DNA of 64,000 nucleotides. Source: Paeniglutamicibacter gangotriensis Lz1y. GTDB lineage: Bacteria > Actinomycetota > Actinomycetes > Actinomycetales > Micrococcaceae. The position numbers were made by a program, and so were the translations under genes. Each line of letters opens with the position of its first letter. Position 1 is the stretch's first letter. Shown piece by piece: positions 1-64,000 of this stretch. Location of the stretch: NCBI RefSeq assembly GCF_000348945.1, contig NZ_AOCK01000001.1, positions 1 through 64,000 on the forward strand, read 5' to 3'. Under the pieces are notes generated by a model. That model made no database searches and was not told the origin of the DNA. It saw only the letters and a list, made by a program, of their open reading frames with translations.

Positions 1-184
1 TAACTCTACGCGTAACGGGCCGGAATGTCCAAACCGCCTGCTCCCAGCCGGGAAACGACACTAAAGTCCCGGAAACACGTGGCAGGATCGAGGTTTTTGG
101 CCTGAAATTCACCCATTTGCCACAAAGCTACTTGTGAGCGCTGCGTCACACTAGTCTCTCGACTTCGGTCATAGACTGAAAAGC
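1..184 (+). other. Upstream region of the first gene; possible leaderless promoter
   Basis: No gene is seen here. A TAGACT hexamer at 172-177 ends seven bases before the ATG at 185, and no Shine-Dalgarno sequence precedes that ATG. This fits a leaderless transcript starting at the ATG. No convincing -35 box is visible. The promoter call is inference. Confidence 0.3.
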
Positions 185-1198
185 ATGCTTGAACTTCCAG
201 AAAACGACGCCCACGGGACCCGACCCGAGAATAAGTTGCAAGAAGCTCTCGGTTATACCGAACCCATCTTCAACGCTTCCATGGCCGGGGCCGCCGGTGG
301 CTCCTTGGCCGCCGCCGTCTCTGTGGCGGGCGGCTTTGGCATGTTGGGGATTGGCGGCTCCAGCACCAAGGAGTGGATCGATCAGGAAGCGAGCCTCGCT
401 GCCTCGACCGGCCATTCCTGGGGTGCCGGCCTGATGGCTTGGGTTTTGGCCAAGAACCTCGATCCCCTGGAACAGGTACTTGCCCATGGTCCTTCCTTTA
501 TCTGCGTCAGCTTCGGGGATCCCGGCCCCGCCGCCTCATTGGCCCATGAGGCAGGCGTCATGGTCGGGATGCAGGTCGGCAATGCTGCGGAGTTGGCCCG
601 TGCCCTGGAAGACGACATCGACGTGGTGATCTGCCGTGGCAATGAAGGTGGCGGACACGGGCGCAACGAGGTCTCTACCCTGCCCCTACTCCAACTAGCG
701 CTTCAACAGACCGCCAAGCCGGTGATCGCCGCCGGGGGTCTGGCCACAGCCGCGGGCGTTGCAGCAGTTTTGGGTGCCGGGGCCGCCGCGGCTTGGATCG
801 GCACACGCTTTGCAGCGGCCACCGAATCCATGAGCCACGCGAACGTCAAGGAAGCCATCGGTACCGCCGGAATGGATGACACCATCTACACCCGCGCGTT
901 CGACATTGCCCAAAGAATTGATTGGCCGGTCGAATACGGCGGCCGGGCCCTGCGCAACGACTTCAGCGACACCTGGGCAGCAGACCTCGAGAAGCTCGGT
1001 GAAGCCGTCGCATCAAGCGACGCCCTCACCGATTCCATCAATGAGGCTCGTACGAAGGCTGATACTTCCTTGGCGCCGGTGTTCGCCGGCCAAGCCGCCG
1101 GACTTTCGCGCACGGGGCAAAGCGCCGCACAGATCATGGCCGACCTGGCGGGGTTCCGTGAAGTGCTGGACCGATCCGCCCGGCGCTGGAGGTTGTGA
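185..1198 (+). CDS. Nitronate monooxygenase (2-nitropropane dioxygenase family)
   Basis: FMN-dependent TIM-barrel enzyme of the NMO/2-NPD family, 337 aa, about the family length. Members oxidise alkyl nitronates, including the toxin propionate-3-nitronate, with oxygen. Visible signatures are the N-terminal LAAAV-SVAGGFGMLG stretch, the GNEGGGHGR segment that holds the family's conserved active-site glycine/histidine region, and AAGGLATAAGVAAVLGAGA followed by WIGTRF, which forms the FMN phosphate-binding end. It is monocistronic and converges on panC, with only 22 bases between the stop codons. The physiological substrate cannot be read from sequence; some members act as flavin-dependent enoyl reductases. 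No SD precedes the start, so translation may be leaderless. Confidence 0.88.
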   Translation: MLELPENDAHGTRPENKLQEALGYTEPIFNASMAGAAGGSLAAAVSVAGGFGMLGIGGSSTKEWIDQEASLAASTGHSWGAGLMAWVLAKNLDPLEQVLAHGPSFICVSFGDPGPAASLAHEAGVMVGMQVGNAAELARALEDDIDVVICRGNEGGGHGRNEVSTLPLLQLALQQTAKPVIAAGGLATAAGVAAVLGAGAAAAWIGTRFAAATESMSHANVKEAIGTAGMDDTIYTRAFDIAQRIDWPVEYGGRALRNDFSDTWAADLEKLGEAVASSDALTDSINEARTKADTSLAPVFAGQAAGLSRTGQSAAQIMADLAGFREVLDRSARRWRL

Positions 1199-1220
1199 GC
1201 ACCGGCAGGGAGCCGGTGCG

Positions 1221-2156
1221 TCAGTAACCCAACCTCATGTTGTCGATCAGTCGCACCCCGCCGACCTCCGCCGCAACTAATAGCAGCCCTTCCCCGGTGA
1301 AGGGGGTGTCTTGGCAGTTGAAGGCCAGTTCCTGCAAGGTTCGCGGGTCGACCAGTTCGAAGTAGTCGAGCTCGACCTGCGGCTCCATCTCGAAGAGTCC
1401 CACCGCGTCCTCAAGGTACAACGGCTCGTGACGGTCGGCCCGCTCCTTGACCAGGAGAAGTGCCCGGTGAATCACCAGGGCGGCCTTCGCCTGTTCTGGG
1501 GTGAGCAGCTGGTTCCGGCTGGAGAGGGCCAGCCCTTCGGCGGTTCGCATGATCGGAACCGAGCGGACGTCGACCGGGTAGTTCAGATCCGCGACCATGC
1601 GGTTGATCAGCACCAGCTGCTGGGCGTCCTTCGCACCGAAGTAGGCCCGATAGGCCACCGGTCTACCCACGGAAGCAGGCGGCATCGAATAATGCAGCAG
1701 CTTGGCCACCACCGCCAGCATTCCGTCAAAGTGCCCGGGGCGCGAGGCCCCCTCAAATTTCTCCCCCAACGCCCCGGAATCGATTTTCACCAACGGGCGG
1801 CCATCGGGGTAGACCTCTTCGTCGCCGGGGACAAAAACGATGTCCGCACCGGCACGGGCCAAGATCTCCATATCCGCGTCTAGGGTACGTGGGTAGCTCT
1901 CAAAATCGTGTTCATCGTTGAACTGCAATTCGTTCACGAAGATGCTGACCACGAGCACGTCGTTTTGCTCCCGGGCCGTGGACACCAGAGACTCATGTCC
2001 CGAATGCAGCGCCCCCATGGTGGGGACCAGACCCAAGGTCGCGGCAGTTCCGGAGGGCGCCAGTGCTTCGATCTCCCGGGCGATGGCCGCGGAAAGTTCG
2101 GCGGTGGTGGTAACGATGTGCGGGGCCCTGAGGGCCGGGGCTGCTGTTGTGCTCAC
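1221..2156 (-). CDS. panC: Pantothenate synthetase (pantoate--beta-alanine ligase)
   Basis: Last step of pantothenate synthesis: ATP-dependent condensation of pantoate with beta-alanine in the cytoplasm. The nucleotidyl-transferase HIGH-like motif is seen as [37 protein letters not shown] and GLALSSRN are the other conserved blocks of the family. The length (311 aa) fits. FVNELQF replaces the more common FVNP-QF, so the conserved proline is absent. It is the last gene of the minus-strand folate/pantothenate block, 37 bases after the DUF2520 gene. That gene belongs to a family often annotated near PanE-like dehydrogenases, so a pantothenate-related pairing is plausible. Confidence 0.95.
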
Positions 2157-2193
2157 GGGCCCAGTTTATCCACCCCGTCGGCAACCGTTGGTT

Positions 2194-3081
2194 TTAGTGG
2201 CCCAGTGCGGCCAGGATCCCGGCAAGGGTGTGCTCGTTGATTAGTCCCCGCGCGTGGGCCCGCAGTGCGGTGGCCCGGCTCATCGCCAGGTACGCCTCCC
2301 GCGTGTCTTCGTCGATCGCCTCGTCGGCCAGCGCCGCCCGGTGGGATTCGATAGTTTGGATATCCCCGCGGGCCACCGGCCCGGTCAGGGCACCTTCTCC
2401 GGAGGCCAACGCGTTTTCCAGCGAGGCGCGCATCAGCGCCGAGAGCATCCGTTCGGGGTGCTCGACGCCGATCCCGGCCAGGATGCCCGCGGATTGCCCG
2501 GCCACTGTCACCAAGTGGTTGGAGGCGTGGGACAGTGCCGCATGGTATTTCACCCGGTCGGCCTCGGCAATCACCACCGGCTCCCCGCCCATCTCCACCA
2601 CCAGGGCCTGGGCGATGGGCAGCACCATGTTCGAGGCGCTGACCCCGAAGACGCAATCGCCCAGTCGTTCCAGGTCCATGCTCATCCCGGTGAACGTCAT
2701 GGCCGGGTGCACGGCCAACCCGATGGCGCCGGCGGCCGAGGCCGGAGCCAGGACTTCGGTGCCGTAGCGTCCGGCGGTGTGCAGCACCAGTTGGCCGGCC
2801 TGCCAGTGCCCCGCCTTGGCCAAGCCTGAGACCAGCTCGGCCAAGGCGTCGTCGGGAACGGCTAGGATCACCAGTTCGGCGCGGCGCAGGATCTCGGGGA
2901 TCGGCAGCACCGGCACCCCGGGAAGCAGCATTTCCGCGCGTTCGCGTGAGGTCTCGGAGACCGCATGGACGCCGACGATCTGGTGCTCGGCGGCGCGCAA
3001 GGCTGCACCCAGCACCGCGCCGACCTTACCTGCACCGATGACCCCGACGCCCAGGCGTCCAGGTTTCCCCGTGGTGATCAT
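2194..3081 (-). CDS. Rossmann-fold DUF2520 domain protein
   Basis: 295 aa. The N-terminus has a clear NAD(P)-binding glycine motif, GVGVIGAGKVGAVLG, at about residues 10-24. A C-terminal helical half resembles ketopantoate-reductase/6PGDH-type dehydrogenases (Rossmann-like plus DUF2520 architecture). Its start codon overlaps the stop of the upstream PH-domain gene (ATGA), and panC follows at 37 bases, so the three are probably co-transcribed. DUF2520 proteins have no settled reaction. The position directly before panC makes a ketopantoate-reductase-like role attractive, but this is inference. Confidence 0.85.
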   Translation of the reverse strand: MITTGKPGRLGVGVIGAGKVGAVLGAALRAAEHQIVGVHAVSETSRERAEMLLPGVPVLPIPEILRRAELVILAVPDDALAELVSGLAKAGHWQAGQLVLHTAGRYGTEVLAPASAAGAIGLAVHPAMTFTGMSMDLERLGDCVFGVSASNMVLPIAQALVVEMGGEPVVIAEADRVKYHAALSHASNHLVTVAGQSAGILAGIGVEHPERMLSALMRASLENALASGEGALTGPVARGDIQTIESHRAALADEAIDEDTREAYLAMSRATALRAHARGLINEHTLAGILAALGH

Positions 3082-4607
3082 GCGTCCCCCAGCCAGTGGT
3101 TTGAATCGGTTTGTTTGCGTGCCGCGGCGGCGCGGTCGGCCTGTTCCAGAAACAGTTCACGGCCCACTGCTACATCGAGCTGGTGCACCAGCGGCGATAC
3201 CGGCCCGGAAATCGTGGCCAGTGACAGGTCCAGGACCCCGAAGCGGCGTGCCAGCGGCCCCTGGCGCAGCATCAGGCCCTGGGTCCTGGCGTGCGGGACG
3301 ATGGCCAGGGTGCGGTGCAGTGCACCGTTGCGTGCCACCAACGCGGTATCGGTCAGGGCGTAACCCTGCCGCTTGTAGGCCAGCGGGGAGAGCGGGCGGA
3401 TCTTGGTCGGGGACACCACGAACCCCGCCGTGGTGCCCGCACCGTTGATGGCTGAGGCGAAGAATTCGCGCGGGGCCTCCACGCCGGGATCCGGCAGTAC
3501 CACCGAGAGCACCGCCAACACGTCTTCGTAGCTTCCTACCGGCAGCAGTACACTGCGTTCCTGCGCCTCGTTGCCAGCCCCGCCGATGCCCGCGACATTC
3601 ACCGCGACCTTGTACCACCCCAGCTTGCGCCAGAAGAACGGGGCGGAGACTTTAATGGCCGCCACCCGCCCCGGTGGAACCGTCTGGTGGCGGGTGTCCA
3701 ACAGCCCGTAGCTCAACCGCAGCCCGTCCGCGCTGGCGGCGGCCTTGAAGTTGTATCCGGTGTTCAGGTTGTTCCACAACGCCCCGGCCATGCCCAGGAA
3801 GGCAGGCAGCAGGTAAAACGGTGCAAAGCCCTCGAACATCGACATGCCGATGCCCAGGCCGATGAGGCCCGCGATCATGATCATGGTGCTGGGGCGCAGC
3901 AGAATCGAGCCGATGAGCCGGCCGACGGGTACCGCGGCGACCACGCGTTCGCTGGCGCCCAGGCCCTGGGCCGCTGCAGGCTGCGGGGCCTCGGGCGGGG
4001 TCTCGATGCCGGTGCCGTGTCCGGGCGCAGGTTCCGTGAGGGGCGCAGGAGCCGCGGGGTCCTTCAACCCTGCCGCGCGCGCCAGGATCTCGTTGCGCAG
4101 CTGATGCGCCTCGGAAAGTTTGACGAAGGCCAGGTTCATGGCCGCCGAACCGGAATCCGCCACATCAAAGCGCAGTTCCGCGAGCCCGAAGATGCGGGCC
4201 ACCAGCGGCTGGGCGATGTCGATGGACTGCACCCTGTCGATGCGGGCCTGGCGCTGCTGGCGGAACACGATCCCGGAGTTCACATTCACGTGGCGCTCGG
4301 TGATCTGGTACTTCGTGAACCGCCAGGAGAGGAAGAAACCGAGCAGGATCAGCACCAGTACCCCGGCGCCGATCAGCAGCGAGAGCATCAAGGGCGCCTC
4401 GGAGACCATCTCGGGTCCGGGCGTCGGTTCCTCGTCGCCGAAAAATGAGGAGAGCGTGTTCTGGCCGTAGACAAACGCGATGGCCACCACCGCGAGCCAG
4501 CCGCGGACCAGCGGGGACACGGGGTGCACACGGCGCCACGGCACCGGGGTATCGACGGGTGCCAGATCGTTGGTTTCGTGCGGTTCGGGTGCCTGGTGAT
4601 CGCTCAC
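3078..4607 (-). CDS. Membrane protein with repeated bacterial PH domains (YdbT-like)
   Basis: 509 aa from a GTG start at 4607, which overlaps the preceding PH gene's stop (GTGA). Upstream in-frame codons look non-coding. Hydrophobic pairs occur near residues 30-50 and 70-92 and again at about 205-250. Between and after them are three bPH2-like beta-rich segments, the first beginning near YQITERHVNVNSGIVFR, the second near LRLSYGLLDTRHQ and the third near YALTDTALVARNGALHRT. A Pro/Ala-rich linker separates the first from the rest. YdbS/YdbT pairs are membrane proteins of uncertain function, in Bacillus linked to resistance to certain bacteriocins. The pairing is retained here. No enzymatic motif is visible. 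Confidence 0.85.
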   Translation of the reverse strand: MSDHQAPEPHETNDLAPVDTPVPWRRVHPVSPLVRGWLAVVAIAFVYGQNTLSSFFGDEEPTPGPEMVSEAPLMLSLLIGAGVLVLILLGFFLSWRFTKYQITERHVNVNSGIVFRQQRQARIDRVQSIDIAQPLVARIFGLAELRFDVADSGSAAMNLAFVKLSEAHQLRNEILARAAGLKDPAAPAPLTEPAPGHGTGIETPPEAPQPAAAQGLGASERVVAAVPVGRLIGSILLRPSTMIMIAGLIGLGIGMSMFEGFAPFYLLPAFLGMAGALWNNLNTGYNFKAAASADGLRLSYGLLDTRHQTVPPGRVAAIKVSAPFFWRKLGWYKVAVNVAGIGGAGNEAQERSVLLPVGSYEDVLAVLSVVLPDPGVEAPREFFASAINGAGTTAGFVVSPTKIRPLSPLAYKRQGYALTDTALVARNGALHRTLAIVPHARTQGLMLRQGPLARRFGVLDLSLATISGPVSPLVHQLDVAVGRELFLEQADRAAAARKQTDSNHWLGDA

Positions 4608-5116
4608 AGTCCGGCCAATCGCGATTCGCCGCGGGCCGCAAGCGCCTCGCGCAACCGGGTGCCCTCGCTCAAGGGGAGTCCGGGGATGTCCGCGGTGGCA
4701 TCCGCCGCGGCGGTGTGCAGCTTGACCTTGCACAGGCCAAGCATCCTATCGATCGGGCCCACGGCCACGTCGATGAATTGCATCCGCCCGTAGGGAACCA
4801 CCAGCACCTTTTGGAACATCAACCCGTGGCGCACCAACAGGTCGTCCTCGCGTTCGGCATAGCCAATGGCCGCCACTTGGCGCGGGATCAGCACCATACG
4901 GATGATATCGATCAGCAGCATGAGACCGGGGATGACGATGGCCAACCAGAGCGGGAATCCTTCCCATACCCCGGTGAGGTGCAGGACCAGTGGCGCACAG
5001 AGCGCCAGTAGCGTCAGCAGCGCGCCGATGCCCCATCCCACCAGGCGCACCTTGGTGTAGCTGGGGGACACCCGGGTCCAGTGGATCCCGGCCGGGTCAA
5101 TTGGTTCCTGCGGCAT
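4604..5116 (-). CDS. Small PH-domain membrane protein (YdbS-like)
   Basis: 170 aa from the ATG at 5116, preceded by an AAGGA-type SD; the longer reading frame upstream overlaps the DUF3180 gene too far. Two adjacent hydrophobic segments (GWGIGALLTLLALCAPLVL and the following ALVG-like stretch) are followed by a bPH2 domain that begins around the YAEREDDLLVRHGLMFQK segment and contains the typical VVPYGRMQFIDV strand. The start overlaps DUF3180 by 20 bases and the stop overlaps the next PH gene, so translation is probably coupled. Together with its neighbour it forms the YdbS-YdbT pair. Function unknown. Confidence 0.85.
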   Translation of the reverse strand: MPQEPIDPAGIHWTRVSPSYTKVRLVGWGIGALLTLLALCAPLVLHLTGVWEGFPLWLAIVIPGLMLLIDIIRMVLIPRQVAAIGYAEREDDLLVRHGLMFQKVLVVPYGRMQFIDVAVGPIDRMLGLCKVKLHTAAADATADIPGLPLSEGTRLREALAARGESRLAGL

Positions 5117-5597
5117 AACCTTGATCGTCCTTGCCCTTGGTCTTGGCCTCCGGGTCGGAAGGATCCTCCGGGGGCAGCTTGCAGAACTGTTCCACAACCC
5201 ATCCCACGATAACCATCACCAGCGCTCCACCGATCATCACCAAGGATGATTTAACCACTGACGAGCTCATCGGCGCCGAGGCGAGCAGGCCCAAAAGGAT
5301 CCCGCCATGCCATCCGGCGATCGTGGTTCCGGCGTACACGCTGGCCTGGGCCAGCACCAGGGTGCGGGCCGCAGCGATCGGGTTCACCCGCTTCTGGGTC
5401 CGCCCGGAGGTGAAGGCCTTGATCCGGATGCCCATGATCAGGGTGAACAGCGCGGCAGCGCCCATGGTCACCAGCGAGGTCCAGTGCAGCACCGGTACCG
5501 GGTAGCCCTGGGTGGTGGCAACGATCTGCAGGCCGTAGCCGGCCACCACACCGATCACCAACACCGTGAAAACCCACAAGGGCCGCAAGGAATTCAT
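5097..5597 (-). CDS. DUF3180 family membrane protein
   Basis: 166 aa with four predicted membrane segments: near residues 5-25, 40-60, 85-110 and 115-135. The hydrophilic tail is rich in Glu, Asp and Lys. It matches the actinobacterial DUF3180 family, which characteristically lies directly downstream of folK, as here (3 bases between folK stop and this ATG). No function is known. Its position between folate genes and a PH-domain pair suggests operon membership rather than a known folate role. Confidence 0.85.
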   Translation of the reverse strand: MNSLRPLWVFTVLVIGVVAGYGLQIVATTQGYPVPVLHWTSLVTMGAAALFTLIMGIRIKAFTSGRTQKRVNPIAAARTLVLAQASVYAGTTIAGWHGGILLGLLASAPMSSSVVKSSLVMIGGALVMVIVGWVVEQFCKLPPEDPSDPEAKTKGKDDQGYAAGTN

Positions 5598-5600
5598 GCT

Positions 5601-6086
5601 TCAGGCCTCCAGGCGGCGGACGCCGGGTGTGTCTGCCGCGGCCGCGGCAAGCTGTGCCACCGGGATTCCTGCGAGCATCGCCTCAGGTTCCATCCAGGAC
5701 CAGGGCACCAGCACGAATCCGCGTATCGCTGCCCGCGGGTGCGGCAGCGTCAGCACCTCATCCTCGCTCACGCACGTCCCGTAGGTGATCACGTCGATGT
5801 CTACGGTGCGCGGACCCCAGCGCACCTCGCGGGTACGGTGGTGGGCCGCCTCGATGCGCTGGCACGCGGCCAGCAACTCAAGCGGTTCCAGCACGGTGTC
5901 CAGGCGCAGCACCAGGTTCAGGAAGTCCGGTTGATCCGCGGGCCCGCCCACCGGTTTGGTCACCGCAATCTCCGAGACCGCGCGCACCTCGATGCCCGCG
6001 GTGGCGCCGAGCTCGGCGACCGCGTCACCGAGCGTTGAGGCGCGTTCGCCCAGGTTCGAGCCCAGGGCCAACAGGCACGAGACCAT
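5601..6086 (-). CDS. folK: 2-amino-4-hydroxy-6-hydroxymethyldihydropteridine diphosphokinase (HPPK)
   Basis: Transfers pyrophosphate from ATP to 6-hydroxymethyl-dihydropterin in folate synthesis. Conserved blocks are LALGSNLGER at the N-terminus, the RWGPRTVDIDVITYG catalytic/metal segment and LPHPRAAIRGFVLVPW. 161 aa from the ATG at 6086, which has a GGGAG sequence eight bases upstream. A GTG at 6095 overlapping the folB stop is an alternative start (164 aa). Lies between folB and DUF3180 in the folEPBK run. Confidence 0.94.
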   Translation of the reverse strand: MVSCLLALGSNLGERASTLGDAVAELGATAGIEVRAVSEIAVTKPVGGPADQPDFLNLVLRLDTVLEPLELLAACQRIEAAHHRTREVRWGPRTVDIDVITYGTCVSEDEVLTLPHPRAAIRGFVLVPWSWMEPEAMLAGIPVAQLAAAAADTPGVRRLEA

Positions 6087-6091
6087 GGGTT

Positions 6092-6460
6092 TCACTCCCG
6101 TTCGCGGTAGATGTGGATGGTGACGTCGGAGAACGTCACGGTGATCGGGGCCTGGGGTTTGTGCACGATGACCTCGACCGCGCTCACGGTGCTAAAGCCG
6201 GCCAGGATCGCCGCGGCACTCTTTTCCGCCAGCGTTTCAATCAGGTCCCAGGGCCCGTCCTGGATCTGGGCGACCACCAGCTCACCGAGTTCCCCGTAGT
6301 GCGCGGTGTCGGCGACGTCGTCGCTGGCCGCTGCCTGACGGATGTCGGTGTGCAGCACCACGTCGAGGGTGAAGGGCTGCCCGTCGCGTTTCTCGTGCTC
6401 GAACACGCCGTGGTGGCCGATGGCGGTAATCCCCGCCAGGGTGATGGTGTCGGTGCGCAT
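6092..6460 (-). CDS. folB: Dihydroneopterin aldolase
   Basis: Converts 7,8-dihydroneopterin to 6-hydroxymethyl-dihydropterin and glycolaldehyde. 122 aa from the ATG at 6460; the frame is open further upstream but that part is low-quality coding over folP. Typical DHNA signatures: GITAIGHHGVFEHEKRDGQ at the N-terminus, a YGELGELVVAQI-type helix, the conserved DLIETLAEK segment carrying the substrate-binding Glu, and the V-VHKPQAPI strand near the end. It overlaps or abuts folK downstream and follows folP by 31 bases. Confidence 0.94.
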   Translation of the reverse strand: MRTDTITLAGITAIGHHGVFEHEKRDGQPFTLDVVLHTDIRQAAASDDVADTAHYGELGELVVAQIQDGPWDLIETLAEKSAAAILAGFSTVSAVEVIVHKPQAPITVTFSDVTIHIYRERE

Positions 6461-6491
6461 GGTGCTGCCAGGTCCCCCTCGTTGGTGGTGC

Positions 6492-7409
6492 TTAGTGTGC
6501 CGGGACGCTGGTTGCGGACAAGGCGGTGGCGACCTTGACGGCGTCCAGATTGCCCGGGACGTCGTGGACGCGCACGCCCCAGGCGCCGTTGGCTGCGACC
6601 AGTGCACTGGTCGCCGCGGTGGCGGCATCGCGGGCGCCCGGCGCCGCCGGCTTCCCATCCACCGTCAACAAGGCGCCGAGGAAGCGTTTGCGGCTGGTGC
6701 CCACCAGCACGCGGTGGCCCAGGGCGGTGAAGCGGTCCAGGGCCCGCAGCAGCTCCCAGTTGTGCTCGTGGTCCTTGGCGAAGCCGAGTCCCGGATCCAG
6801 GATCAGCTGTTCGGGGGCCACACCCGCGGCGACGAAGGTGTCGCGCAGCTTCAGCATCTCGGTGAGCACCTCGGCCACGACGTCGGTGTAGTTTGCCTCG
6901 GTGGTCATCGAGGCGGCGTCCCCGCGGCGGTGCATCAGCACGTACGGGGCGCCGCTTTGGGCGATCAGCGCAGGCATGTCCGGCTCGTGGGTCAGGCCCG
7001 AGACATCGTTGATGATGTGGGCGCCGGCCGCCAGCGCGGCCCGGGCGGTGGAGGTGTGCATGGTGTCCACCGAGATGATGGCCCCGGCCTTGGCCAGCGC
7101 GGTGATCACCGGCAGGATGCGTTCCTGTTCCACGGCCGGGTCCACCGGTTCGGCGCCTGGACGGGTGGATTCCCCGCCGACGTCGATGATGTCGGCCCCG
7201 CCGTAGTGCATGCGCAGCCCGTGGCTGATGGCCTCGTCGGTGGTGGCGTACTTCCCGCCGTCGGAAAAGGAATCCTCGGTGATGTTCAGGATGCCCATGA
7301 CCAGGGTGCGGCCGGTGGGCAGGTCCGCCAGGGTGCGGGCGATGGATTTCTTGATGACCGGCAGCGGGCTGGTGGCCGGCCCGGTTCCGGGGATTGCTCC
7401 AAGCGACAT
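6492..7409 (-). CDS. folP: Dihydropteroate synthase
   Basis: TIM-barrel enzyme condensing hydroxymethyl-dihydropterin pyrophosphate with p-aminobenzoate; the sulfonamide target. 305 aa from the ATG at 7409. Both pterin-binding signatures are present: MGILNITEDSFSDGGKY near residue 30 and GADIIDVGGESTRPGAEPVD about 40 residues later. VLVGTSRKRFLG near residue 250 supplies the Ser-Arg-Lys loop. Starts 11 bases after the folE stop. LNITEDSFSDGG has Glu where many orthologues have Pro (LNVTPDSFSDGG), a mild variation. Confidence 0.95.
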   Translation of the reverse strand: MSLGAIPGTGPATSPLPVIKKSIARTLADLPTGRTLVMGILNITEDSFSDGGKYATTDEAISHGLRMHYGGADIIDVGGESTRPGAEPVDPAVEQERILPVITALAKAGAIISVDTMHTSTARAALAAGAHIINDVSGLTHEPDMPALIAQSGAPYVLMHRRGDAASMTTEANYTDVVAEVLTEMLKLRDTFVAAGVAPEQLILDPGLGFAKDHEHNWELLRALDRFTALGHRVLVGTSRKRFLGALLTVDGKPAAPGARDAATAATSALVAANGAWGVRVHDVPGNLDAVKVATALSATSVPAH

Positions 7410-7420
7410 GGGGGGTCTAC

Positions 7421-8032
7421 CTACTTTCCAAGGATGAGGCTCATGGCCTCGGCACGGGTGGCCGGTTCGCGCAGCTGGCCACGCACCGCGCTGGTGACGG
7501 TCTTGGCGCCGGGTTTGCGGACGCCTCGCATGGACATGCACATGTGTTCGCATTCGATGACGACCATCGCCCCGCGCGGGTTCAGGTGCTCCACCAGCGC
7601 TTCGACGATTTGGGTGGTCAGCCGCTCTTGGACCTGCGGGCGCTTGGCGAAGACCTCGACCAGCCGGGCCAGTTTGCTCAGGCCGGTGACCTTGCCTTCG
7701 GGGCCGGGGATGTATCCGACGTGTGCGGTGCCGTGGAACGGTACCAGGTGGTGCTCGCAGGTCGAGTAGAACGGGATGTCCTTCACCAGTACCAATTCGT
7801 CATGTTCGATGTCGAAGGTGGTGCTCAGGTGGTCGGACGGGTCCTGGTGCAGACCCGCAAAGAACTCGCCGTAGGCCTTGGCCACGCGTTTGGGCGTCTC
7901 AAGCAAGCCGTCGCGGCCAGGGTCCTCGCCAATGGCATAGAGGATTTCCCGCACGGCCTTCTCGATCCGTTCCAGATCCACGCCGCCGGCGCCCTGGACG
8001 TTGTTCTCTTCACGTTGCTCGATCTCGTTCAC
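7421..8032 (-). CDS. folE: GTP cyclohydrolase I
   Basis: First committed step of folate synthesis: GTP to dihydroneopterin triphosphate. 203 aa with a GTG start at 8032. Zinc-binding and catalytic regions are visible: [20 protein letters not shown] contains the Cys/His ligands, and [14 protein letters not shown] contains the second zinc cysteine and Arg; [12 protein letters not shown] follows. 31 bases downstream of ftsH and 11 upstream of folP, so probably one transcript. Confidence 0.96.
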
Positions 8033-8063
8033 GCTTCCGATCCTAACTGGTGTGTGCCGAAGG

Positions 8064-10040
8064 TTACCGACCGGAGCTCTGCGGTGAAGAGCCCCCGGGA
8101 GTCGGCGGGGTCCCGCCGGCTAGCTGTTCGGCGATTTCCTTGGCCGAGAGCGCCGGACCAGCAGCGTGCACCGGACGGGAATCCTTGCTCAACCAGACCT
8201 TGCGCTCGGGGCGCTTGATGAGGTCGTGGAAGATCGCCTCGATTTCCTTCTGGTTCAGCGTCTCGTGCTCCAGCAGGGCCACGGCCAACCGGTCGAGCAC
8301 CAGACGGTTCTCGGTCAGTGCCGCATAGGCTTCGTCATGTGCGGTGTCGATCAGCGCGCGGACTTCCTCGTCGACGACGTTGGCCATCGCATCGGAGTAG
8401 TCGCGGCTGGCGGCCTGCCCGTACATCGCATCCCCGGAGGAGGAGCCCAGCTTCACGGCGCCCACGCGTTCGGACATGCCGTAGTCGGTGACCATCTTGC
8501 GCGCGGTGGCGGTCGCCTTCTCGATGTCGTTGCTGGCACCGGTGGAGGGGTCGTGGAAGACGATTTCCTCGGCCACGCGCCCACCCATGGCGTAGGCCAT
8601 CTGGTCCAGCAGTTCGTTGCGGGTGATCGAGTACTTATCGTCGTCGGGTACCACCATGGTGTAGCCCAGGGCGCGGCCACGCGGCAGGATGGTCACCTTG
8701 GTGACAGGCGCGGTCTGGCGCATCGCCGCGGCCACCAGGGCGTGTCCGCCCTCGTGGTACGCGGTGATCTTGCGCTCGTGTTCCTTCATCAAGCGGCTGC
8801 GCTTCTGCGGGCCCGCCATGACACGGTCAATGGCTTCGTCCAGGGCACGGTCGTCGATCAGCTGGGCGTTGGAGCGCGCGGTCAGCAGCGCTGCCTCGTT
8901 GAGCACGTTGGCCAAATCCGCACCGGTGTACCCGGGGGTCTTCTTGGCCACTGCCTTCAAATCCACGTTGGTGGCCATCGGCTTGCCCTGCGCGTGGACC
9001 TTGAGGATCTGTTCGCGGCCGATCATATCCGGTGCTTCCACCGGGATCTGCCGGTCGAAACGGCCCGGGCGCAGCAGTGCGGGGTCAAGCACGTCGGGAC
9101 GGTTGGTCGCGGCGATCAGGATGACGTTGGTGGTGGCGTCGAAGCCGTCCATTTCCACCAACAGCTGGTTCAGCGTCTGTTCGCGCTCGTCGTTGCCGCC
9201 GCCGATGCCGGCACCGCGGTGACGACCCACCGCGTCGATCTCATCAACGAAGATGATCGCCGGGGAGTTGGTCTTGGCCTGTTCGAACAGGTCACGGACG
9301 CGTGAGGCGCCGACGCCGACAAACATCTCGACGAAGTCGGAACCGGAGATCGAATAGAACGGGACCTCTGCCTCGCCGGCAACGGCCTTGGCCAGCAGGG
9401 TCTTGCCGGTGCCCGGAGGGCCGTAAAGCAGCACACCCTTGGGGATCTTGGCGCCCACGGCCTGGAACTTGCCCGGTTCGCGCAGGAACTCCTTGATTTC
9501 GTGGAGTTCCTCCACGGCTTCCTCGGCGCCCGCCACATCGACGAATGTCACCTGCGGCATGTCCTTGGTGATCAGCTTCGCCTTGGACTTGCCGAACTGC
9601 ATGACCTTGGATCCGCCGCCCTGGGAGCGGGAGAGGATGAACCAGAACAGGCCCACGATCAGGATCATCGGGATCATGAAGCCCAGCATGGAGGTGAACC
9701 AGTTGTTCTGCACCGGCTGGTCGTCGTAGCCACTCAGGCCCGCGTCGTTGACGGCGTCCACGACCTGGGTGCCGCGCGGCTGGGAGTAGTAGAACGAGAC
9801 GTCCGTGCCCTTGTCCGCGCCGTCGAGGTTCAGTGGGTTCTTCAGCGTCAAATCCACGCGTTGCTCGCCGTCAAAGATCTTCGCCTCGGAGACCCTGTCG
9901 TCCTTGAGCAATTGCAGGCCCATGGAGGTGTCGATGCGTCCGGAGTTGCCGCCCAGAAGTGTCGGCAGGAAAATCAGCAGCACCGCGGCGCCAAGCAGCA
10001 CCCAGACGATCCAACTGTTAAAGATCTTTTTCGCGTTCAT
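8064..10040 (-). CDS. ftsH: ATP-dependent zinc metalloprotease FtsH
   Basis: Membrane-anchored AAA+ protease that degrades unstable membrane and cytoplasmic proteins. 658 aa from the ATG at 10040, preceded by GGGAGGGA. Two transmembrane segments flank an extracytoplasmic domain (about residues 8-28 and 100-125). Walker A is GPPGTGKT and Walker B is [11 protein letters not shown]. The second region of homology is [19 protein letters not shown]. The zinc site is [10 protein letters not shown]. The C-terminal tail is Pro/Gly/Ser-rich and short compared with mycobacterial FtsH. Located between hpt and folE, a classic actinobacterial arrangement. Confidence 0.96.
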
Positions 10041-10269
10041 TGATTGGGGGTCCCTCCCCATCCCTCCTGCTTTCGGGCCCATGCTGGCCCGGGCGTCGTG
10101 GGCGACGCCGGTATCTTGCTACACGTTAATAAGTAAACGCCCTCATGGGTACCCACGGATGAGCCCGGCGATAAGTTCCCCTTTGGGCGTAAGCACCGAT
10201 GGCCGCTTCCGGGGAACCGGAAACGGCCATCGACGCCACCTCGTCAAGGGGTGTGCCTGATATTTGTGG
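10041..10269 (-). promoter_or_regulatory. ftsH upstream region and hpt 3' hairpin
   Basis: 229-base gap without a gene. A hairpin at 10201-10227 pairs GGCCG and TTCCGG with CCGGAA and CGGCC around a four-base loop, just after hpt in the direction of transcription. It lacks a following U-tract, so it could be a weak terminator or an RNA-stability element. The stretch between it and ftsH must hold any separate ftsH promoter; I cannot assign -10/-35 boxes with confidence. Confidence 0.4.
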
Positions 10270-10821
10270 CTACTGGTAGATGTGTGGCGCCAGGGTGCCG
10301 ATGAAGTCCAGGTTGCGGTACTTTTCATCGAAGTCCAGCCCGTAGCCGACCACAAATTCGTTGGGGATCTCCATGCCGACGTACTTCACGTCGATCTCGA
10401 CCTTGGCGGCCTCCGGCTTGCGCAGCAGGGTGCAGATTTCTACCGAGGCCGGGCCGCGGGAGTGCAGGTTGGCCAGCAACCAGGACAGCGTCAGACCGGA
10501 GTCGATGATGTCCTCGACGATCAGTACGTGCTTGCCCAACAGGTCGGTGTCCAGGTCCTTAAGGATCCGCACGACGCCGGAAGAGGCGGTGCCCGAACCA
10601 TAGGAGGAGACTGCCATCCAGTCCATGGATACGTGCGAGTGCAGGGCACGGACCAGATCCGCCATGACCATCACCGCGCCCTTGAGGACGCCGACAACCA
10701 GGATGTCCCGGCCTTCGTAATCGGCGTCAATCCGCGCGGCCAATTCTTCGATCTTGGCCTGGATTTCTTCCTTGGTGTAGAGGACATGCGCCAAATCAGC
10801 GCTGACATCTTTCGAATCCAC
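10270..10821 (-). CDS. hpt: Hypoxanthine phosphoribosyltransferase
   Basis: Purine salvage: converts hypoxanthine or guanine plus PRPP to IMP or GMP. 183 aa from a GTG at 10821 with AGGAG five bases upstream. The PRPP-binding motif is VLIVEDIIDSGLTLSWL. The N-terminal VVGVLKGAVMVMADLVRAL block and the C-terminal FVVGYGLDFDEKYRNLDFIG block are typical of HGPRT. Downstream of tilS, as in Bacillus and many actinobacteria where tilS-hpt-ftsH is a conserved trio. Confidence 0.95.
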   Translation of the reverse strand: MDSKDVSADLAHVLYTKEEIQAKIEELAARIDADYEGRDILVVGVLKGAVMVMADLVRALHSHVSMDWMAVSSYGSGTASSGVVRILKDLDTDLLGKHVLIVEDIIDSGLTLSWLLANLHSRGPASVEICTLLRKPEAAKVEIDVKYVGMEIPNEFVVGYGLDFDEKYRNLDFIGTLAPHIYQ

Positions 10822-10943
10822 GAGGGCTCCTGGTTCTGGGGTCGGTATTAAAACCGGTCGGGGGAGGGCAATCTACCCACGGTCTAGGGTGCCACAATCT
10901 GAGGTTCAACGGGGAACGGGCAGCACGGCCGTGGCGCGGCTTG

Positions 10944-11107
10944 GCGGTCGCGGGCCGGTGGGTGTGAGGCAATTCTCACGATTCGACCGCCTTCAGGGCG
11001 GCGGCATCTAGGCAAAGTTGCGCGGTCGCGGGCCGGTGGGTGTGAGGCAATTCTCACGATTCGACCGCCTTCAGGGCGGCGGCATCTAGGCAAAGTTGCG
11101 CGGTCGC
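10944..11107. repeat. Perfect 78-bp tandem duplication covering the tilS 3' end
   Basis: Two adjacent identical 78-bp units (10944-11021 and 11022-11099) plus eight bases of a third (11100-11107). The unit begins GCGGTCG and spans the last 17 codons of tilS, its stop codon and about 32 bases of 3' sequence. So a non-coding copy of the tilS tail, with its own stop at 10976-10978, lies just beyond the real stop at 11054. Each unit contains two short inverted repeats (GTGAG/CTCAC and CCGCC/GGCGG). The identity extends to every base, which indicates a recent event or an assembly artefact. Confidence 0.95.
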
Positions 11108-12082
11108 ACCCCGAGGCAGACGTGTTCCGGCGAGGCGGGTGGCGGCTACCGGGCCCTCAAGTTGTACCGGGCCTGCGGATTTGGATCCTTGAACCAGCAA
11201 GGTGAGCGCGGCCAGCCGTTCGAAGTCGGGGGCGGGGGCTCCCAAGCGCACCACCGCCAGGCGCAGCACCCTCGACTGCACGGGCTTTTGAAGCGCGCGC
11301 AGCCGGGTCAAATCCATTCTCAACTCGGTGGCGGGCTGCTCGGCGGCAGCCGTGCACAACACCTCCTCCAGCGTCCGGGAGGCCAGCGCCTCTAGGTACT
11401 CGGCATCCGCGCGGGCCAGGGCCGCGGTGCGGGCCAGGGCCTCGGGCACCTTGTCGCCCAGCACCGCGCGCAGCACCGGCATCACTTCGTGGCGTACCCG
11501 GTTGCGCAGGTAGGCCCCGGAGGTGTTGGTCGGATCCTCCCAGTACTCGAGCCCCTCATGCCGGCAGATGGCCTCGGTCGCGGCCCGATCCAGGGACAGC
11601 AGGGGGCGCAGGTACGGTCCGCGGGCCGCCGGCATCCCGGCTAATGAAAGTGTCCCGGAGCCGCGGGCCAGCCCCAGCAGCACCTGCTCGGCTTGGTCGT
11701 CTCGGGTGTGCCCGAGCAACAGGCGGGCGGCCCCGGTGGCGTCCATTCCTTGGGCGAAGGCGGCGTAGCGGGCGGTGCGGGCGGCCTGCTCGCTGCTGCC
11801 ATCGACGCTGACCTCGATCACCGCCACCGGATCCAGACCCAGCGCCCGGCATTGTTCGGCCGCACGGCCGGCGACTTCGGCGCTTCCTGGCTGCATCTGG
11901 TGGTCGATGACGATCGCCCCTGCACTGATCTCACCGGTGCGGTGCAGGAATGCTGCGGCGGCGGCCAACGCCAGCGAATCGGCGCCACCGCTGCAGGCCA
12001 CCAACACGCGCGAACCGGCCGGCACCATCGCCCGGATTCCGTTGCGGGCCTCGGCCAGTGCCTGTGGCAGCTTCGGGCCCAT
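11054..12082 (-). CDS. tilS: tRNA(Ile)-lysidine synthase
   Basis: Modifies C34 of tRNA-Ile(CAU) to lysidine so that it reads AUA. Essential in most bacteria. 342 aa from the ATG at 12082 (AAGGA seven bases upstream). The ATP pyrophosphatase PP-loop is visible as VACSGGADSLAL near residue 27, followed by VIDHQMQPGS and LLGHTRDDQAEQVLLGLARGSG. The C-terminal substrate-binding part is short, as in many actinobacteria. The final 17 codons and stop lie inside the 78-bp tandem repeat, so the gene end is duplicated but the protein is unaffected. Confidence 0.94.
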   Translation of the reverse strand: MGPKLPQALAEARNGIRAMVPAGSRVLVACSGGADSLALAAAAAFLHRTGEISAGAIVIDHQMQPGSAEVAGRAAEQCRALGLDPVAVIEVSVDGSSEQAARTARYAAFAQGMDATGAARLLLGHTRDDQAEQVLLGLARGSGTLSLAGMPAARGPYLRPLLSLDRAATEAICRHEGLEYWEDPTNTSGAYLRNRVRHEVMPVLRAVLGDKVPEALARTAALARADAEYLEALASRTLEEVLCTAAAEQPATELRMDLTRLRALQKPVQSRVLRLAVVRLGAPAPDFERLAALTLLVQGSKSAGPVQLEGPVAATRLAGTRLPRGATAQLCLDAAALKAVES

Positions 12083-12110
12083 TTTCTTCCTTGTCCTGAT
12101 GTTTCGGTTG

Positions 12111-13265
12111 TTACTGTGTGCCGGCGTCGGCGCCACTCATGCGCGTCACCCAGGCCTCGGGGTGGTGCAGCTCGTGCTCTGTCGGCAGGTTCTCTTCGCC
12201 CTCCCAGACCTTGTTGAAGCCCTCCATGCCCATGAGTTTCACGGCCTTGGTCACGAAGCGTTGCCCATCGGCGTATTGGCGCATCTTCGCATCCAAACCC
12301 AACAGTTTGCGCATCCACTTCTCCAGCGCCGAACGGTCCTTCCCGCGCCCGCCGAAGCGTTGGCGGATGGTGCGCACGCTGGGCACGATGGAGGAATCCA
12401 CGGCATCCATCACCACATTGGCATGGCCCTCGAGCAGCGACATCACCGCGGTGATGTGCGAGATGATGGCCTTTTGTTCCCCGGTGCGTAGCCCGGCCAA
12501 CAGCCCGTTCTGCGCCGGTGGGATCCCGGTGTCGGTTTTAGTCCCGGCCGCGGTGCCGAGTTCTTTTTTGCCCCGCACGACCTCGGAGGCCGCGGCACGC
12601 AGCCGTTCGCCCAGCGCCTCGGGTTCGGCCAGCAACGAGGCCAGCAACTCGGCGATCTTGGACTGCAGGTGCTCGCGCAGCCACGGGGCTGCAGCGAATT
12701 GCACCCGGTGGGTTTGCTCATGCAAGGTGACCCAGAGCCGGAAGTCGTCGGTGTCGACCTTCAATTCCCGTTCAATGGCCACGATGTTCGGTGCCACCAG
12801 CATCAGTCGTCCGCCGGCCGGCAAATCGGCGCGCAGCAGGCCCGCAAAGGGATCATATTGGCCCAGCACCTTGGAGGACATAAACGCCAGGATCGCGCCC
12901 ATCTCCACGCCCGTCGCGAGGGAGGAAAGCACCTGGGTGGCCTCGGAAATCTTTTCGCCCCTGGTCTTGGCCAGCTGCTCCATGGCGGGGGCCAGCATGG
13001 CCTCAAAGCTTTGGGTGTTGGCCCTGGCCCAGCCGGGCCGATCGACGATAAGCACCTGCGAATCGCGCAGGTCCTTCGCAGCTTCCAGCCCGGTAATCCG
13101 GTGCACGTGTTCCACGGACGCATCGGCCTTGGTGCGCAGGTCCGCGACGACAGCGGCAATCTGTGCGGGGGTGAGGACCGGGCCGGCACCAACCAGTGTG
13201 GCAGCGGTGGTGGCGGCGAGGTCCCAATTAATCAGCCGGAAATCGGTGGTGTCCATGTCTTCCAT
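12111..13265 (-). CDS. Zinc-dependent metalloprotease-like protein (DUF2342 family)
   Basis: About 384 aa. A central WVTLHEQTHRVQFAAAPWL segment contains HEQTH, an HExxH zinc motif. The surrounding fold matches the actinobacterial family annotated as zinc-dependent metalloprotease or 'coenzyme F420 biosynthesis associated'. The N-terminus LINWDLAATTAATLVG is typical of that family. Start chosen at 13265; 13256 (MDTTDF) is equally possible and has GGAAG close upstream. It sits between dacB and tilS and 28 bases before the tilS start. Neither substrate nor proteolytic activity is established for the family. Confidence 0.85.
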   Translation of the reverse strand: MEDMDTTDFRLINWDLAATTAATLVGAGPVLTPAQIAAVVADLRTKADASVEHVHRITGLEAAKDLRDSQVLIVDRPGWARANTQSFEAMLAPAMEQLAKTRGEKISEATQVLSSLATGVEMGAILAFMSSKVLGQYDPFAGLLRADLPAGGRLMLVAPNIVAIERELKVDTDDFRLWVTLHEQTHRVQFAAAPWLREHLQSKIAELLASLLAEPEALGERLRAAASEVVRGKKELGTAAGTKTDTGIPPAQNGLLAGLRTGEQKAIISHITAVMSLLEGHANVVMDAVDSSIVPSVRTIRQRFGGRGKDRSALEKWMRKLLGLDAKMRQYADGQRFVTKAVKLMGMEGFNKVWEGEENLPTEHELHHPEAWVTRMSGADAGTQ

Positions 13266-13358
13266 CCCATCACGCTTTTGGCTCGCACGGCGGGATTGCG
13301 CGCTGGGCAAAAAACTGGTTCCACCGCAGGGGCTTCCCTAAGTGGGCATCGGTGGGTG

Positions 13359-14783
13359 TTAGCGGCAGCCGCACCCGGTCAGGGCCGCTGCTGCGGCATC
13401 AAGGACGTGTTTGTGCGGGGCGATTGCCCCGTCCGTGGTGTGTACGAAGAAGGAGAAGGCCAACGCCCGCCCGTCCCGGCTCACCGTCAGTCCGCTGAGG
13501 CTGGAGACCTCCAGCAGCGAACCGGTTTTCGCGCGCACGATCCCCCGGGTGCTCTGGGCACCGAGCCGGTTGGACATGGTTCCGGTGGCACCTGCGACCG
13601 GCAGCCGGTACCCCAGGTTGCACAAGGAGGCATGTTCGGAGGTGGCGGCGTATCCCAGCGCGCTGGCCAGGGTCAGCGGGCTGACCCGGTTGCTGTGGGC
13701 CAACCCGGAGGTGTCCACCAGCGCCATCTTTGAGGTGTCGATGCCCAGGCCTTCCACGACCGTTCCCACTGCGGCGGCCCCGTGGGCATGATCGCCAGGT
13801 TCCTGCCGGGCCACGGCCACCAGCCGGCCCAGGCTCTCGGCGACATAGTTGTCCGAATCCTCCAGCATGAACCGCACTTGTTCCCCGAGCGTTGCGGAGT
13901 CGATGGACGCCAACTCGGTTCCCTCGGCGGCGCCCTGGGTACGCGTGGGTTCGCCGCTGAGGGTGAGCTTCGAACCGGAGTCGGCCAACGCTGCGCCCAA
14001 GGCCCGAGAAAACGCCGCAGCGGCGTACAGGCCCGGGTCCGCCACCCGTTCGGCCTTCGGATCCGCGGTGGCCCGCGCCCCGTACATCGCCAGCGGTGAG
14101 ATCGGTGAGATGTTGTGCGTGGTGACCAACGAGGAGTCCCATGCGGGGTTCAGCGCGGGACCGGAAAACAGTGATTCGTCCAGTTCGATCCGCAGTTTGT
14201 TCCCGACAGTACCCGCGGTCTGGGCCTCTTCAAGAGCCTTCGCGGTGTCCTGGGCCAGGGTGTCCAGCGATGCCCGGCCACTGACCGCACCGGAATCCTT
14301 CCCGGTCCCCAGCAGCACATCTCCCCCACCAACCAGCACCACGGTGTCGGTGCCCGTCAGCAGCGTCTTGGTGGTGAACCGGTGTTCCTCGCCGAGCTCG
14401 TGCGTGGCGGCAATAGCGGTGAGCACCTTCAGGCTCGAGGCCGGGATGCCCGGTTCATCGCCCGAGCGTGAATACAATTCCCGGCCGGTGGCCACATCGA
14501 TAACTGCCCCGGTGACCGTGGCCCCGGCCGCGCCGGCGGTCAGCGCCGTGTCCAAGGCCGATTTGAGCGCCGCGGTGTCGGGGGTCGGCGCCTCGGGATC
14601 AAGCGGCGGAAGGGCCGTGGCTTCGGCGGCCGCCAAGACCTCGGGGGCCGGTGACGCGGGGGTCGAATCCGGTGCGGGTCCGGGGAACGCCACTGGGATC
14701 AACAGGAAAACGACCAGTCCCAGAACGAGTCCGGCGACCACTGCCGCCATACCCATGCGCATGATTTGGCGCGCTTGTTTCAT
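13359..14783 (-). CDS. dacB: D-alanyl-D-alanine carboxypeptidase/endopeptidase (PBP4 type)
   Basis: Peptidoglycan-modifying serine enzyme of the S13 family, exported. 474 aa. An N-terminal hydrophobic anchor/signal (VVAGLVLGLVVFLLIPVAF) is followed by an Ala/Pro-rich stretch. The three penicillin-binding motifs are SSLK near residue 110 (SxxK), SDN in LEDSDNYVAESLG, and KTG in VRAKTGSLLEVSSL. The length fits PBP4. It diverges from ppa with 133 bases between starts. Confidence 0.93.
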   Translation of the reverse strand: MKQARQIMRMGMAAVVAGLVLGLVVFLLIPVAFPGPAPDSTPASPAPEVLAAAEATALPPLDPEAPTPDTAALKSALDTALTAGAAGATVTGAVIDVATGRELYSRSGDEPGIPASSLKVLTAIAATHELGEEHRFTTKTLLTGTDTVVLVGGGDVLLGTGKDSGAVSGRASLDTLAQDTAKALEEAQTAGTVGNKLRIELDESLFSGPALNPAWDSSLVTTHNISPISPLAMYGARATADPKAERVADPGLYAAAAFSRALGAALADSGSKLTLSGEPTRTQGAAEGTELASIDSATLGEQVRFMLEDSDNYVAESLGRLVAVARQEPGDHAHGAAAVGTVVEGLGIDTSKMALVDTSGLAHSNRVSPLTLASALGYAATSEHASLCNLGYRLPVAGATGTMSNRLGAQSTRGIVRAKTGSLLEVSSLSGLTVSRDGRALAFSFFVHTTDGAIAPHKHVLDAAAAALTGCGCR

Positions 14784-14916
14784 CCGGCATCCTTAGAAAT
14801 CGTCGTAGTCCCCGCGCGCCATATACCCTTAAGCGCAGCACCCATAAGACTAGACGGCAATCGGACGCGCCCGCATCCGCACCAGCCGCTGGTCGAGAGA
14901 GTCGAGGAGACCTTTC

Positions 14917-15402
14917 ATGAATCATGACGTCACCATCGAGATCCCTGCCGGATCTCGCGTAAAGTACGAGATCGACCACGAGACCAACCGTCTGCGTCTG
15001 GACCGTGTGCTCTTCACCTCCATGCAGTACCCGACGCACTACGGTTTCTTCGACGAGACCCTGGGTGAGGACAACGATCCGTTGGACGCCCTGGTCTTCA
15101 TTCCCGGCGTTGACCTGTTCCCGGGCGTTGTGGTGGAATCCCGCCCGATCGCCGTGTTCAACATGACCGACGACGGCGGCGGCGATGCCAAGCTGATCTG
15201 CGTCCCGGCCGACAAGCGCTTTGACCACATCCAGGAGTTCGAAGACCTCGACGGCTGGCTCATCAAGGAAATCGAGCACTTCTTCCTGCGCTACAAGGAC
15301 CTGGAGCCGGGCAAGTGGGTCAAGGCCGAGGGCTGGGAAGGTCGCGCAGCGGCCGAAGCCGAGCTGACGCGTTCGATCGAGCGTTTCAAGGCCCAGGCCT
15401 AA
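14917..15402 (+). CDS. ppa: Inorganic pyrophosphatase
   Basis: Hydrolyses pyrophosphate to phosphate in the cytoplasm, driving biosynthetic reactions. 161 aa, family I. The catalytic signature is seen as [12 protein letters not shown] with neighbouring Asp residues. [14 protein letters not shown] and [13 protein letters not shown] are the substrate-binding N-terminal blocks. [18 protein letters not shown] and a Tyr-Lys-containing [10 protein letters not shown] follow. SD GAGGAG precedes the ATG. Monocistronic, ended by a strong terminator at 15423-15475. Confidence 0.97.
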
Positions 15403-15422
15403 CCACTCGAGAGCATTACCCC

Positions 15423-15475
15423 AAGGTTGGGTCCGAAAGTTGCGCCACCGGCGCGATTTTCGGATCCAACCTTTT
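15423..15475 (+). terminator. Rho-independent terminator of ppa with nested hairpin
   Basis: Sixteen-base outer arms AAGGTTGGGTCCGAAA and TTTCGGATCCAACCTT pair with one G-U wobble. Inside them a second hairpin pairs GCGCC with GGCGC. A T-run (CCTTTTTG) follows immediately. The outer arms run from 15423 to about 15471. Confidence 0.85.
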
Positions 15476-15565
15476 TGCTTCCCCGCACAAGGCCCTGCGG
15501 CCCGTTCTCCACAGAACCGCCCGCTCTTCCTCGGCCAGCGCCCGCCTCGGCACACACTGGGAGGC

Positions 15566-17275
15566 ATGGAAACGGACCAGTTCATCAACGCGCTCACCAT
15601 CGATGGTGACTCGCCGGGACACCCAGTGTCGCCGGCCGACAAGCTGCGCCTGCTCAACGCCCTGGTCTCGCGCAGCAACGCCCTGGCCGCCGAGCTGTCC
15701 ACGGAAATCGTTTCCCCGACCCAAGCCGCACTCTTCGCGCACACCATCGAACGCGCACACCAGCAAGGTGAAGTCGCCCAGCTCCGGGCAGCACTCACCG
15801 CCCAACGCACCCTGGTCCAGGAACTCCCGTCGCAAAACCTCGACCAGGTGCGGGCGATTGCCGACGATCCTGCCGCGTTCATCCACGGAACCCAATGGCT
15901 GCTGCCGGATCCGGCCACCATCCCAACCGGCATCATGCCGTTCAAGGACACCACCGGCTTTCTGCAACACGACCTGCGCCTTCCCCGTTTCGCCGCAGTC
16001 AACCGGCTCTATGCCGCCAATACCTTGCTGCCGACCACTGATGTCCACGGCAACCGGTGCGGCCCCCGCTATCCGAAACTCGCCCAGCAGCTGGAGCGCG
16101 GAATCGTCAGCGTGGGACCCACGGCAGCCGCAGCCCGCAAACTCGACAAGCTCTCCCCCACCATCGCCCGACAACCGGACGCCCACACGCTGGCAGAGCA
16201 CATTGAGGGGCGGATCGCCGACTCGGTGGCTGCCGGCATCCCCACGGCCACCAACCAATTGCTCACCGCCATCGGCGACGAACTAGACGAAGCCACCGGA
16301 CCCGAGGAACTTCCCACCCCCGAGGAAATCCGTGCCAAGACCGGCATCTTCATCAACAAACGCACCAAACACTTCACCTACCTCACCGCCTGCATGCTCA
16401 ACGCCGATGCCGAGGTATTCCTCTCCCACTTCGCCCACTCCGATAACCCCCGCACCCTGGCCGGCAACCGTGAAGCCCTGGCGGCTTCGGCCACTGGAAT
16501 GAACCCCACCGGCAACCCGGTGAATGAAAACGGGAACAGCACCCTGAACGGCAACGGTTCCACGGACGGTCCCGACTGGTTCACGCATCCAGAAAACGCC
16601 GAAACCTTCCCCACCGAGGCAACCGGAGCCCTGCCGGGCATCGATGCGAACCTCGCCACATCCCTCAACAGCCTGACCACCGGCCAAGACGGGCTTACTC
16701 CTCCCCAACGCCACCTTCAAACCCTGCTCAATCTGATGCGCGCCCCCGCCAGGCCCCCGGGCCAGGGTGCCACCGGGTTGCCCACGGCCCGACTGATTAT
16801 CCACTGCCGACTCGAAACGCTTCTGGGCCTGGCCAAAGGCAACGGCTGGAGCGCCCACGGCTTACGCATCCCCATCGCCGAAGTTCGACGACGACTCGCC
16901 ACCGACGGGACTATCCCTCTGGTCCTCGGCGGTCAAAGTGAAATCCTCGACGTCGGGCAGGAAATGCGCTTCGCCACAGACACCATCAGACGCACCGTTC
17001 TGGCCCGCGACGGCGGATGCTTCTACCCAGGCTGCACCGTGCCACCCGAACACCTAGAAATGTGTCACATCGATGCCTACTCCGATGGCGGGCACACCAG
17101 CGTCGATCAAATGACCCCCGGTTGCACCAGCCACCACCACATGGCTGACAACGGTCTGCTCACCCTCCTGATCCATAACGGCATCCCCCATGTCGTTCTC
17201 CCCCAGCACCTGGATCCCGAGCAGCTTCCCCGGCGCAACACCTACTGGCCGCAAAACCAGGCCACCCTTTTCTAG
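15566..17275 (+). CDS. DUF222 domain-containing HNH endonuclease-like protein
   Basis: 569 aa. A long helical DUF222-type N-terminal part is followed by a C-terminal HNH module. The latter is visible as VLARDGGCFYPGCTVPP, then CHIDAYSDGGHTSVDQMTPG and CTSHHHM, with paired cysteines and histidines. This architecture is a large paralogous family in actinobacteria with unknown biological role. Suggestions include mobile-element-linked or intron-derived nucleases. The start is taken at the ATG at 15566 after GGGAGG; the frame is open further back but overlaps the ppa terminator. A Gly/Asn/Thr-rich linker lies near residues 310-340. No partner genes adjoin it. Confidence 0.82.
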   Translation: METDQFINALTIDGDSPGHPVSPADKLRLLNALVSRSNALAAELSTEIVSPTQAALFAHTIERAHQQGEVAQLRAALTAQRTLVQELPSQNLDQVRAIADDPAAFIHGTQWLLPDPATIPTGIMPFKDTTGFLQHDLRLPRFAAVNRLYAANTLLPTTDVHGNRCGPRYPKLAQQLERGIVSVGPTAAAARKLDKLSPTIARQPDAHTLAEHIEGRIADSVAAGIPTATNQLLTAIGDELDEATGPEELPTPEEIRAKTGIFINKRTKHFTYLTACMLNADAEVFLSHFAHSDNPRTLAGNREALAASATGMNPTGNPVNENGNSTLNGNGSTDGPDWFTHPENAETFPTEATGALPGIDANLATSLNSLTTGQDGLTPPQRHLQTLLNLMRAPARPPGQGATGLPTARLIIHCRLETLLGLAKGNGWSAHGLRIPIAEVRRRLATDGTIPLVLGGQSEILDVGQEMRFATDTIRRTVLARDGGCFYPGCTVPPEHLEMCHIDAYSDGGHTSVDQMTPGCTSHHHMADNGLLTLLIHNGIPHVVLPQHLDPEQLPRRNTYWPQNQATLF

Positions 17276-17354
17276 TCCGTCCTTATCAGGGCGTCGTAGT
17301 CGTCAACATGACGAGCGATTTTCTCGACCGTGGCTTCTGCGACATGCTGGATAC

Positions 17355-18038
17355 ATGACCAAGGCCGCCCCCCGTGAACTTTCCCAGCTGACCCCGCTCG
17401 CGCAGTTGAGGGCGGGACGTCTTCCCCTGCGCCTTCTCCAGCTCTTCGTTGGACTCACCCTGTTCGGTGTGGCGATGGCCGGATTTGTCCGTTCGGGTCT
17501 TGGGCTGGCCCCGTGGGACGTGTTGCACTACGGAGTCACCCTGCATACGGGCCTGAGCCTGGGCACAGTGGTGATCATCTTTGGTTTTCTCGTTTTGCTG
17601 CTGTGGATCCCGCTGCGGCAAATGCCCGGATTGGGGACCATCGCCAACGTCATCTGGATCGGTGTCTCAGCAGATATCGGATTGGCGATCCTGCCGCAGG
17701 CCGAGGGCATCCCCGCCCAGATCGGCATGTTCGCGGCCGCCCTGTTGGTCAACGCGCTAGGTGGTGGGCTGTATATCGGCAGCCAGCTGGGACCGGGCCC
17801 GCGCGACGGGTTGATGACCGGACTGCATTCGAGAACCGGCATAAGTCTTCGGTTGGCCCGCACCGGCGTCGAGGTTCTGGTTCTGGTCATCGGTTGGCTA
17901 TTGGGTGGCATCGTCGGAGTCGGCACCGTCATATTCGCTGTGGCCATCGGCCCGCTCACTCAGGTGTTCCTGCGCTATTGCATCATCGAATTGCGTCCCA
18001 AGGTCCGTGAAGATCCGGTCGCCACACCACGCGTTTAA
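17355..18038 (+). CDS. YczE/YitT-type integral membrane protein
   Basis: 227 aa with about five membrane segments. Family signatures: LFVGLTLFGVAMAGFVRSGLG, followed by LAPWDVLHYGV, and LGGGLYIGSQLGPGPRDGLM further on; the GPGPRDGLM motif is diagnostic of the YczE/YyaS/YitT group. The function is unknown; in Bacillus YczE affects surfactin production. The start is the ATG at 17355, since upstream frame overlaps the HNH gene. Codon-rich basic tail at the C-terminus. Confidence 0.85.
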   Translation: MTKAAPRELSQLTPLAQLRAGRLPLRLLQLFVGLTLFGVAMAGFVRSGLGLAPWDVLHYGVTLHTGLSLGTVVIIFGFLVLLLWIPLRQMPGLGTIANVIWIGVSADIGLAILPQAEGIPAQIGMFAAALLVNALGGGLYIGSQLGPGPRDGLMTGLHSRTGISLRLARTGVEVLVLVIGWLLGGIVGVGTVIFAVAIGPLTQVFLRYCIIELRPKVREDPVATPRV

Positions 18039-18129
18039 CGCAGGCACTGAGGCGCCACAGACCGGACGCCGATAGCGGGATCCGGTGTTTGGCCAGACGA
18101 AACGGGACTTTGACGGCATAATTAGGAAT

Positions 18130-18744
18130 GTGTATGTCGTAACCCTCAAACAACGTGATCGACGCGCCGACGGTGACCTCGGCGACGAAATGCTGCGCGT
18201 CCTGTCCGAGATCCCGACGCTGACGGCTTTCCAGCGTTCCGGGCCGTCCCTGTTGGTCGGTGTTCCGCAAGACCCCTTGGGCACCGTGGATGCGGTGCTC
18301 ACGGCGCTGCGCAGTCATCACTGGCTGGTGGGACTCGGGGTGGGAAGCCTGTACGAGCCGGTGCCCGACGAGGCCCAGTTCCTGCAGGGGGCGGCGTTGG
18401 GTTACGCGCACACCGCCGCGGAGCGCTCCGAGCATACCGGCGAACGCATCCCGCTCAGCGTGGTTGGGCACGAGGTGGACATCGCCGCCGAAGCCGAGGC
18501 CGTACTGCGGCTGCTGGGCCAGATCGTCAGCACACGTAGCGTTGCCGAGTGGGCGGTGCTAGACCTGCTGACCCCCGGGGTACGCGGCCAGCAAAAGCAT
18601 GTCGCAGCCGAACTGGGCATCAGCGCCCAGGCGGTGTCCAAGGCGGTGGTTCGATCAGCATGGGTCGAGGAATGGGCCGCACGCCCGGCCGCCGCGCGGT
18701 TGCTGCAGCTGCTAGATTCGCCACCCGCCGTCCCGGCTTCCTGA
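18130..18744 (+). CDS. Probable transcriptional regulator with C-terminal winged-helix-like segment
   Basis: 204 aa from a GTG at 18130 (AGGA just upstream); a GTG at 18085 is an alternative. The N-terminal half (YVVTLKQRDRRADGDLGDEM, then GLGVGSLYEPVP) resembles the SatD-like proteins found in actinobacteria. The C-terminal quarter has HVAAELGISAQAVSKAVVRS, a readable helix-turn-helix usually annotated as MarR-type. The next gene encodes a DUF1761 membrane protein in the same direction, a possible target. The SatD relation is my reading and not secure. Confidence 0.65.
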   Translation: MYVVTLKQRDRRADGDLGDEMLRVLSEIPTLTAFQRSGPSLLVGVPQDPLGTVDAVLTALRSHHWLVGLGVGSLYEPVPDEAQFLQGAALGYAHTAAERSEHTGERIPLSVVGHEVDIAAEAEAVLRLLGQIVSTRSVAEWAVLDLLTPGVRGQQKHVAAELGISAQAVSKAVVRSAWVEEWAARPAAARLLQLLDSPPAVPAS

Positions 18745-18868
18745 GACTGCCCACGTTTTCCCGCCGCACCCTCGTCACCTTGCGGTTTCGGACGTAGGAT
18801 CGGCGCTACAGGTCCCCCTTCCAAGGGACTAGCCGATCAGCCACGCAGGATCAGATGAGGAGCAAGCC

Positions 18869-19285
18869 ATGGTTCCGGAAATCAATTGGATCGCGGTCGT
18901 TGTCGCGACGATCTCAACGATGGTCGTTGGCAGCATTTGGTACACACCGAAGGTCTTTGGCAACTATTGGATGAAGGTGGCGAAGGTCAAGCCCGGCGAA
19001 GCGAAAAATGCCGTTCTGCCGATCCTGGTCACCCTCGTGGTCAGCTTCATCAGCGCCTGGGTCCTAGCCGGTGCGACCTATCTGTCCTTTGATTTTTACG
19101 GCGGCTCTTACCTGAGCAATGCGTTGCTGACGGCCGTGATTCTGTGGGGTGGGTTCACCGCGGCGCGTTTCATCACACACGATGCCTTCGAGGGCCGCCC
19201 GGTGGGTCTGACGGTACTGAACTGCGTCCATGAGCTGGTGACCTTCATGGTCATGGGCATGATCATCGGCTTGTTTGCCATCTGA
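18869..19285 (+). CDS. DUF1761 family membrane protein
   Basis: 138 aa with four hydrophobic segments: near residues 5-25, 50-70, 85-105 and 115-138. The start VPEINWIAVVVATISTMVVG and the following SIWYTPKVFGNYWMK block are characteristic of DUF1761. SD GAGGAG precedes the ATG. Function unknown. It follows the putative regulator at 18130-18744 by 124 bases. Confidence 0.85.
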   Translation: MVPEINWIAVVVATISTMVVGSIWYTPKVFGNYWMKVAKVKPGEAKNAVLPILVTLVVSFISAWVLAGATYLSFDFYGGSYLSNALLTAVILWGGFTAARFITHDAFEGRPVGLTVLNCVHELVTFMVMGMIIGLFAI

Positions 19286-19313
19286 GTCACGGCGTTTCGG
19301 GCGCTACTGGGCC

Positions 19314-19757
19314 CTACTGTGTGGCGCTGGGAGTCGGAAGTGGCTCCTGCTCGAACTCCAGCCAACCAATCGTGTAGTTGCCACCGCGTTCGAACACGTC
19401 AAAGGTTTCCCCCTGCGGATGGCTCGGCGTGCTGAGCACGAGCTCGGACCAATGCCCCATGGTGGAATCCGGCACGGGCTTCACAGTGAATCCTGCGGCT
19501 ACATCCATGCCGCGCAGCTGCGTTTCAAGGCTCTCGAACTGTTCGCCGACGGTATCCGTGCCTCCGGTGGTGGTCACCCGGCATACTTCGACTTGGTCCC
19601 CGGAAAGAGTCGAATCGACCAAATGATCCATGGCCTCTTCAATCGTGGGTTTCCCGGTGTTGCAGATGACATCCGGGGAAGTGCAGCCGGTCAGTAGCGC
19701 CGCGGCACCGATCAGGGACAGGGCGAGGGCTCCGGCTTGTTTCATGGGTTTAAGCAT
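19314..19757 (-). CDS. Hypothetical lipoprotein
   Basis: 147 aa. The signal peptide with lipobox (ALSLIGAAALLTGC) ends at a Cys near residue 25, so the protein is predicted to be anchored on the outer face of the membrane. The mature part (DVICNTGKPTIEEAMDHLVD at its start) has three further cysteines. I recognise no domain. The start (19757 or 19745) is uncertain because no clear SD is seen. Convergent with DUF1761. Confidence 0.7.
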   Translation of the reverse strand: MLKPMKQAGALALSLIGAAALLTGCTSPDVICNTGKPTIEEAMDHLVDSTLSGDQVEVCRVTTTGGTDTVGEQFESLETQLRGMDVAAGFTVKPVPDSTMGHWSELVLSTPSHPQGETFDVFERGGNYTIGWLEFEQEPLPTPSATQ

Positions 19758-19976
19758 AGCCAAGAGAATCACCGGCGACAGACCCGTGCGCCTGCCACGT
19801 CCGGTGTCAGTGCCCCGCGCAGACCAGTAATATCACCAGGTCGATTAAATGGCGGTCGGTTCTTACCTCGACACCCGAGTCGCTCCGCCTAGTAGAGCGG
19901 GCAGCACTCCGGACGCAGGGAGGCGCCCGATCCCGAGGTCGTGACCGTCGGGATCGGGCGCCACCACATCTTGGCG
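19758..19976 (-). terminator. Gap with strong hairpin at the end of the HAD gene
   Basis: No gene is visible in this 219-base gap. At 19922-19962 a perfect 14-bp stem (GGCGCCCGATCCCG against its complement) with a 13-base loop lies 15 bases after the HAD stop on the minus strand. There is no U-run after it, so termination could be Rho-assisted; mRNA 3'-end protection is the alternative. Confidence 0.55.
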
Positions 19977-20831
19977 TTAGGCCGGGCTGACCCCTGCGTT
20001 GTCGGCCAGGAACTCCCGGAGCACTACGGCGAGTCCATCGTCATCGACACCCGCGGCAATCTCGTCGGCCACGGCCTTGACCTCGTCTGGAGCTTGGCCC
20101 ATGGCCACCCCGCGACCGGCCCAGGCCAGCATTTCGATGTCGTTTCGGCCATCGCCCACGGCAATGGTCGACTCGATGTCGAACCCGTGCTGGGTGCGCA
20201 GGGCCTCCAGACCGCTGGCCTTGGTGATGCCCTGGGCGGCGATGTCCAGCCAGGCGGTCCAGCCCACGGAGTAGGTGACACCGGAAAGGCCCATGGCGCC
20301 GACGGCTTCGCCGAACTCCTCGACAGTGGAATCTGTGGAGAAGACCACCAGGCGCACGGCGGTGGCCTCGAGCATCTCGTTCAAGGTCACCGGTGTGGAC
20401 ACGACCCCGAAGCTGGCGTCTTCGAAGCGTTCGGTGGAAAGGAATCGACCCTGGTCATCTTCCAGCGCGTACTTTGCTGTGGGTAGCGCCTTGATGAGTG
20501 CGCGCAGTGCTGGTGCAGGATCGAAGGTCTTGCGTTCAACGACCTCGTAGCCGTCCTCCAGGGACAGGTCGATACGTGCGGTGACCCCGCCGTTGCAGCA
20601 GACCGCGTAGCCGCTCTCGATGCCAAGCATCTGGATCACCGGTAGCGTGGCGCCGAGCGATCGTCCGGTGGAAATAACCACCTCGTGTCCAGCCGCGACG
20701 ATGGCGCGTGCCGAGTCCTTGACCGCCTGGCTCATATGCCCATCGTGGTTGACTAGGGTGCCGTCGACATCAAGGCAGATCATGTATGTTTTGGTTGCTT
20801 CTGACCGGTCTTCGATGCCGGTACTTGTCAT
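19977..20831 (-). CDS. HAD-superfamily (Cof type, subfamily IIB) phosphatase
   Basis: 284 aa; the start at 20831 is favoured by GGAAGA nine bases upstream (20840 is the alternative). Motif I CLDVDGTLVNHDG, motif II ISTGRS, and motif IV VGDGRNDIEMLAWAGRG are clear. Cof-like enzymes dephosphorylate sugar phosphates, nucleotides or flavin/thiamin intermediates, with broad specificity. Lies downstream of serS with a terminator between, so probably an independent unit. Confidence 0.88.
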   Translation of the reverse strand: MTSTGIEDRSEATKTYMICLDVDGTLVNHDGHMSQAVKDSARAIVAAGHEVVISTGRSLGATLPVIQMLGIESGYAVCCNGGVTARIDLSLEDGYEVVERKTFDPAPALRALIKALPTAKYALEDDQGRFLSTERFEDASFGVVSTPVTLNEMLEATAVRLVVFSTDSTVEEFGEAVGAMGLSGVTYSVGWTAWLDIAAQGITKASGLEALRTQHGFDIESTIAVGDGRNDIEMLAWAGRGVAMGQAPDEVKAVADEIAAGVDDDGLAVVLREFLADNAGVSPA

Positions 20832-20950
20832 AACTGTCATTCTTCCAGTGAAGCATCAAAAGCAGATTCCGGACATGAGCCAACCCACAATGTGTCGTGA
20901 ACGTTGGGTGAACCCCCGCCGACCCGCGGATGCCCCACGGCTCCGGGACC

Positions 20951-21006
20951 GGTTTAAAAGCAGTGGGGAGTGGGATGCGGCGGTTGCCGCATCCCACTCC
21001 CCACTG
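20951..21006 (-). terminator. Terminator of serS
   Basis: Stem of about 20 bp (arms 20961-20980 and 20987-21006, e.g. GTGGGGAGTGGGATGCGG against its complement) with a six-base loop. On the minus strand it is followed by GCTTTTAAACC, a modest U-tract. Located just after the serS stop at 21035. Confidence 0.85.
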
Positions 21007-21034
21007 GTCATTGTCGCGCTTCTGGCGCGGCGCC

Positions 21035-22321
21035 CTACAGGACCGGGAACACTTCCATTCCCCCGAGGTACGGTCGCAGCGCCTCCGGGACGGTGACGGA
21101 GCCGTCGGCGTTCTGGTGCTGTTCCAGGATGGCCACGATCCAGCGGGTGGTGGCCAGGGTGCCGTTCAACGTTGCCACCGCACGGGTCTTACCCGGCTTG
21201 CCGTCCTCACCGATCTCGCGTTCGCGGATGTTCAGGCGGCGTGCCTGGAACGTGGTGCAGTTCGAGGTGGAGGTCAACTCGCGGTAGGCGTCTTGGGTCG
21301 GGACCCAGGCCTCGCAGTCGAACTTGCGGGCCGCGCTCATGCCCAGATCCCCGGCCGCGGTGTCGATGACACGGTAGGGAACCTCGACCTTGGCAAGCAT
21401 TTCTTCTTCCAGGGCCAGCAGCTTGGCGTGCTCTGCTTCGGCTTCCTCCGGCGTGCAGTACACAAACATCTCCAGCTTGTTGAACTGGTGCACGCGGATG
21501 ATGCCGCGGGTGTCCTTGCCTGCGGAACCCGCCTCGCGGCGATAGCAGGTGGACCATCCGGCAAACTTTTCGGGGCCGGTGGACAGGTCGAGGATCTCGT
21601 TGGCGTGGTAGCCAGCCAGGGCGACCTCGGAGGTGCCCACTAGGTAGAGATCGTCGCGCTCAAGCTTGTAGATCTCATCGTCGTGCTCGACGTCAAACCC
21701 GGTGCCCTGCATGGTCTCGGGGCGTACCAGCGTCGGGGTGATCATCGGGATGAAGCCCTTTTGGATGGCCAGGTCCAGCGCCATATTCATGAGCGCGATT
21801 TCCAACCGTGCACCCACTCCCTTGAGGAAGTAGAAGCGCGATCCCGAGACCTTCGCTCCGCGTTCCATGTCGATGGCGCCGAGCAGCTCTCCGAGTTCGA
21901 GGTGGTCACGCGGCTCAAAGCCATCGGCACTGAAGTCGCGGGGGGTGCCCACATGCTTGACGACGGTGAAGTCGTCTTCTCCGCCCGAGGGCACACCGTC
22001 AAGAATCAAGTTGGGGATGGAGCGCTGCAGCTGGGTGTAGGTTTCTGCCGCTTCGTCGGAGGCCGCTTGGGCAGCCTTCACGTTCTGCGACAGTTCCTTG
22101 ACCTCGTCCAGGAGCGCCTGCTTTTCTTCGCCCTTGGCCGCACCGACCCTCTTGCTGAAGGTCTTTTGTTGGGCTCGCAGCGCCTCAAAGGATGCAATCG
22201 ACTCACGGCGCGCCGAATCGGCGGCCAAAATCGCATCAATCAGGGACTCGTCCGCCCCACGGGAGCGCTGCGAAGCGCGGAAGATATCTGGATTTTCACT
22301 GAGTAGTTTTACGTCGATCAC
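21035..22321 (-). CDS. serS: Seryl-tRNA synthetase
   Basis: Class II aminoacyl-tRNA synthetase charging tRNA-Ser (and tRNA-Sec where present). 428 aa. An N-terminal coiled-coil arm (about residues 30-100) precedes the catalytic core. Motif 2 is [19 protein letters not shown] and motif 3 is in [19 protein letters not shown]. Ends PYLGG plus a short tail, as usual. Divergent from the lipid kinase gene, with only 38 bases between starts. Confidence 0.97.
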
Positions 22322-22359
22322 ATCCTAAGCCTAGCAATGCCCGTTAGTCTGGGAAGACT

Positions 22360-23403
22360 ATGCAACGGAATCGACTTATTGCCCTCATCAGTGCAGGCGC
22401 CGCGGGCACGGCCGCTACCATCAGCTGGTTGTCCGTGCGCAGGCTCGTTGACCGCAACCGCCCGACTACTCTGGCGCCCGTGGTGGACGGTGTTTCCTCG
22501 GCGCGCAAGGTCGCTTTGGTAATCAATCCGTCCAAGTCAGGCACCGATGAAGCAATTTCAGCGGTGAAACATGTCTGTGCCGAGGCGGGCCTGGCCGAAC
22601 CACTGGTGTTGGAGTCCACCGTGGAGGATGCCGGCCAGGGCGCCGCACACCGAGCGTTGGAAGCCGGATGCGATCTGATCATTGCCGCAGGTGGTGACGG
22701 GACGGTCCGCGCCGTCGCCGAAGTCTTGCGCGACACCGAAGCCACCCTGGGATTGATCCCACTGGGCACCGGAAATTTGCTGGCCCGCAACGTGGAAGTA
22801 CCCCTGGAAGACATCGGCACCGCCGCCCTGGGGGCCGTCCGCGGCCCGGTGCGCACCATCGACACGGGGTCAATCACCTTGGAGCATGTCGATGGGCATA
22901 CCAGCGAGCACGCGTTCCTGGTGATTGCCGGCGTGGGCACCGACGCGGATGTCATGGATGACACCAACGAGGACCTCAAGGCCAAGGTCGGTTGGCTTGC
23001 CTACTCAGAGGCCGGATTCCGGCACCTTCCGGGCAAGCGAAAGAAGATCTCGATCGCCCTGGACGGCGGCAATGAGCAAACCCGTAGCGTGCGCTCGGTG
23101 CTCTTCGCCAATTGCGGGAAGCTCCAGGGACTGGATCTTGTTCCGGAGGCAAAGATCGACGACGGCGTCCTTGACGTGGTCATGCTCAGCCCCCGCAGCG
23201 CGGCCGGCTGGGCCTGGATCTTCCTCAAGACCGCATTCCGTGCCCGCGGAACGATCCCGGTGATGGGCTTTTACCCCAGCGCCACGCTGGCGGTCCGCTG
23301 CCACGAACCCATGAACACGCAGATCGACGGCGACGGGACGGGCTTGGTCAACGGGCTCCGGGTGGAAGTGCGACCCGGCTCGTTGAAGATCCGCGTGGCC
23401 TAA
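22360..23403 (+). CDS. Diacylglycerol kinase family lipid kinase
   Basis: 347 aa. The DAGK catalytic domain shows LVINPSKSGTDEA near residue 50, IIAAGGDGTVRAVAEVL (GGDGT nucleotide loop) near residue 105 and LIPLGTGNLLARN about 30 residues later. Such proteins phosphorylate diacylglycerol, ceramide-like lipids or phosphatidylinositol precursors at the membrane. An N-terminal hydrophobic stretch (LIALISAGAAGTAATISWL) may anchor it. The substrate is unknown. A strong terminator follows. Confidence 0.9.
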   Translation: MQRNRLIALISAGAAGTAATISWLSVRRLVDRNRPTTLAPVVDGVSSARKVALVINPSKSGTDEAISAVKHVCAEAGLAEPLVLESTVEDAGQGAAHRALEAGCDLIIAAGGDGTVRAVAEVLRDTEATLGLIPLGTGNLLARNVEVPLEDIGTAALGAVRGPVRTIDTGSITLEHVDGHTSEHAFLVIAGVGTDADVMDDTNEDLKAKVGWLAYSEAGFRHLPGKRKKISIALDGGNEQTRSVRSVLFANCGKLQGLDLVPEAKIDDGVLDVVMLSPRSAAGWAWIFLKTAFRARGTIPVMGFYPSATLAVRCHEPMNTQIDGDGTGLVNGLRVEVRPGSLKIRVA

Positions 23404-23413
23404 TCAACGTCGG

Positions 23414-23461
23414 TGGCCCCGGGTCCCGCGCGATAATCGCGCCGGACCCGGGGCCTTTTTT
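23414..23461 (+). terminator. Terminator of the lipid kinase gene
   Basis: GGCCCCGGGTCC pairs with GGACCCGGGGCC, and the stem continues with GCGCGA/TCGCGC around a TAA loop. TTTTTT follows at 23456-23461. Sits between the convergent lipid kinase gene and pheA. Confidence 0.92.
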
Positions 23462-23484
23462 CGTTAGCTACGCTCGGTAATCGG

Positions 23485-24417
23485 CTACGAAGTCGCCAAC
23501 CGTGCGGTGAGCCCGGAGACCCAGTCCTGGGCCTTGGAGAACGCCGCATCGGAATTGTGCGCATCCACCGATGAGGACAATCCCTCGGCGGCTGGGTAGG
23601 AGCCCAGGAAGCGCAGGTTGGGGCAGACCCGGTGCAGGCCACTGAGCGCATCGGCCACACGTTCCTGGGCCAGGTGCCCGTCGACATCCACGGAGAAGAA
23701 GTACTTGCCCATGCCTTCGCCGGTGGGGCGGGACTCGATGCGGCTGAGGTTGACCCCACGCACCACAAACTGTTCCAGGATGTCCATCAGCGCGCCCGGG
23801 CGGTCTTCGCTCAGCGGCAGGATCACGGTGCTTTTGTCGACCCCGGTGGGCGCGGGGATTGGGCCTGGCCGGGCCACCAACACGAAGCGTGTCACCGCTC
23901 CGGCGTTGTCTTCGATGCTGGTGCGCAGGACCTTCAGCCCGCGTTCTTCGGCGACCAGCGGGGAACAGATCGCCGCGTCATGGCTGGTTTCGTCCTCCAG
24001 CAGCCCCAGTGCACCTGCGGCCGTAGACGACGCTGGAATGAATTCGGCATTCGGCATATTCGATTCGGCCCAGCCGCGGCATTGCGCCCAGGCGTGGCCG
24101 TGGGTCGCGACGGAACGGATCTGGTCGATGGTGTCGATGTTGCTGCGCACGGCCAGCACAAAGCTGATCGTGACCAAGGCCTCGCGCATGATCTGCAACG
24201 GCTCCCCGGTCGCAATGGCGTCGAGCGTGGTCGAGACCCCGCCCTCGACAGAGTTCTCGATCGGGACCATGGCAGCATCGGCTTCCCCGGTACGGACCAG
24301 TTCCAGCGCCGCGTTGACGTTTGCTGCCGGGATGCGTTCTGAATCCCGTGCCTCTGGGACCTGCAAGAGGGCCGCTTCGGTGAAGGTGCCTGCCGGCCCC
24401 AGATAGGTGTAGATCAT
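23485..24417 (-). CDS. pheA: Prephenate dehydratase
   Basis: Converts prephenate to phenylpyruvate, the committed step to phenylalanine. 310 aa, monofunctional actinobacterial type. The catalytic half begins TYLGPAGTFTEAAL and contains IENSVEGGVSTTLD and TRFVLVARPG. A C-terminal ACT domain (GALMDILEQFVVRGVNLSRI then ESRPTGEGMGKYFF) is the Phe-sensing regulatory part. The start overlaps the rhodanese stop (ATGA), so the two are translationally coupled. Confidence 0.95.
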   Translation of the reverse strand: MIYTYLGPAGTFTEAALLQVPEARDSERIPAANVNAALELVRTGEADAAMVPIENSVEGGVSTTLDAIATGEPLQIMREALVTISFVLAVRSNIDTIDQIRSVATHGHAWAQCRGWAESNMPNAEFIPASSTAAGALGLLEDETSHDAAICSPLVAEERGLKVLRTSIEDNAGAVTRFVLVARPGPIPAPTGVDKSTVILPLSEDRPGALMDILEQFVVRGVNLSRIESRPTGEGMGKYFFSVDVDGHLAQERVADALSGLHRVCPNLRFLGSYPAAEGLSSSVDAHNSDAAFSKAQDWVSGLTARLATS

Positions 24418-24740
24418 CGGACGTTAGGCTCCTGCCCGTTTTCGCTTTCAAGCTTCAGCCCGGCCTCGAGCCAGGCCCCGGAACCACCGGCGATGTTGAG
24501 GGCACTGTAGCCCTGCGCCACCAGCCACGCGGCCGCCTGGCCCGAGCGGCCACCGGTGCGGCAGATGACGTAAGCGTCGACATCCGGGTCGAGCTCCTCG
24601 TAGCGCATCGGCAAATCGCCCAACGGAATATGGACGGCGCCCGAGGCATGCCCCTCAACGAATTCGTACTCTTCACGAACATCCAGGATCAGTGCGCCGG
24701 ATGGCACCTGGTCGACCGAAACCGTTTCAAAATCACTCAT
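24414..24740 (-). CDS. Rhodanese-like domain protein
   Basis: 108 aa from the ATG at 24740, the length of a single-domain rhodanese. VILDVREEYEFVEGHASGA-type opening and IPLGDLPMR are seen, and the active-site loop is YVICRTGGRSGQAAAWL with the catalytic Cys in CRTGGR. Probably handles persulfide sulfur in the cytoplasm. Overlaps pheA, with no obvious functional link. Confidence 0.92.
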   Translation of the reverse strand: MSDFETVSVDQVPSGALILDVREEYEFVEGHASGAVHIPLGDLPMRYEELDPDVDAYVICRTGGRSGQAAAWLVAQGYSALNIAGGSGAWLEAGLKLESENGQEPNVR

Positions 24741-24984
24741 GGCTCTCCCTTGGCTCACTGCGTGGACTGTTGATCCCCAGCCTAGCGCCCGCCGGCCTAC
24801 GGCCACCGCCTCGATGAAGCCGATGTTGCGCGTTCTTGCGCGGCAATCGGGGCCGCACTAGGACACCACTAGCGCCCTTGGTACCAACCCGTACTAGTCT
24901 CGAAGGTGTCGCCATGGTGGCGACCGGATCCTCGTTTCCGTAGCGGGCGGGCCCGGCGGCCACATTTTTGCAAGGGAGTCCACG
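24741..24984. other. Divergent gap between rhodanese and amidase genes
   Basis: No gene is visible. A perfect 10-bp palindrome TTGGTACCAA lies at 24878-24887, and a small hairpin (GTCGCC/GGCGAC) at 24908-24924. The amidase has AAGGGAG before its ATG. Either element could be regulatory, but nothing else supports this. Confidence 0.35.
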
Positions 24985-26367
24985 ATGACCGAGATATCCG
25001 AGTTCGATGCTCTGGGGTTGCGCAACGCGCTGGCCACGAAGGAAGTCTCCGCACGCGAAGCCACCGCGCATTTCCTGGCGAAGATCGAGGAGCTGAACCC
25101 TTCGCTGGGTTCCTTTGTCACGGTGACCGCGGACCTGGCCCTCCAGACTGCGGCGCGTGCGGATGACGCCCTGGCCGCGGGTGCGGTGCCGGGAATGCTG
25201 CACGGGATGCCGCTGGCCTACAAGGACCTGCTGGATGTTACAGGGATTGCGACAGGCTACGGCACCGCGGCGTTCGAGCCGGTCATCGCGAAGCAGGATT
25301 CACCGCTTGTGGCGGTACTCTCCGGCACCGGGGCCATCGGTCTGGGCAAGACCCAGGTCCCGGAATTCGGGTTGAGTTGCCACTCGGAAAACGAAGTCTC
25401 CCCCCCGGCCCGCAACCCGCTGGATGCCACCCGTTCGGCCGGAGGTTCCAGTGGCGGGCAGGCCGCGGCAATCGCAGCGGGAATGCTGCCGTTCGGTCCG
25501 GGCAATGACGGCGGCGGCTCGGTGCGCATCCCCGCCTCCGCCTGCGGGCTGATCGGGCTCAAGCCGGGCCTCGGAACCATTCCCACCGATGTGTTGGATG
25601 GCAAGGTCGATGCCTTCGGCGCACCCCGGCTCACGGTCTCCGGGCCGCTGGCCCATACCGCCGCCGATGCTGCCCTGCTCATGGATGCCATGGTCGACGC
25701 CACCGCAGAGACCTTCCTGGAGGCGGTCTCCGAACCTGCCCTGGAGGCATTGCGTTCACTGCGCATCGGCATCAGCACCGCCAGCCCCTTCTCCTCGGTG
25801 TACCCAATCACGTTGTCCCCCGACACCCGCGCGGCGCTGGATGCGGGCATCAAACGCCTGGGTGCCTTCGGGCACCACATGGAGGAAGCCGAGCTCTACT
25901 ACGACGCGGCCTACCCGGAGAACTTCTCCACGGTTTGGACCTCCGGACTGGCCGCGGCCCCGATCCCACCGGGAAGCGAATCCAAGCTCGGCACCCTGGC
26001 CCGGTCCTTCCGTGAACGTGCCATCGCCCGGGACAAATCCACCAGCCTCGCCGCAGCACGCCGGTTGACGGAGATCGCGGCGGACTTCCGCACCCAATGG
26101 GGACGTTACGACGTCATCCTCACCCCCGCCATGGCGTTTGCTCCCCCCAAAATCGGCTTCTACACCTCGCAGGATGCCGACACCGACTACATGCGCCAAT
26201 GCCAGTACACGCCCTACACCTCGATGGTGAATGTTTCGGGTCTTCCAGCGATCACGGTTCCGACTTTTACCACGGCCGACGGCTTCTCGATGGGCGTGCA
26301 GATCATCGGGCGGGCAGGCTCCGAGGCCCGTTTGCTGACGCTGGCCGCACAGCTGACCAAAATGTGA
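24985..26367 (+). CDS. Amidase (amidase signature family)
   Basis: 460 aa. The Ser-Ser-Lys triad is visible: Lys in GMPLAYKDLLDVTG, Ser in SAGGSSGGQAAAIAAG and Ser in DGGGSVRIPASACGLIGLKP. The family hydrolyses a wide range of amides and includes GatA-like, aryl and peptide amidases. No GatB or GatC is adjacent, so a free amidase is likelier than GatA. The peptide transporter follows 52 bases downstream in the same direction, which suggests use of imported amides or peptides. Confidence 0.88.
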   Translation: MTEISEFDALGLRNALATKEVSAREATAHFLAKIEELNPSLGSFVTVTADLALQTAARADDALAAGAVPGMLHGMPLAYKDLLDVTGIATGYGTAAFEPVIAKQDSPLVAVLSGTGAIGLGKTQVPEFGLSCHSENEVSPPARNPLDATRSAGGSSGGQAAAIAAGMLPFGPGNDGGGSVRIPASACGLIGLKPGLGTIPTDVLDGKVDAFGAPRLTVSGPLAHTAADAALLMDAMVDATAETFLEAVSEPALEALRSLRIGISTASPFSSVYPITLSPDTRAALDAGIKRLGAFGHHMEEAELYYDAAYPENFSTVWTSGLAAAPIPPGSESKLGTLARSFRERAIARDKSTSLAAARRLTEIAADFRTQWGRYDVILTPAMAFAPPKIGFYTSQDADTDYMRQCQYTPYTSMVNVSGLPAITVPTFTTADGFSMGVQIIGRAGSEARLLTLAAQLTKM

Positions 26368-26419
26368 GATTGGTCTACAAAGTAGGCATGGCGCACGTCA
26401 CGGGCTAAAAATTGATGAC

Positions 26420-27877
26420 ATGTCTATATCCACGCCGCAGAAGGAACAGTCCTCGACTGGTTTCTTCGGCCACCCTAAAACGCTCTCGAATCTGTTCAGC
26501 ATCGAGATGTGGGAGCGCTTCTCCTTTTACGGGATGCAAGCGATCCTGGCGTACTACATGTATTTCTCGGTTTCCGAGGGCGGGCTCGGCCTGTCCAAGG
26601 ACCTGGCGCTGTCCCTAGTCGGCGCCTATGGCGGTGCCGTCTACCTGAGCACCATCCTGGGCGCCTGGCTGGCTGACCGCCTGCTGGGTTCCGAGAAGGT
26701 CCTGCTCTGCGCGGCCTTCATGATCATGGCCGGGCACATCGGGTTGGCCGTGCTCCCCGGCGCCACGGGCCTGGCTGTCGGTCTGGTGCTGGTTGCCGTG
26801 GGCTCCGGCGGGCTGAAGGCCAATGCCACCGCGCTGGTCGGCTCGCTGTATTCCAAGGAAGACACCCGGCGCGACGCTGGTTTCTCCATCTTCTACATGG
26901 GCGTGAACATCGGCGGCCTGCTTGGCCCGCTGCTCACCGGCTTCTTGCACCAGCGCTGGGGCTTCCACATCGGCTTCGCCGCTGCAGCCCTGGGCATGGC
27001 AGTGGGCGTGGGAATCTATCTGACCGGTCGCAAGAACCTGCCCGAATCGGTCAAGGTGGTCGGCAACCCGTTGCCGGTCAACGAGCGCAAAAAGTACCTG
27101 CTGGGTCTGCTCGCCTTCATCGCCGTGGTGGTGGTCGCCTTCGCACTGAAGCTCATCACCGCCGAATCGTTGGCCCGCACGATTGCCTACGCCGTCATCC
27201 TGGCCTCGGTCATCTACTTCGCCTTGTTGCTGCGTTCCAAGCGCGTCACCGCGGTGGAGCGCAAACACGTGCTGGCATTCATCCCGTTGTACATCGCCTC
27301 CGCAGCATTCTGGGCGTTGTTCCAGCAGCAGTTCACCTTCATCGCCGTGTACTCCGAGGAGCGCCTGGACCGCACACTGTTCGGCTGGGAAATGCCGGCT
27401 TCCTGGGTCCAGTCGATCAACCCGGTGTTCATCATCGTGCTGGCCGGGGTATTCGCGGCGTTGTGGACCAAGCTTGGAACCCGCCAGCCGGGCACCGTGA
27501 TGAAGTTCTCCGCCTCGCTGATCATTGTCGGGCTGGCCTTTCTGGTGTTCATCCCTCTGGAGTCGCTGGAGAAGACCCCGCTGCTGGCCTTGGTGGGAAT
27601 CTTGTTCCTGTGCACCCTCGCCGAGCTGCTGCTGAGCCCCATCGGGCAATCGGTGACCACCAAATTGGCCCCGGCGGCCTTCGGCACCCAGATGATCGCG
27701 CTCTTCTTCCTCTCGGTGTCCCTAGGCACCACGCTAGCCGGCATCTTGGCCGGTTTCTACACCGAGGGCAATGAGATCACCTACTTCTTGGTCCTGGGCG
27801 GAACCGCGATCGTGCTGGGCCTAGCCCTGCTGCTCTCCGCCCCGGCCCTGAAGAAGCTGATGGGCGAGGTCCGCTAA
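26420..27877 (+). CDS. Proton-dependent oligopeptide (POT) transporter
   Basis: 485 aa and about 12-14 membrane segments. N-terminal IEMWERFSFYGMQAILAYYM is the PTR2 family signature, with the E-x-x-E/R-like proton-coupling region. FSIFYMGVNIGGLLGPLLTG is the second PTR2 signature. Imports di- and tripeptides by proton symport at the cytoplasmic membrane. Downstream of an amidase, so the pair may serve peptide/amide nutrition. Confidence 0.92.
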   Translation: MSISTPQKEQSSTGFFGHPKTLSNLFSIEMWERFSFYGMQAILAYYMYFSVSEGGLGLSKDLALSLVGAYGGAVYLSTILGAWLADRLLGSEKVLLCAAFMIMAGHIGLAVLPGATGLAVGLVLVAVGSGGLKANATALVGSLYSKEDTRRDAGFSIFYMGVNIGGLLGPLLTGFLHQRWGFHIGFAAAALGMAVGVGIYLTGRKNLPESVKVVGNPLPVNERKKYLLGLLAFIAVVVVAFALKLITAESLARTIAYAVILASVIYFALLLRSKRVTAVERKHVLAFIPLYIASAAFWALFQQQFTFIAVYSEERLDRTLFGWEMPASWVQSINPVFIIVLAGVFAALWTKLGTRQPGTVMKFSASLIIVGLAFLVFIPLESLEKTPLLALVGILFLCTLAELLLSPIGQSVTTKLAPAAFGTQMIALFFLSVSLGTTLAGILAGFYTEGNEITYFLVLGGTAIVLGLALLLSAPALKKLMGEVR

Positions 27878-27900
27878 GACCCAGCAGCAAGCCGAAAAAG

Positions 27901-27945
27901 AACGGCGCCCGCCAACGGAACTGGATTCCGTCGGCGGGCGCCGTT
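27901..27945. terminator. Bidirectional terminator between POT and DUF4190 genes
   Basis: AACGGCGCCCGCC pairs with GGCGGGCGCCGTT, with an inner ACGGAA/TTCCGT pairing. AAAAAG before it gives a U-tract on the minus strand, and GTTTCG follows on the plus strand. Serves the convergent genes ending at 27877 and 27980. Confidence 0.85.
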
Positions 27946-27979
27946 TCGCTTGGCCAGGCACGGGCCTACGATTACCGGG

Positions 27980-28510
27980 TCAGTAGTAGATGGCGCTGCT
28001 GGCGAACAAACCGACAGTGACCAGACCGCCGACCAGCAACAAAAACAGCAGCCCTAGATAACCGGTGATCAGGCCACCAATCGCCACACCACGCATGTGC
28101 GGCTCACGTCGCAGGGCCATATGCCCGCAAATGATCGCCACGATCTCGGGGACCAGCAGTAACCCCAAGCTAAGCAGGCCGACGATCCCGGAAACCAGGG
28201 AGACGATGGCCAGCACTCCCGAGGGTCGTTGGGTCTGGGCCGGGTAACCCGGCTGCTGATACTGCTGCGGATAGCCATGCTGCGGGCCCTCGTGGTTCCA
28301 CGCATCTGGGCCGCCTCCAGGTCCCCGAGGCGCGCTCGGGTAGCCGGAACCGTGTGGGGCACCGCCGATCGGCGGTGCGTCCAGCGGCATGTCCAGATAC
28401 GGGTTGCGCGATGCGCCCGGGTGTGGGTTCTGCGACCAGCGCGGGTCATGCGGATCGTTAAACGACGGATCCACTGTGGACTCACGCGCTCCGTCTTTGT
28501 CCTTGGCCAT
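27980..28510 (-). CDS. DUF4190 domain membrane protein
   Basis: 176 aa. A long hydrophilic N-terminus rich in Pro, Gly, Gln and Tyr (about 90 residues; repeats such as QQYQQPGYPAQ) is followed by two to three membrane segments. VLAIVSLVSGIVGLLSLGLL then CGHMALRREPHMRGVAIGG is the DUF4190 signature. Such proteins are common in actinobacteria and of unknown function. Confidence 0.85.
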   Translation of the reverse strand: MAKDKDGARESTVDPSFNDPHDPRWSQNPHPGASRNPYLDMPLDAPPIGGAPHGSGYPSAPRGPGGGPDAWNHEGPQHGYPQQYQQPGYPAQTQRPSGVLAIVSLVSGIVGLLSLGLLLVPEIVAIICGHMALRREPHMRGVAIGGLITGYLGLLFLLLVGGLVTVGLFASSAIYY

Positions 28511-28650
28511 GTTTTCCTTCCGGCGAGCTGGCCGACGCGGCTCGGGATGCTGCCCCTGCTGCTCGGCTTCTAGCTCCCCAGTTTAGCGTTCACTCCGGGC
28601 CACAGCGTGCGCACATCGACCGCTCAGGAACCGGTGGGAGAGTTGAGATT

Positions 28651-29856
28651 ATGGACAAGGAAAACCCACCTCCAGCCACACGTTCCCACCCGAGGCACCA
28701 TGCTGTGCCACCGTACTTGTTGGTCTCGATGGCCGCCTGCGACGGCGTGTGGGAAGCCCCGGAGGCGATGCGAGAATTCATCGCGCCTCCGGTGGCCCCT
28801 GAGGACCGGGATCTTCCTGGCGCACCGGGCCAATCCGCCGGCTCGGACTTCGAAACCCGCAGTCGCATCGCCACCCGCGCACGCCAGACGTTGCTGCTTG
28901 ACCAAGCGCTGCTGCACGAGCGGGCCACCACACACGCAGACATCGCCCGTCTCATGGATCCGACCGGACGGCTCGCACGGATCATTTCCGACGCCCAGGG
29001 CGCGGAGAGCACCCCCGGGAACCCCGTGCGCGCCGAGGGCGAGTCTCCCATCCAAGACCTAGACGTCAACCGTGCCTATGACGGTCTGGGCGCGGTCTAC
29101 GAGTTCCTTGCAGACATGTTCAAACGCTCCAGTCTCGACGGTTCCGGGTTGGTGCTGCGCGGCACCGTTCATTACGGCCAGTACTACGACAACGCGTTCT
29201 GGGATGGTACCCAAATGGTGATGGGCGATGGGGACGGGGAGGTTTTTAATTCCTTCACCTCCTCGCTGTCGGTGATCGCGCACGAACTCGGACACGGGCT
29301 GCTGCAATACACCACTAACCTGGATTATCAGGGCCAATCAGGTGCCTTGAACGAGTCGATAGCCGATGTCATGGGTGCGCTGGTGGAGCAATTCGTGGCC
29401 GGGCAGGACGCGGCCTCTGCCAGCTGGCTGATCGGCGAGGGCCTGTTCACCGACGCGGTGCACGGGGTGGCCCTTCGGTCCATGGCCGCCCCGGGCACAG
29501 CCTATGACGACCCGATCCTGGGCAAGGACCCACAACCGGCCACCATGGCCGGCTATCTGGACACGACCGAGGACAACGGTGGGGTGCACCTGAACTCGGG
29601 TATCCCCAACCACGCCTTCTACCTCTTCGCCACCGCACTGGGCGGCAACGCCTGGGAAACCGCCGGGTCCCTATGGTTCAACGTCATTGCCACCCGCGCC
29701 CTGCCACAGGACGCGGACTTCGGCATCTTCGCCGAGCAGACCCTGCTGCAGGCCCGACGCGACCACGGTGCCGGATCCGCTATCGAGCTGGCCCTAGTCG
29801 AGGCCTGGGACGCCGTGGGGGTCCACCCCGTCGTCCAGGAGGCAGTCAATGAATGA
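28651..29856 (+). CDS. M4 family metallopeptidase, protealysin-like
   Basis: 401 aa. Zinc site HELGH at residues 211-215 (VIAHELGHGLLQYTT) with the third ligand in ESIAD (E235). The M4 N-terminal beta part shows YYDNAFWDGTQMVMGDGDG. No signal peptide is visible. Instead, residues 20-24 read PPYLL, the short propeptide motif known from protealysin. This points to an intracellular-type M4 protease rather than a secreted thermolysin. SD GGGAGAG precedes the ATG. The stop overlaps the start of an emfourin-like inhibitor gene by eight bases, matching the protealysin operon of Serratia. Confidence 0.9.
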   Translation: MDKENPPPATRSHPRHHAVPPYLLVSMAACDGVWEAPEAMREFIAPPVAPEDRDLPGAPGQSAGSDFETRSRIATRARQTLLLDQALLHERATTHADIARLMDPTGRLARIISDAQGAESTPGNPVRAEGESPIQDLDVNRAYDGLGAVYEFLADMFKRSSLDGSGLVLRGTVHYGQYYDNAFWDGTQMVMGDGDGEVFNSFTSSLSVIAHELGHGLLQYTTNLDYQGQSGALNESIADVMGALVEQFVAGQDAASASWLIGEGLFTDAVHGVALRSMAAPGTAYDDPILGKDPQPATMAGYLDTTEDNGGVHLNSGIPNHAFYLFATALGGNAWETAGSLWFNVIATRALPQDADFGIFAEQTLLQARRDHGAGSAIELALVEAWDAVGVHPVVQEAVNE

Positions 29857-30169
29857 GGTCCCTGACGAGCCGCTGGTCATCCGGGTGGCCCGATCCGGCG
29901 GGGTCGCAGGCATGACCCGTACCGGAACGCTGGAATTACACCCCCAATCCCCCACATCCGGGCAGGAAACCTCCTGGGTTGCGCTGGCCCAAGAGGCATT
30001 AGCCGAGCTACGGGCGGCAAAGGAATCCGCGGCACCGTCGCAGCTACGTGACAGCTTCATGTGGTCGCTGGACTTCGATGGAGAAAAGCATTCGGTGGCA
30101 GATGCTCTGTTGACCGGGCCGGCACGCACCCTGGCCGAACACATCATCGGGACCCCGCTGCCACGTTGA
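29849..30169 (+). CDS. Emfourin-like protealysin inhibitor
   Basis: 106 aa. The opening VIRVARSGGVAGMTRTGTLEL resembles the start of emfourin (M4in), the proteinaceous inhibitor encoded beside protealysin. The rest is hydrophilic with little else recognisable. Start ATG at 29849 overlaps the last codons of the M4 gene by eight bases, so both products should be made from one mRNA. The family assignment rests on motif and context; no experimental link exists here. Confidence 0.75.
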   Translation: MNEVPDEPLVIRVARSGGVAGMTRTGTLELHPQSPTSGQETSWVALAQEALAELRAAKESAAPSQLRDSFMWSLDFDGEKHSVADALLTGPARTLAEHIIGTPLPR

Positions 30170-30231
30170 GCGGTGAATGGGCGCGCCGACTTGTCCGGGC
30201 ACCAGAACCCAATCAATGAGAAACTAACTTC

Positions 30232-31869
30232 ATGGCCCATCCTCGCGCCGGGACCCCGGCACTGCCCCAAGACCTGATCGACCTTTCAGCGGTGCGCGAC
30301 GCGTACTTCGACACTCACCCGGATCCCGCTGACCCCGCCCAGCGCGTGGCCTTTGGCACCTCCGGACACCGCGGCACCTCATTAAACGGTTCCTTCAACG
30401 AGGACCACATCGCTGCGATCACCCAGGCGATCGTGGAGTACCGCCGCAACGCCGGGATCACTGGGCCGTTGTTCGTCGGCAAGGACACCCACGCACTCTC
30501 CGACCCCGCCCAGGACACGGTCTTGGAGGTACTGGCGGGCAACGATGTGGCCATCCTGGCTGACGCGCGCAATGGGTGGACCCCCACCCCCGCGCTGAGC
30601 CATGCGATCTTGGCGCACAACGCGGACCCTGCGGCACCGCGCGCCGATGGCATCATCATCACTCCCTCGCACAACCCGCCTGCAGACGGCGGACTGAAGT
30701 ACAACCCGCCGCACGGCGGACCCGCGGACACCGATGCCACCTCCTGGATCGCTAACCGCGCCAACGAGCTGCTGGAGGCCAAGATGGACGGGGTCAAGCG
30801 CACCTCGCTGGGCGTCGCGCGGCTGAATGGCAAGATCGGCACGTTCGACTTCATGAACGCCTACGTCCGGGACCTGGACTCGGTGCTGGATCTCGAGGCG
30901 ATCCGCGCCTCGGGGCTGCGCATCGGCGCGGACCCGATGGGTGGGGCCGCGGTGGATTACTGGGGTGCGATCGCCGAAATCCACAAGCTGGATCTGAGCG
31001 TGGTGAACCCCGGGGTGGACCCGCGCTTCGCGTTCATGACCCTGGACACCGATGGGAAGATCCGTATGGATTGTTCCTCGGCCCACGCGATGGCCTCGCT
31101 GGTTGCCGCGCGCGACGCCTATGACATCTCCACGGGAAACGACGCGGACGCGGACCGCCATGGCATCGTCACCCCCGATGCCGGGCTGATGAACCCCAAC
31201 CACTTCCTGGCGGTGGCCATCGACTACCTCTACACCCACCGCACCGGCTGGTCCGCCGATGCCGGCATCGGCAAGACGCTGGTCTCCTCCTCGATGATCG
31301 ATAAGGTCGCGGCAAAACTTGGTCGCACCCTGATGGAGGTCCCGGTGGGCTTCAAATGGTTTGTGCCGGGCCTGCTGGATGGCACCGGGGCCTTCGGCGG
31401 CGAGGAATCCGCCGGTGCATCGTTCCTGCGCCGTGACGGACGCACCTGGACCACCGACAAGGACGGGATCCTGCTGGCGCTGCTGGCCAGCGAGATCACC
31501 GCGGTGAGCGGTTCCAGCCCCTCGAAGCACTACGCGGCATTAGCCGCCGAGCACGGCGCACCCGCCTACGCACGCATTGACGCCGTCGCGGACCGTCACC
31601 AGCGGGAGGTACTGGCCAATCTGGCGGCCAGCGACGTCACGGCCGATTCATTGGCCGGGGAAAAAATCACCGCGCGGCTCACCGAGGCCCCCGGCAACGG
31701 GGCGAAGATTGGCGGGTTGAAGGTCACCACAGCCAACGCCTGGTTCGCCGCACGCCCGTCGGGCACGGAGGACAAATACAAGATCTACGCCGAGTCGTTC
31801 CTGGGAGCCGAGCACCTGGACCGCGTGCAATCCGAGGCAAAAACCATCGTCGACACAGTCCTAGGTTAA
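30232..31869 (+). CDS. pgm: Phosphoglucomutase (alpha-D-glucose phosphate-specific)
   Basis: Interconverts glucose-1-phosphate and glucose-6-phosphate. 545 aa. The phosphoserine loop reads GIIITPSHNPPADGGLKYNP, the metal site NDADADRHGIVTPD, the sugar-binding loop GGEESAGASFLRRDG and the phosphate loop RPSGTEDKYKIYAESF. Links glycogen or trehalose metabolism with glycolysis. It acts on the alpha anomer, whereas the HAD domain at 38299-41553 is a beta-anomer enzyme. Confidence 0.95.
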   Translation: MAHPRAGTPALPQDLIDLSAVRDAYFDTHPDPADPAQRVAFGTSGHRGTSLNGSFNEDHIAAITQAIVEYRRNAGITGPLFVGKDTHALSDPAQDTVLEVLAGNDVAILADARNGWTPTPALSHAILAHNADPAAPRADGIIITPSHNPPADGGLKYNPPHGGPADTDATSWIANRANELLEAKMDGVKRTSLGVARLNGKIGTFDFMNAYVRDLDSVLDLEAIRASGLRIGADPMGGAAVDYWGAIAEIHKLDLSVVNPGVDPRFAFMTLDTDGKIRMDCSSAHAMASLVAARDAYDISTGNDADADRHGIVTPDAGLMNPNHFLAVAIDYLYTHRTGWSADAGIGKTLVSSSMIDKVAAKLGRTLMEVPVGFKWFVPGLLDGTGAFGGEESAGASFLRRDGRTWTTDKDGILLALLASEITAVSGSSPSKHYAALAAEHGAPAYARIDAVADRHQREVLANLAASDVTADSLAGEKITARLTEAPGNGAKIGGLKVTTANAWFAARPSGTEDKYKIYAESFLGAEHLDRVQSEAKTIVDTVLG

Positions 31870-31995
31870 GCGCAACCGCCCCGCACCACCCCGGCAAGGA
31901 AACATTTCAAGGACTGTCTGACCTGCAAGCATGCATGATGAGGAATGTTTAATGTGGGGCGACGACCGCATCACGGTCGGCGCCCCGGGTGCACC
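31870..31995. other. Gap with hairpin between pgm and the aldehyde dehydrogenase
   Basis: Convergent 3' ends. A hairpin at 31956-31986 pairs GGGGCG and CGACCG with CGGTCG and CGCCCC around CATCA. No U-run follows on either strand, so it is a weak terminator candidate. Confidence 0.45.
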
Positions 31996-33459
31996 CTAGA
32001 GCAGCCGCTTGATGAGCTTGGCCTTAGCCCAGGTGTATGGCGGATACACGGCCTTGAGCGTATCGATTACCGTGGTTTTGCCCATCACCGCACGCATCTG
32101 CGAGAGCCGCTCAAAGCCATGCCTCCCGTGGTATGCACCCATGCCAGAGGCCCCGACACCGCCGAACGGCAGACCCGGAACGGCAAGGTGCAGGGATGGG
32201 GCGTTGTGCACGATGGCCCCGGCACGCACCTGGTCGCCGAAGGAGGACTGCAGCCGCGGGTTCTCGGAAAACAGGTAGGCCACCAGGGGGTTGGGTCGCG
32301 CGTTGATGAAGCGCACGGCCGCGTCGAAGCTGTCCACGGCAACGATCGGCAGAATCGGGCCGAAGATCTCCTCACGCATCAGCGGAGAATCGGGGTCCAC
32401 ATTGATGATCACCGTCGGTTCGATCTTCAGGGTGTCGCGGTCATGCCCGCCTCCGACGACGATCTGGCCATCATCCAGACAGGCAACCAGCCGGTCGAAG
32501 TGCGCGGTGTTCACGATGCGTCCATAGTCGCGGCTGGCCATCGGATTCTTGCCGTAGAACGCGGTGATGACCTTGCCCAGCTGCTTTTCCAGGTTCTGAT
32601 CGGTGTCCCCCACCGCCAGCACGTAATCCGGTGCCACACAGGTCTGCCCGGCGTTCATGAATTTACCGAAGACCAGCCGGCGGGCCACGGCGGAGGAGGA
32701 AGAATCCATCACCACGGCCGGGGACTTGCCGCCCAATTCCAGGGTCACCGGGGTCAACTGCTCCGCGGCGGCCCGCGCCACGATCTTCCCGACCCGCTCC
32801 CCACCGGTGTAAAAGATGTGGTCAAAATGCTGTTCCAACAGGTGGGTACTGGTGGAGGCCCCGCCCTGGATGACGGCGCAGGCCCGGTGGTCCATGAATT
32901 GCGGGATCAACCTGCCCAACAACGCCGAGGTGGAAGGGGCCAACTCCGAGGGCTTGATGACGGTGACGTTCCCTGCGGCAATCGAGGCAACCAGCGGGGC
33001 CAAGACCAACTGCAGCGGGTAGTTCCAGGCGCCGATGATCAGCACCACGCCCAGGGGTTGCGGCTCGATCTTGGCCGCGGCCGGCTGCAACGCCAACGGC
33101 ACCTTCACGGCCTTGGATTCCATCCATTCGGAGAGGTGCAGCTGCGCGTGATCGATCTCCGCGCGCACCATGTCCACTTCCGTCATCCTGGCCTCGACGG
33201 GGCTCTTGCCCAGGTCGTCGGCCAGCGCGTCAAGGAAGTCTTGTTCGTGTGCCTCGAGCATGCGCTCCAGCGCCTTGAGCTGCGAGGCGCGAAACCGCCG
33301 CGGGTGCGCCAGCCTGGTGGCCACCACATCGTGCATGGAGGCAACGATCTCCGCGATGTTCGCAGGTGCCTCGGCGACCACCTCCGGTAGCTCGAGCTCG
33401 CTCAGCGCCCGCGACGAAGAAGACGCGACGACATGGTGTGGTTTTTCGGTTGTGCCCAT
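31996..33459 (-). CDS. Aldehyde dehydrogenase (class 3-like)
   Basis: 487 aa NAD(P)-dependent dehydrogenase oxidising aldehydes to acids. Catalytic Cys in NAGQTCVAPDYVL, general-base Glu in TLELGGKSPAVV, and the NAD-binding YTGGERVGK. Substrate specificity is not readable; the length and C-terminus suggest the fatty/aromatic aldehyde group. Its start faces the TPP riboswitch of the thiamin operon, with about 170 bases between. Confidence 0.93.
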   Translation of the reverse strand: MGTTEKPHHVVASSSSRALSELELPEVVAEAPANIAEIVASMHDVVATRLAHPRRFRASQLKALERMLEAHEQDFLDALADDLGKSPVEARMTEVDMVRAEIDHAQLHLSEWMESKAVKVPLALQPAAAKIEPQPLGVVLIIGAWNYPLQLVLAPLVASIAAGNVTVIKPSELAPSTSALLGRLIPQFMDHRACAVIQGGASTSTHLLEQHFDHIFYTGGERVGKIVARAAAEQLTPVTLELGGKSPAVVMDSSSSAVARRLVFGKFMNAGQTCVAPDYVLAVGDTDQNLEKQLGKVITAFYGKNPMASRDYGRIVNTAHFDRLVACLDDGQIVVGGGHDRDTLKIEPTVIINVDPDSPLMREEIFGPILPIVAVDSFDAAVRFINARPNPLVAYLFSENPRLQSSFGDQVRAGAIVHNAPSLHLAVPGLPFGGVGASGMGAYHGRHGFERLSQMRAVMGKTTVIDTLKAVYPPYTWAKAKLIKRLL

Positions 33460-33589
33460 CTCACGAGCCTACGACGGGCGCGGGCCGTGCAACAGGGCGC
33501 CACGCGTGCCCACCGGACAGTAAACCTCCAGGAGCATCGCGCCCGGTCCGGTGCATCGCGCCGGGTTGAGGCCGGTACTCGACGCACAT

Positions 33590-33620
33590 TTGCCGCCGCG
33601 GGCGCCGGTTGAGATAGGCT
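33590..33620 (+). promoter_or_regulatory. Candidate promoter of the thiamin salvage operon
   Basis: TTGCCG at 33590-33595 and TAGGCT at 33615-33620, separated by 19 bases, would place a start near 33627, just before the riboswitch aptamer. The spacing is long, so this is tentative. Confidence 0.35.
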
Positions 33621-33628
33621 CGCGGGTA

Positions 33629-33714
33629 GTGACACGGGGTGTCGGCGCGCATGCGGCCGGCTGAGATAAGACCCGTAGAACCTGATCTAGTTCGTACTAG
33701 CGGAGGGATGTTGC
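33629..33714 (+). promoter_or_regulatory. TPP riboswitch (THI element)
   Basis: Conserved aptamer blocks in order: ACGGGGTG at 33633-33640, GGCTGAGA near 33659, ACCCGTAGAACCTGATC near 33671-33687, then GCGGAGGGATG at 33700-33710. These match the THI-box consensus (CTGAGA...ACCC..GAACCTGATC....GCG.AGGGA). The final GGAGGG at 33702-33707 is also the Shine-Dalgarno of thiM, ten bases before its ATG. Ligand-stabilised closure of the aptamer would hide the ribosome site. Thiamin pyrophosphate is the expected ligand. Confidence 0.93.
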
Positions 33715-33717
33715 TTC

Positions 33718-34536
33718 ATGGAATCCATGGTGCCTTCTATCGTGTTTACACCCGGCGAGCTCGCCGATGCCCTGGGCGCACTGCGCGCCTCCACCCCGTT
33801 GGTGCAGGTGCTGACCAACGCCGTGGTCACCAACTTCACCGCCAACGTGCTGCTTGCCGCTGGCGCATCGCCCGCGATGGTCGATGTCCCCGGGGAAGCA
33901 GGCGGATTCGCCGCCGTGGCCTCGGGCATGCTGGTGAACCTGGGCACCCCGCACGGCGAACAGCGCGCCGCGATGGCCGAGGCCGTTGCCGCCGCCAATG
34001 CCGCCGGAACACCCTGGGTCCTGGACCCGGTGGCCGTCGGATCGTTGGGCATACGCACCAACTTCGCCTTGAAGCTGCGAGATGCCTCCCCCACGGTGAT
34101 CCGCGGCAACGCCTCGGAAATCATGGTGCTGGCCGAAGCAGGCAGCGGTGGGCGCGGGGTGGAGGCCACCGACACGGTCGATTCGGCCAGCGCCGCGGCC
34201 ACGGCCCTGGCCCTGCGCAGCGGAGCGGTGGTTGCCGTCTCCGGAGAAGCGGATCTGATTACCGACGGGACGCGCACCGTACACGTGCACGGCGGCAGCA
34301 AGATGCTCACCTTGGTGACCGGCGGCGGGTGCGCTCTGGGAGCCATCTGCGCGGCGTTCCTGTCGCTCACCGATGACGCATTGTTGGCGGCCGTCGCCGG
34401 ACACGCGTGCTATTCGGCAGCTGCCGAACGCGCCGAGGCCATCGCCTCCGGGCCGGGCAGCTTCGCGGTAGCCTTCCTTGACGCGCTGCACACCCTGACC
34501 CCGGCCGAATTGGCCTCCACGGCGGTGCTTTCCTGA
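33718..34536 (+). CDS. thiM: Hydroxyethylthiazole kinase
   Basis: Phosphorylates 4-methyl-5-(2-hydroxyethyl)thiazole for thiamin salvage. 272 aa. [20 protein letters not shown] and [10 protein letters not shown] are core blocks, and the ATP/substrate region reads [16 protein letters not shown] with the catalytic Cys in GGGCALG. Translation starts at ATG 33718 (or 33727) behind the riboswitch-embedded SD. The stop TGA shares a base with the thiE ATG. Confidence 0.95.
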
Positions 34537-35192
34537 TGCCCGCCGGAATCTACCTGGTCCTGGACTCTGCCTCCACCGCCGGTCGCAGCTTAGAAGAGAT
34601 CGTCAAGGCGGCGGTGGCCGGCGGGATCAAAACCGTCCAGTTGCGCTGCAAGGACATGCCTTCCGGGAAATTCGTGGACCTGGTAATGGCTTGCGCCCAC
34701 CACACCTCCGGGCACGCGGAGCTGCTGGTCAACGACCGCGTCGATGTGTACCTCGCGGCCCGTGCCGCGGGCGCCGAGGTCCAGGGCGTGCACATCGGCC
34801 AGTCCGATATCCGCGCGGAGCTGGTGCGTGAACTCATCGGTCCCGACGCGGTGCTGGGCCTCTCCGCCTCCACCGCTAAGGAGATCGAAGCCGCCAACCA
34901 GCTCAACGCGTCTGCCCCGGGCACCATCGACTACCTGGGGGTCGGCGCGGTCCATGCGACGCCCACCAAGAAGGACCATCCCGAACCGCTGGGTTATGCG
35001 GGCTTGGCCGCGGCAGTGGCCCGCAGCCATGCCCCGGTAGTTGCCATCGGAGGGCTGGGCGCCATCGATATCGAGGCAGTGGCGGCCTCGGGGGCCGCCT
35101 CCATGGCCGTGGTGCGCGCGATCTGCGCCGTCGAAGACCCGCGCGAGGCCACCGCGGCACTGATCGATCTCTGGAAGGCAGAAACACCATGA
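34536..35192 (+). CDS. thiE: Thiamine-phosphate synthase
   Basis: Joins HMP-pyrophosphate and thiazole phosphate to thiamin phosphate. 218 aa TIM barrel. GGIKTVQLRCKD, LLVNDRVDVYLAA, GVHIGQSD, YLGVGAVHATPTKKDH and VAIGGLG are the expected blocks. GVGAVHATPTK differs slightly from the usual GpifPTxTK but conserves the TPTK phosphate loop. One-base overlap with thiM and four-base overlap with thiD. Confidence 0.95.
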   Translation: MPAGIYLVLDSASTAGRSLEEIVKAAVAGGIKTVQLRCKDMPSGKFVDLVMACAHHTSGHAELLVNDRVDVYLAARAAGAEVQGVHIGQSDIRAELVRELIGPDAVLGLSASTAKEIEAANQLNASAPGTIDYLGVGAVHATPTKKDHPEPLGYAGLAAAVARSHAPVVAIGGLGAIDIEAVAASGAASMAVVRAICAVEDPREATAALIDLWKAETP

Positions 35193-36736
35193 ACCCCGTG
35201 CACGGCACCAAAAACATTCTTTCCATCGCCGGGTCCGACCCTTCCGGGGGCGCAGGGATCCAGGCCGATTTGAAGTCCATTGCCGCGGCCGGGGGCTACG
35301 GCATGGCGGTCATCAGCGCGCTGACGGCACAAAACACCCACGGCGTGAACGCGGTGCACGTCCCGCCTGCCGGGTTCCTGACCGAACAGCTACGCGCCAT
35401 CGGCACCGACATCCGCATCGATGGAATCAAGATCGGGATGCTGGCCAACGCGCAGGTCATCAACGAGCTCACCGACTGGCTGGCCGAGTTCCGCGGTGCT
35501 GCCACGCAGGCCGGCACCCCGGTCCCGGCCGTGGTGCTGGACCCGGTCATGGTGGCCACCAGCGGAGACACGCTGTTAGATGAGGCGGCCGGGGCGGCGC
35601 TGCGCAGGCTCTTCGCCCACGCCGATGTCATCACCCCCAATATCCCCGAGCTAGCGGTGCTTGCCGGGGCCGCGGAGGCCGCCGACTGGGACAGCGCGAT
35701 TGACCAGGCCCGGGAGCTCGCGGCTCGCTACGAGGTGCTGGTGCTGGCCAAGGGCGGTCACTTGGACTCCGCGCGCTGCCGCGACGGAATCATCGACGCC
35801 TCCGGCGTGCTTTTCGAGGTGGAATCCGCGCGCCATTCCACGGCCAATACGCACGGCACCGGCTGCTCGCTGTCCTCGGCTCTGGCCACGTTTTACGCGC
35901 GCAGCGGCGACTGGGGGGCCGCGTTGCGCAGCTCCAAGACCTGGCTGGATACCGCGATCGCCCGCTCCGGGGAACTCGAGGTCGGATCCGGGCACGGACC
36001 AATCAATCACCTCGCCAGGCTCTGGGATGGGGCGGCGATTGACGTCGCAGGCGATGCGCTTCAGGCGTGGTGGGAGCGGATCTCCCCGATCCGTACGGCC
36101 ATCGACGAACTGGGCTTCATCCGTACCCTGCAGGACGGCTCGCTGGATGCCGCGGATTTCGAGGACTATCTGGGCCAGGACGCGATCTATCTGCGCGGCT
36201 ATGCGCGCGCGATGTCGCGGGCCGCGGCGCTGGCCCCCGACACCGAATCGCAACGCTTCTGGGCCGCTGCGGCCAGCAGTTGCCTCGAGGAGGAACTGGC
36301 GCTGCACCGCGGCAGGCTGGCCGGGCCCCTCCCGGAACCGTCCCCGAGCACCACCGCCTATCTGAACCACCTGTTGGCCGGCACCGATAGCTACCCGGTG
36401 CTCGCCGCCGCGGTGCTGCCCTGCTTTTGGATCTACCAAGACGTCGGAACCCGGCTGGCGGCAGCCAACCACCGGGCCCACCCCTATGCCGATTGGTTAT
36501 CCACCTATGCGGACCCGGGGTTCGAGGAAGCAACTGCCGCGGCGATTGCCCTGGTGAACGGCGTGCACGCGGCTGCCGATGCACGCACCCGTCAGGCGAT
36601 GTGGTGCGCGTTTGAGGCCTCGGCCCTCCACGAACTGGCGTTCTTCGCGCAGACCGCTGCCGAAGGTCCGCGGCAGGCGACGAATACCGCGGCCGCGGAC
36701 TTCGCGCCGGAAGGCGATGCGGTACCTGCCCGGTAG
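35189..36736 (+). CDS. thiD: Bifunctional ThiD (HMP-phosphate kinase) fused to TenA
   Basis: 515 aa with two modules. Residues 1 to about 270 are ThiD: SIAGSDPSGGAGIQADLKS, VLDPVMVATSGD, and the anion-hole region NTHGTGCSLSSALATFYARS. Residues about 290-500 are TenA (thiaminase II/aminopyrimidine aminohydrolase): the Cys in VLPCFWIYQDVG (C412) and the Glu in ALHELAFF (E482) are the expected catalytic residues, so it should be active. The fusion couples salvage of HMP from degraded thiamin with its phosphorylation. Overlaps thiE by ATGA. No thiC or thiG is in the operon. Confidence 0.94.
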   Translation: MNPVHGTKNILSIAGSDPSGGAGIQADLKSIAAAGGYGMAVISALTAQNTHGVNAVHVPPAGFLTEQLRAIGTDIRIDGIKIGMLANAQVINELTDWLAEFRGAATQAGTPVPAVVLDPVMVATSGDTLLDEAAGAALRRLFAHADVITPNIPELAVLAGAAEAADWDSAIDQARELAARYEVLVLAKGGHLDSARCRDGIIDASGVLFEVESARHSTANTHGTGCSLSSALATFYARSGDWGAALRSSKTWLDTAIARSGELEVGSGHGPINHLARLWDGAAIDVAGDALQAWWERISPIRTAIDELGFIRTLQDGSLDAADFEDYLGQDAIYLRGYARAMSRAAALAPDTESQRFWAAAASSCLEEELALHRGRLAGPLPEPSPSTTAYLNHLLAGTDSYPVLAAAVLPCFWIYQDVGTRLAAANHRAHPYADWLSTYADPGFEEATAAAIALVNGVHAAADARTRQAMWCAFEASALHELAFFAQTAAEGPRQATNTAAADFAPEGDAVPAR

Positions 36737-36891
36737 CGGCATCGGCGGGCGGTGGCTCCCGGTTCGGTCAGCTGCTCCCCGCGGGACCGAAAAGGCTCTT
36801 GCCCGATGCGGGTAAAATGCACGAGGGGGTTTCGCGTGGTGCGCCGCGCATACCCCGTCCATCACCCGCCCCCGCCCGGAAGGCACCACCT

Positions 36892-38217
36892 ATGAGCAAC
36901 CGATTCGGCATCGGCTGGCGCCTGCACGGCGACGGCAAATCCATCACCCCCGGAACGGTGGTCGCCCCCGACGAGCGCCTGGCCTGGCCGCAGACCATCG
37001 GGGTGGGCGTACAACACGTCATGGCGATGTTCGGCGCCACCGTGCTGGTGCCCACGCTCACCGGCTTCCCGGTCACCACCACGTTGCTGTTCACCGGCAT
37101 CGGCACGCTGCTCTTTTTGATCATCACCGCCGGACGGGTGCCGTCGTACCTGGGCTCTTCTTTCGCGTTTATCGCACCGGTCACCGGGGCCATGGCCACA
37201 CACGGGATGGGCGGTGCGCTGGGCGGGATCGTGATGGCCGGGGCCGCGCTGTTCATCGTGGGGCTGATCGTGCAGAAGGCCGGAACCGGCTGGATCCACG
37301 CGCTGATGCCGCCGGTGGTCATGGGCACCATCGTCGCGCTGATCGGGCTGAATCTGGCCACCAGCACCACGGATAAAATCACCGAAGTCCCGCTGACCAC
37401 CTTCGCCACGGTGCTGGCCATTATCATCACCACGGTGCTGTTCAAGGGCATGCTGGGGCGCCTGTCCATCCTGCTGGGCATCATCGTGGGCTACCTGGTG
37501 GCCTGGGCGCAGGGCCAGGTCGACTTCTCGGCCATCACCGACGCACCCTGGATCGGGCTGCCGGACTTCGCCGCCCCCGCCTTCCACCTGGACACCCTGA
37601 CCCTGTTCCTGCCGGTCGTATTTGTGCTGATCGCCGAGAACGTGGGACACGTCAAGACCGTGGCACTGATGACCGGCAAGGAACTTGACGACGTCAACGG
37701 CCGGGCACTGATGGCCGACGGCGCTGCCACGATGATCGCCGGGGCGGGCGGCGGCTCGGGCACCACCACCTATGCGGAGAACATCGGGGTCATGGCCTCC
37801 TCACGCGTCTACTCGACCGCCGCGTACTGGGTCGCCGGAGCCGTGGCCATCACCGTGGCCTTCCTGCCGAAGTTCGGCGTCCTGATCAACACCATCCCGC
37901 CCGGGGTCGCCGGGGGCGCGGGCATCGTGCTCTACGGCATGATCGCGATCGTCGGGGCACGGCTCTGGGTGCAGCACAAGGTCGACTTCTCCAACCCGAT
38001 CAACCTGATGACCGCCGGCACCGGGCTGATCATCGCCATCGCGCTCTACGGCGACAACGTGCTCTCCGTGGGCAACATGAGCTTCGGCGGTATCGCGCTG
38101 GGCACCGCAGCGACCTTGCTGGTCTTCCACCTGATGAGTTCCATCGCCAAGGTGCGCGGCACCGAGCCGGTGGCGCCGGCGGAATCAGGCAGTGCTTCGC
38201 CCTCCAATCTGGGCTAG
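36892..38217 (+). CDS. Uracil/xanthine permease (NCS2 family)
   Basis: 441 aa, about 12-14 membrane segments, imports uracil or xanthine by proton symport. Start at ATG 36892, preceded by GGAAGG; the earlier frame is not coding-like. QTIGVGVQHVMAMFGATVLVP at the N-terminus and the NCS2 signature region AENIGHVKTVALMTGKEL (with IGH/ENVGH) and GSGTTTYAENIGVMASSRV are clear. The Glu in the ENIG motif supports uracil, but xanthine or purines are possible. Monocistronic, with a strong terminator at 38234-38275. Confidence 0.9.
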   Translation: MSNRFGIGWRLHGDGKSITPGTVVAPDERLAWPQTIGVGVQHVMAMFGATVLVPTLTGFPVTTTLLFTGIGTLLFLIITAGRVPSYLGSSFAFIAPVTGAMATHGMGGALGGIVMAGAALFIVGLIVQKAGTGWIHALMPPVVMGTIVALIGLNLATSTTDKITEVPLTTFATVLAIIITTVLFKGMLGRLSILLGIIVGYLVAWAQGQVDFSAITDAPWIGLPDFAAPAFHLDTLTLFLPVVFVLIAENVGHVKTVALMTGKELDDVNGRALMADGAATMIAGAGGGSGTTTYAENIGVMASSRVYSTAAYWVAGAVAITVAFLPKFGVLINTIPPGVAGGAGIVLYGMIAIVGARLWVQHKVDFSNPINLMTAGTGLIIAIALYGDNVLSVGNMSFGGIALGTAATLLVFHLMSSIAKVRGTEPVAPAESGSASPSNLG

Positions 38218-38233
38218 CAGCACGGCACCACGC

Positions 38234-38275
38234 ACCGGGCGGGGCCCCCCTTTGGGGGCCCCGCCCGGTTTTTTT
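38234..38275 (+). terminator. Terminator of the permease gene, also facing the GH65 gene
   Basis: ACCGGGCGGGGCCCCC and GGGGGCCCCGCCCGGT form a perfect 16-bp stem with a four-base CTTT loop and a TTTTTTT tract. It ends 24 bases before the convergent fusion gene's stop at 38299. Confidence 0.96.
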
Positions 38276-38298
38276 GTTTCGGATTGACCGGGTTCCGG

Positions 38299-41200
38299 CT
38301 ATCCGATGATGGTGATCGGTGGCTCGCTGGCCAGCTCTTCCTTCTCGGTGAGCTTCCTGATGCTGGAGGTCAGGGGCGAGCCGTCGTCGCGCTGCAAGGC
38401 AAAGACCGCCTCGATCCCCGGTTCGCCTTCAACCACCGGGCCCTGCCCGTCGAGGGCCACGGTGATGACCGGGGCATCCGGGGAGATGATGCAGGCCTCG
38501 CCGCGCACCCAGAAGCCCACCTCGGCTTCCCCATCGCGCAGCGTGGCGGTGAAGGCATCGACGCTGAGCTGGAAGTGCACCGAGCTCTCGTTGTAGCGCA
38601 GCGTGAATTCCAGCCCCTCCCAGCCCACCGGCAGCCGCGGGTCAAAGTGCCACTCACCGGTGTCATCGCGCAGCCCGGCGAACCCATAGACCAGGGCGGC
38701 CCACACCCCGCCGGTGGAGGCCACATGCACCCCGTCGGCGGCATTGCCGTGCAGATTCAGCAGATCCACGTTCAGCGCGTGCTCGAAGTAGTCGTAGGCC
38801 AAATCCGCGTACCCGACCTCCGCGGCGAGGATCGCCTGTACGGTGGCCGAGAGCGTGGAGTCCCCGGTGGTCAGCGGGTCGTAGTAGTCGAAGTCGGCAC
38901 GTTTCTGCTCCGCAGTGAAGTCCGAGGAACGCAGCCACAGCGCCAGCACCGTGTCCGCCTGCTTCAGCACCTGGAACCGGTAGATCACCAGCGGGTGGAA
39001 GTGCAAGAGCAGCGGGCGGTGCTCGGCCCCGGTGCCCGGCACATCCCACACCTCCCGGTTCAGGAACCCTGCATCCTGCGGGTGGATGCCCACCGACTCG
39101 GAGAACGGGATGAACATCGCCGCGGCGGCATCGGCCCAGTCGTGCATCTCGCGGTCCCCGATGGATAATTCCTCGACGATGCGTGCATGTTCCTCGGGGA
39201 ATTCGCGGCCCAGGTAGCCCAAGGTTTCCACCGCGTAGTTCAGGTTGAATCTGGCCATCACGTTGGTGAAGGTGTTGTCGTTGACTACCGCGGTGTACTC
39301 GTCCGGTCCGGTGACCCCGTGGATGTGGAAGCTGCGTCCCTCGCGGCTGCGCCGCCAGAACCCCAGCGAGTTCCACAGTCTGGCGGTCTCCACCACGATC
39401 TCCGCCCCGCCACCGAGCAACAGCCCGGTGTCCCCGCTCATGGAGACATAGCGGGCCAGCGAATACACCACGTCCGCGTTGATGTGATACTGCGCGGTGC
39501 CTGCCGGGTAGTAGGCGCTGGCCTCCTCACCGTTGATGGTGCGCCACGGGAAGAGGATGCCGTGCTCGTTCAATGTTGCCGCCCGCCGCCTAGCCGCCGG
39601 GATCATCGAGACCCGGGCGCGCAGTGCGTTGCGCGCCCATTGCGGGTTGGTGTAGGTCAAAAACGGCAACACGTAGATTTCGGTGTCCCAGAAGTAGTGC
39701 CCCGAGTACCCGTTGCCAGAGACCCCCTTGGCGGAGATCCCCAGCCCGTCGGAGCGCGCCGAGGCCTGGGCCAGGGCGTAGATGTTCCAGCGGATGGCGC
39801 GCTGCAGCAGCGGGTCGGCGTGCACCACCACATCGGAATCATTCCAGAACCTGGTGAGGAACTCGCGCTGGGCGGCGAATAGTTCATCGGCGCCGCGCGG
39901 AACCAGGTGGTTCAGTGCGCGCACGCAGCGGCTGGTCATCTCCGCGGTATCGTGCCGCCGGGAGGAATGGAAAGAGGCGAATTTGTCGATATGCAGGGCC
40001 TCATCCTTCTCCAGGTAGGCCGAGACGGTGTGCTCGACACGCTCGTCACTTACCGTTGCGGACTCGGTAAAGTCGGTGGTCATCCCGGCAATGCGTGTCA
40101 CGTGTGACACCGCAGCTGACACCGACATATTTGAGCCGCGCACGTAGTAGCTCAGCGCCGCGATCCCGTCCTGTTCCAGGGTTCCGCCCGGGATTAGCGA
40201 CTCCTCGTCGCTGCGCACCGATTTGCGTGGGTCAAAGGGGGTTTCTCCGGCGTCGGCCTCCGCGGGGGTGGGCACCGGCGGGGCATTAGACGAGCCGATC
40301 AGCGCGGACTGCACAAACACGTGCGCGGGGGCATCCAGCAGCCGCACGGTAATGCGGAATAGCGCCAGGTGCCGTTCGGAGAAGGAGACCATGGAGCGGG
40401 TGCGCACCATCACCCGGTGGCCCTCGGCGGTGCGCCAGAGGGTGTCGGAGATCAGCGTGCCGTCCTTGAAATCTAGCCGCAGCTCGTCCTTGAGGATCTC
40501 GGTGCGCCCGATTTCCAGGGCCTCGTCGTTGATGTAGACGCGCACCGTGCGCGCATCGGGGGCCGCGACCATGGTCTGCCCGGCCTCGGCCAGCCCGAAC
40601 GCGGACTCGGCATGACGGATCTTCCAAGTCTCGTGCAGCCCATTGATGAACATCCCCTCGGTGGATTCGCCGATGCCCAGCGAATCCCCGCGCATACCCA
40701 AAAACCCGTTGCCCAGCGAAAAAATGGTCTGTTCCACCGACGGGTCGACGGGACGGGGGTGCACCCGGGTGTAGGACCACGCATCGAGATCGAAGCCCTC
40801 ACGGGCCTCCTGGGTGACCATCTCGCCCAGGTCCGAGATCACCAGGTCTGCCCCCGCCGCGCTCAGCGCGGCGGGGGGTTGGTCCCGCCCCACCCCGACC
40901 ACCAGCCCGAAGCCGCCGGCTGCGGCCGCCTGCACCCCGGAGATCGCATCTTCGAAGACCACGCATTCACTCGGTGACCAGCCCAGGTCGCTGGCCGCGG
41001 CCAGGAAGGTGTCGGGTGAGGGCTTGCCCGCCAAGCCGCGCGCCGCAGCCTGCTGCCCGCCCATCACCACGGAAAATTCATCACGCAGCCCGGCGGCCTG
41101 CAGCACGTCCTCGGCGTTGCGTGAGGAAGAGACGATCGCGACCTCCAGCCCGGCGGCCTGCACCTGGCGCAGGTAGTCCACGGACCCGGGGTACGGCGCA

Positions 41201-41553
41201 ATGCCCGATTCGGCCAGGATCGCCCGGAACACCTCATTTTTCCGGTTTCCCAGGGCACACACGGTGGAACTGCCCGGTGCATCGGCGCCTTGGCCCCAGG
41301 GCAGGGTGATGCCGCGGTCCTCCAGCACCGCGGCGACGCCCTCGTAGCGGGGCCGACCGTCGAGCAGCGCGAAGTAGTCCTCCTGAGTGTAGGGGCGGGT
41401 CACCCCCGCCTCGGCGAAGAATGCTTCGAAGAGCTGAGCCCAGGCATCCCGGTGGACCTCGGCGGTGGGAGTCAGCACCCCGTCGAGGTCAAAAAGGACG
41501 GCCTTGAAGTCACGGCGCCGGTAGGCGGCCGTCGTTCCGGGTGTTTCACTCAT
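38299..41553 (-). CDS. Beta-phosphoglucomutase fused to GH65 glycoside phosphorylase
   Basis: 1084 aa from ATG 41553. N-terminal HAD/beta-PGM module to about residue 240: FDLDGVLTPTAEVHRDAW carries the phospho-Asp and KPSPDTFLAAASDLGW and VVFEDAISGVQAA supply the remaining HAD motifs. Residues about 260-1080 are a GH65 protein with GNGFLGMRGDSLGIGES, HYFWDTEIYVLPFL and GVTGPDEYTAV; E752 in GPDEY is the expected general acid. GH65 phosphorylases invert alpha-glucobioses (maltose, trehalose, kojibiose, nigerose) to beta-glucose-1-phosphate and glucose, and beta-PGM converts that product to glucose-6-phosphate. The fusion would channel it. Exact disaccharide unknown. Confidence 0.94.
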   Translation of the reverse strand: MSETPGTTAAYRRRDFKAVLFDLDGVLTPTAEVHRDAWAQLFEAFFAEAGVTRPYTQEDYFALLDGRPRYEGVAAVLEDRGITLPWGQGADAPGSSTVCALGNRKNEVFRAILAESGIAPYPGSVDYLRQVQAAGLEVAIVSSSRNAEDVLQAAGLRDEFSVVMGGQQAAARGLAGKPSPDTFLAAASDLGWSPSECVVFEDAISGVQAAAAGGFGLVVGVGRDQPPAALSAAGADLVISDLGEMVTQEAREGFDLDAWSYTRVHPRPVDPSVEQTIFSLGNGFLGMRGDSLGIGESTEGMFINGLHETWKIRHAESAFGLAEAGQTMVAAPDARTVRVYINDEALEIGRTEILKDELRLDFKDGTLISDTLWRTAEGHRVMVRTRSMVSFSERHLALFRITVRLLDAPAHVFVQSALIGSSNAPPVPTPAEADAGETPFDPRKSVRSDEESLIPGGTLEQDGIAALSYYVRGSNMSVSAAVSHVTRIAGMTTDFTESATVSDERVEHTVSAYLEKDEALHIDKFASFHSSRRHDTAEMTSRCVRALNHLVPRGADELFAAQREFLTRFWNDSDVVVHADPLLQRAIRWNIYALAQASARSDGLGISAKGVSGNGYSGHYFWDTEIYVLPFLTYTNPQWARNALRARVSMIPAARRRAATLNEHGILFPWRTINGEEASAYYPAGTAQYHINADVVYSLARYVSMSGDTGLLLGGGAEIVVETARLWNSLGFWRRSREGRSFHIHGVTGPDEYTAVVNDNTFTNVMARFNLNYAVETLGYLGREFPEEHARIVEELSIGDREMHDWADAAAAMFIPFSESVGIHPQDAGFLNREVWDVPGTGAEHRPLLLHFHPLVIYRFQVLKQADTVLALWLRSSDFTAEQKRADFDYYDPLTTGDSTLSATVQAILAAEVGYADLAYDYFEHALNVDLLNLHGNAADGVHVASTGGVWAALVYGFAGLRDDTGEWHFDPRLPVGWEGLEFTLRYNESSVHFQLSVDAFTATLRDGEAEVGFWVRGEACIISPDAPVITVALDGQGPVVEGEPGIEAVFALQRDDGSPLTSSIRKLTEKEELASEPPITIIG

Positions 41554-42034
41554 GGTCTTCGCTTCCCATTTCTGTTGCACGATGGGCCCAGAGGCCGGTT
41601 GCCTCCAGCCTAACCACCGGCTCCCCCGCCCGTGAAGCGCCCCGAGGGTATCGGCCGTGTCGCTTCGGCGCCCGGTGGCCCGGGGTGGTGCCCCCGGAGC
41701 CTTCGACCCCCTGCTCAGAGCCCAAAGCCACACGTCACTTATGGATTCACCGCTCTGTCACGATTTGGACAAACCCTTGAAATTCGCGCCCGGGCTCTAC
41801 ATGATGGGCAGTAGGAGAGCTTCATCACCATGAAAGCGGTGCGGGGCCCTCCGCCTTCATGGGGGAACAACACGGTGATCCGGCCTCGGGAGGCTACTTT
41901 CGCGCACCTAAGTGGGGCCAGAACCCACGGTGCCGGCAAGCGGCCACCGCGGCGCCTCGGGTCCGACGCAACTGGAATTTCCCCTTCCCGATATGCGCGG
42001 GCGGCCCAGGCCTCCCGCTCGAGCAGGAGGAAAG
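41554..42034 (+). promoter_or_regulatory. 481-base divergent region upstream of the sugar ABC genes
   Basis: Best promoter: TTGAAA at 41777-41782, 17 bases, CATGAT at 41800-41805. The spacer holds the palindrome GCCCGGGC at 41788-41795, a possible repressor contact. From there to the SD (AGGAGGAAAG) of the binding-protein gene lies a leader of about 200 bases. It contains an SD-preceded ATG at 41830 whose frame runs into the binding-protein gene. I see no gene convincingly encoded here. The GH65 gene's promoter must also be in this stretch. Confidence 0.45.
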
Positions 42035-43372
42035 ATGAAAACTTCACCACGCGCGAGAGCGTATGCCTCGCTGGCGGGCCTCGGTGTTGCAGCCTTGGTG
42101 CTCACCGGGTGCGGCGGCGGTCCAGGTGCCCCGGAAACAAGTGCTGCGAACACCGACGAGAGCGCAGCGAAGGGCAAGTCGGAGGTCACGATCTACGGCA
42201 CCATTGCCGATACCGAGGCCGAGTTGCTCGAAGAATCCTGGGCCGACTGGTCCAAGGAAAACGACATCAAGATCAAATACGAGTCTTCCAAGGAATTCGA
42301 GACGCAGATCGCGGTGCGCGCACAGGGCGGAAACGCCCCAGACCTGGCGATCTTCCCGCAACCGGGGCTGCTAGGCGATTTGGCCACCCGTGGCTTCCTA
42401 AAGCCGGCCTCGGAGGGTGTGAAAGAGCAGGTCACCTCGGGCTGGTCCGAGGACTGGGCCAAGTACGGCACGGTCGATGGAACCCTCTACGGCGCCCCGC
42501 TGATGGCCAGCGTCAAGGGCTTGGTCTGGTACTCCCCGGCCGAGTTCAAGGAGAAGGGCTACGAGGTCCCCACCACCTGGCAGGGGCTGCTGGATTTGAC
42601 CGAGCAGATCGAAAAGGACAAGGGCGAGGCACCGTGGTGCGCGGGCTTCGGCTCGGGCGATGCCACGGGTTGGCCGGGAACCGACTGGGTGGAGGACCTG
42701 GTGTTGCGCCAGGCCGGGCCCGAGGTCTATGACCAGTGGGTGGACAACGAGGTGAAGTTCACCGACCCGCAGATCAAATCGGCTCTCGATGAGGTCGGCA
42801 AAATCCTGAAGAACCCGAAGTACGTTAACGCCGGCTACGGCGACATCGCTTCCATCAATGCCACGGCCTTCGGAGATGTGGCCGATGTGTTGGTTTCCGG
42901 CGATTGCTCGCTGCACCACCAGGCCTCGTTCTTCAGCGGATTCATCACCGACGCCGGCGGTACCGTCGGCCCGGATGCCGACATTTGGGGCTTCGTAACC
43001 CCGTCGATGGACGGCGAAGGGAACTCCGTCACCGGCGGCGGCGAAATCGTCGGCGCCTTCAGCGACGACCCCTCGGTCATCAAGGTCCAGGAATACCTGG
43101 CCAGTGCAGACTGGGCCAACTCGCGGGTGAAGCTCGGCGGGGTGCTCTCGGCCAACAAGGGCCTTGACCCGGCCAACGCGTCGGACCCGTTGTTGCAGGA
43201 AGCCGTGAAGATCCTGCAGGATCCTGCCACCACCTTCCGCTTCGATGCCTCCGACCTGATGCCAGGCTCCGTGGGTGCGGGAAGCTTCTGGAAGGGCATG
43301 ATCGACTGGATCAACGGCTCGGACACCGACACGGTGCTCAAGGCGATCGAAGCCGGCTGGCCTTCATCGTAG
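42035..43372 (+). CDS. Sugar ABC transporter substrate-binding lipoprotein (AglE-like)
   Basis: 445 aa. Signal peptide ends in the lipobox LVLTGC, so it is anchored on the outer face of the membrane. The mature protein fits the family-1 extracellular solute-binding group: VTIYGTIADTEAEL, the AQGGNAPDLAIFPQPGLL ligand-domain region and VKGLVWYSPAEFKEKGYEV-type hinge. Homology style resembles alpha-glucoside binders of Rhizobium/actinobacteria. It starts at ATG 42035 after AGGAGG. Divergent from the GH65/beta-PGM fusion, so the substrate is probably an alpha-glucobiose. Confidence 0.88.
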   Translation: MKTSPRARAYASLAGLGVAALVLTGCGGGPGAPETSAANTDESAAKGKSEVTIYGTIADTEAELLEESWADWSKENDIKIKYESSKEFETQIAVRAQGGNAPDLAIFPQPGLLGDLATRGFLKPASEGVKEQVTSGWSEDWAKYGTVDGTLYGAPLMASVKGLVWYSPAEFKEKGYEVPTTWQGLLDLTEQIEKDKGEAPWCAGFGSGDATGWPGTDWVEDLVLRQAGPEVYDQWVDNEVKFTDPQIKSALDEVGKILKNPKYVNAGYGDIASINATAFGDVADVLVSGDCSLHHQASFFSGFITDAGGTVGPDADIWGFVTPSMDGEGNSVTGGGEIVGAFSDDPSVIKVQEYLASADWANSRVKLGGVLSANKGLDPANASDPLLQEAVKILQDPATTFRFDASDLMPGSVGAGSFWKGMIDWINGSDTDTVLKAIEAGWPSS

Positions 43373-43375
43373 AAC

Positions 43376-43443
43376 TGGTGCAGGGACTGCGGTGACACCC
43401 ACCGCGGTCCCGGCACCATCGCGGAGGGGCAGCCAGCCCCTCC
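43376..43443 (+). other. Two tandem hairpins in the gap between binding protein and permease genes
   Basis: Hairpin 1 (43376-43418) is interrupted but long: TGGTGC, GGAC and GCGGT pair with ACCGC, GTCC and GCACCA. Hairpin 2 (43423-43443) is a perfect 8-bp stem GGAGGGGC/GCCCCTCC with loop AGCCA. Neither has a U-run. In sugar ABC operons such structures commonly stabilise the binding-protein mRNA over the permease mRNA, which is the inferred role here. No gene lies between 43373 and 43572. Confidence 0.65.
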
Positions 43444-43572
43444 TTGGCACCAGCTATCCCACGCACGCCGTCCCAGGCCACCGTGCCCCGCTCCGCCCGC
43501 CCCCATCAATGACCTCCGGGGGTGGTCGGATCACGGGGCCGGCGCCGCAGCGAAAGGCCGGAAACCTGCATC

Positions 43573-44706
43573 ATGACAACGTTCCTGCATTGGCTCAGCA
43601 CCCTGCCCTCGCTGGCGCAGATCCCGGTCATCATCGGGGTGTTCCTTGCCGTGGTGGCGCTGCTGCTCTTCCTGATCGAGCTGGCTCCGCGCGGCGGCCG
43701 GAAGTACACCATCATCCGCGCCATCGCCTGCGTGGCCTTCCCCTTGGGTATGGTCGCCATCCTCGACTCCTACACCTGGGCCATCGTCGCCGCAGGCTTC
43801 CTGGGTCTACTGCTCTTCTGGCTTGACTACCGCTCGCGGCACGGCGCCGGATACCTCTTCGCGCTCATCGGCTTCCTCTCCCCCGCGCTGCTGTTGCTGG
43901 TGGCGGGCCTGGTAATCCCCACGATCCAGACCACCATCCAGTCGTTCATGAACTCCCGCGGCACCGAATTCGTGGGAATGGAGAACTTCATCTGGATCTT
44001 CACCCAGCCAGCGGGGGTCCGCACGGTGCTGAACACGGTGCTCTGGGTGCTCATCGCCCCGGCCGTGTCCACGATCGCCGGGCTGGCCTACGCGGTGTTC
44101 ATCGACAAGTCCCGCGGGGAAAAGTTCTTCAAGATCATGGTGTTCATGCCGATGGCGATCTCGTTTGTCGGGGCCTCGATCATCTGGCGCTTCGTCTATA
44201 CCGCGCGCCCGGCCGACGGGGAACAGATCGGGCTGCTGAATCAGCTCCTGGTCTGGCTCGGCGGGGAGCCGGTGCAGTTCCTGCAGGAATCCCCGTTGAA
44301 CACCCTGGCGCTGATCTTGGTGCTGATTTGGGTGCAGACCGGTTTTGCGATGGTGATCCTCTCCGCGGCGATCAAGGGTGTACCCGTCGAACAATTGGAG
44401 GCCGCCGAGCTGGACGGGGCCAGTCCCTGGCAGCGCTTCGCCAACGTCACGCTGCCGGGCATCCGCTCCTCGCTGGTCGTCGTGCTGACCACCATCTCGA
44501 TCGCCTCGCTGAAGGTCTTTGACATCGTGCGGACGATGACCGCCGGCGCCAATGACACCTCGGTGATCGCCAACGAAATGTATACGCAGTTCCGCAACTT
44601 CGAGGCCGGACGCTCCGCGGCGTTCGCGGTGATCCTCTTCGTGATGGTGATGCCCATCGTCATCTACAACGCCCGGCAGATCAAGATGCAAAGGGAGCTG
44701 CGCTGA
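43573..44706 (+). CDS. Sugar ABC transporter permease (AglF-like)
   Basis: 377 aa, about eight membrane segments, with extra N-terminal segments before the conserved core. The EAA loop for docking the ATPase reads EAAELDGASPWQRFANVTLPG near residue 275. Works with the permease at 44706-45668 and the binding protein at 42035-43372. The stop TGA shares a base with the next ATG. Confidence 0.9.
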   Translation: MTTFLHWLSTLPSLAQIPVIIGVFLAVVALLLFLIELAPRGGRKYTIIRAIACVAFPLGMVAILDSYTWAIVAAGFLGLLLFWLDYRSRHGAGYLFALIGFLSPALLLLVAGLVIPTIQTTIQSFMNSRGTEFVGMENFIWIFTQPAGVRTVLNTVLWVLIAPAVSTIAGLAYAVFIDKSRGEKFFKIMVFMPMAISFVGASIIWRFVYTARPADGEQIGLLNQLLVWLGGEPVQFLQESPLNTLALILVLIWVQTGFAMVILSAAIKGVPVEQLEAAELDGASPWQRFANVTLPGIRSSLVVVLTTISIASLKVFDIVRTMTAGANDTSVIANEMYTQFRNFEAGRSAAFAVILFVMVMPIVIYNARQIKMQRELR

Positions 44707-45668
44707 TGTCCACCCCCGCCACCCAAGCCGTGGGCGCACCGCCCGCGCCCGCCATACAGACGCCCCGGCGAGGCCGCAGGCCCGCCGCATCGCTGGCCAA
44801 GCGCCGGCTGACCAACCGCTGGGCCACGCTGGCGGCCCTGGTCATTGCCGCGCTGTGGACCATCCCGACCATCGGCCTGCTGGTCTCCTCCTTCCGCCCA
44901 GCCCAACAGGTGCGCACCACCGGCTGGTGGACGCTCTTTGAAAACTGGGGTTTCACCACCGAGAACTACACCGCGGTGCTGCAAGCAGGGAACTCGCAGT
45001 TGACCATGGCAGGGTCGTTCATCAACTCGATCGCCATCACCCTGCCGGCCACGGTGATCCCGCTGGTGATTGCCACCATGGCCGCCTACGCGTTTGCCTG
45101 GATGCGTTTCCCGGGACGCGACATGATCTTCGTGTTGGTCTTCGCGCTCCAGATCGTGCCCATCCAGATGGCGCTGGTGCCGATGCTGCGGCTCTTCGCC
45201 GCCGGGGAACTCTTCGGGGTCCCACTTATCGGGGCCTTCGGCCAGGCTGGCTATGCGCAGGTGTGGATCGCACACACGATCTTCGGGCTGCCGCTGGCGA
45301 TCTTCCTTTTGCACAACTTCATCGCCGAGATCCCCAACGAGATCATCGAGGCGGCCCGAGTGGACGGGGCCAGCCACGGGCAGATCTTCTTCCGCATCGT
45401 CCTGCCGCTGACCGCCCCGGCGATCGCGGCGTTCTCCATCTTCCAGTTCCTCTGGGTCTGGAACGACCTGCTGGTGGCACTGATCTTCGCCGATGGTGCC
45501 GTCGCCCCGATCACCAAGCTGCTGGCGGAGATCACCGGCAGCCGCGGGCAGGATTGGCACCTGCTCACCGCCGGGGCGTTTGTGGCGATGATCGTGCCGC
45601 TGATTGTGTTCTTCGCCCTGCAGCGCTACTTCGTGCGCGGACTGATGGCAGGATCCGCCAAGGGGTAA
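44706..45668 (+). CDS. Sugar ABC transporter permease (AglG-like)
   Basis: 320 aa with six membrane segments and the EAA loop EAARVDGASHGQIFFRIVLP. Second subunit of the transporter. There is no ATPase gene in the cluster; as in many actinobacterial sugar operons, a shared MsiK/UgpC-type ATPase elsewhere is inferred. An unstructured, positively charged N-terminus of about 45 residues (Pro/Ala/Arg-rich) precedes the first membrane helix. Confidence 0.9.
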   Translation: MSTPATQAVGAPPAPAIQTPRRGRRPAASLAKRRLTNRWATLAALVIAALWTIPTIGLLVSSFRPAQQVRTTGWWTLFENWGFTTENYTAVLQAGNSQLTMAGSFINSIAITLPATVIPLVIATMAAYAFAWMRFPGRDMIFVLVFALQIVPIQMALVPMLRLFAAGELFGVPLIGAFGQAGYAQVWIAHTIFGLPLAIFLLHNFIAEIPNEIIEAARVDGASHGQIFFRIVLPLTAPAIAAFSIFQFLWVWNDLLVALIFADGAVAPITKLLAEITGSRGQDWHLLTAGAFVAMIVPLIVFFALQRYFVRGLMAGSAKG

Positions 45669-45685
45669 CAGAGCAGTTTCCTCAG

Positions 45686-45709
45686 TCCCGGGCGGGAAAC
45701 CGCCCGGGA
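45686..45709 (+). other. GNRA-capped hairpin after the permease gene
   Basis: TCCCGGGCGG and CCGCCCGGGA form a 10-bp stem capped by a GAAA tetraloop. No U-tract follows. Probably an mRNA 3'-end stabiliser or a Rho-dependent site between the transporter and the next gene. Confidence 0.55.
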
Positions 45710-45747
45710 AACACGTTCCCAGCAAAGCCCACGCTTGACTGGTTACC

Positions 45748-46743
45748 ATGGGAGGTGTGACTCAGTGGATAAAAACGTGGACTCAGGACGATTGGCTCAA
45801 AGACGTACTCGAATGGGTGGACATGGCCTGCGAGGCATATTCCATTGAGCGCATATCCACACCTCAGCCTGCGGTTTCATCGATCCGTGCCACTCATCTG
45901 CGGATCAACACGGATTCCGGGCTGCTCTTCTTCAAGGCGGTGGCCCCGGGTCAGCTCTTCGAGCCCCCGCTCACCGCGGTAGCCGCCGAACTGGTTCCCG
46001 ACCGCCTGGTGATGCCACTGGCCATCGACCCGGAACGCGGCTGGATGCTTTGTCCCGATTACGGGGCGACGCTCGAAACGCTGGCCACCACCCCCGAGCT
46101 GTGGGCTAGGGCTCTGGGCGCCTTGGGTGAACTGCAGCGCGAGCTGCTCGATGCCGAGGAAGTGCTCTTCGACGCGGGCCTGCAGATTTTGGACCCGCTC
46201 TGGATCCCCGATGAATTCAACAACGCCCTGCTGCTCCACGCTTCGCTGCCCGCCGATCACCCGCTGGGTATCCCCGCACGCGACGCCGACCACGCCTTTT
46301 CTGCCTTCAAGGACATCGAAGAGGCCTGTGCACAGCTGTCCGCCGGCCCGATTCCGCTGAGTCTGGAACACGGGTCCTTCGACAGGCGTCGGGTCTTCGC
46401 ACCGGTCGATGCGACCAGTGCCCCACGGATCTTGAACCTCGGCGACGCGCATTGGGCACACCCCTTCGCTTCGCTCGCCCGGCCGATCGAGCGGATGCGC
46501 ATCGATTTCCGTTGTTCCCCCGAGGACCCGCGGATCATGGAAGCCATCGCCGCGTATTTGGCATCGTGGGAGGAATACGGGAGCCCCGATGAGCTGTACC
46601 CGTTGGTGGCACCGGCGCTGCGGATCTCCCCGCTGCATACCCACGAGACCTGGTTGCAGCTGCTGGCCGACGCCGACGAGGCCTCGCTGCGCCGCTGGGC
46701 TCCGATGGTGCTCGAACCCTTGGCTTCGCTGGCCAACGCCTGA
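45748..46743 (+). CDS. Aminoglycoside-phosphotransferase-fold protein, probably inactive (pseudokinase)
   Basis: 331 aa; the APH-like fold shows in the C-terminal half. The catalytic loop, normally HGDxxxxN, reads LEHGSFDRRRVF from H208 (Asp replaced by Ser, Asn by Arg). The metal-binding motif, normally DWG, reads NLGDAHWAHPF, with Asn at residue 230. All three usual catalytic residues are therefore changed. It follows the sugar transporter on the same strand at 79 bases. A binding or regulatory role is possible. An annotation as maltokinase or APH would be misleading. GTG at 45757 is an alternative start. Confidence 0.65.
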   Translation: MGGVTQWIKTWTQDDWLKDVLEWVDMACEAYSIERISTPQPAVSSIRATHLRINTDSGLLFFKAVAPGQLFEPPLTAVAAELVPDRLVMPLAIDPERGWMLCPDYGATLETLATTPELWARALGALGELQRELLDAEEVLFDAGLQILDPLWIPDEFNNALLLHASLPADHPLGIPARDADHAFSAFKDIEEACAQLSAGPIPLSLEHGSFDRRRVFAPVDATSAPRILNLGDAHWAHPFASLARPIERMRIDFRCSPEDPRIMEAIAAYLASWEEYGSPDELYPLVAPALRISPLHTHETWLQLLADADEASLRRWAPMVLEPLASLANA

Positions 46744-46764
46744 TTCGGGGCTCCTGCAGGGGTC

Positions 46765-47586
46765 TTAGGACCCGTGGACATTCTGCGGCCAGCAGCCGCG
46801 TTCGGTCAGCACCGCGGCCAGCACGTCCGCGTGATCGCTCATAATCCCGTCGACCCCCAGATCCAGTAGCCGGTGCATGTCCGGCGCCTGATCAATGACC
46901 CACACGTGGACCTGCAGCCCGGCGGCATGGGCGTGGGCAATGAACTTTTCCCCGGCCACTGGCACGATTCCCTGGCGCTCGGGGGCCTGCAGCGCCGCGA
47001 AGTCGCCCAACAGCGCGCGCGGGTACCGGATGAAGGAACCCAGGGCCGTTGCGAGCCCCACGCCCAGCACCCCGGGGCTTGTGGCCACAACATGCCCCGC
47101 ACCCAGCAGCCGTGCCACGGCCCGTCTGCGCCCGCCGTTGAATGAGCCGACCAGCACGCGGTTTCGGGCGCCGTGGTGTTGGATCGCCCGGGCCAGCGGT
47201 GCGGCAGCTCTGCGCTCCTTCACATCCACATTGAAGTGAGCGTCCGGGAAGGTCTCCAGCAGCTGATCGAAGGTGGGGATCGGTTCCCCTGCCACTGTCA
47301 GTGTGGACAGCTCGGCGGCGGTGCATTCGGAGATGCTGCGCGGATCCCCGGTGAGCCGGGCCAGGTCAGCGTCGTGAAACGCCACCAGCACCCCGTCCGA
47401 GGTGGCGTGCACATCGGTTTCTAGGTAGCCGAATCCCAGGGACGTGGCCGCGGCAAAGGCCTTGATGGTGTTTTCTTCACCGTCGGGGGCGAAACCGCGG
47501 TGGGAAAAACCCAGCGGGAACCCGGCCAGCTCACCGCCGGCGATGTTTCGCAGATAGGGGGCGTTTCCAACCCGGGGGATCATCAT
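46765..47586 (-). CDS. Glycerophosphodiester phosphodiesterase
   Basis: 273 aa TIM-barrel enzyme releasing glycerol-3-phosphate from glycerophosphodiesters. GFSHRGFAPDGEENTIKAF has the catalytic His and Glu-Asn-Thr, and YLETDVHATSDGVLVAFHD gives the metal-binding E-D and the second catalytic His. NVDVKERR follows. No signal peptide, so cytoplasmic. Start overlaps the HAD gene's stop by ATGA. Confidence 0.9.
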   Translation of the reverse strand: MMIPRVGNAPYLRNIAGGELAGFPLGFSHRGFAPDGEENTIKAFAAATSLGFGYLETDVHATSDGVLVAFHDADLARLTGDPRSISECTAAELSTLTVAGEPIPTFDQLLETFPDAHFNVDVKERRAAAPLARAIQHHGARNRVLVGSFNGGRRRAVARLLGAGHVVATSPGVLGVGLATALGSFIRYPRALLGDFAALQAPERQGIVPVAGEKFIAHAHAAGLQVHVWVIDQAPDMHRLLDLGVDGIMSDHADVLAAVLTERGCWPQNVHGS

Positions 47587-48419
47587 GGCGCCAGGATTTC
47601 CGGGTTGCGGAGGGCCAGGAATTCCTCAAGGATCACCGCGACCCCGTCCTCTTCGATCCCGGGCGCCCGATGGGCGGCGGCGCTGTGCGCACTGGGGTGG
47701 CCTGAGGCCATCGCGTAGCTGTGCCCGGCCCACGCGAGCATCTGAACATCGTTGGGCATGTCTCCGAACGCCGCTACGGCCTCGGGACCGATCCCCAGTG
47801 CCGCGGCATAAGCGGCCAGTGCGACGGACTTATCGACCGCGACGTGTCCCATTTCCAGCAACGAGACATTAAACGCCGAATGTGTCAGGGACACCAGCGG
47901 GCTGATCTTTTTGGCGACGGCGGCCATGAACGCATCGGAGTCCCGGGTGCGGGACTTGGCCAGGAATTTCACCACCCCGTCTTCGCCCAACGCCGCGGAA
48001 TCCAAATCCAGTTCGGGGAACCTGCCGGGTTCGGCATGCGGGCCGGGCTCGGCGAATCCGGGGCCCAGGTGCAGCCCGAGGGTGGTTTCCGCGGCGAAGC
48101 TTGCGCTGGGTTCGGCGTCCAAGATCAGTGATCGGACGGTCCTAAGTGTGACCAAGTCGATGGTTTGTGCCTTCAGCAGCCGTTCGGCCTCCAGATCGTA
48201 GAGCACCGCCCCGTTGGAGCAGATCACCGTGCCCAGGTGACCGAAGGCCGCGCGCAGCGGCTCCAGCCAGCGCACCGGGCGCCCGGTGACAAAAACGATG
48301 TGGATCCCTGCCTCGCGTGCGGCGCGGAACGCCGCGATGGTGCGCGCGGAGATGGAACCGTCAGCGCGGATGATGGTTCCATCCAGGTCACTGGCGACCA
48401 GCCGCACGTCCAAGTTCAT
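47583..48419 (-). CDS. HAD-superfamily (Cof type) phosphatase
   Basis: 278 aa. ASDLDGTIIRADGSISA is motif I, VFVTGRP motif II and FGDMPNDVQMLAWAGHSY motif IV. Substrate not known; sugar phosphates are usual for the family. Sits between the PfkB kinase (27 bases upstream) and the glycerophosphodiesterase, one minus-strand run. Confidence 0.88.
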   Translation of the reverse strand: MNLDVRLVASDLDGTIIRADGSISARTIAAFRAAREAGIHIVFVTGRPVRWLEPLRAAFGHLGTVICSNGAVLYDLEAERLLKAQTIDLVTLRTVRSLILDAEPSASFAAETTLGLHLGPGFAEPGPHAEPGRFPELDLDSAALGEDGVVKFLAKSRTRDSDAFMAAVAKKISPLVSLTHSAFNVSLLEMGHVAVDKSVALAAYAAALGIGPEAVAAFGDMPNDVQMLAWAGHSYAMASGHPSAHSAAAHRAPGIEEDGVAVILEEFLALRNPEILAP

Positions 48420-48445
48420 CTCCTCCGTTGCCCCTTTTCGGATGC

Positions 48446-49357
48446 TCAGGCGATCTCGCCGCGCATCGGCGGGTTGGCGCCGGGCCGCGAGACGGTGATG
48501 GCCGCTGCGCGGGCCGCATATTCAAGAATGCTCGCCAGGGTGTCGGTGTCCAGGGCGTGCAGCGCGCCGCGCTTGGCACTGCCCAGCAGGTCGCGAGTCT
48601 CCAGGGCGGAAATCATCGCGGAGATGAACGAATCCCCGGCACCGACGGTGTCGGCCACATCGACTACCGGGGCGTCCACACGCGCGGTGCCGTCCTTCAC
48701 CAGGCCCCACGGACCCGCGGAACCATAGGTAGCCACGACCATCGCCGGTCCAAGTTCCAGCCAAGCGGCAGCGGTTTGTTTGGCGCTGCGGTGCGGATAG
48801 AGCCATTCGAGGTCCGAGTCCGAGGCCCGCACCACATCGGCCAGGGCGACAAAACCCTCAACCTCGGTAACGGCCCGGGCATGGTCGGTGATCAGCGAGG
48901 GCCTGATGTTCGGGTCGTAGGAGATCGTCGCGTGTGGACGGGCGCCTTCGATGAGCCGGCGCACCTTGGAGACCCCGGGTTCCAGCAGGGTGGCCAGTGA
49001 TCCGGTGTGTACCAGCCGGGCGCCGGCCAGCGCCGGGGTGTTGCTGGGCAGCACCGGTAGGTCCCAGTGCACGTCGAAGGTGTAGCTGGCTGCACCCACG
49101 GGATCTAGGATCCCGCGTGCGGTGGAGGTCGGGGCGTCGTCGGGGCCGCAAATGTAGTGCACATCGTTGGACGCCAGGGATGCGGAAATCATCGCCCCGT
49201 ACTCGTCCCGGCCCCAGCGGCCGATGAACGTGGTGGGGTGCCCGAGCTTGGCCAGGCCGACGGCGACGTTCAGCGGGCTACCGCCGACGAAGGTCCGCGG
49301 CGCACTGATCCCGCCGGAAAGCACGTCGACCAAGGCTTCGCCTATGACCGTCAGCAC
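48446..49357 (-). CDS. PfkB-family carbohydrate kinase (fructokinase-like)
   Basis: 303 aa. Start chosen at GTG 49357, seven bases after GAGGAG. The longer frame to 49396 would begin at TTG and lacks an SD. VGGSPLNVAVGLAKLG is the substrate-end signature and DTVGAGDSFISAMI the ATP-end signature with the catalytic Asp. FIGRWGRDEYG is the usual third block. Most like fructokinases, but ribokinase-type substrates are possible. Ten bases after the alpha/beta hydrolase. Confidence 0.88.
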   Translation of the reverse strand: MLTVIGEALVDVLSGGISAPRTFVGGSPLNVAVGLAKLGHPTTFIGRWGRDEYGAMISASLASNDVHYICGPDDAPTSTARGILDPVGAASYTFDVHWDLPVLPSNTPALAGARLVHTGSLATLLEPGVSKVRRLIEGARPHATISYDPNIRPSLITDHARAVTEVEGFVALADVVRASDSDLEWLYPHRSAKQTAAAWLELGPAMVVATYGSAGPWGLVKDGTARVDAPVVDVADTVGAGDSFISAMISALETRDLLGSAKRGALHALDTDTLASILEYAARAAAITVSRPGANPPMRGEIA

Positions 49358-49367
49358 ATCGGGCTCC

Positions 49368-50270
49368 TCATGGTTGTTGTGGGGTGTCGCAATCAATATA
49401 CCGGTCGGTAGCCGCGGGCGCGGCAGTGGATGCCGTTGACTGGATGCTCTCCTGCTCGGTGGGGGCCCTGGTGCCTAGTTCCAGCAGCGCCGCAACGCTC
49501 AATTCCCAGGCCGGGTCCCCCGGGGTGATCAGCCCGAAGTGGTCCCCGGAAAACTCCTGATAGGACACCGGGGCACCGGCAGCTGCGGCCCGGCTGGCGA
49601 AGGATCGGGCCAGCGACACCGGCACGTCCGCATCCGCGGTGCCGTGCAGCATCACTAGCGGCACCCGCGGCAGCGGACCCGCGGCGGGGTCCGCATGCAG
49701 CCAGGTGCTGGGGTCGGTCTCCGGGTCCGATCCCAGCAGCTCCCCGGCCGCATCGTTGCTCAGGGCCAACCGGTGGGCCAAGTGCAGGTCCAGCACTCCG
49801 GCCTGCGACACCACACCGTGCAGGAGCCCCGCGCCGGCACCCGGGGCACCGGGTGCACCCTGGGGAAACTGGGGGCGGCCCGCTGCCCAATAGGCCAGGT
49901 GGCCTCCGGCCGAATGCCCCAGTCCGATCCGTGGACCGTCGTCGATCCCCGCAGCGGCCAGGACCGCGCTCAGCGCGTCAAGACCCGCCGCCACATCCTC
50001 AAAGGTCTGTGGCGTACCGCCGTCGCCGCCCGCGGTGCGCCGGTATTCCAGGTTCCAGGACACGATGCCGCGTGCGGCCAGATCCGCTGCCAGCGGGCGC
50101 CCGAGTTCGGCGCCGTAGCTCTGCCGCCAGAAGCCGCCGTGGATGATCACCGCGACGAAGCGGTGCAGCCGGCGTGCGGGGAGCAGAAGTTCGGCGTACT
50201 GGCTGGCATGCGGCCCATAGGCGTGCCGCAGTGGGGCCGAGGTGCCCGCCGGGGGCGCGGCGGGTGGCAC
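49368..50270 (-). CDS. Alpha/beta hydrolase
   Basis: 300 aa with a GTG start. HGGFWRQSYG forms the oxyanion hole and GLGHSAGGHLAYW the nucleophile elbow (Ser in GHSAG). A catalytic His is plausible in the C-terminal GDHFGLITPG. The family includes esterases and kynurenine formamidase-like enzymes. The start abuts the enoyl-CoA hydratase stop, so translation is coupled. A Thr/Ala-rich, less conserved C-terminal tail of about 25 residues follows the fold. Confidence 0.85.
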   Translation of the reverse strand: MPPAAPPAGTSAPLRHAYGPHASQYAELLLPARRLHRFVAVIIHGGFWRQSYGAELGRPLAADLAARGIVSWNLEYRRTAGGDGGTPQTFEDVAAGLDALSAVLAAAGIDDGPRIGLGHSAGGHLAYWAAGRPQFPQGAPGAPGAGAGLLHGVVSQAGVLDLHLAHRLALSNDAAGELLGSDPETDPSTWLHADPAAGPLPRVPLVMLHGTADADVPVSLARSFASRAAAAGAPVSYQEFSGDHFGLITPGDPAWELSVAALLELGTRAPTEQESIQSTASTAAPAATDRYIDCDTPQQP

Positions 50271-51080
50271 CTAGCGGCCCGGGAACGCGGGGGCAGTCTT
50301 GGCCACGAAGGCCGCCCGGCCCACCACGGAGTCCTCGGTTTCGAAGGCCTTCACGAAGGAACGAGCCTCGGCCTCCAGGCCGTCGACCACATTCAGCCCG
50401 GCGATCTCGTTAATGGCGTCCTTGACGTTGGCCACGGCCGTTGGTGCCTTGGAGGCGATCTCGGCCACCGTGGCCAGTGCAGCCTCCAGCAATGCCTCCG
50501 GGTCTTCCAGCACTCGGTTGACCAGCCCGATGCGCAATGCTTCGGCCGATTTGATGCGTCGGCCGGTGTAGATCAATTCGCGTGCCATGCCGATGCCCAC
50601 GCGCTGCTGCAACCGCACGGAGCCGCCAAAACCGGGAACCAATCCGAGGCTGACCTCTGGTTGGCCAAAGCTGGCGTTTTCCGAGGCGTAGAGGAAGTCG
50701 CAGGCCATGGCCAGTTCGCAGCCGCCGCCCAGGGCGAATCCGTTGACTGCGGCGATCACGGGAACCGGGAGGGCTTCGAGGCGCAGCGTGACCTCGTGCA
50801 TGCGCTTGCCGTAGGCCAGGGCCGCCGCGGGGTCCATGGTGTTCATTTCCACGATGTTGGCCCCGGCGACGAAGGACTTCTCTCCGGCGCCGGTGATGAT
50901 GACCCCGCGCACCGGCCAGTTCGCGTCGGTGCCGAGGTCGGCCAGCACACCGGTGAGCGCGTGGAGGTCTTCGACCACTGCGGCGGCCAACGCGTTCATT
51001 GACGCGGGCTGGTTGATGGTCACCAGCAGCGCTTCGTCGCGCTGCTCAACGAGCAATGTCTGGTAAGTCCCGAAATCCAT
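50271..51080 (-). CDS. Enoyl-CoA hydratase/isomerase family protein
   Basis: 269 aa crotonase-fold enzyme. Start chosen at ATG 51080, five bases after GGGAG. The oxyanion-hole blocks are FVAGANIVEMNTM and AAVNGFALGGGCELAMACDF, and the Glu positions in GGGCELAMA-type and PEVSLGLVPGFGG match hydratases. Probably acts in fatty-acid or amino-acid degradation. No other beta-oxidation gene is nearby. Confidence 0.9.
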   Translation of the reverse strand: MDFGTYQTLLVEQRDEALLVTINQPASMNALAAAVVEDLHALTGVLADLGTDANWPVRGVIITGAGEKSFVAGANIVEMNTMDPAAALAYGKRMHEVTLRLEALPVPVIAAVNGFALGGGCELAMACDFLYASENASFGQPEVSLGLVPGFGGSVRLQQRVGIGMARELIYTGRRIKSAEALRIGLVNRVLEDPEALLEAALATVAEIASKAPTAVANVKDAINEIAGLNVVDGLEAEARSFVKAFETEDSVVGRAAFVAKTAPAFPGR

Positions 51081-51185
51081 GTGCACTCCCTTGTGATTGG
51101 CTTTGCGACCAGCGTCTCATGTTTGCCCCATCACAGGCATGGTGGCGCGCGGTGCTTACATCGGGCGGACGACGTCGCCTGACGC

Positions 51186-51230
51186 AAAAACCCGTCCTAG
51201 TCCCCATGGTGAAACGGGGCAGGACGGGTC
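51186..51230 (-). terminator. Terminator of the LysR-like gene
   Basis: On the minus strand ACCCGTCCT pairs with AGGACGGGT, with an inner CCCC/GGGG pair, followed by TTTTTG (51186-51190 on the plus strand as AAAAA). Located just after the stop at 51260. Confidence 0.82.
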
Positions 51231-51259
51231 CGGGTGCCGGGCACGGATCAAGGCACGGA

Positions 51260-52021
51260 TCAGTTCTTGCGACCCCGGGAGGCCGGCTTCGCACCGCGCT
51301 TGGCGCCTGGTTTGGCACCGCGGGCCGCCGACTTCTTCTTTGACTTGGCCGTCTTCGCCGCTTTGGCAGCTTCGCCGGCGCTGGTTTGGCGCTGTTTGCG
51401 GGCTATGACTGCCTGTTCCTGCTGGCGTTGGGCCACCGAGGCTTGGCGGGATGAATTTTCCTTCCGCCCGCGGACGACCCCGATGAATTCCTCGATGAGT
51501 GGGTCGTCCTCTTCGTCCCCCACCGGGGCCAGCCAGGCAATGCCGATGCTGGTGGTGGGGAGGCCGGAAAGTTCCTGGTGCACCACGTCCTTGCGGTGGT
51601 GCAGGCGGGCGACTGCCAGTGGCAGCACCAGCAACCCCGCACCGGAGGCACACACCTCCATGGCCATGGCGGTCCCGCCGGAAGATTCGGGATAGTCCGC
51701 GAGGTCTAGGAAATTTTCCTCGGACAGGTCCTCAAGCGGAACGGGCCCGTCGTACAGCTCAATCTCGTGGTCCTTGGCCGCACAGACGACAAGGGACTCG
51801 TCGTAGAGCGGGATGACGTGTATTTCGGAAGTTTTCGGGGAGCTGCCGGTAGCAAAACGAACAAAGACGACGTCACTGTGTCCAGCGTTCAGACGCGCCA
51901 GAATCGTCTCCCCGTCGTAGCGCAGGGCCTGCAGCGGGCTTTGTGGATACCGTTCGTTCCACCTGGTCAGCCATTTGCCGGGCGTGACACCCGGTACATA
52001 GGCGATTTTTAGTCCGTTCAC
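51260..52021 (-). CDS. LysR-type substrate-binding-domain protein lacking HTH, with basic tail
   Basis: 253 aa from GTG 52021. It opens directly with a LysR effector-domain strand (LKIAYVPGVTPGKWL) and has the typical ARLNAGHSDVVFVR and GGTAMAMEVCASGAGLLVLP blocks. The N-terminal winged helix-turn-helix of LysR regulators is absent, and upstream sequence does not encode one. Residues about 210-253 are a Lys/Ala/Arg/Pro-rich tail (KAAKAAKTAKSKKKSAARG...) resembling histone H1-like nucleoid proteins. Cytoplasmic. Divergent from DUF5997, separated by 29 bases. Confidence 0.85.
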   Translation of the reverse strand: MNGLKIAYVPGVTPGKWLTRWNERYPQSPLQALRYDGETILARLNAGHSDVVFVRFATGSSPKTSEIHVIPLYDESLVVCAAKDHEIELYDGPVPLEDLSEENFLDLADYPESSGGTAMAMEVCASGAGLLVLPLAVARLHHRKDVVHQELSGLPTTSIGIAWLAPVGDEEDDPLIEEFIGVVRGRKENSSRQASVAQRQQEQAVIARKQRQTSAGEAAKAAKTAKSKKKSAARGAKPGAKRGAKPASRGRKN

Positions 52022-52025
52022 CACC

Positions 52026-52045
52026 CAAGCGTACCGGTACGCTTG
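52026..52045. promoter_or_regulatory. Perfect 20-bp palindrome with facing -10 boxes between two divergent genes
   Basis: CAAGCGTACCGGTACGCTTG is self-complementary. It contains TACGCT on each strand (plus 52038-52043; minus 52033-52028), ending seven and six bases before the start codons at 52051 and 52021. That is the expected distance for leaderless transcription. No clear -35 boxes are visible. The whole intergenic region is 29 bases, so this is probably both operator and overlapping promoter. Confidence 0.7.
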
Positions 52046-52050
52046 TGCAC

Positions 52051-52437
52051 ATGAGTGAGAAAACCCCACAGAACATGAAGCCGGCGACTGCCGCAAAGAA
52101 ATTGGGCATCTACCTGCCCGCAGCTCCGGCCGAATTCCAGGAGGGATCGGTAACGCGTGCCCAGTTCGACGAGCTCCTGGCCAACCCGCCGCAGTGGCTG
52201 CAAGATTTGCGCGCCAACGGCCCTCATCCGCGCCCGGTAGTTGCCCACAAGCTGAACGTCTCGATCTCCGGTTTGGCGCGCGCCGAAATCACCGAGGCGT
52301 TGACCACCGCACAGATCGAGGCGTTGCTGGCCGATCGTCCGGCATGGTTGCAGGAAGAGCGCGCCTCATTGGCCGCCGTTCGTGCCGAAGACCAGCGAGT
52401 GAGTGAAGCTGCGGCCGCCAAAGGCGACCGCAGCTAA
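52051..52437 (+). CDS. DUF5997 family protein with internal duplication
   Basis: 128 aa, soluble, no membrane segment. Residues 14-59 and 64-109 form two copies of a unit: VTRAQFDELLANPPQWLQDL and LTTAQIEALLADRPAWLQEE are the clearest parts (12 of 22 residues identical over 34-55 against 84-105). Each copy is preceded by a KL motif. The family is typical of actinobacteria and consistently found beside LysR-like genes. Function unknown. ATG 52051 probably leaderless; GTG 52045 is less likely. Confidence 0.82.
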   Translation: MSEKTPQNMKPATAAKKLGIYLPAAPAEFQEGSVTRAQFDELLANPPQWLQDLRANGPHPRPVVAHKLNVSISGLARAEITEALTTAQIEALLADRPAWLQEERASLAAVRAEDQRVSEAAAAKGDRS

Positions 52438-52463
52438 CCACCCAGTTTTTTAGGGTGCGGTGA

Positions 52464-52895
52464 CTACTTGACCGTCTTGACGATGTAGACATCGCATGAG
52501 GCTGCGTGTGCCACCGAGGTGGCCACGGAGCCAAGCACGCGGCCCAGACCCTTCATGCCGACGTTACCGACGACAATGAGGGTGGCCTTCAGGCGCTCGG
52601 CCTCGGAGACCAACACTTCCTGCGGCTTGCCGTGGGCTGCCGTAGCGGTGATCTTGGCGGTCGGCTCGGTGATGCGCAGGCCTGCCGCACACTGCTCGGC
52701 GACCTTTCCGGCCTGCTCTGCGTCGTCAAGGATCCAAGTATCGGTGCCGATCTTCACAACTTCGGTGTTATCCGAGGTGTGTGCCGTGACGACGACCAGT
52801 TCTGCATCCATGTTGGAGGCGAGGCGTGCCGCACGTTCTGCTGCCCGCTGTGCCGTCTCGCTACCGTCAACACCGACGATGATGGTTTCTGCCAT
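52464..52895 (-). CDS. Universal stress protein (UspA family)
   Basis: 143 aa from ATG 52895, one UspA domain. IIVGVDGSETAQRAAERAA begins it and VVGNVGMKGLGRVLGSVATS is the ATP-binding G-x-G...GS motif. Likely an ATP-binding stress response protein. It converges on DUF5997, with 26 bases between stops. Confidence 0.9.
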   Translation of the reverse strand: MAETIIVGVDGSETAQRAAERAARLASNMDAELVVVTAHTSDNTEVVKIGTDTWILDDAEQAGKVAEQCAAGLRITEPTAKITATAAHGKPQEVLVSEAERLKATLIVVGNVGMKGLGRVLGSVATSVAHAASCDVYIVKTVK

Positions 52896-52957
52896 GTTGT
52901 GACGCTCCTTGTTATGTGGCCGATACGTGCCGGCCATTTTTGGGTGTGAAAAACTTG

Positions 52958-53656
52958 TTAGGAAATATTCTGCCGTAAGAAGTCAACGGTTCTGCCCCAC
53001 GCCACTTCCGCGGAATCGGCGCGGTAGTTGCCCGCCGGGTTCTCGTCGTTGTGGAAGGCGTGAGGTGCATCGTAGTAGAAGAACGTGACTTCTGCTCCGG
53101 ATTCCTCGCGGATCTGCTGTTCTTGGGCATGGGCCTTTTCGACCGGGTACGAGGAATCCTCGTTGGCGTAGTGCCCCTGGATCTTGGCCCGCACGCCCGC
53201 GTAACTCGCCGGGACGCCTTGGCCGACGCCATAGAAGGGGACGGCCGCGGAGATCTTCTCGCCCTGCTGCGCGGCCAGCGCTAGCACAAACCCGCCGCCC
53301 ATGCAGAACCCGACGGTTCCCACGGTGGAGCTGGTGACAGCTTCCTGACCCAGCAGGTAGTCAACGGCTCCGGCCAGCAGCCGGGCACCGAGTTCCTCGG
53401 GCAGCTTGGACATCATTTCGGCGGCCTCGTCGCCGTCGTGGGCCACCGAGCCCCCAAAGAGGTCCGGTGCCAAGGCCACAAAGCCCTCTGCGGCCAGCCT
53501 GTCGGCAACGTCGCGGATATGGTCGGTCAAGCCCCACCATTCCTGGATGACGATGACTCCGGGCCCCGTGCCACCGGCGGGGAGCGCCAGGTAACCGTGG
53601 GCGGTCTGCCCTTCCGAGGGGAATGAAACGTTTTGGTGCGGTGTCTGGGACGCCAT
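52958..53656 (-). CDS. Dienelactone hydrolase family protein
   Basis: 232 aa from ATG 53656 (AGGAG 11 bases upstream; 53677 is the alternative). Nucleophile Cys in VGFCMGGGFVLAL, and the general-base region YDAPHAFHNDENPAGNY has the His. The DLH fold cleaves cyclic enol esters, but many homologues act on other esters. No catechol-pathway genes nearby, so a housekeeping role is possible. Confidence 0.88.
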   Translation of the reverse strand: MASQTPHQNVSFPSEGQTAHGYLALPAGGTGPGVIVIQEWWGLTDHIRDVADRLAAEGFVALAPDLFGGSVAHDGDEAAEMMSKLPEELGARLLAGAVDYLLGQEAVTSSTVGTVGFCMGGGFVLALAAQQGEKISAAVPFYGVGQGVPASYAGVRAKIQGHYANEDSSYPVEKAHAQEQQIREESGAEVTFFYYDAPHAFHNDENPAGNYRADSAEVAWGRTVDFLRQNIS

Positions 53657-53913
53657 ATAGCTGACTGCTCCTGTCATACATGCTTCTTGCCTGTTGAAAA
53701 AGCCCGATTCGCTTCCAGTCTATGCATGGGTGAGGGGCCGTTGGCCCCGAATCGCCGGTATTTCCATCACATACAGGGCCTTCGGCCGGGCAAACGGAGC
53801 CCACAGGCACAATTCGGGCCGCGAAACCATGTTTGAGTGGGTCGAATCCGTCAAAACCGTATTAGCGTGGGTTACGTCAAAAGAGTGCACCCGAGCAGAT
53901 CTTGGAGCAACCC

Positions 53914-54699
53914 ATGTCCCAACCTCAGAGTATGACCTCGCGCTTGGCTGCCGAGTTCCTCGGCACTGGCGTTCTCGTCTTTGGAGGTTGCGGCGCCGCA
54001 ATCTTCTCCGCGAAGGTAATTTCCTCAAACACCGTCAACATGGGCATCGGCTTCCTCGGTGTCGCCCTGGCCTTCGGCCTCACTGTTCTGGTCATGGTTT
54101 ACGCGGTGGGCCACATCTCCGGAGCCCACTTCAATCCCGCGGTCACCTTCGGTGCAGCCTTGGCCGGACGCATCGAATGGAAGGCGGTACCGTCATACTG
54201 GATCAGCCAGATCGCGGGCGCCTCGGTCGCAGGCCTGGCACTCTTTGCCATCGCCACCGGAAAACACGGCTTTGACCCGGTTGCTTCCGGTTTCGCCACC
54301 AACGGATACGCCGACCGCTCCCCCGATGGATACTCCATGCTTTCGGCGCTGCTTGCCGAAATCATCCTCACCGCGATCTTCCTCTACGTGATCCTCGGAT
54401 CCACCGACGGACGTGCACCCAAGGGTTTCGCCGGGATTTCCATCGGTCTGTCGTTGACCCTGATCCACCTGGTTGCCATCCCGATCACCAATACCTCCGT
54501 CAATCCGGCCCGTTCCCTGGGCGTGGCATGGTTTGCCGGCCCCGCGGCGCTGGGGCAGGTCTGGCTGTTCATCGTCGCTCCGTTAGTTGGCGCAGCCATC
54601 GCCGGGCTCACCTACCCGTTGTTCTTCCCGAACCCTGCAGTCTCCATGGCGGTTGAGATGGATCGCCTGCCTGAAGAGGCAACTACCAACGACGACTAG
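53914..54699 (+). CDS. Aquaporin Z-like channel (MIP family)
   Basis: 261 aa from ATG 53914 (GGAG eight bases upstream). Six membrane segments with both NPA half-helices: [14 protein letters not shown] and [15 protein letters not shown]. The residues around NPA favour water rather than glycerol (AqpZ type, no Asp after the second NPA). A short Asp/Glu-rich C-terminal tail. Confidence 0.92.
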
Positions 54700-54787
54700 G
54701 CACGTTGCACTCGGTGTTCCCGCGTACAGAATGCGCGGGAACACCGACTCCCTGGAATCCAGGCGCACACTTTGGGATGTGTTTAAA

Positions 54788-54825
54788 GAAGCAACCCCCC
54801 GGTCTGAGACCGGGGGGTTGCTTTC
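54788..54825. terminator. Shared terminator for aquaporin and tRNA-Leu
   Basis: AGCAACCCCCCGGTCT and AGACCGGGGGGTTGCT form a 16-bp perfect stem with a one-base loop nominally, in practice a few bases open. GCTTTCC follows on the plus strand and GCTTCTTTAAAC on the minus strand. The convergent aquaporin and tRNA gene share it. Confidence 0.8.
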
Positions 54826-54833
54826 CATATATG

Positions 54834-54917
<84 letters not shown>

Positions 54918-55201
54918 ATATTCACTTACTGTTTTCGTCGATGACTTCAACAGCGATAACAATCATATACACGGATTGCCCAGATCAACTAATCGAAACG
55001 GTCCTTGTGATCAGAGCCACCATCTGGCAACCTTTGGCCTCTGCCATTCGTTGCAGTTCAAGGAGCCGGTTTCACCACAATTTGCACCACTTGAAATTCA
55101 AGGCAAGTAGTATCGAACAAGGCGCACGGCAACCTGCCTCTGCGACGCCATGCCAACGACCGTGTAACAACACGCGTTAGAACCAGGAAGGGAGCGAAGC
55201 G
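54918..55201 (+). promoter_or_regulatory. Upstream region of the fhaA-pknB operon
   Basis: 284-base gap between the tRNA and fhaA. No gene is seen. Possible -35 elements are TTGAAA at 55091 and TTGCAC at 55083, but no -10 has ideal spacing. CTTGAAATTCAAG (55090-55102) is a 13-base near-palindrome. The fhaA SD is GGAAGGGAG. Confidence 0.4.
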
Positions 55202-55948
55202 ATGGGTCTCATCGAGAACGTTGAACGCGGACTTGAAAAGCTTGTCACCAGCGTCTTCCGCGGCTCCGGCAGCGCCGAGGTGAAGCCGGTGGAGATCGCC
55301 ACACGCTTGCGCAACCAAATGGACGCCAAGTCGCTGACCATCTCCCAGGCCCGCACGCTCGCGCCGAACCACTTCAACATTCGTCTGGGCGACGACGATT
55401 TCGCCCGTGCCCGCGAATGGGGCGCACCGATGGCCCGTGAGTTATGCACCACAGCACTAGACCACGCCAAAAGCCAGGGATACACCTTGACGGGCGCCGT
55501 TGAAGTCAATTTTCGCAAGGACAGTGAACTCAAGCCCGGAAGCTTCGAGATCGATGCATCGACTTCGGAGGATTCAGTCCCCGAGGCGCAGCAAGCCCCC
55601 GCCGCACCGCCGGCACCCCCAGCCCCCCCGCGCGCCGCAGCCAAGATGCAGCCGGTGTTGGATATTTCTGGTCAACGCTTTGCCTTGAACCATCCCAACA
55701 TCGTCCTGGGCCGTTCGGCCGACACCGATATCCCCATCGAAGATCCGGGAGTTTCGCGTCGCCACCTGAAGATCGAACAGCGCGGAACCTCAACCTGGGC
55801 AGTTGATCTGGGCTCAACCAACGGCAGCTACGTCAACGGCAGGAAAATCGTCGGGGAATCCGAGCTGCACGACGGCTCCAATATAGCCATGGGGCAAACG
55901 CGCATCGTATTCCGACTCCTCCCCCAAACACAAGGAGACCGTGCGTGA
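55202..55948 (+). CDS. fhaA: FhaA-like protein (DUF3662 plus FHA domain)
   Basis: 248 aa. The N-terminal DUF3662 domain (about residues 1-120) begins MGLIENVERGLEKLVTSVFR. A Pro/Ala linker (PPAPPAPPRAAA) leads to a C-terminal FHA domain: VLGRSADTDIPIEDPGVSRR then DLGSTNGSYVNG, with the phosphothreonine-binding Arg and Ser. It should read kinase signals at the growing pole or septum, as in mycobacteria. Its stop overlaps the fhaB start (GTGA). Confidence 0.93.
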   Translation: MGLIENVERGLEKLVTSVFRGSGSAEVKPVEIATRLRNQMDAKSLTISQARTLAPNHFNIRLGDDDFARAREWGAPMARELCTTALDHAKSQGYTLTGAVEVNFRKDSELKPGSFEIDASTSEDSVPEAQQAPAAPPAPPAPPRAAAKMQPVLDISGQRFALNHPNIVLGRSADTDIPIEDPGVSRRHLKIEQRGTSTWAVDLGSTNGSYVNGRKIVGESELHDGSNIAMGQTRIVFRLLPQTQGDRA

Positions 55949-56427
55949 ACGACCTAGTGTTCACCGTGCTGCGGCTCGGATTTCTCATATTGCTGTGGCT
56001 GCTCATTCTGAGCATCGTCGGCGCACTGCGCCGCGACCTAGCCATCGGCGGCAAGGCGCGCGTGGGGGCCCCCACGGCACGGCAGATCCGCAAGGACCCT
56101 TCGCTGGCGCCGCCACCCGAAACCCCGGCCAAACAGCAGGCCAACACCCTTGCCATCTTGGAAGGGCCGCTTACCGGTCTCGAGCACCAGCTCACCGCGA
56201 GCCCGATCTTGCTGGGCCGTGCCGAGGAAGCAACCATTGTGCTTGACGACGACTACGCCTCCGGGCGCCATGCTCGTCTTTTCCCCCAAGGAACCCGTTG
56301 GTTCATCGAGGACCTTGGTTCAACCAACGGTACATTCCTAGGTGAAGCCCAGTTGACCCGCGCCCAGCCCGTTGAACTCGGCCAGAAGATCCGGATCGGT
56401 AAGACGGTCATGGAGTTGAGGCCCTAG
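55945..56427 (+). CDS. fhaB: FhaB-like FHA protein with membrane anchor
   Basis: 160 aa with a GTG start. One membrane helix near residues 8-28 (LRLGFLILLWLLILSIVGAL), then an FHA domain: LLGRAEEATIVLDDDYASGR and EDLGSTNGTFLG. In Mycobacterium FhaB/FipA-type proteins link PknA/PknB to division proteins. Ends two bases before pstP. Confidence 0.93.
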   Translation: MNDLVFTVLRLGFLILLWLLILSIVGALRRDLAIGGKARVGAPTARQIRKDPSLAPPPETPAKQQANTLAILEGPLTGLEHQLTASPILLGRAEEATIVLDDDYASGRHARLFPQGTRWFIEDLGSTNGTFLGEAQLTRAQPVELGQKIRIGKTVMELRP

Positions 56428-56429
56428 AC

Positions 56430-57848
56430 ATGGCGTTGATGCTGAAGTTTGCGGCGCGGAGCGACGTTGGCAAGGTCCGTTCCAAGAACGACGACTCCGC
56501 CTACGTCGGACGCTACCTCGCGGTGGTGGCCGATGGCATGGGTGGGCATGTGGGCGGCGACGTCGCCAGTGCCTCCACCGTGCTTGATCTGGTCCACCTG
56601 GATGTCCCGGAAACCGTGGACCCGGAAACCGTGCTGCCTGACGAAATCCAGGCCGCAAATCTGGTGCTGAACGACTTGGTCAGTGCGAACCCGAAACTTT
56701 CGGGCATGGGCACGACAGTCACTGCGCTGTTGCTCACCGAGAACGTGCTGCAATTCGCCCACATCGGCGACTCACGAGCATATCGCCTGAAGAATGGCGT
56801 TTTTGAACAGGTCAGCCACGACCACACATTTGTTCAACGGCTGGTCGATGAGGGCCGGATCCAACCCGAGGAGGCCGAACTGCACCCACACAAGAACGTG
56901 TTGCTGCGTGTGCTGGGTGACTCCGATGCCAGCCCCGAACTCGATGTCGATCAGTACCCCGTCGAGGCCGGCGAGCGATGGATGTTGTGCTCAGACGGAC
57001 TAAATGCCGTCGTGCCCGATTCCATCACCGAACGCATCATGCGTGGCACCGCTTCCCTCGAGGAAACCGTCGAGGACCTCGTCGAGACGACGCTGACTCA
57101 CGGTTCTCCGGACAACGTGACGATCGTGGTTTTCGAGGTTGTCGAGGACCACGGCTTTGTCGATCCCGTGTACATCGAGGCTCCTGCCGCCGATGAACCG
57201 GCACCCGACACCGGCCAGCTGACGATTGCCGTGGAGGGCGATCTCGACGCCAGCGCGGCACTCATCCGCCATGAGATGTCCAAACGCCCCCACTTGCTGG
57301 TCGGCGCGGCCGAACTGGCCACACAATCGGGCAAGATCCCGATCGTGACCCAACGCTCGGGCGAGAAGCGTGCCGCGGCGATCCTGACGCACAAGACTCC
57401 TGCCGCGCAAGCCGCCCAGGAACAAGAAGAACACGAAGCTTACGATCGTCGACCACGCCGTTGGCTGGTGACCACGTTCTTGGCGCTGATGACCTTGATC
57501 TTGCTTGCGGTTCTCGGCTGGGGGTACCTGTGGACGCAGACCCAGTATTTCGTGGGGAACCATCAGGGCCAGGTGGCCATCTTCAAGGGCGTCTCCCAGG
57601 ATTTGGGACCGTTGAAGCTCTCCCATCTAGACACTGTGACGGATATTCCCGTCGAGGCCCTGCCGGAATACACGCAGCAGCGTATTGACTCGTCTTTGCC
57701 GGCAAAGGACCTGACACACGCCCAAAGCATGGTTGGGGAGCTGCTGGTCACCGCCAAGCAACGCTGTCCCGTGGTGGTTCCGGAGAACCCGGGATCGGCC
57801 GGCAATTTGCCGGTGCTGCCGCCGTACTGTCAGGAGATCGCCCCATGA
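56430..57848 (+). CDS. pstP: Serine/threonine protein phosphatase (PP2C family)
   Basis: 472 aa. The catalytic PP2C domain fills about residues 1-235: KNDDSAYVGRYLAVVADGMG holds the first metal Asp and DGMGGH motif, and HIGDSRAYRLKNGVFEQVSHDHTFVQ and ALTHGSPDNVTIVVFEV-like LTHGSPDNVTIVV give the others. A transmembrane helix at about residues 345-367 is followed by an extracytoplasmic part of about 105 residues. It reverses PknA/PknB phosphorylation. Overlaps the next gene by ATGA. Confidence 0.94.
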   Translation: MALMLKFAARSDVGKVRSKNDDSAYVGRYLAVVADGMGGHVGGDVASASTVLDLVHLDVPETVDPETVLPDEIQAANLVLNDLVSANPKLSGMGTTVTALLLTENVLQFAHIGDSRAYRLKNGVFEQVSHDHTFVQRLVDEGRIQPEEAELHPHKNVLLRVLGDSDASPELDVDQYPVEAGERWMLCSDGLNAVVPDSITERIMRGTASLEETVEDLVETTLTHGSPDNVTIVVFEVVEDHGFVDPVYIEAPAADEPAPDTGQLTIAVEGDLDASAALIRHEMSKRPHLLVGAAELATQSGKIPIVTQRSGEKRAAAILTHKTPAAQAAQEQEEHEAYDRRPRRWLVTTFLALMTLILLAVLGWGYLWTQTQYFVGNHQGQVAIFKGVSQDLGPLKLSHLDTVTDIPVEALPEYTQQRIDSSLPAKDLTHAQSMVGELLVTAKQRCPVVVPENPGSAGNLPVLPPYCQEIAP

Positions 57849-59251
57849 CCGAGTTGCAAACGGCGCCCGTTCCGCGGCGCAACATGGAGCTTTTGCTGCT
57901 GCTGCTGTCCCTGGTGGTCGGCATGGGCGCCTACTACTTGGTCGGTGTCAATAGCGATGACGGGCTGAGCTCGGAATTCATCACCCAAGGCTTGGTGTTG
58001 GTCGGGTTGGCCCTGGTTTTCCACATTGCCTTGCGCATCTGGGCCCAATATGCCGACCCGGTAATACTTCCCGTGACCGTGGCCATCAACGGCATCGGCC
58101 TGGCCATGATCCACCGGATCGATCTGGCAAAAAACACCGATACCGCCATGCGGCAGATCATGTGGACCGGCGTAGCCATGGTGATTGCCATGATCGCCCT
58201 GTGGGCAATCCGTGACCACCGCGTCTTGCGAAAATTCACCTACATCGCTCTTGCCGCTTCGGTGGTACTGCTCTTGCTTCCGCTGATCCCCAAGGTCGGT
58301 GTCATCATCAACGGCGCACGGATCTGGGTGAACTTTTTCGGGCTTTCCTTCCAACCTGGCGAGCTGGCCAAGATTACCCTGGCTATATTCTTTGCCGGGT
58401 ATTTATCCTCGAATCGTGAATTGATCCTGTTGGCCGGCCGGAAGATCGGTCCACTGCAACTTCCCCGCGCCCGTGACCTCGGACCAATGATCGTGGCCTG
58501 GATGGTCAGCATCGGCGTCCTAGTGGTCCAACGCGACTTGGGTTCCTCGATCCTGTTCTTCGGGTTGTTCATGGTGATGATCTACGTGGCCACCGCCCGG
58601 GTCAGCTGGATCGCCATCGGCACCCTGATGCTGGCCGCCGGCGGCACCTTTGCCTACTTGACCATGAGCCATGTGACCCGACGGATCGACGGATGGATCC
58701 ATGCGTTCGACCCGGATATTTACCATGCCCAGGGTGGCAGCCGCCAGATCGTTGAGGGTCTCTTCGGACTGGCCAACGGCGGTCTTGTGGGCACCGGTCT
58801 GGGCGAGGGCACGCCCTACAGGGTCCCGCTGGCCAACAGCGACATGATCATCGCCTCCCTTGGCGAGGAACTTGGGCTCATTGGTCTGTCCGCCATCGTG
58901 TTGCTGTACCTCATCTTGATCAGCCGTGGCCTGCGCGCGGCTCTGGGATCGCGGGATTCGTTCGGCAAGCTTCTGGCCACCGGGTTTTCCTTCACGCTCG
59001 CCTTGCAGTGCTTCGTGGTGATTGGCGGTGTCACCCGCCTCATCCCCTTGACCGGGTTAACCACTCCATTCATGGCTGCTGGCGGATCTTCCCTGCTCTC
59101 AAACTGGGTTATTGTCGCCTTGTTGCTGCTGATTTCACATAATTCACGACGTCCGATGATCTCCGGGGTCTCTGCCACCGCGGAGGTCGCCACCAAGGCC
59201 CCCCGTCGCTCCGGCGGCATCTTCGCAACGCGAAAGGAGACGCAACGATGA
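57845..59251 (+). CDS. rodA: FtsW/RodA/SpoVE family glycosyltransferase
   Basis: 468 aa with about ten membrane segments. NGARIWVNFFGLSFQPGELA is the SEDS signature, and GLANGGLVGTGLGEG and GGVTRLIPLTGLTTPF are conserved loops. SEDS proteins polymerise lipid II glycan strands and pair with a class B PBP, here the next gene. Position favours RodA rather than FtsW, but sequence alone cannot exclude FtsW. Overlaps pbpA by ATGA. Confidence 0.9.
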   Translation: MTELQTAPVPRRNMELLLLLLSLVVGMGAYYLVGVNSDDGLSSEFITQGLVLVGLALVFHIALRIWAQYADPVILPVTVAINGIGLAMIHRIDLAKNTDTAMRQIMWTGVAMVIAMIALWAIRDHRVLRKFTYIALAASVVLLLLPLIPKVGVIINGARIWVNFFGLSFQPGELAKITLAIFFAGYLSSNRELILLAGRKIGPLQLPRARDLGPMIVAWMVSIGVLVVQRDLGSSILFFGLFMVMIYVATARVSWIAIGTLMLAAGGTFAYLTMSHVTRRIDGWIHAFDPDIYHAQGGSRQIVEGLFGLANGGLVGTGLGEGTPYRVPLANSDMIIASLGEELGLIGLSAIVLLYLILISRGLRAALGSRDSFGKLLATGFSFTLALQCFVVIGGVTRLIPLTGLTTPFMAAGGSSLLSNWVIVALLLLISHNSRRPMISGVSATAEVATKAPRRSGGIFATRKETQR

Positions 59252-60690
59252 ACCAAGCTATCCGCAACACCTGGATCGCCGTCATGGTCTTGTTTGTCTT
59301 GTGCCTCGGCGCGCTCAGCTACGTCCAGTTCTTTGCCGCGAAGGATCTCAACGCTAATCCGTTGAACAACCGCCAGCTGTTCCGTGATTTCGATCTGCCC
59401 CGCGGTGCGATCTTGGTCGATGGCAAGCCCATTGCCGAATCCGTTCCCACCGACGGCCAGTTCAAGTACCAGCGCGTCTATACCGATCCCGAACTCTATT
59501 CACACCTGACCGGCTTCTATTCGCTGGCTAACGGATCGACACAGCTCGAATCGGTCATGAATCCCGAGCTGACGGGCAAGAGCCAGGACCAGTTCTTCGA
59601 CAGGCTCGTGAACCTGTTTTCCGGCAAGGAGAACGAAGGTGCCTCGGTCGAGCTGACCATCGACCCTGAACTCCAAAAATTCGTCTACGATTTGATTCCC
59701 GAAGGTACGCGCGGATCCATCATCGTCTCGGAGCCCAAGACCGGAAACATCCTGGCCATGGCCTCAAAACCAAGCTACGACACCAACCTTCTGGCCGTGC
59801 ACAGCACCACTAAGGCTGCGGAGAACATGAAGAAGGTCCTCGCTGAGAACCCAAATTTGAGTCCTTACCGAAACCCTGCCCTTTTCAACACCATGAACCC
59901 CGGCTCCAGCTTCAAGATCCTCGATCTGGTTGCGGGTCTTGAATCGGGCAATTACAACGCCGACACAGTGCTGAAGAACCCGGAGAAGATCACGGATCCG
60001 GTGAAGATGTCCAACTTCAATGAGGGTATCTGTGCCTCGCGGTCGGAGGCTACGTTGGAATTCATCGTGGCCCAGAGCTGCAACACTCCCTTTGCCCTGA
60101 TGAGCAAGGAACTTGGACCAGAGCCATTCGAAAACGTCACCGAACGCTTTGGCTTTGGCCAGCAACTGAACATTCCGCTGCCCGTCCAGCCCAGCATATT
60201 CCCACCGAATATGACTCCGGCTGACTTGGCGCTGGCCTCAATCGGTGGATCAGAGGTGATGACAACAGCCATGCAAATGAACATGGTCGCCATGGGCATT
60301 GCCAATGATGGGGTCATCATGGAACCGAACCTCGTCAAACAGGTTATGGCCCCGGACCTCCGCGTGCTTTCCAGCAGCGAGCCCAAGGAATTCAGCACGG
60401 CCACTACCAAGGAGGTCGCCGACCAGGTCACCGATCTGATGCGTGGCTCGGTCAAGTCCGGGACCTCCATGCGTGCAGCGGTCCCGGGTCTTGATATTGC
60501 GGCCAAGACTGGGACCGCCGATCTTAACCTCGACTCCGGTGTGGTGAACTCCTGGATCACAGGGTTCGCCCCTGCCGATGACCCCGAAGTAGCTGTAACA
60601 ATTGCTTTTGAACGAATTGATTATCCGACTGGCTCGTCCTTGACCAGTCCCAATATGAAGAAGATTCTAGAGGCGGTGTTCAACCAGTGA
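59248..60690 (+). CDS. pbpA: Penicillin-binding protein A (class B transpeptidase)
   Basis: 480 aa. One N-terminal anchor ([22 protein letters not shown]). Active site SSFK at residues 220-223 ([11 protein letters not shown]), SCN in [12 protein letters not shown], and KTG in [11 protein letters not shown]. Makes peptide cross-links with the SEDS partner at the envelope. A compact class B PBP without a PASTA domain. Its stop and the pknA GTG overlap by four bases (GTGA). Confidence 0.94.
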
Positions 60691-62429
60691 GGCCAATTTC
60701 CGGTATCACCCTGGGCGGTCGATACAAGCTGACCGACCGTATTGCCATTGGCGGCATGGGTGAAGTGTGGAAGGCCAGGGACCAGGTTCTCGGTCGTCTG
60801 GTGGCGATCAAGATCCTCAAGGAGGAGTACACCGGGGATCCGGGCTTCCTCCAGCGTTTCCGCGTTGAAGCTCGCCACACTGCCTTGTTGAACCACAACG
60901 GCATTGCCAGCGTGTTCGACTACGGGGAAGAGGAGGGCTCCGCCTACCTCGTCATGGAGCTGGTTCCCGGCCCACCGCTGTCCACCGTCATTGAACGCGA
61001 GCGCGTACTCTCACCGGACCGTACCCTGTCAATTATTTCGCAGACGGCCAAGGCGCTTGCCGCGGCACACATCCAAGGCTTGGTACACCGCGATGTGAAG
61101 CCCGGCAACCTGCTGATGCTGCCCGACGGCCGGGTCAAGATCACCGACTTCGGCATTGCCCGGATCGCCGATCAGGTCCCCCTCACGGCCACCGGCCAGG
61201 TCATGGGCACCGCCCAGTACCTGGCTCCGGAGCAGGCCACCGGCCAACAGGCCACCGGTTCCTCGGACATCTATGCCCTGGGTGTGATCGGCTACGAACT
61301 GCTTGCCGGCCGTCGCCCGTTCACCGGCGAATCCCAGATAGCCATCGCACTGGCCCAGGTCAACGACACCCCGCCGCCGCTGCCGGACAGCATCCCGGTC
61401 GCGGTCCGCTCGCTGATCATGTCGATGCTGGCCAAGGATCCTGCCGACCGTCCGGCCAATGCCGACGCCCTGGCCACCGCGGCCGATGCCATCCGTGCCG
61501 GAAACCCCGAAACGGCGACACTTGCCGTTCCCGGCATGCTGCTCTTTGCCGGCTCCGACGACGCCACCCAGGCCATCACGCAGACCCCGCTGACCAAGGG
61601 CAACGAAACCGTTGCCCTTCCCCCGGTGGACCCCACCGAGTCGGCTCCCGCCCCTGCAACAAATGCCCTGCCCCAGGTCCCTGCCGCCGGGTCGGGCCAG
61701 GGAAACGAAGGAACCTTCGGTTCAACCATGGGTGCCTCGCAGCAGTGGGAGGACGAGCCGGAAGCCGAGTACGAGCCGGAGGTTGCCGACCGCCGGACAC
61801 CGGTGAAAAAGGGCCGCAGCCCTTGGACCATCCCGCTAATCGCACTGATCGTGTTGGTGCTGCTGGCGATCCTCGGTGCCTGGCTGGTGCCGATATTGAC
61901 CAGTTCCAACAGCCCGACTAGCAGCCCAGCCGTCGAGACCACCGCCGAATCCAGCACGGAGGTCAGTGAGTCTCCGTCGGAAACCCCCTCGGAAACTCCT
62001 TCCGAGACACCCACGTCGACTCCGTCGCCGACCACCCAGGCCCCGAGCTCCTCGGCCGCAGCGACGGTTCCCGTGCCGGATCTCTACGGCATGGACGGGG
62101 AACAGGCGTCTGCCGCATTGACCGCGCTCGACCTCGTCCCCAACGAGGGACAGGCGCAGGAGAGCGAGCTTGCCGCCGGCACCGTCATCGCCCAGAGCCT
62201 GACCGCCGGCAAGTCCGTCGAAGCCGGAACCAGTGTCACCTACATCCTGTCCCTGGGCCCTGCCGAACCGACTCCCACCGAAACCCCTACCCCGACCGAG
62301 ACGCCTTCCGAGACCCCCTCGGCACCCACCGAGACAACTAAGCCCTCCACCACCGCTACGGTGTCGTCCCCGGACGCGGGAGCCACCTCCTCGGGGGATT
62401 CGACAGGCACGCCCAAGGCTAACGACTAG
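60687..62429 (+). CDS. pknA: Serine/threonine protein kinase PknA with C-terminal PASTA domain
   Basis: 580 aa, GTG start. The kinase domain spans about residues 12-275: [19 protein letters not shown] (glycine loop), VAIKIL (Lys), [12 protein letters not shown] and [15 protein letters not shown] with the activation loop [18 protein letters not shown]. Residues 380-402 form the membrane helix. Outside it are a Thr/Ser/Pro-rich stretch, one PASTA domain (about 460-530, [18 protein letters not shown]) and another Thr/Pro tail. Mycobacterial PknA lacks PASTA; here it is present. Ends 20 bases before pknB. Confidence 0.93.
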
Positions 62430-62449
62430 ATGATGTTGGTGCATTCACG

Positions 62450-64000
62450 GTGAGTGAGGAACGTATTCTCAACGGACGCTATGTCGTTGAGGAGCTCATA
62501 GGCCGCGGCGGCATGGCCGATGTCCATCTGGGCGTCGACCAAGTCCTGGGCCGCAAGGTGGCTATCAAGCTACTGCGTGCCGAAATGGCGCGCGACCCGA
62601 TGGTGCAAGCGCGCTTCCGCCGCGAGGCCAAGGCCGTCGCCGGCCTGAACCACCCCAATATCGTTTCGGTGTTCGACACCGGCGAAGAGGAGCAGATGGT
62701 CTCCGGGTCGACGGTCCAGCTGCCCTTCATCGTGATGGAGTACATCCGCGGACGCACGCTGCGCGACCTGGTCAAGGCCGGGGACATGACCCGCGAGAAA
62801 GCCATTGAGTACGTACTCGGGACGCTGGAAGCCCTGGGCCATTCGCATTCGATGGGAATCGTCCACCGAGATATCAAGCCGGCCAACATCATGGTCACCG
62901 AGCGTGGCAATCTTAAGGTCATGGACTTTGGCATTGCCCGTGCCCTCGCCGATTCGGCCAGCACCATGACCCAAACCCAGACGGTTGTGGGCACCGCCCA
63001 GTATCTTTCTCCGGAGCAGGCTCGCGGCGAGGCAGTCGATGCCCGGACGGATCTGTATTCCACCGGTTGCCTGCTTTATGAGCTGTTCACCGGCCGCCCG
63101 CCATTCACCGGTGATTCCCCGGTGTCGGTGGCCTACCAACACGTTGGTGAGCACGCACCGGCCCCCAGCACCCTAGTGGCCGAGCTGGACCCAATTTTCG
63201 ACGATGTGGTGCTCAAGGCCCTGGCGAAGGACCGCGAGGACCGTTACGCCGACGCCGCGGCCTTTGCTCTTGCCTTGAAAAATGCCCGCCAGGGGATTGC
63301 GTTGGCACCCGAGCAACTCACCGCTCCGATGCCACGATCCCGGACCGAACTTCAAACCCAGGCCTTGGCCGCTGCCCTGCGGCTTCAGCCGATCGACATC
63401 TCACAAGAGACCCAATTTGCTGCGGCACACGCCCCGGGTTACGAAACCGGGCATCTGGATCCGGTGACGGGCCAGGCGCACTGGGCTGATGTTCCCCTGT
63501 GGGAGCAGGATATGGCGCACGAACGCGATGAACACCGGGCCAGGTCACGGCGCGGCTGGACGTGGGCGATTTCTCTGTTCCTGGTTCTGGCACTGGCCGT
63601 TTCGGGGCTGTTCTTCTACAACTGGATGAAGGCGGAGGCCGAACGCAATGCGCCGGTGGCCGTCCCCAGCCTCACCGAAGCGACCCAAGCCAAGGCCGAA
63701 TCGATGCTCACCGAGCTGCAGTTGGTGCCGAGGGTCGAGGTCGTTTTCGATGACGAGGTCGAAAGTGGCCTCGTGGTGAAGACCGATCCCGACGCCACCA
63801 AGGAAGTACGCAAGGGCTCTGTCGTGCGTGTGATGGTATCCAAGGGCCCCGAATCGCAAGTCATTCCCAAGGATCTGTCCGGGCAGTCCGAGGCAGGCGC
63901 CCGCCAGGTCCTGCGAGACCTCGGCTTCGAGATCGGTGACGTATCCCGCGTCGATAACCCCTCGATCCCTACCGACTGGCTCGTCGGAACCGTGCCGAAG
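62450..64000 (+). CDS. pknB: Serine/threonine protein kinase PknB (partial, cut by window end)
   Basis: 517 codons are present from GTG 62450 to the last base of the window. Kinase domain: GRYVVEELIGRGGMADVHLG, HRDIKPANIMVT and MDFGIARALADSA with the TQTQTVVGTAQYLSPEQ activation loop. Membrane helix near residues 370-392. One complete PASTA repeat (about 400-465) and part of the second are seen; more are expected downstream. It controls division and growth, probably by sensing peptidoglycan fragments or lipid II. Partner of pknA, pstP and the FHA proteins. Confidence 0.94.
   Translation, partial: MSEERILNGRYVVEELIGRGGMADVHLGVDQVLGRKVAIKLLRAEMARDPMVQARFRREAKAVAGLNHPNIVSVFDTGEEEQMVSGSTVQLPFIVMEYIRGRTLRDLVKAGDMTREKAIEYVLGTLEALGHSHSMGIVHRDIKPANIMVTERGNLKVMDFGIARALADSASTMTQTQTVVGTAQYLSPEQARGEAVDARTDLYSTGCLLYELFTGRPPFTGDSPVSVAYQHVGEHAPAPSTLVAELDPIFDDVVLKALAKDREDRYADAAAFALALKNARQGIALAPEQLTAPMPRSRTELQTQALAAALRLQPIDISQETQFAAAHAPGYETGHLDPVTGQAHWADVPLWEQDMAHERDEHRARSRRGWTWAISLFLVLALAVSGLFFYNWMKAEAERNAPVAVPSLTEATQAKAESMLTELQLVPRVEVVFDDEVESGLVVKTDPDATKEVRKGSVVRVMVSKGPESQVIPKDLSGQSEAGARQVLRDLGFEIGDVSRVDNPSIPTDWLVGTVPK

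Follow-up and report, generated by a model that had tools for sequence, protein, structure and literature searches.

The 29-bp gap between two divergent genes of Paeniglutamicibacter gangotriensis Lz1y holds a 20-bp perfect palindrome that is probably (we would say about 70%) a compact divergent promoter. On this reading, two -10 elements of the housekeeping-sigma type, each with a CGN extension, lie back to back; both would give leaderless mRNAs, and the two would be mutually exclusive. The palindrome is in a window of 64,000 nucleotides, which is the whole stretch of DNA that we analyzed. Comparison with relatives shows where the predicted -10 elements lie and how they are spaced from both start codons; we infer that the promoters are active, which type of sigma factor they use, that they exclude each other, and any role in regulation.

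The gap (52022-52050) runs from the GTG at 52021 on the minus strand to the ATG at 52051 on the plus strand. To the right is a DUF5997 gene (52051..52437, plus strand, 128 amino acids; PF19460, E = 3.7e-51), and to the left is a gene for a protein of 253 amino acids with a LysR substrate-binding domain, no HTH, and a basic C-terminal tail (51260..52021, minus strand; PF03466, E = 1.7e-18). Both genes are predicted to be leaderless. The palindrome, CAAGCGTACCGGTACGCTTG, spans 52026..52045 and reads the same on both strands, exactly as a previous, sequence-only reading of this DNA had claimed. Its 16-bp core, AGCGTACCGGTACGCT (52028-52043), begins and ends with the hexamer TACGCT, once on each strand. 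The copy at 52038..52043 (plus strand) lies 7 nt 5' of the ATG and is the predicted -10 element of the DUF5997 gene; the copy at 52028..52033 (minus strand) lies 6 nt 5' of the GTG and is the predicted -10 element of the LysR-like gene. These positions, which had also been pointed out before, are confirmed from the sequence. Both elements have the extended form CGGTACGCTTG, and the central CG at 52035..52036 is common to the CGN extensions of both. Another earlier observation, that neither gene has a Shine-Dalgarno sequence, held when we inspected the gap: there is no AGGAGG-like stretch 5' of either start.

The choice of start codons is supported by relatives, because they lose the alternatives. 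An alternative GTG at 52024 is gone in 4 of 10 sequences from the genus, and the codon at 52045 is a non-start codon in 6 of the 10. We identified no -35 element for either promoter at the palindrome. For the leaderless promoters of Mycobacterium tuberculosis, excerpts from two studies describe the -35 as not conserved (PMC3898074, PMC3160421).

To see if this arrangement is present in other bacteria, we gathered relatives of DUF5997 from two sources: the contigs of named genomes (the best 80 of 121) and a sampling of genomes from the class, from the same family (f1), and from family f6. With a threshold of E ≤ 0.001, DUF5997 was found in 29/148 genomes from the class, 68/149 from f1, and 75/121 from f6. 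The wide set has 176 distinct loci out of 185 given. We left out L028-L031, which have weak matches to PF19460 and lack the gene pair. A smaller set has 107 rows but 106 loci, as the window is present twice (L001 and L013).

Almost all of the distinct loci (174/176) have a divergent LysR-like gene beside DUF5997; we did not find one at L163 or L205. This links DUF5997, an uncharacterized family, to a partner that is LysR-like and mostly lacks the HTH. The hexamer TANNNT is found 6-7 nt before the DUF5997 start at 173/176 loci and 6-7 nt before the LysR-like start at 160/174. The DUF5997 genes that lack it are at L198, L199, and L206, and the first two of these have TANNNT at 7 nt if another anchor is used. 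The distances are specific. In the 106-locus set, all 106 DUF5997 genes have TANNNT at 6 or 7 nt, while each of the 39 remaining distances in the 0-40 nt range has 0-2 loci, apart from 0 nt and 1 nt, which have 5 each. Of the LysR-like genes, 97/106 have TANNNT at 6 or 7 nt, and no other distance has more than 7. Among the 14 of 174 LysR-like genes without the TANNNT signal, a script found a Shine-Dalgarno-like stretch 5' of a nearby start in 11, and we judged 9 of these to be convincing (L020, L042, L050, L068, L084, L164, L169, L171, and L172).

These results strongly support, by comparison of sequences, the proposal that leaderless transcription is usual for both genes, with the hexamers as their promoters; the two facing -10 boxes of the sequence-only reading have the same strong support. 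The pattern also agrees with published actinobacterial leaderless promoters, in which, in the excerpts of two papers that we rely on, TANNNT lies a few bases 5' of the start codon (PMC3898074, PMC3160421). What sets the window apart from those single promoters is that it has two of them, pointing in opposite directions, and that over 20 bp the two strands have the same sequence.

We also asked how much of this could be expected by chance in the same genome. Using open reading frames of at least 100 amino acids in 464 kb, TANNNT is found 6-7 nt before ATG or GTG 88 times, versus 26-51 times for eight other pairs of distances. We also counted divergent pairs with the signal at 6-7 nt on both sides, requiring frames of at least 100 amino acids and hexamers no more than 120 bp apart; the 464 kb has only 2 such pairs. 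The DUF5997/LysR-like pair is the only one of these with hexamers within 12 bp of each other. What is surprising is the setting of the palindrome, not its length. We found 9 perfect palindromes of at least 20 bp in 464 kb of the contig, where a first-order Markov model predicts 0.9, so a palindrome of this length is unremarkable by itself, and we rejected length as the sole evidence. Three of the nine fall within the window. The particular sequence is unique: at up to 3 mismatches, there is 1 copy in the window (0.00 expected) and no other in the 4.32-Mb genome.

The -10 elements of M. tuberculosis are often preceded by CGN, according to an excerpt of one study (PMC3898074). At the DUF5997/LysR-like locus, CG precedes TANNNT in 104/173 DUF5997 promoters and 98/160 LysR-like promoters, versus 122/1035 plus-strand occurrences of TANNNT in 464 kb of the genome, but the locus counts are inflated by our rule for picking starts, which prefers a G before TANNNT. 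In the genome at large, CGN is hardly more common at the leaderless spacing (20/88 at 6-7 nt versus 42/227 at other distances). The CGN extension is therefore supported at this locus and not genome-wide.

If two facing elements with CGN extensions are packed as tightly as possible without overlap of the hexamers, the result is ANNNTA-NCGN-TANNNT, with one CG for both. This is the arrangement in the window, where 4 bp lie between the hexamers. All 20 loci with the 4-bp spacing have CCGN between the hexamers, and 8 of these loci are from family f6. Mirrored promoters tend to yield symmetry, and the palindrome of the genus is perfect because the -10 letters of the two strands coincide there.

Outside the genus, the spacing varies. 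It is 33 bp in most Streptomyces, 30 bp in Actinomadura, and takes other values elsewhere. (In the Streptomyces loci L070 and L086, the gap between the promoters has grown by short CGGTCGTGGTCAGCGG-like repeats, and the hexamers are 137 and 332 bp apart.) At 8 loci, the two hexamers have one TA in common (a spacing of -2), and the predicted transcription starts are 23-25 bp apart. These loci are from Sinomonas and a relative from the same family, a member of the Microbacteriaceae, and genus g84. We placed the spacings on a quick tree of 145 of the 174 rows, after thinning the rows with Streptomyces in their titles to one in five and dropping rows of 150 amino acids or less; the root is the midpoint, and 46 of the 142 inner branches are left open. 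On this tree, six changes are needed among the labels 4, -2, and other, and the 4-bp spacing appears in three places: in the genus, in a clade of seven rows from f6, and in L133, which is on a long branch.

In contrast to the promoters, the palindrome is confined to the genus. Each of the 15 genomes of the genus has one exact match to the 16-bp core, always between the two genes, while none of 280 other genomes of the family has it. Within the genus, the core is invariant in 10/10 sequences, even at the N positions of the two hexamers; in DUF5997, by comparison, 34 of the 43 fourfold sites vary. In 12 of the 15 genomes, the symmetry stops at 16 bp. It is longer in the other three: the window has 20 bp, L039 has 24 bp, and L211 has 28 bp, the last with outer arms that differ in sequence and yet are again symmetric. 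L211 (as L233 in the tree) splits off before the 14 other members of the genus; those 14 group with full support, and the grouping of L211 with them against the outgroup has support of 93/88. Even where the spacing is the same, at the 8 loci from f6, there is no palindrome. By its distribution, the palindrome is younger than the promoters. The sequence-only reading had suggested looking in relatives with the same gene pair for the palindrome and for its distance to both start codons. The outcome of this check is mixed. What is kept very widely is the -10 elements and their 6-7 nt distances to both starts; the palindrome itself is not conserved beyond the genus.

If the palindrome is a compact divergent promoter, then RNA polymerase would bind to it in either direction. 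The two elements, one on each strand, would face away from each other and overlap in the central CCGG, and polymerase would begin a leaderless mRNA at the start codon. The rightward mRNA would encode DUF5997 and the leftward mRNA would encode the HTH-less LysR-like protein. Because just 30 bp separate the predicted transcription starts, a polymerase on one promoter should sit over the other as well, and the two complexes should be mutually exclusive. Also, as the two sites do not differ at any of the 20 bp, any bias in direction must come from the flanks or from an activator. In the bidirectional promoters of E. coli, exclusion is described, in the excerpt that we draw on, as being important when one direction is strongly activated and not at the basal level (PMC12825309).

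The closest known systems are the bidirectional promoters of Warman, Grainger and colleagues, in which, as excerpted, the -10 is shared and the starts are mostly 18, 10, or 23 bp apart (PMC12825309). As in those promoters, the -10 elements are on both strands within a pseudo-symmetric sequence, which here is a perfect palindrome. The differences are that the hexamers are separate, with 4 bp between them and only the CG of the extension in common; that the spacing of the predicted starts, 30 bp, is outside of the 10, 18, and 23 bp classes; and that both mRNAs are predicted to be leaderless. The relatives that share a TA are close to the 23-bp class, as it is given in that excerpt (PMC12825309). 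We class the locus with the known bidirectional promoters, as a compact variant whose activity is inferred. More tentatively, we speculate that separate lineages of actinomycetes have evolved an RNA polymerase toggle in this gap, by sharing either the CG (+4) or the TA (-2), so that polymerase must choose a direction. In the genus, where at least 16 bp read the same in either direction, that choice would be set only by the flanks or by an activator.

The most serious alternative, which we consider plausible but would not bet on, is that the compact palindrome is a by-product that itself has no function: in the ancestor of the genus, a short deletion or an inverted duplication joined two existing -10 elements, each of which has been kept for its own gene. 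This explanation agrees with a compact divergent promoter about the elements and differs only as to whether their compactness matters. Zafaria (L041), which belongs to the sister lineage, reads CCCAGCTTA at the promoter of the LysR-like gene and CTACCGGTACGCTTG at that of DUF5997, with the hexamers 40 bp apart, and one deletion and one substitution would suffice to turn its sequence into that of the genus. An inverted duplication is an alternative origin, one that would explain the longer palindromes too; the 28-bp palindrome of L211, the first-branching member, would fit a decayed inverted duplication. Also, as described above, 20-bp palindromes are not rare in this genome. On the other hand, the 4-bp spacing at three places in the tree, always with CCGN, hints at a favored geometry, although the tree was built quickly and L133, one of the three, sits on a long branch.

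It is also conceivable, though we think it unlikely, that the palindrome is an operator over both promoters. A dimeric repressor, either DUF5997 or a regulator from elsewhere, would shut off both genes, and the symmetry would have been selected for binding. The core is symmetric and invariant across the genus, even at positions that TANNNT leaves free, and the symmetry of 20, 24, or 28 bp in the window, L039, and L211 is more than two -10 elements require. However, symmetry alone does not prove an operator, because two identical facing -10 elements form a palindrome by themselves. The symmetry ends at 16 bp in most of the genus, other genomes of the family lack the core, and relatives retain both promoters without any palindrome. 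None of the 15 genomes of the genus has a second exact copy of the core, and the sole copy with 1 mismatch (in G399) lies inside an open reading frame. We found no regulon of the palindrome in these genomes and rejected that idea. The sequence-only reading had taken one symmetric site to be both promoters and an operator; conservation of the -10 elements favors the first part, while the single copy of the core and the relatives without the palindrome count against the second. Use of the palindrome by a protein other than polymerase has little support; nothing that we found here shows it.

The proteins themselves do not make a strong case for an operator, as we found no match to a DNA-binding domain in either one. 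DUF5997 has a confidently predicted fold (pLDDT of 88.7) with short helices, and it arose by an internal tandem duplication: in an alignment of the family (A1), the two halves match at 97% probability (E = 3.3e-11; 52051-52437 in the window), while 20 column-shuffled alignments all gave 1.6% or less. The repeat unit is about 45 residues and ends near PPxWL. We read the duplicated short helices, in the predicted model, as HTH-like, which would suit a repressor. However, searching by sequence for relatives with solved structures found none at E ≤ 1, and the fold search found no match at E ≤ 0.001; the best fold match, to MerR, is weak and not significant (E = 1.3, probability 0.16). Weak relatives that cover half of the DUF5997 profile are found elsewhere in the Micrococcaceae and in other genomes (L028, L031). 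Our literature search, at the level of titles and abstracts, found nothing that points to the DUF5997/LysR-like gap; among the papers searched, DUF5997 itself turned up in one, in a row of a table.

In a classic LysR-type regulator, the gene with the effector domain is divergent from its target gene. The LysR-like protein of the window resembles these regulators in its effector-binding domain (PF03466) and its divergent neighbor, and its fold matches are to the effector domains of LysR proteins such as OxyR, CatM, and BenM. Unlike them, it lacks the N-terminal DNA-binding domain. A Pfam scan of the protein found no match to HTH_1 (PF00126), and its NCBIfam LysR matches are below the cut-off and cover the effector part only. 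The HTH cannot fit upstream, because the first start codon in the open frame is just 25 codons further upstream, which is too few for the domain. At 8 loci in family f6, tblastn found a full LysR HTH at the same position, and Pfam confirmed HTH_1 in both of the HTH-bearing relatives that we scanned (L024 and L026), so the gene pair has seen either loss or gain of this domain. Control of the divergent gene by the LysR-like protein itself, exerted from the gap in the manner of classic LysR-type regulators, would fit the divergent arrangement and the HTH-bearing relatives, but it is very improbable for the protein in the window, and we ruled out self-regulation by way of its own HTH. In the family alignment (A2), VRGR...S.R is invariant after the effector domain; the basic C-terminal tail is predicted with low confidence.

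If the compact divergent promoter is active as predicted, nature would have provided a test case in which the promoter core is the same in both directions. Such a case would separate the determinants of direction, such as upstream contacts, the discriminator, and the start codon, from the -10 element itself, and it would test whether competition for polymerase balances two protein products. More generally, when a perfect palindrome lies between divergent genes in actinobacteria, it is not necessarily an operator.

The same contig has other palindromes. The window includes two more perfect palindromes of 20 bp, at 6595-6614 and 28359-28378. Further along the contig (C1), TGTTTCACGTGAAACA, which we take to be a parS site, occurs five times, at about 90-96 kb (L113). 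One of these copies is within a 28-bp palindrome at 92589, and there is a perfect palindrome of 46 bp at 222282.
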